This document shows, piece after piece, positions 1 to 32,071 of a stretch of DNA of 32,071 nucleotides. A program made the position numbers and the translations under genes. The stretch is taken from the NCBI GenBank assembly GCA_019912545.1, contig JAIOIK010000039.1, forward strand, positions 1 through 32,071, written 5' to 3'. Position 1 is the first letter of the stretch; each line of letters starts with the position of its first letter. The stretch comes from Ignavibacteria bacterium (GTDB lineage: Bacteria; Bacteroidota; Ignavibacteria; Tepidaquicellales; OLB5). The notes below the pieces were generated by a model. It saw only the letters and a program-made list of their open reading frames with translations. It was not told the DNA's origin and searched no databases.

Positions 1-1
1 T

Positions 2-31
2 CTGCATCATATAACTTCGCTAAGTAAGTAA
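2..31 (+). CDS. rpmD: Possible 3' end of ribosomal protein L30 (partial)
   Basis: The window opens in the spc operon just before rplO, where rpmD (L30) is the expected neighbour. One frame gives nine residues, LHHITSLSK, then TAA at 29-31. This could be the tail of L30, whose usual end resembles a His-Leu-Val-Lys-Val stretch, but the match is too short to prove. Another frame also stays open from the window edge, to TAA at 25-27. The call rests on gene order. Confidence 0.3.
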   Translation: MHHITSLSK

Positions 32-50
32 ATATTTAAACATTTATTTA

Positions 51-80
51 GACCCCTCGCCGAAATGCGAGGGGTCTTTA
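51..80 (+). terminator. Intrinsic terminator-like hairpin upstream of rplO
   Basis: A perfect 10-bp stem, GACCCCTCGC (51-60) pairing with GCGAGGGGTC (67-76), encloses a 6-nt loop and is followed by TTTATT. The GC-rich stem and short T-rich tail look like a Rho-independent terminator or attenuator. It lies before rplO, inside what is normally one continuous ribosomal protein transcript. Confidence 0.7.
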
Positions 81-103
81 TTGTAAGACTTTAGGAAAAG
101 ATA

Positions 104-562
104 ATGGACGTTTTAAGCAATCTAAAATACGCAGAAGGTTCAAGAAGAAAGAGAAAAAGAGTTGGCAGGGGCCCCGGATCGGGTCACGGCAAAACCTCTA
201 CCCGTGGTATGAACGGACAGGGATCACGCTCAGGCAGTGGCGTTAGATCATGGTTTGAAGGCGGGCAGATGCCTATACAGAGAAGGCTTCCGAAATTTGG
301 ATTTTCTAATCCCGGAAGAACAGAGTTTCAGGTTTTAAATCTTGGTAAGCTTCAAACCTTTTTTGATAAAGGAAAGATCAGCGATCAAAATTTAAGCCCT
401 GAATCACTATTTAAGCAGGGTATTATTTCGAAAAGAAATGTTCCTCTGAAGATTTTAGGTGAAGGCGAATTTAAGCAGAAACTTGAAATAAGCGCTCATA
501 AGTTCAGCAAAACTGCGCTCGATAAGATCGAAAAAAGCGGGGGCAAGGCAATTATTTTATGA
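104..562 (+). CDS. rplO: Large ribosomal subunit protein L15 (uL15)
   Basis: L15 is a 50S assembly protein that binds 23S rRNA. The N-terminal third is basic and glycine-rich (about residues 14-45, with GRGPGSGHGKTSTRG and a following GQGSRSG run), the L15 hallmark, and 152 aa is about the usual length. The ATG at 104 is preceded by AGGAAAAG at 93-100. The stop overlaps the secY start (ATGA at 559-562), which implies translational coupling. The gene follows a terminator-like hairpin, so it may have its own promoter or be attenuated. Confidence 0.97.
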   Translation: MDVLSNLKYAEGSRRKRKRVGRGPGSGHGKTSTRGMNGQGSRSGSGVRSWFEGGQMPIQRRLPKFGFSNPGRTEFQVLNLGKLQTFFDKGKISDQNLSPESLFKQGIISKRNVPLKILGEGEFKQKLEISAHKFSKTALDKIEKSGGKAIIL

Positions 563-1896
563 GTGGTTTTGTTGATAGTTTCAGAAATATTTTTAAAATA
601 CAGGAATTAAGGCAAAGGATAATATTCACAGTATTACTCCTTATTGTTGTTAGAATAGGCGCCCATATAACTTTACCCGGAATTGATACGGGTTTGTTGG
701 CTGAGGCTACTAAAAATCAATCTGATAACACTTTATTCGGTTTGTACGATCTTTTTGTAGGCGGTGCATTTAAGAATGCCGCTCTATTTGCTCTTGGAAT
801 TATGCCTTATATCAGTTCCTCTATTATTATCCAGTTGTTGGGGGCTGTAGTTCCTTACTTCCAGAAGCTTCAAAAAGAAGGAGAAGCAGGAAGAAAAAAG
901 ATCAACCAGTTGACGCGATATGGCACAGTGCCGGTAGCTTTAATGCAGGCATGGGGTGTAAGTGTTCAGCTGAAAAGCAGAAATGTTGCAGGAGTAAGTA
1001 TAGTTTCTCCCGATGTATCACCGGTCTTGTTTACAATTTCATGTATTATACTAATGACAGCCGGTACGATCTTTATGATGTGGCTTGGAGAGCAGATCAC
1101 TGAGCGCGGAATTGGTAACGGTATTTCACTCATTATATTTATTGGAATTATCGACAGGCTTCCGTATGCATTCCTGGATGAATACCAGGTTATAGCTTCG
1201 GGTGCCAGAAGCATAATTGTCGAACTGATCATTATTGCAGGGCTGGTGTTTATTATAGCCGGAGTTGTACTTGTAACACAGGCGACGCGGCGAATACCTG
1301 TTCAATATGCAAAACGGGTTGTAGGAAGAAAGATCTACGGCGGTGTTACCCAGTATATTCCGCTCAGAGTCAACCAGGCAGGAGTTATGCCTATCATTTT
1401 TGCTCAGTCTATTATGTTTGTGCCGAACACAATATTAACGTTCTTTCCAAATAGCCAGTTTGTTGCAGATATATCAAAGTATTTCGATCAGACCAGTATG
1501 GTTTATGCATTTCTTTATGGTACATTGATCGTGTTCTTTACATATTTTTATACTGCCATTGCTTTCAATCCAAAAGATGTTTCTGATAATATGAAGAAGC
1601 AGGGCGGATTTGTTCCGGGTGTAAGGCCGGGCAAGGCAACATCGGATTTTATTGATAATATTTTAACGAAAATTACTTTACCCGGTTCAATATTCCTGGC
1701 ATTTATTGCCATATTACCCGCTTTCATAGCACAAGCCGGAGTTACTCAGGGACTTGCACAGTTCTTTGGAGGTACCAGTTTGCTTATTGTTGTAGGTGTC
1801 GCATTGGACACTTTGCAGCAGATAGAGTCGCATCTTGTCATGAGGCATTATGACGGATTTATGAAAAGCGGAAAAATAAAAGGCAGAAGAGGATAG
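559..1896 (+). CDS. secY: Preprotein translocase subunit SecY
   Basis: SecY is the channel-forming subunit of the SecYEG translocon in the inner membrane. The 445-aa protein is strongly hydrophobic and fits the family's ten membrane segments. Visible family signatures include the segment around LPGIDTG near residue 40, GIMPYISSSIIIQLL near residue 80, the QITERGIGNGISLIIF stretch near residue 180, and the C-terminal HLVMRHYDGFMKSGKIKGRRG segment. The start overlaps the rplO stop by 4 nt. The rplO-secY-map order is typical of the spc operon in many bacteria. Confidence 0.98.
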   Translation: MSGFVDSFRNIFKIQELRQRIIFTVLLLIVVRIGAHITLPGIDTGLLAEATKNQSDNTLFGLYDLFVGGAFKNAALFALGIMPYISSSIIIQLLGAVVPYFQKLQKEGEAGRKKINQLTRYGTVPVALMQAWGVSVQLKSRNVAGVSIVSPDVSPVLFTISCIILMTAGTIFMMWLGEQITERGIGNGISLIIFIGIIDRLPYAFLDEYQVIASGARSIIVELIIIAGLVFIIAGVVLVTQATRRIPVQYAKRVVGRKIYGGVTQYIPLRVNQAGVMPIIFAQSIMFVPNTILTFFPNSQFVADISKYFDQTSMVYAFLYGTLIVFFTYFYTAIAFNPKDVSDNMKKQGGFVPGVRPGKATSDFIDNILTKITLPGSIFLAFIAILPAFIAQAGVTQGLAQFFGGTSLLIVVGVALDTLQQIESHLVMRHYDGFMKSGKIKGRRG

Positions 1897-1906
1897 GTCA
1901 AATCCC

Positions 1907-2662
1907 TTGGTAAAAACTGTTAGCGAAATTACGGCTATCAGAGAGAGTTGTTTGGTAGTTGCTGGTGTTCTTTCTTATATTGAGAAGTTCTTAAATCCGG
2001 GAATCACAACTTTAGAAATAGATGAATTGATCGAAGATTTTATCAGGTCAAAGGAAGCTATACCTGCATTAAAAGGGTACAAAGTACACAGAAATATTTA
2101 TCCTGCAAGTTCATGTATATCAATTAATGAAGAAGTAGTACATGGAATCCCGGGAAGCCGTAAACTGGCTGAGGGTGATATAGTAAGTATAGATGTAAGT
2201 GTTCAAAAGAGCGGATATTTTGGCGATGGCGCTAAAACTTTTCAGGTCGGGGAAATCAGTCCTGCAAAGAAGAAACTTATGAAAATAACCCAGGAGAGCC
2301 TCTTTCTTGGACTGGACAATGCAAGAGACGGCAATTATATTAATGATGTTTCGCTGGCAATTCAGCAGCACGTTGAGGCAGCAGGATTTTCAGTAGTAAG
2401 AGATTTAGTTGGACATGGTATCGGTAAAAGTCTTCATGAAGAACCTCCAATCCCGAATTATTACCATAATGGCTACAGGGGAAAGTTTAAAGAAGGAATG
2501 ACAGTTGCAATTGAGCCAATGGTAAATTATGGTACTTATAAAGTAAAAGTTTTAAGCGATAAATGGACTTATGTAACAGCTGACGGTGAGCCTAGTGCGC
2601 ATTTTGAGCATTCTATTCTCGTCAAAAAAGGTAAACCTGAAATTTTAACATTAGGAAGTTAA
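1907..2662 (+). CDS. map: Methionine aminopeptidase, type I
   Basis: Removes the initiator methionine from nascent proteins using a two-metal centre. The metal ligands of the family are present in order: Asp in IVSIDVSVQKSG, Asp in FGDGAKTF, His in LVGHGIGKSLHEEPPIPNY, Glu in AIEPMVNYGT and Glu in HFEHSILV. The upstream His in the INEEVVHGIPG segment is also kept. At 251 aa and without an N-terminal zinc-finger extension it is the short type Ia form. The start is TTG at 1907, ten bases after secY, giving MVKTVSEITAIRESC, which matches the usual family N-terminus. Confidence 0.96.
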   Translation: MVKTVSEITAIRESCLVVAGVLSYIEKFLNPGITTLEIDELIEDFIRSKEAIPALKGYKVHRNIYPASSCISINEEVVHGIPGSRKLAEGDIVSIDVSVQKSGYFGDGAKTFQVGEISPAKKKLMKITQESLFLGLDNARDGNYINDVSLAIQQHVEAAGFSVVRDLVGHGIGKSLHEEPPIPNYYHNGYRGKFKEGMTVAIEPMVNYGTYKVKVLSDKWTYVTADGEPSAHFEHSILVKKGKPEILTLGS

Positions 2663-2670
2663 TTTAGTTA

Positions 2671-2889
2671 ATGGCAAAACAAGGCACAATCAAAGTAGAT
2701 GGTATTATTACCGATACTTTGCCTAATGCTGCCTTTAAAGTCAAGCTTGAAAATGGCCACGAGATCATTGCTCATATTTCCGGGAAAATGAGAATGAATT
2801 TCATCAAGATCCTTCAGGGAGATAAAGTATCAGTTGAACTATCTCCATACGATTTGACCAGGGGCAGAATAACATACAGGTATAAATAA
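2671..2889 (+). CDS. infA: Translation initiation factor IF-1
   Basis: IF-1 binds the 30S A site during initiation. The protein is 72 aa, the standard length, and is a single S1/OB-fold domain with the expected [34 protein letters not shown] and [11 protein letters not shown] blocks. It starts with ATG eight bases after the map stop and is followed by rpmJ, the common map-infA-rpmJ-rpsM order linking the spc and alpha operons. Confidence 0.98.
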
Positions 2890-2916
2890 TAATCTAAGCA
2901 TAAAGAGGTAACAACA

Positions 2917-3030
2917 ATGAAAGTTAGAAGCTCGGTAAAGAAAATGTGCGAACACTGCAAGATCATAAAGAGAAAAGGTGTTATCAGGGTTATTTGCAAA
3001 AACCCCAAACATAAACAAAGACAGGGATAA
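2917..3030 (+). CDS. rpmJ: Large ribosomal subunit protein L36 (bL36), zinc-binding form
   Basis: This short reading frame of 37 codons starts at ATG 2917 and ends at TAA 3028-3030. It begins [15 protein letters not shown] and ends NPKHKQRQG. The zinc ligands of the C+ form of L36 are present: Cys11, Cys14, Cys27 and His32. A Shine-Dalgarno-like AAGAGGT lies at 2903-2909. It sits between infA and rpsM, the canonical position. The zinc form is normally the one used when zinc is sufficient; no zinc-free paralogue is in this window. Confidence 0.97.
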
Positions 3031-3056
3031 TTTAAAATTATTAGGAGTAATATCAA

Positions 3057-3440
3057 TTGGCTAGAATAGCTGGAATAGATCTTCCAAAAAATAAAAGAGT
3101 AATAATTGGCCTGACTTCCATATTCGGAATAGGAAGAACTACATCGAAAAAGATCCTCGATAGGACAGGGATCAGTTATGATAAAAAAGTAGGTGAACTC
3201 TCTGATGATGAGGTGAACCAGATACGTAATATTATTACTACTGAAATAAAAGTAGAGGGCGCTTTAAAATCAGAAGTACAGGCGAATATTAAGAGGCTTA
3301 TGGATATTGGGTCTAACAGGGGCAAGAGACACAGGAGAGGCCTGCCTGTTAGAGGACAAAGAACGAAAACAAATGCAAGAACACGCAAAGGCAAGAGAAA
3401 AACTGTTGCAGGCAAGAAAAAAGCTGCTTCCAAGAAGTAA
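3057..3440 (+). CDS. rpsM: Small ribosomal subunit protein S13 (uS13)
   Basis: S13 sits in the head of the 30S subunit and contacts the 50S subunit and P-site tRNA. The 127-aa protein begins [19 protein letters not shown], has the helix-turn-helix [18 protein letters not shown], and keeps the [25 protein letters not shown] signature region before a basic C-terminal tail. The start is TTG at 3057, supported by AGGAG at 3043-3047 and by the conserved MARIAG N-terminus. It opens the alpha-operon group rpsM-rpsK-rpsD-rpoA-rplQ. Confidence 0.98.
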
Positions 3441-3475
3441 TATTGAAGTAAGAATAGAAAGTTAATTAATTTCAT

Positions 3476-3865
3476 ATGACGACACAACCAGTTAAAAAAA
3501 CTAAGAAAAAAGCAACAGTAGAATCAACCGGTGTAGCGCATGTTAAAGCTACTTTTAACAATGTTATTGTAACCTTAACAGATGTTCAAGGAAACACGAT
3601 CTCATGGGCGTCATCAGGGAAGATGGGTTTTAAAGGCTCAAAGAAGAACACACCGTTTGCTGCACAGGTTGCAGCCGAAAGCGCTGCCAAAACAGCTCTT
3701 GATGCAGGCTTAAGGAAAGTTGATGTATTCATAAAAGGGCCGGGCTCCGGAAGAGAAGCCGCTATCAGGTCTTTACAGACATCAGGACTGGAAATACTGA
3801 CCATAAAGGATATAACCCCCATACCGCACAACGGCTGCAGGCCGCCAAAAAGAAGAAGAGTATAA
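3476..3865 (+). CDS. rpsK: Small ribosomal subunit protein S11 (uS11)
   Basis: S11 forms part of the 30S platform near the mRNA exit. The 129-aa protein has the family blocks [43 protein letters not shown], the [17 protein letters not shown] loop and the C-terminal [18 protein letters not shown]. It has a short lysine-rich N-terminal extension of about 15 residues. It lies between rpsM and rpsD in the alpha operon. Confidence 0.98.
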
Positions 3866-3886
3866 AAATATAATCTAAGATCATAA

Positions 3887-4516
3887 ATGGCAAGATACAC
3901 AGGTGCAAGCTGCAAACTTTGCAGAAGAGAAAAACAGAAATTATTCCTTAAGGGTACCAAGTGCTTTACCGAAAAATGCCCTGTTGAAAGGAAGAATTAT
4001 CCTCCCGGACAGCATGGGCTATCCAGAAGATCAAAAGTATCTGATTATAGTATTCAGCTCAGGGAAAAACAGAAGGTAAAGAGAACTTACGGAGTTCTTG
4101 AAACTCAATTCAGGAATTATTTCGATCTTGCTTCCAGGCAGAAAGGAAGAACAGGAGAAAATCTTGTTAAACTTCTTGAAAGAAGACTTGATAATATTAT
4201 TTACCGTTCAGGGCTTGCCCCTTCAAGGAAAGCTGCCAGACAGCTTATTCTGCACAAGCATTTTAAAATAAACGGCAGTACCGTTAATATTCCGTCTTAT
4301 CTATTAAGAGCAGGCGATTCTGTCCAGGTTAAGGATAAAAGCAAGCAGGTGAAAGTATTTCATGAATCAATGAAGAGAGTTAAAGATGATATGCTTCCCG
4401 GTTGGCTTCAGGTAGATAAATCTGCTTTAAAAGGGACACTGTTGGCAATTCCGGAAAGAATCGATATTCCGTTCAACGCTAACGAACAACTAATTGTTGA
4501 ATTATATTCAAAATAG
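3887..4516 (+). CDS. rpsD: Small ribosomal subunit protein S4 (uS4), zinc-binding form
   Basis: S4 is a primary 16S rRNA binder that initiates 30S assembly; in some bacteria it also represses alpha-operon translation. The 209-aa protein has four N-terminal cysteines (CKLC near residues 9-12, then C26 and C31 in the [12 protein letters not shown] region), indicating the zinc-binding form. The S4 RNA-binding domain is visible at about 95-155 ([20 protein letters not shown], then [22 protein letters not shown]). Start ATG 3887, 21 bases after rpsK. Confidence 0.98.
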
Positions 4517-4524
4517 AAATAAAA

Positions 4525-5514
4525 ATGACAAATCACTATATACAGTTTCCAGAAAAATTAGAATTAGAAAAAGAAACACACACCAGGTACTTTGGCCGTT
4601 TCACAGTTCAGCCTCTTGATAAGGGCTACGGCATAACTCTTGGTAATGCTTTAAGAAGAGTATTAATTTCTTCTCTTCCCGGTACTGCAATTACCGGAAT
4701 AAAAGTGAACAACGTACCGCATGAGTTTACAACTATAAAGGATGTTGTTGAAGATGTTTCTGAAATGGTTCTTAATTTGAAAGAAGTAAGATTCAAGCAG
4801 AATATCAAAGGCGCAAATAAAGTTGAATTAAGACTTAAGGGACCTATTGAATTTATTGCTAGGCATATCCAGGAAGCAACTGAAGATTTTGAAATATTAA
4901 ATCCAAATCTTCATATTGCTACTTTGAACAAGAATGCAGATGTGAGCATCACTCTGAAAATTGGTTCAGGTATAGGCTATGTTCCTTCTGAAGAGAATAA
5001 AGATCCTGAACAGGACCTTTTGATGCTTCCGATTGACTCCATTTTTACACCCATTAAGAATGTAAAATATGATGTTATGAATACCAGGGTAGGACAGAAA
5101 ACAGACTACGAAAAACTGGTACTGGAAATTACAACTGATGGCACTATCAATCCTGTTGATGCTCTGACACAGTCGGCATCGCTTCTTACAGAGCATATTG
5201 CAATGTTCGAAAACTTCGGTAAAGTGACAGAAGAGAAAAAAGCTCCGGTTAAAGACGAAGAGACAGAGTTTGCAAGAGTAAGAAAAATGCTTCTGACAAA
5301 CGTCGACGAATTAAAACTTTCTGTCCGCGCGCAAAACTGCCTTCGCTCTGCTAACATTAAAACTTTAGGAGATCTTGTTCGACACCAGGAAGTTGAAATG
5401 CTGCAGTTCAGGAATTTCGGCAGAAAATCACTTGCAGAACTTGGTGAAATACTGCAGGAAAATGCTCTATCATTTGGTATGGATGTAGATAAATATATTA
5501 AAGAAGAAAACTAA
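4525..5514 (+). CDS. rpoA: DNA-directed RNA polymerase subunit alpha
   Basis: The alpha subunit nucleates RNA polymerase assembly and contacts promoter UP elements and activators. The 329-aa length is standard. The N-terminal dimerisation domain is recognisable by GRFTVQPLDKGYGITLGNAL and RRVLISSLPGTAITGIKV near residues 25-65. A linker around 230-250 leads to the C-terminal helix-hairpin-helix domain (LKLSVRAQNCLRSANIKTL, FRNFGRKSLAEL). It lies between rpsD and rplQ, as in the canonical alpha operon. Confidence 0.99.
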   Translation: MTNHYIQFPEKLELEKETHTRYFGRFTVQPLDKGYGITLGNALRRVLISSLPGTAITGIKVNNVPHEFTTIKDVVEDVSEMVLNLKEVRFKQNIKGANKVELRLKGPIEFIARHIQEATEDFEILNPNLHIATLNKNADVSITLKIGSGIGYVPSEENKDPEQDLLMLPIDSIFTPIKNVKYDVMNTRVGQKTDYEKLVLEITTDGTINPVDALTQSASLLTEHIAMFENFGKVTEEKKAPVKDEETEFARVRKMLLTNVDELKLSVRAQNCLRSANIKTLGDLVRHQEVEMLQFRNFGRKSLAELGEILQENALSFGMDVDKYIKEEN

Positions 5515-5534
5515 ATCTTAAATCTCAGCTTGAT

Positions 5535-6134
5535 ATGATACACAGAAGAAAAGGAAGAAAACTTAAAAGAACAGCATCTCACAGGAAATCATTATTTTCC
5601 AATATGACTGTTTCTTTGATAAAGAATAAGAAGATAAGAACAACTCTTGCCAAGGCAAAAGAGCTGAGGCTGTTCGTTGAGCCGATGATCACAAAATCCA
5701 GAAAGGCATATCTTGCTAAGGACGGGAAGCCCGAGTATGGAGTTCATTTAAGAAGGGAAGTTAATAAATTCTTACAGGATAGAGAAGCAGTTAAAACTCT
5801 TTTTGATGAGATCGCTCCCAAGTTAGTTAACCGCAATGGCGGCTATACCAGGGTTCTGAAAATGGGAAACCGTCTGGGTGATGGTGCAGAAGTTGCTATG
5901 ATAGAACTCGTAGATTACAATCTTGAGCAGAATAAGACTGAAGCGACTGCAGCCGGTGAAACTGATTCAAAAACAAAATCCAAAGCTAAAGGGAAAACCG
6001 GAACTGAAAAAACCAAGACAGTAAAAGCCAAATCCGAAAAGGCCAAAACGACAAAGACAAAAAAAGAGGATAAATCTTCTGCCGAGGTTAAAAAATCAAC
6101 TAAGGGCAAGAAGAAAAAAGAGGCAGCTGAGTAA
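5535..6134 (+). CDS. rplQ: Large ribosomal subunit protein L17 (bL17) with lysine-rich C-terminal tail
   Basis: L17 lies near the peptide exit side of the 50S subunit. Residues 1 to about 130 are the family core (MIHRRKGRKLKRTASHRKS, the KIRTTLAKAKELR block, and GGYTRVLKMGNRLGDGAEVA). The protein is 199 aa, against about 120-130 for typical L17. Residues from about 133 onward form a low-complexity Lys/Thr/Ser/Glu tail with no visible fold. Such tails occur on L17 in Bacteroidota and relatives. It is the last ribosomal gene of the cluster. Confidence 0.97.
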   Translation: MIHRRKGRKLKRTASHRKSLFSNMTVSLIKNKKIRTTLAKAKELRLFVEPMITKSRKAYLAKDGKPEYGVHLRREVNKFLQDREAVKTLFDEIAPKLVNRNGGYTRVLKMGNRLGDGAEVAMIELVDYNLEQNKTEATAAGETDSKTKSKAKGKTGTEKTKTVKAKSEKAKTTKTKKEDKSSAEVKKSTKGKKKKEAAE

Positions 6135-6171
6135 TTAATAACGCAATAAGTGCAAACAACTTATCAGGTTC

Positions 6172-6765
6172 ATGAAAATATCCACAGCTGAATTTGTAAA
6201 TAGTGTATCAGACTTAAACCAGCTTCCAACTGCCCATTTACCGGAAATTGTTTTTATAGGCCGATCTAACGTTGGGAAATCATCTCTTATCAATAAGATA
6301 TGCAATAAGTCTAAGCTTGCCAAAACAAGCTCTGTACCCGGAAGAACAAGACTGCTTAATTACTACCTTATAAATGAAGAGTTTTATTTTGTAGATCTTC
6401 CCGGATACGGTTATGCAAAAGTACCCGAACAGATAAAGACGGGCTGGAGAAAACTTGTTGAAGAATATATCAGTACCCGTAAGAACATAAAACTTGTTTT
6501 TGAACTTATGGATTCAAGACATGACCCTACTTACCTGGACCAGCTTATGATAAACTGGCTGGAGTATTACGAAATAAACTATGCAATATGCCTTACAAAA
6601 GCAGATAAGATCTCAGCCAATAAAATGGAACGCCAGATATACCGTACAAGTAAAATTGTGAGTAATGATGATCTATGCAAAGATTATATCCCGTTTTCTG
6701 CTATTTCCGGAGAAGGTAAAGATACTGTTGTTAAGCTTATCGCTGAGAGTTTAATCGAACAATAA
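6172..6765 (+). CDS. engB: Ribosome biogenesis GTP-binding protein EngB/YsxC
   Basis: TRAFAC-class GTPase involved in late 50S subunit assembly. The GTPase motifs are present: G1 GRSNVGKSS at residues 30-38, G3 DLPGYG, G4 TKAD and a G5-like SAISGEG near the C-terminus. Its 197 aa match the family. ATG at 6172 starts MKISTAEFVNSV, similar to other EngB N-termini. Its place just after the ribosomal protein cluster fits its role, although it could be transcribed separately from rplQ. Confidence 0.96.
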   Translation: MKISTAEFVNSVSDLNQLPTAHLPEIVFIGRSNVGKSSLINKICNKSKLAKTSSVPGRTRLLNYYLINEEFYFVDLPGYGYAKVPEQIKTGWRKLVEEYISTRKNIKLVFELMDSRHDPTYLDQLMINWLEYYEINYAICLTKADKISANKMERQIYRTSKIVSNDDLCKDYIPFSAISGEGKDTVVKLIAESLIEQ

Positions 6766-6783
6766 ACTTAAATTTAGATATCT

Positions 6784-7869
6784 TTGCTCAAGAAAAAGAT
6801 ATTCACACCAGGACCCACACAGGTTCATCCCGATGTTTTAAAAGCGACCATTTCGTTTGATACCTACCATAGAAGCGCTGAATTCAAATCATTTCACATA
6901 AAGCTAGTAGAAAAGCTTAAATCTGTTTTCCTTACAAAACAAAATCTCCATATTCTCACTACTTCCGGTACAGGAGCACTAGAAACGGCATTCATCAATT
7001 TTTGCAGGCCGGGAGATAATGTATTGTATATTAACCAGGGCAGATTTGGTGCCAGGTGGGGAGCAATTGCCGCAGCATACGGAGTTAACGCTGCAGAGCT
7101 TAAAATACCATATAGCGAAGCTGCAGGTATTGAAGAAATGAAAAACCTCAACTTTGATGGTATTAATGCCGTTCTGCTTACCCATACAGAAACTTCCACA
7201 GCAACATTGACAGACATTCAGGCTCTTTCTGAATATATTAAAGCTAATTCAAATGCTCTTGTCATTGTTGATGCAGTAACATCAGTCGGGGCAATTGAAT
7301 TCAAAATGGATGACTGGAATATTGATGTTGCAGTATCTGCCTCACAAAAAGGACTTATGACTCAACCCGGACTGGCTATAATTGCATATAGTAACATTGC
7401 AAAAAAAGTAATGATGGATAACCCTATGAAGCGGTATTTCTTTGATCTAAGAAAAGAAATTAAATCATTTGATGAAGGACAAACTACCTGGACTCCTGCA
7501 GTTGGATTATTTTATGGAATTGATAAAGCTTGCGATATTATTCTCGCTGGTGGCATTGAAACAAAGTGGAATCAGACTAAAGAAATTGCTGAGTGGTTCA
7601 GAAAAGATTCAGTTAATAATGGATTCGGAATTTTTTCAAAAAGACCATCTGATTCATTGACAGCTATAACACTTCCCGGTGGGATCCCTGCAGGAATGCT
7701 TATCCGCGCAATGAAAGACAAATACGGCGTTCATATGGCAAACGGTCAGGCAGAAATGAAAGATACTATTGCAAGGGTTTCTCATATGGGCGATATCCAA
7801 TTAGATGATATTAAAAAACTTAGCTCGTTGCTGAAAGAAGAATTCCAGATATTAACTTCATCAGCCTAG
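6784..7869 (+). CDS. Class V PLP-dependent aminotransferase (serine-pyruvate/alanine-glyoxylate type; possible phosphoserine aminotransferase)
   Basis: Fold-type I PLP enzyme of the alanine-glyoxylate/serine-pyruvate subgroup. Visible motifs are TPGPTQVHPDVL at residues 8-19, a TTSGTGALE cofactor loop at 59-67, the PLP-binding Asp in IVDAVTSVGA (161-170), and the Schiff-base lysine K189 in SASQKG. At 361 aa it matches the family. The start is TTG at 6784. It is directly followed by a short D-3-phosphoglycerate-dehydrogenase-like gene, so I infer that it may act as the phosphoserine aminotransferase of serine synthesis. Serine-glyoxylate aminotransferase is the main alternative. Confidence 0.88.
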   Translation: MLKKKIFTPGPTQVHPDVLKATISFDTYHRSAEFKSFHIKLVEKLKSVFLTKQNLHILTTSGTGALETAFINFCRPGDNVLYINQGRFGARWGAIAAAYGVNAAELKIPYSEAAGIEEMKNLNFDGINAVLLTHTETSTATLTDIQALSEYIKANSNALVIVDAVTSVGAIEFKMDDWNIDVAVSASQKGLMTQPGLAIIAYSNIAKKVMMDNPMKRYFFDLRKEIKSFDEGQTTWTPAVGLFYGIDKACDIILAGGIETKWNQTKEIAEWFRKDSVNNGFGIFSKRPSDSLTAITLPGGIPAGMLIRAMKDKYGVHMANGQAEMKDTIARVSHMGDIQLDDIKKLSSLLKEEFQILTSSA

Positions 7870-7876
7870 GAAAAGC

Positions 7877-8857
7877 TTGAAGAACAGGAAAGTAAATATT
7901 TTCATAGCTGACGATATTCACTCAGGTGGTATTAATTTACTTAAAAAATATTTCAAATTAATAGAATTCAAAAAACATTCAACTGAGAACCTTATAAATT
8001 CAATTTCTTGTATCCAATGCAAAGATAAATCAAAAAAGGATTGCCTCGTATTACGCTCAACCAGGATTATTGATGAAGCAATTATCAAAAAACTTTCTGA
8101 ATTTACTTCGATCAGATTAATAGTCACTGTTTCGGCTGGATTTGATAATATAGATATATCTGAATGCCGGAAAAATGGAATTGATGTAATGAATGTTGCC
8201 GGAGGTAACAGTATTTCTGCCGCAGAGTTTACTTTTGCTTTAATTCTGAATGCGGCCAAGTCAATTTTAACTGCTAATGATATGATGAAAAAGGGAAAGT
8301 TTGATTCTACGCAGTTTCATAATTTTGAGCTTACCGGTAAAACTATTGGAATAGTAGGTGTTGGGAATGTCGGTTCAAAAGTTGCCAAACTGGCTAGAGC
8401 TTTCTCAATGAAAGTTCTTGGAAATGATATTAACCCTTCATTGAAAAATAAATACAGGTTTGTTAAATTTACCGGTTTGAACAAGTTGTTGAGAAATTCT
8501 GATATTGTTACTGTTCATACTCCGCTTGATGATTCTACACAAAATCTCATTAACGCTTCGAATATCAGATTGATAAATCCAAATGCAATTATCATCAATA
8601 CCTCCAGGGGCGGAACAATTGATGAAGAACAGCTTATAAAGCGTTTAAAGTTGAAAAAAATATTCTACGCAGGAATTGATGTTTTTAAGAACGAACCCGG
8701 GTTCAATAAAAAATTCACAAAACTGAATAATGTTATTCTCACACCGCACCTTGCAGGTAAGTCACAGCAGAGCAGGAAAAGGATGTCACTAATGGCTGCC
8801 ATGTGTATCTTGAAATATTACTCTTACCGTAGAAATTCGGAAAAATTACTTAATTGA
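7877..8857 (+). CDS. serA: D-isomer-specific 2-hydroxyacid dehydrogenase, likely short-form D-3-phosphoglycerate dehydrogenase
   Basis: NAD-dependent dehydrogenase probably catalysing the first step of serine synthesis. It has the NAD-binding GVGNVG loop (161-166) and the catalytic Arg244 (NTSRGG), Glu273 (KNEPG) and His291 (TPHLAG). The LVLRSTR segment near residue 60 resembles the phosphoglycerate-binding motif of SerA. At 326 aa it lacks the C-terminal ACT/regulatory domains of long SerA proteins, so serine feedback through ACT is not expected. TTG start at 7877; the Shine-Dalgarno-like AGGAAAAG overlaps the stop of the preceding gene. Hydroxypyruvate or glyoxylate reductase is the alternative. 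Confidence 0.8.
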   Translation: MKNRKVNIFIADDIHSGGINLLKKYFKLIEFKKHSTENLINSISCIQCKDKSKKDCLVLRSTRIIDEAIIKKLSEFTSIRLIVTVSAGFDNIDISECRKNGIDVMNVAGGNSISAAEFTFALILNAAKSILTANDMMKKGKFDSTQFHNFELTGKTIGIVGVGNVGSKVAKLARAFSMKVLGNDINPSLKNKYRFVKFTGLNKLLRNSDIVTVHTPLDDSTQNLINASNIRLINPNAIIINTSRGGTIDEEQLIKRLKLKKIFYAGIDVFKNEPGFNKKFTKLNNVILTPHLAGKSQQSRKRMSLMAAMCILKYYSYRRNSEKLLN

Positions 8858-8858
8858 A

Positions 8859-8879
8859 TTACTTAATAAAATTAAGTAA
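8859..8879. repeat. Perfect 9-bp inverted repeat before dnaN
   Basis: TTACTTAAT (8859-8867) and ATTAAGTAA (8871-8879) form a perfect AT-only-rich palindrome with a 3-nt spacer. A direct copy of AATTACTTAAT also occurs just upstream, at the end of the serA-like gene. No T-tract follows, so it is a poor terminator. It could be an operator for dnaN or chance in AT-rich DNA. No DnaA box (TTATCCACA-like) was seen nearby. Confidence 0.35.
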
Positions 8880-8913
8880 ATTAGTTAAATAAAGCAAATT
8901 TTGAGGAGGTTTA

Positions 8914-10089
8914 ATGAAGTTCACTGTCAAAAGTAATGAGCTAATCAGCGCAATAAATAAGGTAATTTCGGTTACTCCAACGCGCTCTACTTTGCCGATA
9001 TTGGGTAATTTATTCTTTAGCCTCGAAGGTAAAGAACTCACTATAATGGGTTCTGATCTTGAAGTTTATATTGAAGTAAAGATAAATGTTGACGGAAAAA
9101 GCGACGGTCAGGTTGCCGTGCCTGCCAAGAAGCTTGAGACACTTTTACAGAACCTTCCCGGTAAGGACCTAAGCTTTGATCTGCAAAGCGGTTTTAAGCT
9201 TATCATAAAGACAAAAGGAGGAAAGTGGACTATTACAGGCGAAGATCCCAATGACTACCCGATGCCGGCTGAGGTTGAAGATTCAGGTAAGATCGATATT
9301 GATGCAGGATTGCTGACAAGATATCTTTCCAAAGCTATTCATGCGGCAAGTACTGATGAGCTTAGACGCAGTATGAACGGCGTTTACTTTGAGATCAAAA
9401 AAAACGAGTTCAAAGTAGTTTCGACTGACGGGCACAGGCTTGTTAAGATAGTTAAAAGTGATTTTGATTACAGCGGTGAAAAGACAAATATGCTGGTACC
9501 TATCAAAACATGCCAGCAAATGACAAAACTATTCAAGGGCTCATCCAAATCTGCCTCAGATGATGAAAACTCCGATAGCGATACCGGCTCTGCCAATGAT
9601 GGAGGTAATGTTACGATTTATTTCAGCTATGAATTCTTAAAGTGTACTTTTGATAATATCTCGATAAACTCCAGGCTTATCGATGATACATTTCCTAATT
9701 ATGATTCAGTTATTCCTAATGATAATGAGAAGATACTCAAAGTTGCAAAGAACGACCTGATAGGCGCAGTAAAAAGGAGTATTATCATGTCAGACCAGGT
9801 TACCAACAAAACTTCCTTTAATATTGCTGAGAGCGAATTGAAAGTAAAAGCTGTTAATAATGAGTATGGTACAGATGCTGATGAAACCATTGATTGCTCA
9901 TTTACCGAAAATGATGAGTTTGAAATAGCCTTTAACGGTAAGTACTTGCTTGAAGCCATTCAGCACTTTGATAACGAGACCCTGCTGTTTGATTTCAGTA
10001 CTCCTCTAAAGGCCTCAATTATAAGGCCGTCCGATCCAAACGAAAATGAAGACCTGATGATGCTTGTTATGCCCGTTAGAAATATCTGA
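8914..10089 (+). CDS. dnaN: DNA polymerase III subunit beta (sliding clamp)
   Basis: The clamp encircles DNA and tethers polymerase III. The N-terminus (MKFTVKSNELISAINKV), TRSTLPILGNLFFSL near residue 29, the STDGHRLVKI segment near 168 and the C-terminal LLFDFSTPLKASIIRP and MMLVMPVR blocks are typical. At 391 aa it is about 20 residues longer than most clamps. The excess is a Ser/Asp/Gly-rich stretch at about residues 207-230, containing KSASDDENSDSDTG. A strong GAGGAGG Shine-Dalgarno lies at 8902-8908. It is followed two bases later by recF. Confidence 0.97.
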   Translation: MKFTVKSNELISAINKVISVTPTRSTLPILGNLFFSLEGKELTIMGSDLEVYIEVKINVDGKSDGQVAVPAKKLETLLQNLPGKDLSFDLQSGFKLIIKTKGGKWTITGEDPNDYPMPAEVEDSGKIDIDAGLLTRYLSKAIHAASTDELRRSMNGVYFEIKKNEFKVVSTDGHRLVKIVKSDFDYSGEKTNMLVPIKTCQQMTKLFKGSSKSASDDENSDSDTGSANDGGNVTIYFSYEFLKCTFDNISINSRLIDDTFPNYDSVIPNDNEKILKVAKNDLIGAVKRSIIMSDQVTNKTSFNIAESELKVKAVNNEYGTDADETIDCSFTENDEFEIAFNGKYLLEAIQHFDNETLLFDFSTPLKASIIRPSDPNENEDLMMLVMPVRNI

Positions 10090-10091
10090 CA

Positions 10092-11270
10092 ATGTTTCTT
10101 GAAAATCTCAGTTTAGAAAATTTCAAAAATTACAGCAGCAGTTCTTTCTCATTCAGCCCGAAGCTGAATTTCATCTACGGTGAAAACGGCAACGGAAAGA
10201 CCAATATCCTTGAAGCAATATCGATGCTATGCTATACACGCAGTTTCCTTCTTAATTCTGATAATGACTGCGTAAAATACGGAAACAATAACTTCAATAT
10301 TAAAGGCGAATTTACAAGCGGCATCAATATTAACAGTACTCTCAGGTATTCATACAATAAGGATACAGCATCAAAGAGTCTGCTTTACGGGAACGATAAA
10401 GTAACGAGGCTTAACGAATTCATAGGATCTTTCCCGCTTATCGTACTTTCTCCGGGTGACTTAAAGCTTTCAATGGGCACACCGCTTGATAAGCGCAGGA
10501 ATTTTGATCTGTTGATTTCTCAGGTCAGCAGGCTTTATTTTGATGATCTGAAAAGTTATACCAAGGTAATTAAACAGAAGAATTCTCTTTTAAAAGAGAA
10601 CCTAGTTAACCGTAAGTATTCCTCTAAAGACCTTAAAAATATGCTTGGCCTGTGGAATGAAGAGCTTGTTAGTTTCGGAATAAAGATTCTTTTGAGAAGG
10701 CTTGATTTCATCGAAGAGTTCAGGTCATATCAGGCAGAGTGTTTTAACAGGATTGCCGGCAGCAGTTATCTCCCTGTAATAAATTATGAAAGTGATATCA
10801 ATACCGATTCAGATAATTTAGGTATAGATGCGCTTAGGAGATCTTATTCAGAGTTACTGGAAAGTAAAATGGATACAGAGATCAAAAGGGGAATCTCTCT
10901 TGCCGGGCCGCACAGGGATAATTATATCTTTCTGATGGAAAAAAACGGTGATTTGTTTGATATGAGAACTTTTGCTTCACAGGGAGAGCATAAGACATTT
11001 GTTGTTTCTTTGAAACTGGCAGAATTTGGTTTTATAAAAGATAATATTGCAAATTCCAATATTGGTGACCCAATTTTACTGCTCGATGATATTTTCAGTG
11101 AGCTTGATAAGGGCCGCATTAAAAAGATCAGCTCGCTGATAACAGGTTTTAACCAGGTTTTTTTGACAACTACAGATAAGGAATATATGGATACTTTAAG
11201 GGAAGATTTTGATGAGATATCTGCTTATCACATAACTAAAGAGCTGCCATCACTTGTCAATCAATTATAA
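10092..11270 (+). CDS. recF: DNA replication and repair protein RecF
   Basis: SMC-like ABC ATPase that helps load RecA at single-strand gaps and DNA ends with RecO and RecR. It has a Walker A motif GENGNGKT near residue 33, a FASQGEHK signature region near residue 297 and a Walker B LLLDDIFSELD near residue 330. The 392-aa length is slightly above the usual 360-370. ATG at 10092 is two bases after the dnaN stop, and the 3' end overlaps the next gene by 17 bases, consistent with one operon. Confidence 0.95.
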   Translation: MFLENLSLENFKNYSSSSFSFSPKLNFIYGENGNGKTNILEAISMLCYTRSFLLNSDNDCVKYGNNNFNIKGEFTSGININSTLRYSYNKDTASKSLLYGNDKVTRLNEFIGSFPLIVLSPGDLKLSMGTPLDKRRNFDLLISQVSRLYFDDLKSYTKVIKQKNSLLKENLVNRKYSSKDLKNMLGLWNEELVSFGIKILLRRLDFIEEFRSYQAECFNRIAGSSYLPVINYESDINTDSDNLGIDALRRSYSELLESKMDTEIKRGISLAGPHRDNYIFLMEKNGDLFDMRTFASQGEHKTFVVSLKLAEFGFIKDNIANSNIGDPILLLDDIFSELDKGRIKKISSLITGFNQVFLTTTDKEYMDTLREDFDEISAYHITKELPSLVNQL

Positions 11271-11553
11271 AGTACATAAAAAAAAACCATCTGCCCTTAA
11301 TGAAGAGATAGGTCAGCTGCTTGGCAAGCTTAAAGAGATCAAGAAAGATAAGTATTCTTTCTGGCATAACGCAGTTGGCGAGACAATTTCTAAAATTGCA
11401 GTTCCAACATACAAAAAAAAGGATATTCTGTTCGTTAAGGTTCATGACTCCGTTTGGAGGTTTGAGTTAACAAGAAGGAAATGCGAACTGCTTGAAAATA
11501 TCAACAACAATCTGAATACTGAAAATAAACTAAAAGATATAATTTTTAAATAA
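11254..11553 (+). CDS. dciA: DUF721/DciA-family protein (putative replicative helicase loader/operator)
   Basis: The 99-aa basic protein matches the DUF721 domain pattern: FWHNAVGETISKIAVPTY near residues 36-53, then KKDILFVKVHDSVWRFEL and a C-terminal LLENINNNL helix. Proteins of this family (DciA) are regarded as the ancestral partner of the DnaB helicase in bacteria that lack DnaC/DnaI. The start is TTG at 11254, within the recF 3' end; the stop directly abuts the gyrB ATG. Position between recF and gyrB matches the DUF721 gene of actinobacteria. Confidence 0.85.
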   Translation: MSINYKVHKKKPSALNEEIGQLLGKLKEIKKDKYSFWHNAVGETISKIAVPTYKKKDILFVKVHDSVWRFELTRRKCELLENINNNLNTENKLKDIIFK

Positions 11554-13593
<2,040 letters not shown>

Positions 13594-13596
13594 TAA

Positions 13597-14277
13597 TTGC
13601 TGAAAACTATATTTTCATTATTAATTCTCGCTCTGTTTATTTCAGGGATAAATTCCCAAACCGTAAAGAAGAATAAGAAACAGATTTCTCTTTATGCCGG
13701 AATGGGAGTTGATTACGGTATTACACCTGATTTCAACGATTACCTTGTTGCTGCAATACCTTATAGTACAGGTGATAGTATCAGGTCGTTTAATGCAGGG
13801 ATAGAGTTTTTTGGGGGATTTGAATATGAGCTTTCAAAAACTATTTCTGCAAAGCTGGATTATTCATATTTCATCAGGAGCTTAAGCTACACATACTCTC
13901 CAGCAATTTTTGATTATACTATAAACAGCCACCAGCCGTATTTGTTTGTTAACTACCTGATTAAAAAAGATCATTTTGTTTTTAAATTCGGGCTTGGGGC
14001 AGGTTATCATTTCCAGAATCTGGATAACAAAGTAAATAACAGTACAACTATCAGTTACACATCCGGCGGTCCTTCTATAAGGGGAGAAGTGTCATTTATG
14101 CCAATGCTTTCAAAAGGATTCTACGGATATATCAGCGGCTTTGCATTTGGTAATTTTTACGGGAAACTGAAAGATAAGGACGGAAATTCTCTTAAAGCGC
14201 CAAACTCTTCTGTTGAAGCTACTCTAAAAGGTTATGGTATCGGCGCAAGGCTTGGTTTTTTGGTAAATCTTAATTGA
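13597..14277 (+). CDS. Predicted outer-membrane beta-barrel protein
   Basis: The 226-aa protein has a signal peptide (MLKTIFSLLILALFISGINSQ) and then alternating aromatic/polar strands ending in a C-terminal GIGARLGFLVNLN, a pattern typical of small eight-stranded barrels. The glycine-rich FKFGLGAGYHF and short KDKDGN-like turns support this. No specific function can be assigned. The start is TTG at 13597, three bases after gyrB, and uppP follows after seven bases, so it may be cotranscribed with both. Confidence 0.75.
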   Translation: MLKTIFSLLILALFISGINSQTVKKNKKQISLYAGMGVDYGITPDFNDYLVAAIPYSTGDSIRSFNAGIEFFGGFEYELSKTISAKLDYSYFIRSLSYTYSPAIFDYTINSHQPYLFVNYLIKKDHFVFKFGLGAGYHFQNLDNKVNNSTTISYTSGGPSIRGEVSFMPMLSKGFYGYISGFAFGNFYGKLKDKDGNSLKAPNSSVEATLKGYGIGARLGFLVNLN

Positions 14278-14284
14278 TCTTTTT

Positions 14285-15112
14285 TTGGAAGAGATAGTTA
14301 AAGCTATAATTTTGGGTATTGTGCAGGGATTGACTGAATTCCTCCCGATCAGCAGTACTGCACATCTGCGTATCATTCCTTCATTTTTCGGCTGGGGTGA
14401 TATAGGCGCATCATATACTGCTGTTATACAGGTTGGTACAATGATTGCCATAATAATATATTTTTGGAAAGACCTTACCAAAATGACCATCTCCTTTCTT
14501 AAGAGCATTGCCACAAGAGATTTTAAGAGCAATGAAACAAAGCTGTTCATAATGATCTCAATTGGAACGATACCTATCGTAATTTTCGGGTTTCTTTTGA
14601 AAGACTTCATAAGGCATGAATTCAGAAGCATGTATGTAATGGCAGGAAGTTTGATATTCTTTTCAATTATTCTTTATATTGCAGATAGATTTACCAAGAA
14701 AATCCTTACAATTGATAAACTTACCTTAAAGGATGGCATTTTTGTTGGATTTTTTCAGGCGCTTGCTTTAATACCGGGAGCGTCAAGATCAGGTTCAACC
14801 ATATCCGGTTCATTTTTCAGGCATATGACACGGGAAGATGCCGCAAGATTCTCATTCCTTCTCAGTATTCCGGCCGTACTCTTAAGCGGAATATATGAGC
14901 TTTTTTCTCAGCGTGCAACATTGCTCAGCGGCGAGTCTGCAATATTAAGCCTGATAATTGCAACAATTGTCTCCGGAATTGTAGGATACTGGTCAATTTG
15001 GTTTTTGCTGTCTTTTATCAAGAAGCATTCCCTGTTTGTATTTGTGATTTACAGGATAGCTTTCGGAGCTTTAATAATAATATTATTATCAACAAAAATA
15101 ATCTCTAACTAG
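14285..15112 (+). CDS. uppP: Undecaprenyl-diphosphate phosphatase (UppP/BacA)
   Basis: Integral membrane phosphatase that recycles undecaprenyl pyrophosphate for peptidoglycan and other envelope polymers. Both family motifs are present: [18 protein letters not shown] at the N-terminus and [17 protein letters not shown] near residue 160, followed by [14 protein letters not shown]. The 275-aa length and multiple hydrophobic segments fit. The start is TTG at 14285 ([15 protein letters not shown]), preceded by a T-rich run without a strong Shine-Dalgarno sequence. Confidence 0.95.
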
Positions 15113-15128
15113 AAAGGGAATTAACATT

Positions 15129-15848
15129 ATGAAGTTAACTGCATTAAGGTTAACGGTATTAGCCGTACTCACTTTGAGCTTTTTCGCTTTTGTATGCGGT
15201 GATAGCAAGAACGAAACAACTGATGTGAAAAAAGACAATACAACACAGACTCAGAACCAAACAAATCAAAATACAACAAATAAAATGCAGGATACAAATA
15301 AGCCAAAAACTGATTCGGTAAAAGCAGATGACAAAACCGACAGCAAGGATTCAAAAGGATCAAACAATGTAGTGATTAAGACAAGCATGGGTAATATTGA
15401 GATCGAGCTGTTTGAAAAGGAAGCTCCTCTTCACGTTGCTAACTTTAAGAAACTTGTGAATTCAGGTTTTTATGATAATACTACGTTTCACAGGGTAATT
15501 CCCGGATTCATGATTCAAGGCGGTGACCCCAATTCTAAAGATAGCGATAGGTCAAACGATGGTCAGGGCGGCCCTGGTTATACAATACCGGCAGAAATAA
15601 AAGCAAAACACGAAAAAGGATCGCTTGCAGGTGCAAGGCTTGGAGATCAGGTAAATCCTAAAAAGGAATCCAGCGGAAGCCAGTTCTACATTGTTACAGG
15701 CGAAGCTTCGCATCTTGACGGTCAATATACTGTGTATGGAAAAGTCACCAAGGGTATGGATATTGCATTAAAAATTGAAAATGTCAAAAAAGATGCAGCC
15801 GACAATCCAATAGATAAAGTTGTTATAGAAAAAGTTTCATTTAAATAG
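15129..15848 (+). CDS. Exported cyclophilin-type peptidyl-prolyl cis-trans isomerase
   Basis: Cyclophilin that catalyses proline isomerisation, probably in the periplasm. Residues 1 to about 24 form a signal peptide ending near a cysteine (FAFVCGDS), which suggests a lipoprotein although the lipobox is not ideal. A low-complexity Thr/Asn/Gln/Lys/Asp linker covers about residues 27-75. The cyclophilin domain follows with [35 protein letters not shown] and [23 protein letters not shown] blocks. The Arg of FHRVIPGF and the Gln of FMIQGGD are kept. ATG 15129 has a purine-rich AAAGGGA upstream. Confidence 0.92.
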
Positions 15849-15854
15849 TCATAC

Positions 15855-16850
15855 ATGAAAACATTCCTCGACTTTCAGACTGAAGTTAATGCCGGCAAGG
15901 TTGGGAATGTTTATTTTGTTGCTGCAAGTGATGGCTATTTTGTTCAAAAAGCAAGTGAGTTGTTAAGGGAAAAGTTATTCGGTTCTTCAGAGAGCAGGGA
16001 TAACTTTTTTCTTAGGTATGCAGATGATACTCTCCTTAATGAACTATTCGACCTGTGCTCAAATTTTGCGAGCCTGTTTTCTTCACAAAAGATAATTATC
16101 TTAAAAAAATGTGAAAAGTATTCACGCAAACTAAGCGAACTCAGGGAGTTTGTCAAAAAACCGGAAGCTGATACTTATCTTATGTTGGTTTTTGATAAAG
16201 AGTATATATTAGAAAAAAAGCTTGACAAAGAAATTGATTTTTATGATTTTTCCGAGCTTCCTCAAAGAACTCTGTATGAATGGGTCAGAAAAGAATTTGA
16301 AAACAGGCACATGCAGATAAAAAATGATGCTTTGGAACTGCTCATTACAAGCGTTCCTTCCTCTTTTGATCTTTTAATATCAGAAATTGAGAAAATTTCA
16401 AATTATGATTTCTCCGCCTCAGAGCCTGTAATTACCAAAGAACTTATACTTCAGTTTACAGGGTATGATAAAGAATACTCTCCTGATGAGCTGATTTACA
16501 GTATTGTTAAAAAGGACCGTAAAAAAGCATACACTATTATTGATAATTTACTGAATTCTAAAGGTTTGAATGAGATTTACCTTCTTTCTATCATCAGTAA
16601 TTACTATATGGACCTGATTTCTTTCAAATCCAAAGGATTGGATGCTATGGATACACGGCTGTTGTATCAGAAATATAGACTTTGGGGAGACAGAGTTAAA
16701 TTTGCAAAAAACTACCATAAATTAATAAATATTCAAAGTTTAGAACAGTCATTCGAGAAGATTTTGAATACAGATAAGAAATTAAAGACATCTATGCTTG
16801 ATTCCAAGATACTTATGACATCCCTTGTAGAAGAGCTTATAAATGCCTAA
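15855..16850 (+). CDS. holA: DNA polymerase III subunit delta
   Basis: Delta is the clamp-loader subunit that opens the beta clamp. The 331-aa protein has the expected divergent layout: an N-terminal domain with VYFVAASDGYFVQKASELLR and LFSSQKIIILKKCEKYSRKL, a central KEYSPDELIYSIVKKDRKKA region and a C-terminal helical collar domain (LLYQKYRLWGDRVKFAKNY). It lacks a functional-looking Walker A, which is normal for delta. ATG 15855 is six bases after the cyclophilin gene. The family is variable, so the call rests on overall pattern and length. Confidence 0.85.
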   Translation: MKTFLDFQTEVNAGKVGNVYFVAASDGYFVQKASELLREKLFGSSESRDNFFLRYADDTLLNELFDLCSNFASLFSSQKIIILKKCEKYSRKLSELREFVKKPEADTYLMLVFDKEYILEKKLDKEIDFYDFSELPQRTLYEWVRKEFENRHMQIKNDALELLITSVPSSFDLLISEIEKISNYDFSASEPVITKELILQFTGYDKEYSPDELIYSIVKKDRKKAYTIIDNLLNSKGLNEIYLLSIISNYYMDLISFKSKGLDAMDTRLLYQKYRLWGDRVKFAKNYHKLINIQSLEQSFEKILNTDKKLKTSMLDSKILMTSLVEELINA

Positions 16851-16862
16851 ATTTTGCAAAGT

Positions 16863-16890
16863 GGAACAAAAAACAGGATTTTTAGTTAAA
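16863..16890 (+). promoter_or_regulatory. Possible ECF-type promoter upstream of the sigma factor gene
   Basis: GGAAC at 16863-16867 resembles the -35 element used by many ECF sigma factors. A T-rich stretch about 16 nt further on could hold the -10 region. This is compatible with autoregulation of the downstream sigma gene, but the match is short and the -10 is not distinctive. Confidence 0.25.
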
Positions 16891-16904
16891 TTAATAGGAT
16901 ACAA

Positions 16905-17507
16905 ATGATGCCTTCGAAAGAGGGGGTTAAAGTACAGAAGCGAACCGATGAAGAACTGATATTCAGTTTTCAACAGGGGAGCGTTGAGGCTTACAACGAA
17001 ATTGTATCCCGTTATAAAGACAGGCTGACAAATTTTGTCTATCGCTATGTTGGAAACTATGATGAGTGTGATGATATTGTGCAGGATACGTTTGTGAAGG
17101 TTTACGTTTCGAAGCATTTGTACAAAGAAATCGCGAAGTTTTCAACTTGGATCTACACAATTGCGATAAACCTGGCTAAGACGAAGCTGGCAAAACAGCA
17201 GAAGTATAAAACATTCTCGATCAGTGATGTTTATGACGATGAAAACAAAGATTTTGATATACGTGATGAAGCGTTTACGCCTGATATTGATGCAAATGAT
17301 AAGTATTTAAACATGCATATACAAAAAGCTCTCAATTCAATTAACGAAAATTACAGGGAGCTTATTATTTTAAGAGATATAGAAGATTATTCTTATGAAG
17401 AAATTGTTGAAATGACCGGTCTCCCTATGGGAACGGTTAAGAGCAGGATTAACAGGGGACGCGAGAAGCTGCAGGAACTGCTTAAAGATATTTACAAAGA
17501 AGGATGA
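16905..17507 (+). CDS. ECF-family (sigma-70 region 2/4) RNA polymerase sigma factor
   Basis: Extracytoplasmic-function sigma factor of 200 aa. Region 2 spans about residues 25-95 (YKDRLTNFVYRYVGNYDECDD, then IVQDTFVKVY and FSTWIYTIAINLAKTKL) and region 4 about 140-195 (YRELIILRDIEDYSYEEIVE, then MTGLPMGTVKSRINRGREKL). ATG 16905 is preceded by AGGAT at 16896-16900. A second in-frame ATG follows three bases later. The downstream gene, 6 bases on, encodes a membrane-anchored protein that is likely its anti-sigma partner. Confidence 0.92.
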   Translation: MMPSKEGVKVQKRTDEELIFSFQQGSVEAYNEIVSRYKDRLTNFVYRYVGNYDECDDIVQDTFVKVYVSKHLYKEIAKFSTWIYTIAINLAKTKLAKQQKYKTFSISDVYDDENKDFDIRDEAFTPDIDANDKYLNMHIQKALNSINENYRELIILRDIEDYSYEEIVEMTGLPMGTVKSRINRGREKLQELLKDIYKEG

Positions 17508-17513
17508 AGCAAT

Positions 17514-18437
17514 ATGATCAATGAAGACGAAAAATATACTTCTTTAAGAAAAACTCTGGGTTCACTGCCTAAGATCAAAGCTAAAAATGACTTTGAAGGG
17601 AGGCTGTTGCAGAGAATTAAGGAAACTGAACAAGGCATTGTTCACGTTACTGTGAAACCAAAGAAGGATTCGGTTTTTGCAGGATGGCTATCGAATCTTT
17701 TCAGGCCTTCGCTTGTGCCGGCACTTGGCTTAACCATGGTGCTGCTTATTACTATTATAGTTTATTTTGCTTTTTTCAATAAGATGAATGATACTGCTTC
17801 GACCGATAGCAGGCAATATGTCGGTTCAACTAACCAGGGCGATCTGATCATCTATGTTAAAGGTGAACACGGCGATACTTCGATCAGCAATAATTACCCT
17901 AAGGAGTACAGCGCAGTTGACCAGGTTGAAAGAGGCAAGGATTATATGGCTCCTACCGAGAGCCCTACTGATTACTTTGCAAGACCCGAGGTAATACAGC
18001 CCTCAGACGGGTTGATCAAACCGGATAGAGTCAGTGAAGAGCAGAAGATCGAAATGCAGCGAACCGTTGATAAAGATTCCAAGGGAGTAGATACTAAGTC
18101 TGAAAGGAAATCCGATGATGTTATTATGAAGAAGGAATCAAAAAAAGAGGCGTATCCAAAAGGCGAAATAAAATCAGAAACGGACGAAAGTCCATTCAAT
18201 ATTCGCGACGAAAAGAAAAACAGCAAAAAGAAAGTAGAAGATAACATTCAGCAGGAAGAAAAGGAAAATCTTAAAGCTGAAGAGCCTGTCAAAGATACCG
18301 GTCAGAAGGAAAAGACTGAGAAAGATTCAAGCAAGCTTGGAAAGTCTGTAAAGGATTCTGTAAAAACAAAAGCTCCAACCATTAATAACGATTCAGAAGA
18401 AAATCAGAAGATCGAGCCTCAAATTGAACAAAAATAA
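17514..18437 (+). CDS. Membrane-anchored protein, putative anti-sigma factor
   Basis: The 307-aa protein has a soluble N-terminus of about 70 residues (with RKTLGSLPKIKAKNDFEGRL), one membrane segment at about 72-92 (LVPALGLTMVLLITIIVYFA) and a long, highly charged C-terminal part rich in Lys, Glu, Ser and Asp. That layout and its position 6 bases behind an ECF sigma gene suggest an anti-sigma regulator with an extracytoplasmic tail. No zinc-binding His-Cys-Cys motif is present, and the sensor half looks disordered. The function is inferred from context. Confidence 0.6.
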   Translation: MINEDEKYTSLRKTLGSLPKIKAKNDFEGRLLQRIKETEQGIVHVTVKPKKDSVFAGWLSNLFRPSLVPALGLTMVLLITIIVYFAFFNKMNDTASTDSRQYVGSTNQGDLIIYVKGEHGDTSISNNYPKEYSAVDQVERGKDYMAPTESPTDYFARPEVIQPSDGLIKPDRVSEEQKIEMQRTVDKDSKGVDTKSERKSDDVIMKKESKKEAYPKGEIKSETDESPFNIRDEKKNSKKKVEDNIQQEEKENLKAEEPVKDTGQKEKTEKDSSKLGKSVKDSVKTKAPTINNDSEENQKIEPQIEQK

Positions 18438-18479
18438 AAGGGGTATATTTCAGGGCACTCTGCCGGAAACAACCCCTTT
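18437..18479. terminator. Hairpin between convergent genes, likely bidirectional terminator
   Basis: AAAGGGGT (18437-18444) pairs with ACCCCTTT (18472-18479), and an inner GGCA-CTC-TGCC hairpin with a TTTC/GAAA extension sits in the loop. The structure lies between the sigma/anti-sigma operon on the plus strand and clpP on the minus strand, where a two-way terminator is expected. The T-tracts are short, which lowers confidence. Confidence 0.5.
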
Positions 18480-18497
18480 AAATTAATCAAAAACTAG

Positions 18498-19157
18498 TTA
18501 CTTTTTCTCAATAATCCTTTTCTCAAGAATATTATCTATCAATCCGTATTCTTTGGCTTCCTCAGCTGACATAAAGTTATCCCTGTCGCAATCTCTCTTT
18601 ATAGTCTCGAAATCTTTGCCGGTATGTTTAACCAGTATATTGTAAATGGTGTCGCGTGTTTTTATCATTTCCTTTGTATATATCTCAATATCGGTTGCCT
18701 GTCCCTGAGTTCCGCCAAGCGGCTGGTGGATCATGATCTTCGAATTCGGAAGCGATGTCCGCTTGCCTTTTTCACCGCCTGTAAGCAGCACGGCGCCCAT
18801 TGATGCAGCCATACCTGTACAAATTGTAGCCACATGGGGTTTTATGTACTGCATGGTGTCATAAATTGCAAGTCCGGCTGATACACTGCCGCCGGGTGAG
18901 TTAATATAAACCATAACATCCTTATCAGCATCCTCAGATTCAAGAAATAAAAGCTGTGCAATAACAAGGCTTGCAGTATGGTCATCAACAGGAAAGCCGA
19001 GGAATATAATTCTTTCCCTCAGAAGGCGTGAATATATATCCATGCCTCTTTCTCCCCGGGCAGTTTGCTCAACAACCATTGGCACTAACTGGGCAGAAAT
19101 GTTTAAATTTCTTTCAATCTCGGCTTTATTGCCGGAGATTATTTTGTGGTAATCCAT
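18498..19157 (-). CDS. clpP: ATP-dependent Clp protease proteolytic subunit ClpP
   Basis: Serine protease chamber that degrades proteins delivered by Clp ATPases. The catalytic Ser119 in [13 protein letters not shown] and His144 in [14 protein letters not shown] are present, and the Asp lies in the [15 protein letters not shown] segment. The core begins at [20 protein letters not shown], so about 23 residues precede it and may be a propeptide. Length 219 aa. It follows tig on the minus strand with a 25-base gap that holds an AAGGGA Shine-Dalgarno. No clpX follows. Confidence 0.97.
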
Positions 19158-19182
19158 TAATTTCCCTTATTTATTTAAAAAA

Positions 19183-20526
19183 TTATTCTTTTTTCTTTTT
19201 AGGCTTCTTTGGTTTTTCTTCTGTAACAACCTGCTGGTCATCAGCTGCTTCAGATTCACTGTTAAAGTCCTTGCGTTCGACTTCTTTCACTTTTGCGTTT
19301 TCTATAAGGAAATTCATCAGCTTATCATCAAGAACCCTGTACTTGACATCAGGATTATTTTCATAAACACTTTTTATTTTATCTATAGGCAGATTGTATT
19401 TCTTGGCATCTGCTTCTATAATTGGTTCAATATCCTTATCAGTTACTTCCATTTTTTCGAGTTCAATTATCTTATCCCTGATAAGGTACCATTTTACCTG
19501 AAGGATAGCGTCAACTCTTCTGGTTTTGCGGAATTCTTCTTCATCAAAACCGGCGGGCAGCTTCCGTTTTGGATTCCGGTTCTTCTCATCTTCAATATAT
19601 GAATTAAGAATGTTCTCAATAAGTGCATCGGGAGCTGTAATATCATTAAGCTTAATAAGCTCGCTGATAATATTGTTACGCACTTCCTGTTCGGATATGT
19701 TTTTGTAAATACCCTCCATCTCAGTTGTAACTTTTTCTCTGAATTTCTCTATTGTAGTAATTTCTTCATCCTTATAAAGGTGTTTAAAGAATTCTTCATT
19801 TAGCTCGGGGAAAATGACTTTCTCTATTTTATTGCAGAATACTTTATACTTCTCGGTTTTTCCTTCCTCCTGTGCGGGGAGTATAAGTACTCTTTCTTCA
19901 CCAAGTGTAATTCCTTCAAGCTGTTCCTTAAATTCTTTGTTGATTTGCGGGTCATTAAGGTAGAACTTCACATCTTTATCTCTTTGTCCTATGATGTCAA
20001 TTCCGGTATCATCAAGTTTTTGCACATCCATTGTAATTGTGAATTCATCACCATCAGCTTTATCGGCATTTTCATAGGTAACATGCTTTGACTGGAGATA
20101 CTTGATCTCTTCGTCAATCATTTTGTCATCAATCCTGGTCATTGTCTTGCTGACTTCAATTCCCCTATAATCAGCCAGATTTATCTCAGGCTTAACTTCA
20201 TACTTAACCTTAAATTTAAATAACTGCTTAGGTTCATAATCCATATCAACCAATGCGCCTTCACTTAAAGGATGCACGTGGTTCTCTTCAAGAAAGTTTC
20301 TGTACATTTCATTTGCCACATCCTCAAGCGAGCCCTGTTCTATCATATCGCCATACATGCGTTTCAGCATTGATATTGGCGCTTTACCCTTCCTGAATCC
20401 GGGTATTTCAGCCTTTTTTTGATACTTTTTGTACGATTTTTCGAAGTAAGGAGCAAGATCGCCATATGATATCTCAAACTCAACTTCCTGTTTAACGTCG
20501 TCTAACTTATTTATCTTAAATTCCAT
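19183..20526 (-). CDS. tig: Trigger factor
   Basis: Ribosome-associated chaperone for nascent chains. The N-terminal ribosome-binding domain has the signature IPGFRKGKAP (residues 41-50). The middle region (about 150-235) matches the FKBP-like PPIase domain position but is divergent. The C-terminal helical chaperone arms follow, then a Glu- and Lys-rich tail ending in KKPKKKKE. At 447 aa the length is normal. ATG at 20526. It is upstream of clpP on the same strand, the common tig-clpP arrangement. Confidence 0.95.
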   Translation of the reverse strand: MEFKINKLDDVKQEVEFEISYGDLAPYFEKSYKKYQKKAEIPGFRKGKAPISMLKRMYGDMIEQGSLEDVANEMYRNFLEENHVHPLSEGALVDMDYEPKQLFKFKVKYEVKPEINLADYRGIEVSKTMTRIDDKMIDEEIKYLQSKHVTYENADKADGDEFTITMDVQKLDDTGIDIIGQRDKDVKFYLNDPQINKEFKEQLEGITLGEERVLILPAQEEGKTEKYKVFCNKIEKVIFPELNEEFFKHLYKDEEITTIEKFREKVTTEMEGIYKNISEQEVRNNIISELIKLNDITAPDALIENILNSYIEDEKNRNPKRKLPAGFDEEEFRKTRRVDAILQVKWYLIRDKIIELEKMEVTDKDIEPIIEADAKKYNLPIDKIKSVYENNPDVKYRVLDDKLMNFLIENAKVKEVERKDFNSESEAADDQQVVTEEKPKKPKKKKE

Positions 20527-20671
20527 GTTTTTTAATTAGTTAATCACAAATATAACCTTTCTATCCAACGGGTTCAATGTATGTTTTTAGTAGTGTTTTT
20601 AAGGAAATGCACTGATGGAAGCCTGTTGTTATTGAATAGTTTATAAATACAACTTTGAATAAATTTACTGC

Positions 20672-21907
20672 ATGAAAAGTAATAATCTCAACAAAATTAT
20701 TAATAAAAAATTCCGCCTTGTTATCGGGTTACTATCCGGAACTTCGGTAGATGCCGTTGATGCAGTCCTGCTTAAAATTACCGGAAGCGGAATAAATTCG
20801 AAAATTAAGATACTTGGTTTCACAACTCAGCCCATACCAAACGATATCAGGCTTGCAATATTTCGCAATTCAAACAGCCGCACGGGCAAAATTGATGAAA
20901 TATGCAGGCTGAATGTTATTCTGGGGGCGCTATTTTCTGATGCAGTTCTGAAACTCCTTAGAAAGTACAAACTGAACTCACGTGATATAGATCTCATTGG
21001 CTCTCATGGTCAAACAATTCATCATTTGCCCGGCAGGGAATCATTTTTAGGATATAAGGTCAAATCCACCATGCAGATAGGGGACCCTTCGATCATTGCG
21101 AATTTAACGGGCATTACAACTGTTGGTGATTTCCGTATTGCTGATTGTGCATTTGATGGTGGCGGTGCGCCGCTCGTTCCATATTTGGATTATATCCTGT
21201 TTACACATAACTCTAAGAATCGCGCATTGCTGAATATTGGCGGAATTTCTAATATCACTATTTTACCAGCCGGAGCAAGTAAAGAAGAAGTATTTGCTTT
21301 TGATACTGGACCCGGGAATATGATTATTGACGGACTGACTTATCATCTATTCCGCAAAGGATATGATAAGGGAGCCGTATTTGCTAAGAAGGGCAAAGTG
21401 AATCTTGAGCTATTCAACTATCTGCTTGAAGATAAGATATATAGTACTTCTCCTCCAAAATCAACCGGCAGAGAGCATTATGGAATGGAATTCCAGAAAA
21501 AGCTGCTGAAAAAAGCTAAAGAAATCAATAAATATGATATTGTAAGGACAGTAACGGAATTCACAGCATTTACGATTTACTATAATTATAAAAACTTCAT
21601 TGAACCAAAAGATAAAATAAGCGAGCTTATCATTAGCGGCGGCGGTTCGGAAAATCCGGTCATAATGAAATCTTTACGCAATTATTTTAAAGGGATAAAA
21701 GTCCGCAAAATGAATGATCATGGCATTACTTCAAAGAACAAGGAAGCTGTTCTATTTGCAGTCCTAGCTAATGAATGTATTTCCGGAAATCCAGCTAATA
21801 TGAGATCAGTATCAGGCTCGACGAAGGATGCAATATTGGGTAAGATCTGCCTTTGTTGTCATTCCCGCGAAAGCGGGAATCTATACTTTAAATCATTAAA
21901 AAGATAG
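20672..21907 (+). CDS. anmK: Anhydro-N-acetylmuramic acid kinase
   Basis: Phosphorylates and opens 1,6-anhydro-MurNAc for peptidoglycan recycling. Family motifs are visible: GLLSGTSVDAVDAVLLK near residue 20, IGSHGQTIHHLPG near 108, the VGDFRIADCAFDGGGAPLVP block near 150, LLNIGGISNITILP near 188 and FDTGPGNMIID near 210. The normal end of the family is at about GSTKDAILGKI. Here about 20 more residues follow (ICLCCHSRESGNLYF and on), because a palindromic repeat at 21858-21884 runs into the reading frame. The start is ATG 20672; tig lies divergently upstream. Confidence 0.94.
   Translation: MKSNNLNKIINKKFRLVIGLLSGTSVDAVDAVLLKITGSGINSKIKILGFTTQPIPNDIRLAIFRNSNSRTGKIDEICRLNVILGALFSDAVLKLLRKYKLNSRDIDLIGSHGQTIHHLPGRESFLGYKVKSTMQIGDPSIIANLTGITTVGDFRIADCAFDGGGAPLVPYLDYILFTHNSKNRALLNIGGISNITILPAGASKEEVFAFDTGPGNMIIDGLTYHLFRKGYDKGAVFAKKGKVNLELFNYLLEDKIYSTSPPKSTGREHYGMEFQKKLLKKAKEINKYDIVRTVTEFTAFTIYYNYKNFIEPKDKISELIISGGGSENPVIMKSLRNYFKGIKVRKMNDHGITSKNKEAVLFAVLANECISGNPANMRSVSGSTKDAILGKICLCCHSRESGNLYFKSLKR
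21858..21884. repeat. Interspersed palindromic repeat (TCATTCCCGC-GAAA-GCGGGAATC type) at the 3' end of anmK
   Basis: ATTCCCGC (21861-21868) and GCGGGAAT (21873-21880) form a perfect 8-bp stem closed by a GAAA tetraloop, flanked by TGTC and CTA. This pattern is a widely dispersed palindrome in many environmental bacterial genomes. It encodes the CHSRESGNL residues near the AnmK C-terminus. Confidence 0.85.
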
Positions 21908-21910
21908 ATT

Positions 21911-22642
21911 ATGAACTTAACTAATAAAATTGCAATCGTTACAGGTGGTACAGGTGCCCTCGGCAGGGTAATTGTCAATCATTTAGCGGCACATGGAATG
22001 AAAGTCTATGTTCCGGTCCGCTCAATGCCTGAGTTTATGAAGACCTTTGATGATTCGCAAAGCTCCATTGCTGATTTCAAGAGCCTCCCGAAACGCTATG
22101 GCTTGCCATGCGATGCAACAAATGAAGCTGATGTAAAAGAGTTCTGTGATAATGTCGTTAAGCAGGAAAAGCGGATCGATTACCTGGTAAATACTGTAGG
22201 TGGCTTTCACCCGAAACACATGGTAGCTGATACCGATACTGCATTAATTGAAGGTCAGCTTAAGCTTAACTTTTATACTACGTTTTTCTTTACTAAATAT
22301 GCTTTAAGCTATTTTAAAATAAATAACTTCGGGAGGGTTGTTTCAATCGGAGCTAAGCCTGCAATTGAAACCACTGCAGAGAAATTCGCATATTCATTCA
22401 GCAAGGCGGGAGTGGTAAATCTCATGCAGACTCTTGCCGAAGAACATAAAGAGCAGGATATTACTTTCAATGCTATAATCCCGAGTATAATTGATACTCC
22501 CGCCAACCGTGAGAGTATGCAAAATCAGGATTTCAGCAAATGGGTCACTCCCCTGGAAATAGCCGAAACCTGCCTTATTCTACTGGAAGAGGGTGCCCGG
22601 TCTTACCGAGGGAATGTTATAAAAATGTATGGGAAAGTGTGA
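21911..22642 (+). CDS. SDR-family NAD(P)-dependent oxidoreductase
   Basis: Short-chain dehydrogenase/reductase of 243 aa. The cofactor loop TGGTGALG lies near residue 12, an NTVGG replaces the usual NNAG motif near residue 96, a serine sits in VVSIGAKPA and the catalytic YxxxK is YSFSK (about residue 159). The substrate cannot be told from the sequence. ATG 21911 is four bases after the anmK stop, so it could be cotranscribed with anmK. Confidence 0.9.
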   Translation: MNLTNKIAIVTGGTGALGRVIVNHLAAHGMKVYVPVRSMPEFMKTFDDSQSSIADFKSLPKRYGLPCDATNEADVKEFCDNVVKQEKRIDYLVNTVGGFHPKHMVADTDTALIEGQLKLNFYTTFFFTKYALSYFKINNFGRVVSIGAKPAIETTAEKFAYSFSKAGVVNLMQTLAEEHKEQDITFNAIIPSIIDTPANRESMQNQDFSKWVTPLEIAETCLILLEEGARSYRGNVIKMYGKV

Positions 22643-22663
22643 AAACTGAGGAATTATTCATTA

Positions 22664-22718
22664 AATCCGCAAACCCAAATCCCTGCCTGCAGCAGGCAGG
22701 CGAATTCCGAAATCCAGA
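22664..22718. repeat. Degenerate 7-nt (TCCGAAA-type) repeat tract interrupted by a 19-nt palindrome
   Basis: Read on the plus strand, the tract gives units such as TCCGCAA, ACCCAAA, TCCGAAA and TCCAGAT. It is broken by CCTGCCTGCAGCAGGCAGG (22682-22700), a perfect GC-rich palindrome. Removing 19 nt restores a TCCGAAT unit in register with its neighbours. The tract lies between the convergent 3' ends of the SDR gene and the LVIVD gene and abuts the stop codon of the latter. Confidence 0.65.
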
Positions 22719-23669
22719 TCAGTACTGATAATCAATCCTCAAAATCTTCAACTTCTTATCGCTTGTAGCCACAAAAATATATTTTCCTTCTATCAACGCT
22801 ATCCGGTTTATCGTCTTATCGTTCTTGTAATTGCCTGCAAAGTAAAAAGTCTTGGCATCTTTATTGAAAAAGCCTTCGATTGACTTGTCATCAGCAACCC
22901 AGATATAAAAGTTAGATGCAACAACCTGTTTGGCAGATTTCCTTGAGTAAAGATTAGTTACCCATTCCGGAAATGGCAATTTAGTAATATTAATTACTTG
23001 CACACCGGTATTACCTTGCGGAACATATGCATAATTACCGTCAACAAATGGTTCATAGAATTTAACACCGTTTGTGTAAGAACCAACGATCGGCAGCTTT
23101 GCTATATCGTTAACATCAATAATTGAAAGGTTTGCATTAGTAGTTGTTATGTAAGCCTTCCTGTCTTTAACAAAAATTCCGTTCGCTTCGCCGCCTGGTA
23201 TTATCTGAGTATTTTTGAGAATAGGGAAGTCTGCAATATTTACATCATATACCTGCAGGCCGGCTGATTGATTCAGAACGTACATATAGCCGTAATCTAT
23301 TACAAGTTTTGTTATAGTTCCATTTGTTAAAATTGAATTTCTGAGTGCCGGCGGGTCTTTAGTGAAATCGAAAAGTGATATTCCGCTTCCGGGACCGATT
23401 GAATATGCTATCCTTCCGGAAAATGCCATGCTTTGAGTACCGTTAAGCGCACCTAAATATGATTCGGCATACTGATCAAAAGGCTCAGTTGTATTAAATG
23501 CTGTCAGAGTGCCTCCTGAGATAACATACGCGACGCCTTCGTTAACCAAAATATCACGGCCCTCACTGCCAAGAGAGTATTCTCTCACAAGTGTAAGGTA
23601 AACCTGGTTTGCTGAAACATTTATGCTGATAATGATAAGAAATAACGGTACAAGCTGTATTTTTAACAT
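22719..23669 (-). CDS. LVIVD-repeat-like beta-propeller protein, exported
   Basis: I place the start at ATG 23669, giving 316 aa with a clear signal peptide (MLKIQLVPLFLIIISINVSA). The frame is open further upstream to 23810, but that part overlaps a terminator and has no export signal of its own. The mature protein is built of repeats of about 40 residues carrying hydrophobic-x-Asp-Val/Ile blocks such as LQVYDVNIADFP, LSIIDVNDIAKLP and VQVINITKLP, alternating with AYV- or AYI-type strands. This resembles LVIVD propeller repeats of surface or secreted proteins. No enzymatic function can be assigned. Confidence 0.7.
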   Translation of the reverse strand: MLKIQLVPLFLIIISINVSANQVYLTLVREYSLGSEGRDILVNEGVAYVISGGTLTAFNTTEPFDQYAESYLGALNGTQSMAFSGRIAYSIGPGSGISLFDFTKDPPALRNSILTNGTITKLVIDYGYMYVLNQSAGLQVYDVNIADFPILKNTQIIPGGEANGIFVKDRKAYITTTNANLSIIDVNDIAKLPIVGSYTNGVKFYEPFVDGNYAYVPQGNTGVQVINITKLPFPEWVTNLYSRKSAKQVVASNFYIWVADDKSIEGFFNKDAKTFYFAGNYKNDKTINRIALIEGKYIFVATSDKKLKILRIDYQY

Positions 23670-23765
23670 GCTATTAATTTCAAGGTTACACAAAAATGAT
23701 AAAATATCTTTTAACTTGAAATACTTTAATTGTAAAGTTTTGTAACAGGAGGAGTGTAACTCCAC

Positions 23766-23793
23766 AAAAAAAGCGATCATAAAGATCGCTTTT
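23766..23793 (-). terminator. Rho-independent terminator for the class I aminotransferase gene
   Basis: AAAAGCGATC (23769-23778) and GATCGCTTTT (23784-23793) form a perfect 10-bp stem with a 5-nt loop. On the minus strand the stem is followed by an uninterrupted run of T residues. It lies downstream of the minus-strand aminotransferase gene and ahead of the LVIVD gene, so the two are probably separate transcripts. Confidence 0.8.
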
Positions 23794-23829
23794 AAAACCT
23801 TGTGCTTCAATATAATTCCGTTATAACCA

Positions 23830-23943
23830 GTAGGGAACGCATTTGAACGATTAATTTCATGGAAGATAAATTTTCGATCATGAATAATCGCTTCTGTTCG
23901 AATATTGCTAAAATGCCTGCCCGTACAGGCGGGCGTTCCCTAC
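23830..23943. mobile_element. MITE-like palindromic element with 15-bp terminal inverted repeats
   Basis: The left end is GTAGGGAACGCATTT (23830-23844). The right end is its exact reverse complement split in two: AAATG (23911-23915) and CGTTCCCTAC (23934-23943), separated by CCTGCCCGTACAGGCGGG (23916-23933). The interior is also partly palindromic (CGATTAATTTCATG near 23848 against CATGAATAATCG near 23879). It encodes no protein. Together with the terminator at 23766-23793, it accounts for most of the 313-bp gene-free stretch at 23670-23982. Confidence 0.65.
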
Positions 23944-23982
23944 ATCAAAAACAACTTTCTAATCTTGTTGATTTGAAACAAA

Positions 23983-25143
23983 TCAGCTTAGAACTTTCTT
24001 TATCCTGTTTATGGCTTCGTTAATATTCTCTACTGAATTTGCATATGAGAATCTAATATACCCCTCGCCATATGCTCCGAAAGACGTTCCGGATAGGCAT
24101 GCAACACCTGCTTCATAGAGCAGCTTATCAGCCAGCTCTTTAGATTTAAATCCGGTGCCCGTTATGTTAGGGAATGCATAAAATGCGCCATCAGGCATTG
24201 AGCAGTTGAATCCTTTTATGCTGTTCAATCCTTCAACTATGATCTTCCTTCTCCTGTCAAACTCTGCAACTATCTCAACAACTGCATCCTGGGGTCCGTT
24301 AAGCGCTTCTATGCAGCCTTTCTGTACAAATGCGTTATTGCATGAATTACTGTTGACCATTAGCTTTGTAATAACCGGAGCGAGCTCTGTATTCATAATG
24401 CCATATCCTGCGCGCCAGCCTGTCATAGCATATGTCTTTGAAAATCCATCAAGTATTATCGTTCTGTCCTTAAATCCATCAATTTTGCTTATCGAGTATG
24501 ATTCAGCTCCATCATACACTATCCTTGAATAGATCTCGTCGGAAAGTATCATACAATCCCTGTTCTTTAGTATCTCTGCCATTTCGTGAATAACCGCTCT
24601 TGGAATCGTCTTCCCGGTTGGATTACCCGGAGTGTTAATGATCACAAGCCTGGTTTTATCCGTTACTGATTTTTCGAACAGCTTCAGATCAACATTAAAA
24701 TTATTTTCCTGCGTAAGCGGCATCGGCACAGCTTTTGCTCCTACAAAATTTATCATTGATTCATAAATAGGGAAGCCTGGATTTGGATACATGGCCTCAT
24801 CGCCGTGCTGTAATAGTGCAAGTATCACAAAGAACATTATGGGCTTGGCTCCCGGAGTCATAACAACGTTTTCGGGAGTAAACTTCACATCGCGTGTCCT
24901 TGAAACATAATCTGCGATTGCTTTGCGCAGTTCGGGAGTGCCTGCAGCCCCGGTGTAATGCGTATCGCCCGCCTGTATTGATGCTACTGCTGCATCGCAA
25001 ATGTTTTTTGGAGTAGGGAAGTCAGGTTCGCCAATTTGAAGGTGAATAATGCTTTTTCCCTCAGCTTCCAAAGCCTTGGCTTTAGCCAATACCTCAAAAG
25101 CTGTTTCTGTTCCTAATCTGGATATTCCGTCAGAGAATTTCAT
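23983..25143 (-). CDS. Class I/II PLP-dependent aminotransferase (aspartate aminotransferase-like)
   Basis: Fold-type I aminotransferase, 386 aa. The N-terminal LQIGEPDFPTP (35-45), Asn174 in NTPGNPTG, Asp202 in SDEIY, the PLP lysine K236 in DGFSKTYAMTGWRAGYG and the C-terminal RFSYANS arginine are all present. These are typical of the prokaryotic subgroup that includes AspC and related aspartate, alanine or aromatic transaminases, so substrate choice is uncertain. ATG at 25143. Its transcript likely ends at the hairpin at 23766-23793. Confidence 0.93.
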   Translation of the reverse strand: MKFSDGISRLGTETAFEVLAKAKALEAEGKSIIHLQIGEPDFPTPKNICDAAVASIQAGDTHYTGAAGTPELRKAIADYVSRTRDVKFTPENVVMTPGAKPIMFFVILALLQHGDEAMYPNPGFPIYESMINFVGAKAVPMPLTQENNFNVDLKLFEKSVTDKTRLVIINTPGNPTGKTIPRAVIHEMAEILKNRDCMILSDEIYSRIVYDGAESYSISKIDGFKDRTIILDGFSKTYAMTGWRAGYGIMNTELAPVITKLMVNSNSCNNAFVQKGCIEALNGPQDAVVEIVAEFDRRRKIIVEGLNSIKGFNCSMPDGAFYAFPNITGTGFKSKELADKLLYEAGVACLSGTSFGAYGEGYIRFSYANSVENINEAINRIKKVLS

Positions 25144-25213
25144 TTTGTTTAGTCTTTTTAAAGTTTCTTGTTGATATTGTTAGTTAGTATGTATTTTAAA
25201 GAAAAATGTATTA

Positions 25214-25558
25214 TCAGTACTTATTTAGATTTCGTATTGTGGATTTCGGATTATTGATTTTGGCTGTTTTCCCTGAGCTTGTGAATATGGCAACTAATTC
25301 ATTAGCCTCTTGAATTAAACCGGAAATCTTTGGTTCTTTGATGAATCCGGCATCATTTATCAACTCAAGCCAGAACAATGATTCATTAGCTTCTTCCTCG
25401 ACAATCGTAATTTTAGAGATAAAGTCTGCTTTGGATCTTGCCCGGCACGCTGCCCTGTAATTAGCACCAACAGATGTTGCTGATCTTAACAACTGATTTG
25501 AAACAACACTTGCCGCCTTAGTATTCGGCAAAGCCTCTGTGAGCTTCATTATCCTCAA
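25214..25558 (-). CDS. Four-helix-bundle (S23/IVP-like) protein with an interrupted N-terminus
   Basis: The 114-aa frame carries the hallmark QLLRSATSVGANYRAACR, then ARSKADFISK and IVEEEANESLFWLELI blocks of the S23-like four-helix-bundle family, whose cellular role is unknown. The frame starts at TTG 25558, but the family N-terminus continues upstream in the same frame: ATG at 25600 gives M-T-K, then a TAA stop (25589-25591), then ELKQRTKQFALRIMKLTEALP. The gene has therefore probably lost its native start region to a nonsense change or begins at a downstream start. The C-terminal residues NNPKSTIRNLN are translated from a flanking heptad repeat tract. No rRNA gene is nearby. Confidence 0.8.
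   Translation of the reverse strand: MRIMKLTEALPNTKAASVVSNQLLRSATSVGANYRAACRARSKADFISKITIVEEEANESLFWLELINDAGFIKEPKISGLIQEANELVAIFTSSGKTAKINNPKSTIRNLNKY
25219..25256 (-). repeat. Degenerate 7-nt repeat tract at the 3' end of the four-helix-bundle gene
   Basis: Read on the minus strand the tract is TCAATAA, TCCGAAA, TCCACAA, TACGAAA, TCTAAAT, a run of heptads. It forms the last codons of the gene. It is in the opposite orientation to the tract at 25641-25711, so the two frame the gene as imperfect inverted repeats. Confidence 0.6.
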
Positions 25559-25640
25559 AGCAAACTGCTTTGTCCTTTGTTTTAACTCTTACTTTGTCAT
25601 AGAAGATAAATAAATGAAAATTTATCTATTTGCTTTTAAA

Positions 25641-25711
25641 TCCGAAATCTACAATCCGAATTCCGAAATGTGGAAATCCGCAATCCCAATTCCGCAATCC
25701 GAAATTCACTT
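25641..25711 (+). repeat. Degenerate 7-nt (TCCGAAA-type) repeat tract between livF and the four-helix-bundle gene
   Basis: The plus strand reads as heptads TCCGAAA, TCTACAA, TCCGAAT, TCCGAAA, one 8-nt unit, TCCGCAA, TCCCAAT, TCCGCAA, TCCGAAA, TTCACTT. TCCG occurs at 25641, 25655, 25662, 25677, 25691 and 25698, all spaced by about multiples of seven. It directly abuts the livF stop codon. The remaining gene-free bases (25601-25640) show nothing distinctive. Confidence 0.75.
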
Positions 25712-25712
25712 A

Positions 25713-26426
25713 TCATGTTTCGCCTAAGTAAGCTTTCCTTACCTCTGCATTATTTGCCAGATCTTTTGCCGGGCCTTCTAAAATAATATTTCCCGTCTCG
25801 AGCACATAGCCATAATCTGCAATTGAAAGTGCTTGGTGAGCATTTTGCTCAACCAGTAAAATTGTGACACCCAGAGTTTTATTTATTTCAACTATCTTTC
25901 CAAATATTGTCTTCACAAGTATGGGGGCAATACCAAGTGACGGTTCATCAAGCAGGAGCATTTTTGGCTTGCTCATTAAAGCTCTGGATATGGCAAGCAT
26001 TTGCTGTTCACCGCCTGAAAGCGTTCCCCCCGGCTGTTTTATCCTTTCAAGCAGCCTTGGGAAGATATTAAATATAAAATCCTGGTCTTTCTTAAAGTTC
26101 TCTTTATCTTTCCTTAAGTAAGCGCCCATTTCAAGGTTTTCTTTTACGGTCAGATTGGCGAATATCAGCCTGCCTTCCGGCACCTGGCATAATCCCTGCG
26201 CAACGATCTTATGCGGCGGTAAATTGGTTATATCTTTCCCGTCATACATTATTTTGGTGCCTTCAGAGGCTTTGATAATACTTGAAATAGCCCTCAAAGT
26301 AGTTGTCTTGCCCGCTCCGTTAGCACCAATGAGCGTTACTATTGATTTTTCTGGGACATGAATTGAGAGGCCCCTTATCGCATTTATTGCCCCGTAATTT
26401 ACTATTAGATTTTCTACTTTTAACAT
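25713..26426 (-). CDS. livF: Branched-chain amino acid ABC transporter ATP-binding protein LivF-type
   Basis: ABC ATPase energising high-affinity branched-chain amino acid (or related) uptake. Walker A GANGAGKTT is near residue 34, the signature LSGGEQQMLAISRAL near 136, and Walker B MLLLDEPSLGIAP near 155, followed by the switch His region in VEQNAHQAL. The 237-aa length and YVLETGNIILEGPAKDL C-terminus are LivF-like. ATG 26426 lies four bases after the livG stop. Confidence 0.93.
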   Translation of the reverse strand: MLKVENLIVNYGAINAIRGLSIHVPEKSIVTLIGANGAGKTTTLRAISSIIKASEGTKIMYDGKDITNLPPHKIVAQGLCQVPEGRLIFANLTVKENLEMGAYLRKDKENFKKDQDFIFNIFPRLLERIKQPGGTLSGGEQQMLAISRALMSKPKMLLLDEPSLGIAPILVKTIFGKIVEINKTLGVTILLVEQNAHQALSIADYGYVLETGNIILEGPAKDLANNAEVRKAYLGET

Positions 26427-26430
26427 GTTT

Positions 26431-27195
26431 TCATGCTCCTGTCCCCAGGTATGCTTCTATGACTTTCGGATTTTTCTGGATTTCTTCAGGTTTGCCTTCT
26501 GCAATTTTCTTGCCATAATCAAGTACATATATTCTTTCGCAAATGCCCATAACTACGTTCATATCATGCTCTACAAGTAATATAGAAATATTGAATTTAT
26601 CCTTTACTTTCTGAATCAATTTCATGAGGTCTTTTTTTTCACTGGGATTCATACCTGCAGCAGGTTCATCAAGCAAAAGCAGCTTAGGTTTTGTAGCAAG
26701 TGCCCTGACGATCTCGAGTTTTCTCTGGTCGCCATAAGGCAGATTCTTTGCATATTCATCAGCATCCACATGCAAGTCGAACATTTCAAGCATTTCGTTG
26801 ATATCTGTATCAATTTGTTTTTCTTCAGCATGGTATCCGCCAAGATGAATTACTGAACTGAACAAACGCGATTTACAGCTATTATTGTATGAAATCCTGA
26901 CATTATCTTTAACCGTCAGGCTTGGGCATAGCCTTATGTTCTGGAAAGTCCTTGCAATGCCTTTGTGTGTTACTTCATATGGCTTATACTTAACAATACT
27001 CTCATCGTTAAAGAGCACATCGCCTTCAGTCGGGTCATAAACACCGGTCACAATATTGAAAACAGTAGTTTTGCCTGCGCCGTTTGGACCAATAAGCCCA
27101 ACAAGTTCATGATTACCAATTTCAGCGTCAAATGAATCAACTGCAGTTAGACCGCCGAATCTGATCGTACAATTATCTAGTTTGAGTAAGCTCAA
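26431..27195 (-). CDS. livG: Branched-chain amino acid ABC transporter ATP-binding protein LivG-type
   Basis: Second ATPase of the Liv-type importer. Walker A GPNGAGKTT is near residue 36, the signature-equivalent region LPYGDQRKLEIVRAL near 160 and Walker B LLLLDEPAAGMNPSE near 180, then VEHDMNVVMGICERIYVLDYG. GIARTFQNIRLCPSLTV is a LivG-type Q-loop region. Length 254 aa. The start is TTG at 27195, six bases downstream of livM, and livF follows closely, indicating one operon. Confidence 0.93.
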   Translation of the reverse strand: MSLLKLDNCTIRFGGLTAVDSFDAEIGNHELVGLIGPNGAGKTTVFNIVTGVYDPTEGDVLFNDESIVKYKPYEVTHKGIARTFQNIRLCPSLTVKDNVRISYNNSCKSRLFSSVIHLGGYHAEEKQIDTDINEMLEMFDLHVDADEYAKNLPYGDQRKLEIVRALATKPKLLLLDEPAAGMNPSEKKDLMKLIQKVKDKFNISILLVEHDMNVVMGICERIYVLDYGKKIAEGKPEEIQKNPKVIEAYLGTGA

Positions 27196-27201
27196 TTATT
27201 G

Positions 27202-28257
27202 TTATTCTATTTTTTTGTCAGGTTCCTGATTTTCTGCGATCTTTTTCTTCTTATGCAGCTTGATGCCAAACAAACCCTGCGGCCTTAGGATCATCATAAT
27301 TATCAACAATAAGGCATAGATTATCATTCTGTATTGCTGAATATCCCTTAATAGTTCTGGCAAGACAGTTAGTATTATGGCTGCCAATACAACACCGAAA
27401 GTACTTCCCATTCCTCCCAGAATAACCATCGCAACGATCTCTACCGAGCGGAGGAAGTTGAAATCTTCAGGGTTGATATACTGCAGGAAATGTGCATACA
27501 ACCCGCCTGCAACACCGGCAAAAAAAGCACCGATTATAAATGCTGTGACCTTGAACCTTGTAGTATTAATGCCCATTGCCTCGGCAACGATTTCATCGTC
27601 TTTCACGGCGATAAATCCGCGTCCGTATGTTGAGCGCATCAAGTTTGTAATTCCGAAAATTATTACAGCTACGATCAAAAATGTCCAGAAGAAATCGGTG
27701 AACTTAGGCACTTCGTAGAATATATATTTCATACTGCTTAGCTCAGGAACCATTTCAAGGCTCTTCACTCCGTTATCATAAACATATATACCGCGGAATC
27801 CCTGCGATGCGCCGATAAAATCCAGGTTCTGAATTACCACACGAATAATTTCGCTGAATCCTAAAGTTGTTATTGCGAGATAATCACCCTTAAGTCTTAA
27901 AGATGGCACTCCTACTATCACACCAACAATTGCAGCTCCTGCGCCGCCGATCAGCAGCACGCCAATAAACCAGATAGCCCTGCCAATTGTACCGTCCCCT
28001 AAAACCGCAAGCAGGTTGGGAGCGAAGTACGCGCTCAGCGCAGCCGAAACATATGCGCCTATTGCCATAAATCCCGCATGCCCTAAGGAAAACTGCCCGG
28101 TATATCCGTTAATCAGATTCAGGCTTGTTGCCAGAACAATGTTGATTCCGCAATAAATGATTATTTGATAGTAGTATGAGTTTATTGAGCTTGAAAAAAG
28201 GTTAACCACAAATATCAAAGCAACCGAAATCAGGAATAGTATCTTGGTATTTTTCAC
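27202..28257 (-). CDS. livM: Branched-chain amino acid ABC transporter permease LivM-type
   Basis: Inner-membrane permease of a Liv-type importer, 351 aa with about nine hydrophobic segments. Family features include NGYTGQFSLGHAGFMAIGAY near residue 50, SLRLKGDYLAITTLGFSEI near 125, the coupling segment GRGFIAVKDDEIVAEAMGIN near 214 and GGMGSTFGVVLAA near 280. It starts with GTG at 28257 and leads the livM-livG-livF operon. The companion permease livH and a substrate-binding protein are not beside it. Confidence 0.92.
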   Translation of the reverse strand: MKNTKILFLISVALIFVVNLFSSSINSYYYQIIIYCGINIVLATSLNLINGYTGQFSLGHAGFMAIGAYVSAALSAYFAPNLLAVLGDGTIGRAIWFIGVLLIGGAGAAIVGVIVGVPSLRLKGDYLAITTLGFSEIIRVVIQNLDFIGASQGFRGIYVYDNGVKSLEMVPELSSMKYIFYEVPKFTDFFWTFLIVAVIIFGITNLMRSTYGRGFIAVKDDEIVAEAMGINTTRFKVTAFIIGAFFAGVAGGLYAHFLQYINPEDFNFLRSVEIVAMVILGGMGSTFGVVLAAIILTVLPELLRDIQQYRMIIYALLLIIMMILRPQGLFGIKLHKKKKIAENQEPDKKIE

Positions 28258-28431
28258 GTAATCCTTAACAAAATGAATTAAATTAACCTTTTTACATCAC
28301 ATTATACACAAAATTAAGCAAATTAAGGTAATTTTCAAAGGTTATTAGGATTAAATACTTCAAAAACTTAAAATTTTGAAACTTATTTTCTTAAAGTATA
28401 GTTTTACATCTTAGAAAGGTATTGTATTGTT

Positions 28432-28447
28432 TTACAAAAAACTGTAA
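28432..28447. promoter_or_regulatory. Small inverted repeat upstream of the metal-efflux locus
   Basis: TTACA (28432-28436) and TGTAA (28443-28447) are separated by AAAAAC. GTTTTACA occurs twice, at 28401 and 28429. The site sits just upstream of the Cys-rich protein start in the livM-divergent intergenic region (28258-28455). It might be an operator for a metal-responsive repressor. The match is short and could be chance in AT-rich DNA. Confidence 0.25.
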
Positions 28448-28455
28448 GTTTATTA

Positions 28456-28854
28456 GTGATAAAAACAGTCAGAAAATGTTTGATTCCCGGCTTAGCATTA
28501 ATGCTAATCTTATCTAATTTCAGTTATGCAACTAATTTGATGTTTTGCCAAATGAGTGGTGCTGATCAAGTATGCCAATGCGATCGGAATAATGAGAAAG
28601 ATTACAGTGGTCTCAGCCTGACAAAAGAGAAATCTAAATGCTGCACTGAAGAAACAACTGAGCTTTCTAATACCAACAACCTATTATCATTTAAAACTGA
28701 ACTACCCCAGGATATAACTTCATTAGGCTCTCTTGCTGACAATTACTCTATTGATGTAAGTCCTAATCATATTGGATTTGTAAAAATAATTTTCGATAAA
28801 CCCCATTACCCTAATTTAGATATTCCGACTTTGACCTCCTCGCTTCTCATTTAA
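28456..28854 (+). CDS. Small exported cysteine-rich protein (HYC_CC_PP-like)
   Basis: The 132-aa protein begins with GTG at 28456 and has a signal peptide (about residues 1-25, ending FSYA). The mature part has Cys31 in NLMFCQMSG, Cys40 and Cys42 in a CQC, and a vicinal pair Cys62-Cys63. This resembles the small HYC_CC_PP-type proteins often found beside TolC/Cus metal-efflux genes in Bacteroidota, although the HYC triplet is changed to MFC. The spaced thiols could bind metal, but no function is established. It precedes the TolC and CusB genes on the same strand. Confidence 0.6.
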   Translation: MIKTVRKCLIPGLALMLILSNFSYATNLMFCQMSGADQVCQCDRNNEKDYSGLSLTKEKSKCCTEETTELSNTNNLLSFKTELPQDITSLGSLADNYSIDVSPNHIGFVKIIFDKPHYPNLDIPTLTSSLLI

Positions 28855-28856
28855 CT

Positions 28857-28938
28857 TAATCTCAATTCGTTTATTGGCTTTACTGTAGAATAATTTTTAT
28901 CTGAAATTATTTTATTTATTTTTTTTTAATTGAGATTA
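28857..28938 (+). repeat. 11-bp inverted repeat across the leader of the TolC-family gene
   Basis: TAATCTCAATT (28857-28867) and AATTGAGATTA (28928-28938) are exact reverse complements about 60 bp apart. The spacer is AT-rich and ends in a run of T residues. The right arm ends 8 bases before the ATG at 28946. It could form a long-range stem over the ribosome-binding region or mark protein binding. Confidence 0.5.
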
Positions 28939-28945
28939 TGAGATC

Positions 28946-30355
28946 ATGCCTAAATACATATTAGCATTTATAACATTGTTTGCAGCAATTACAGGTAATA
29001 CATATCCGCAAAACGGATTTGATTCTTATCTGCAAAAAGACTCCGTTTATAGATATTATCCATCATTAAGAGCCCTGGATTCTTTGCTATCTATTCAAAC
29101 GAACGGGAGCCGGAACGATACGGCGTTCTATAATTCTTATGGAAAAGCCGAGACTGTTACTTTAAGCCAGTTACTTTTCGCCGCTATGAACAACAATCCT
29201 GTTTTAAGCTCTATGCAGACAAGTATTGATGTGAATAACTTCCAGGCAGAAGGAAAATCCTACCTTCCAGACCCCATGTTTGAGTTTGAGCTTGATGATA
29301 TAATGAGTGATTTCAAGAAAGTTGGGATGATAAATTTTTATCTATCGCAAATGTTTCCTTTCCCCGGGAAACTCTCTCTTGAAAAGAAGGCTGTCCTGAA
29401 TTCAAAATCGATGATGCAGAGCGAAAGACTTTCTATGGCTGTGGATATAATGAATATGGTAAAGATGAACTATTATGATCTGTTTTTGTTCAGCAGGAAG
29501 ATCCGGATAAACAATGACGATCAGCTTATAATGAAAACATTCATAACGGCAGCAGAATCGCAATATATGGTGGGTAAAGGTATGCAGCAGGAAGTGTTCA
29601 AGTCACAGATTGAAATGTCAAGACTCAAAAATGAAGAATTCATTTTAACTCAGCAGCGGAAAAATGTCTATTCTGAACTTACCAAACTGACAAAATTAGT
29701 TATTGACGAAAACACAAAGATCAATTTTGCAGATATTGATATAGAGTATCTACTGGACCAGGATAATTTTTCTATTAACAGTTCTAAAACTGAAAAACTG
29801 GTAGATTATGCCTTCGATCACAGGGCGGACCTGAAGACTCTTCGGAATAAAATAGTTATGAATCAAACAGATCTTGAAATGGCTAAGATCAACAGGCTTC
29901 CGGATTTCAACTTAAAGCTTGGATATAAAATCCTTCCTTTTGAAGAAAGAAACGCATTTGCCGTAATGGTCGGTATAAATCTTCCTTTCGCACCTTGGAG
30001 CAGTGGGAAATATGATAATGATATAATGAGAAGTGAAGTAAAAATAAAAAGTACTGCACAGGAGTATGATTCTAAAAGAAATGACATAAGGAATGAAATA
30101 ACGACAATTGTAAATAATATGAATTCGCTCAAGGAATCAATGAATTTTTACCATGGCGTGCAGATGCCTCAAACTGAAAATACAATGAAATCGGCGCAAT
30201 ATTCATATGAAACGAACATGGGCGGATTCCTTGAACTGCTGGATGCATACAGAATGTACCAGGAAGCGAAACTAATGTACTACGAATCTGTAAACATGTA
30301 TTTGAAAATGATAGCAGAACTTGAAAAAGCAACAGGTTTAAACCTGAAAAAATAA
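28946..30355 (+). CDS. TolC-family outer-membrane efflux protein (CusC-like)
   Basis: Outer-membrane channel of a tripartite efflux system. The 469-aa protein has a signal peptide (MPKYILAFITLFAAITGNTY) and the long alternating helical repeats of the TolC/OEP family. SQLLFAAMNNNPVLSSMQTS near residue 75 and AKINRLPDFNLKLGYKI near 313 mark the two repeats. The segment GFLELLDAYRMYQEAKLMYYES near the end is typical. The adjacent CusB-type adaptor with a metal-binding domain points to heavy-metal efflux rather than drug efflux. Confidence 0.92.
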   Translation: MPKYILAFITLFAAITGNTYPQNGFDSYLQKDSVYRYYPSLRALDSLLSIQTNGSRNDTAFYNSYGKAETVTLSQLLFAAMNNNPVLSSMQTSIDVNNFQAEGKSYLPDPMFEFELDDIMSDFKKVGMINFYLSQMFPFPGKLSLEKKAVLNSKSMMQSERLSMAVDIMNMVKMNYYDLFLFSRKIRINNDDQLIMKTFITAAESQYMVGKGMQQEVFKSQIEMSRLKNEEFILTQQRKNVYSELTKLTKLVIDENTKINFADIDIEYLLDQDNFSINSSKTEKLVDYAFDHRADLKTLRNKIVMNQTDLEMAKINRLPDFNLKLGYKILPFEERNAFAVMVGINLPFAPWSSGKYDNDIMRSEVKIKSTAQEYDSKRNDIRNEITTIVNNMNSLKESMNFYHGVQMPQTENTMKSAQYSYETNMGGFLELLDAYRMYQEAKLMYYESVNMYLKMIAELEKATGLNLKK

Positions 30356-30372
30356 AAGTATTAAAAGTTAAT

Positions 30373-31749
30373 ATGAATAAAACCACAAAAATTCTAATTG
30401 CAGTTCTTGCCGTAATTCTGATTATCGGTGGCGGATATTGGGTATTTACAGCTTTTATAAAAAAGGATAGCACGGAATCATCTGAGAAAGAAATTTATAC
30501 CTGCCCAATGCATCCGCAAATTATACAGGATAGGCCCGGTCAATGTCCAATATGCGGAATGGACCTCGTGAAGAAAAATCAGATTGATAAAGAAGTTGAG
30601 TCAACTGACCATTCACTTGGAGAAGTGAATGTGAGTTCCGTTAAACTTTCCCCCTCGCAGCAGGTTTTAGCTAATGTGCAGGTTGAGAAAGTGCGGACAA
30701 TGCAGTTTCAGGGTGAGAAGACATTCAACGGATATGTAAAGATTAATGAAACAAAGTTTGCCCACATTTCTACTGCGGTATCAGGGAAAATAGTTAACAT
30801 GTTCGTAAATTTTGAAGGACAGATGGTAAAGAAAGGGCAGAAAGTACTTGAAATATATTCCCCTGAACTGGTTTCTACTCAAAAGGAGTATCTGCTTGCC
30901 CTTGATAACTTTAACCAGGTTAAAACGAGCGGTAACACACTTGCAACAGACCAGGCACAAAGTCTTGTAAATGCCGCAAGGGAAAGACTGATATTATGGG
31001 AAATGACCCGCGGACAAATTGAGGAACTTGAAAAAAGCCGCGATGTAAAGACGACCACTATCCAATATTCAAAATACACAGGGATTGTTACCAAAAAATA
31101 TGTTCATGTTGGTCATTGGGCTATGGCCGGGGAGGATATTTATGATGTAGCTGATCTGTCTACAGTGTGGGTAGTTGCAAACGTGTACGAATCTGATATT
31201 CAATATATCAAAAGCGGGCAGACTGCACAAATATATTCAACTGCTTATCCTGATGAAGTAATTGGGGCTAAAATAAATTTCATAAATCCAATTTTCAATC
31301 CCGAGTCCAGAACTCTCGAGGTTCGTATTGATGTTTCCAATAAGGATATGAAACTGAAGCCAGACATGTATTTAAAAGTTAAGATCAACACATATGCTAC
31401 ACAGTCAGTTGGAGTTCCGAAAAATGCAGTTATCAGAACCGGTGATCATAATTATGTATATATTGAAAAGGAAAAAGGAGTCTATGAACCTATAGAAGTT
31501 CAAATAGGATATGAGCAGGACGGCTATTATGCTATTACCTCCGGGCTGAATGATGGTGATCTTGTTGTTACCTCCGGGGGCTTCCTGATAGACAGCGAAA
31601 CGCAGATACAGAAAGGATTTACATCCGGACATGAAAAACACACCGATAATCCTGTAAAAGAGGATAAAGATGGACTGAAGATCAACCCTGGGCAGGATAT
31701 TTTAAAGGATCTTAAAGAGAAAAACCAAACAGATGAACATAAACATTAA
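30373..31749 (+). CDS. Heavy-metal efflux RND periplasmic adaptor subunit (CusB-like) with N-terminal metal-binding domain
   Basis: Membrane-fusion protein linking an RND pump to the TolC channel, probably for copper/silver or another soft metal. Residues 7-29 form the membrane anchor or signal. A heavy-metal-binding domain follows with C44, M46, H47, C58, C61 and M63 (YTCPMHPQIIQDRPGQCPIC). The barrel-sandwich and beta-barrel regions are seen around AHISTAVSGKIVNMFVNFEG, VADLSTVWVVANVYESDI and VTSGGFLIDSETQIQ. The C-terminus is charged and His-ending. It begins 17 bases after the TolC gene. The RND pump is not in the window up to its end. Confidence 0.93.
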   Translation: MNKTTKILIAVLAVILIIGGGYWVFTAFIKKDSTESSEKEIYTCPMHPQIIQDRPGQCPICGMDLVKKNQIDKEVESTDHSLGEVNVSSVKLSPSQQVLANVQVEKVRTMQFQGEKTFNGYVKINETKFAHISTAVSGKIVNMFVNFEGQMVKKGQKVLEIYSPELVSTQKEYLLALDNFNQVKTSGNTLATDQAQSLVNAARERLILWEMTRGQIEELEKSRDVKTTTIQYSKYTGIVTKKYVHVGHWAMAGEDIYDVADLSTVWVVANVYESDIQYIKSGQTAQIYSTAYPDEVIGAKINFINPIFNPESRTLEVRIDVSNKDMKLKPDMYLKVKINTYATQSVGVPKNAVIRTGDHNYVYIEKEKGVYEPIEVQIGYEQDGYYAITSGLNDGDLVVTSGGFLIDSETQIQKGFTSGHEKHTDNPVKEDKDGLKINPGQDILKDLKEKNQTDEHKH

Positions 31750-31772
31750 TTCATAATTAAATATCTATAAAA

Positions 31773-32071
31773 ATGAAAATACTAAAATTAACATCCCCGA
31801 TTATCTTATTCTTCATATTTGTTTTCTCAGTTACGGGCTGCGGGAAAAAGGAAAATGAAGTTAAAGATAATAAACAATCTACAGAAATGAAAAATGATGA
31901 AAAAACAGGCGATATGAAAGATGCAGGCAAAATGGTCAATGATGGTAAGTACTTCTGCCCTATGCATCCTGCTCAGCAAACAGATGACCCTGCCGTTAAA
32001 TGCCCGATCTGTAAGATGAAGCTAAACTCAAAGACCGACTATAACAAAAAAATGAGCGAGGAGCACGAGGC
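31773..32071 (+). CDS. Lipoprotein with heavy-metal-binding (YHS/HMBD-type) motif, partial at window end
   Basis: ATG at 31773 opens a frame that runs off the window after 99 codons. The N-terminus is a lipoprotein signal with lipobox VTGC (Cys23). A Lys/Asp/Glu/Met-rich linker follows. A metal-binding motif then repeats that of the preceding adaptor: C62, M64, H65, C77, C80 and M82 (YFCPMHPAQQTDDPAVKCPI). Position after the CusB-like gene suggests a periplasmic metal-capture protein of the same system. The fuller length and C-terminal domains are unknown. Confidence 0.85.
   Translation, partial: MKILKLTSPIILFFIFVFSVTGCGKKENEVKDNKQSTEMKNDEKTGDMKDAGKMVNDGKYFCPMHPAQQTDDPAVKCPICKMKLNSKTDYNKKMSEEHE

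Follow-up and report, generated by a model that had tools for sequence, protein, structure and literature searches.

Repetitive extragenic palindromes of the GTAG type (GTAG-REPs) have been reported as hairpins of 20-40 bp in which a GTAG tetranucleotide is placed asymmetrically beside the stem (Di Nocera 2013, PMC3733652). Their single-strand cleavage by TnpA_REP, guided by this GTAG, is established (PMC8266576). At a still smaller scale, the passages of PMC4390886 that deal with SDR5 of cyanobacteria describe precise insertion of this repeat in HIP1, between bases 3 and 4.

The element described here lies at 23830..23943 of the window (the whole stretch of 32,071 nucleotides that was analysed) and is a real and largely explained feature: a GTAG-tagged hairpin repeat with a long loop and a nested 18-nt module. 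It resembles the GTAG-REPs and their RAYTs (PMC3733652; PMC8266576) by the GTAG beside the stem, the dispersed copies, a RAYT gene that is both flanked and entered by copies, and copies lying in frame within genes. However, it differs from them by its length (96-100 nt), its ~67-nt loop, which is not conserved in sequence, its low copy number and the CTAC complement of its tag, which lengthens the stem in two of the three species. Like the REPINs (Bertels and Rainey 2011, PMC3116915), it has conserved inverted ends at a near-fixed distance, a less conserved middle and a link to RAYT; unlike them, its single arm is no palindromic REP and the hairpin needs both arms. Indeed, no internal hairpin was found in single arms such as GTAGGGAACGCATTT, where pairing occurs only from arm to arm, and because the arms do not fold alone the element is not a standard REPIN. 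It is a new variant, a long-loop RAYT-linked GTAG repeat, and its nested 18-nt palindrome, a candidate mobile unit, is the most interesting part.

Structure, copies and stem evolution

The 5' stem arm (GTAGGGAACGCATTT, 15 nt, 23830..23844, + strand) is the exact complement of AAATG, the inner part of the 3' arm (23911..23915, +), followed by its outer part CGTTCCCTAC (23934..23943, +), once the 18-nt palindrome CCTGCCCGTACAGGCGGG (23916..23933) is skipped. A direct check of the sequence thus confirms the split repeat announced in the preliminary description. This palindrome, hereafter the module, separates stem pairs 10 and 11. The GTAG tag occupies 23830..23833 on the + strand and a second one, read as CTAC on the + strand, occupies 23940..23943 on the - strand. 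The loop (23845..23910) contains in the window copy the pairings CGATTA/TAATCG and TTCATG/CATGAA, in agreement with the partly self-complementary interior noticed earlier, and as single-stranded DNA the element folds with z = -4.9. In the predicted DNA fold of the window copy, outer pairs 1-11 are retained, with the module forming its own separate hairpin.

The genome to which the window belongs is a draft of 3.66 Mb in 206 contigs. The arm motif GTAGGGAACGCAT, with at most one mismatch, occurs 30 times in it, against 2 occurrences for the reversed control, so the arm match is not due to chance. Sixteen two-ended copies were found, including that of the window; the other 15 measure 96-100 bp and all are devoid of the module, and the window copy accordingly measures 114 bp (96 + 18). 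Three single ends are unpaired (C46, C76:37205 and C177). The search for copies sharing both ends and the comparison of copies with and without the module, both suggested by the preliminary description, therefore gave clear answers: the element is not a single copy, its ends at 23830 and 23943 are those of the family, and the window copy is filled where its 15 sisters are module-free.

The stem was analysed by aligning 20 module-free copies of two species: the window's genome contributed 15 and the sister genome G006 the other 5. The outer 15 positions are paired in 98.7% of the cells, and pairing ends sharply at pair 16, followed by the looser inner helix CGATTA/TAATCG; slid controls brought pairing down to 30-52%. 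Changes on both sides of a pair were observed at pair 9 (C-G/T-A, 9:10 split), at pair 14 (C-G/T-A, 14:6) and once at pair 8, and the observed covariation score was reached by none of the 500 shuffles. Pairing, compensatory changes and the shuffle test together indicate that the palindrome is kept as a stem, as in GTAG-REPs. In the same 20 copies, GTAG is kept at the 5' end, at the foot of the stem-loop, in 19 and CTAC at the other end in 15.

Between orthologous copies (four pairs, two species), identity reaches 94% in the arms, 80% in the loop and 82% in the flanks. The arms differ significantly from the loop (p = 2e-4) and from the flanks (p = 3e-4), whereas loop and flanks do not differ. 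The loop, judged from these identities, therefore looks neutral in sequence yet near-fixed in length (about 66-70 nt). The pair C174/C307 was rejected as orthologous, its alignment being confined to the element.

The nested 18-nt module

The module is itself a dispersed repeat. Over the 3.66 Mb of the genome, CCTGCCCGTACAGGCGGG has 5 exact copies; 17 are counted when up to 3 mismatches are allowed (0 for the reversed control), and 15 further places match it within 2 mismatches. Its hosts are mutually unrelated in sequence and each is entered at a fixed point: (i) the repeat TGTCAGG^TCCTCAGACCTGACA, with 6 filled and 16 module-free copies (genome-wide, within 2 mismatches), (ii) the repeat GACAGACAGGAATG^TCTGTC, with 4 filled copies and module-free copies at, for example, L042 and L130, (iii) the repeat CCTGCCTGCCGA^AGACTCGGCGCAGGCAGG, with 2 filled copies and no empty one seen in the loci examined, and (iv) the element of the window, with 1 filled and 15 empty copies. 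The base preceding the module in the main hosts is G (ATG or AGG). A further copy, in C70, is inserted in frame in a gene for a secreted protein (...IYKVDF-PARTGG-NGSAYASGIYFYRIES...), where it encodes PARTGG inside the type IX secretion sorting domain TIGR04183 (45 bits, cut-off 23); no comparable insert was found in other sorting domains among the loci examined. Such type IX domains suggest that the host belongs to a Bacteroidota-like lineage. This copy recalls the Rickettsia palindromic elements (RPE) which, in the lines that PMC3733652 devotes to them, are palindromic inserts in frame in coding genes, with the difference that the module has only 18 nt and encodes only PARTGG.

The preliminary description had left the choice between insertion and excision of a GC-rich palindromic module. 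The 15 module-free sisters, the module-free alleles of two further hosts and the coding gene with its standout insert make insertion, without target duplication, the more parsimonious interpretation. Excision is not supported by any observation, since the module is absent from all other copies of the element family.

With its fixed insertion points and its empty and filled copies, the module behaves as an SDR-type sequence, i.e. a very short dispersed repeat precisely nested in others. SDR5 is its closest parallel, as a very short repeat lying precisely inside another repeat, the likeness being one of description. SDR5, which Elhai is said to have described in 2008, reportedly measures 21-27 nt, whereas the module measures 18 nt, occupies unrelated host repeats and belongs to another phylum. 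In either orientation, the 18-mer was not found mentioned in the literature searched.

Outside this genome, among the matches listed when 84,980 species genomes were scanned, numerous contigs from several species of Pedobacter contain the exact 18-mer. Of 395 genomes sampled in the phylum of the window's genome, this genome alone contains it, which makes its distribution patchy; the identity with Pedobacter may reflect transfer or shared ancestry. The Pedobacter modules occupy one fixed point of a CGTC-type repeat, GTCATCTCGAC...GGAATG^GAGAGATCT. In the loci examined, the distance between GTCATYTCGAC and GAGARATCT is 17 (26 copies) or 7 (5 copies) without module, 35 (13 copies) or 25 (9 copies) with one module, and 53 (6 copies) with two modules in opposite orientations. 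The steps are thus of exactly 18 nt (17/35/53), with no target duplication. Adjacent opposite modules, CCCGCCTGTGCGGACAGG followed by CCTGCCCGTACAGGCGGG in one host repeat, are seen at L176, L186, L192, L214, L225 and others. A RAYT-like ORF was noticed near the Pedobacter modules at one locus of the set (L168), and no regular linkage was found.

We tentatively suggest that this 18-bp palindrome is a mobile unit, among the smallest known, that would insert precisely and without duplication, chiefly in the arms of hairpin repeats (CGTC-tagged, GTAG-tagged and others); its identity in the genus and in Pedobacter would imply a dedicated enzyme reading folded single strands. It is likewise conceivable that the module does not move as a unit and was acquired from repeats already holding it, through recombination or template switching, which would leave the reading of the host element unchanged. 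Most module sites indeed fall within repeats or palindromes, which favour switching, and the doubled modules in Pedobacter would fit such events, whereas the absence of sequence relationship between hosts, the site within a coding gene devoid of flanking homology and the insertion of exactly 18 nt at defined points speak against it. Since empty and filled sites can be counted in many genomes, the movement of such "very small" repeats becomes directly testable in Pedobacter, which is culturable.

RAYT linkage and origin of the element

In the congeneric genome G008, about 15 copies of the element keep GTAG at the 5' foot and have mostly lost the complementary CTAC, the stem being GGAATGCATC/GATGCATTCC next to an unpaired GTAG. 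This is the asymmetry of the GTAG-REPs (PMC3733652). Several of the G008 copies (L150, L152 and L153) also have an extra common flank, ATTGGGGTGGTGTGATCATAA on one side and CAGGAT on the opposite side, giving the impression of a repeated unit larger than the stem-loop.

The same genome provides the linkage to a RAYT gene that is expected of a REPtron. The gene in G008:C33 has copies of the element on both sides and a third one in frame inside (L050:1054-1149, 1502-1600 and 1905-2001). The encoded protein contains the MPNHVH and YIxxNP motifs, matches Pfam Y1_Tnp with 25 bits (cut-off 23) and has as its best NCBIfam match REP_Tyr_transpos (REP-associated tyrosine transposase), with 63 bits, below the strict cut-off of 80. 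The in-frame copy (L318:3230-3325) sits in the variable linker that joins the HUH half to the tyrosine half; this linker is longer than in all 12 aligned relatives, which is consistent with the presence of the copy. In two other RAYTs, a distinct GTAG repeat lies in frame in the same variable linker (G000:C63, L312:2274-2297) and a GTAG hairpin lies inside the ORF (G000:C167, L311).

GTAG hairpins also accompany many further RAYTs of the order, either next to the gene or within it, with a stem particular to each RAYT. The closest relative of the G008 protein (G003:C300, 53% identity) is associated with GTAG-GGGTCGCAT-AT-ATGCGACCC, a hairpin that shares 7 of 9 stem bases with the element and has a loop of 2 nt. 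In the window's own genome, the RAYT at C63:54520 is accompanied by GTAG-GGAA(C/T)GGTC hairpins, and the stretch GTAGGGAA(C/T)G is common to them and the element. No RAYT flanked by the exact element was found in this genome, where the driver may have been lost or may be a cousin RAYT.

Considering the RAYT linkage, the GTAG asymmetry and the similar short-loop hairpins at sister RAYTs, we interpret the element as a GTAG-REP with a loop that has grown to ~67 nt. It is therefore likely a GTAG-tagged long-loop element of REP type, mobilised in trans by a RAYT (TnpA_REP, HUH/Y1) and later interrupted by an independent 18-bp mobile palindrome. Its size exceeds the 20-40 bp of GTAG-REPs (96-100 bp, 114 bp with the module), the excess corresponding to the long loop, and its copy number of 16 is low for REPs, which counts against a GTAG-REP.

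We infer the following course of transposition, including the strand and the cleavage sites. The 15-bp stem would form in single-stranded DNA, for instance on the lagging-strand template, where RAYT would read the GTAG guide and the lower stem, cleave at a nearby CT/CA and re-insert the single strand, with no duplication of the target. The loop sequence would not be read by RAYT and would drift, its length staying near 66-70 nt. Later, the 3' arm received the module between pairs 10 and 11; as the outer pairs 1-11 would still form and the module would fold out, the GTAG end and the lower stem would remain available. A RAYT-linked family with a freely drifting loop of ~67 nt would mean that RAYTs accept substrates containing unconstrained DNA, and such a long-loop element allows testing which parts are read by RAYT.

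One alternative is a structured host-function RNA or mRNA-end element, now immobile, that would serve the stability of transcript 3' ends and whose stem would have undergone compensatory evolution. It would account for arms that are more conserved than loop and flanks among vertically inherited copies, for the strong RNA fold of the window copy (z = -5.5) and for the position of this copy directly downstream of the stop of a pyridoxal-phosphate aminotransferase gene (23983..25143, - strand, NCBIfam matches). We nevertheless consider it improbable. The element is confined to 3 of the 13 genomes examined in the genus, and it is missing from the syntenic intergenic site in 9 relatives, too diverged to define the junction; no Rfam match was obtained in the window, and copies occur at unrelated loci and within a RAYT gene. 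For the mobile reading, it counts as a weakness that no clean before/after site was found for the window copy: in the nearest species, 87% identical, the contig ends inside the aminotransferase gene, and the other relatives are too diverged.

The term "MITE-like" used in the preliminary description is retained only in part. The terminal inverted repeats of 15 bp that characterise DDE-type MITEs are present, and the ends are shared by the family, but no target-site duplication above 1 bp recurs at the 15 junction pairs, read by eye, and no long element with the same ends was seen, since no pair of ends encloses a gene in the own genome, a draft. A junction identity that stops at 1 bp is easier to reconcile with a single-strand mechanism than with a DDE one, and the "terminal inverted repeat" corresponds better to the stem of a RAYT-linked, GTAG-tagged REP hairpin. 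A classic MITE, that is a remnant of a DDE insertion sequence moved as double-stranded DNA with target duplication, is hence very unlikely: its conserved inverted ends, its length of ~97 bp and the base just outside the element, identical on both sides in 11 of the 15 copies and readable as a 1-bp duplication, would suit it, whereas the lack of longer direct repeats at the junctions and of a gene enclosed by paired ends, the evolution of the arms as a covarying stem, the GTAG tag and the RAYT linkage do not.

Neighbourhood in the window

Upstream of the element on the - strand, the aminotransferase gene, syntenic in the genus, is adjacent to a gene for a four-helix bundle protein (25214-25558, - strand; TIGR02436, 85 bits). 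The gene downstream on the same strand (22719..23669, -), whose start codon was chosen here, shows a weak choice-of-anchor-B similarity. Finally, a second GC-rich palindrome, CCTGCCTGCAGCAGGCAGG, was noticed at 22682-22700 within an AT-rich stretch. Further short matches to the region ~22661-22715 of the window were seen on at least 6 other contigs, and on this basis the palindrome is probably another repeat.
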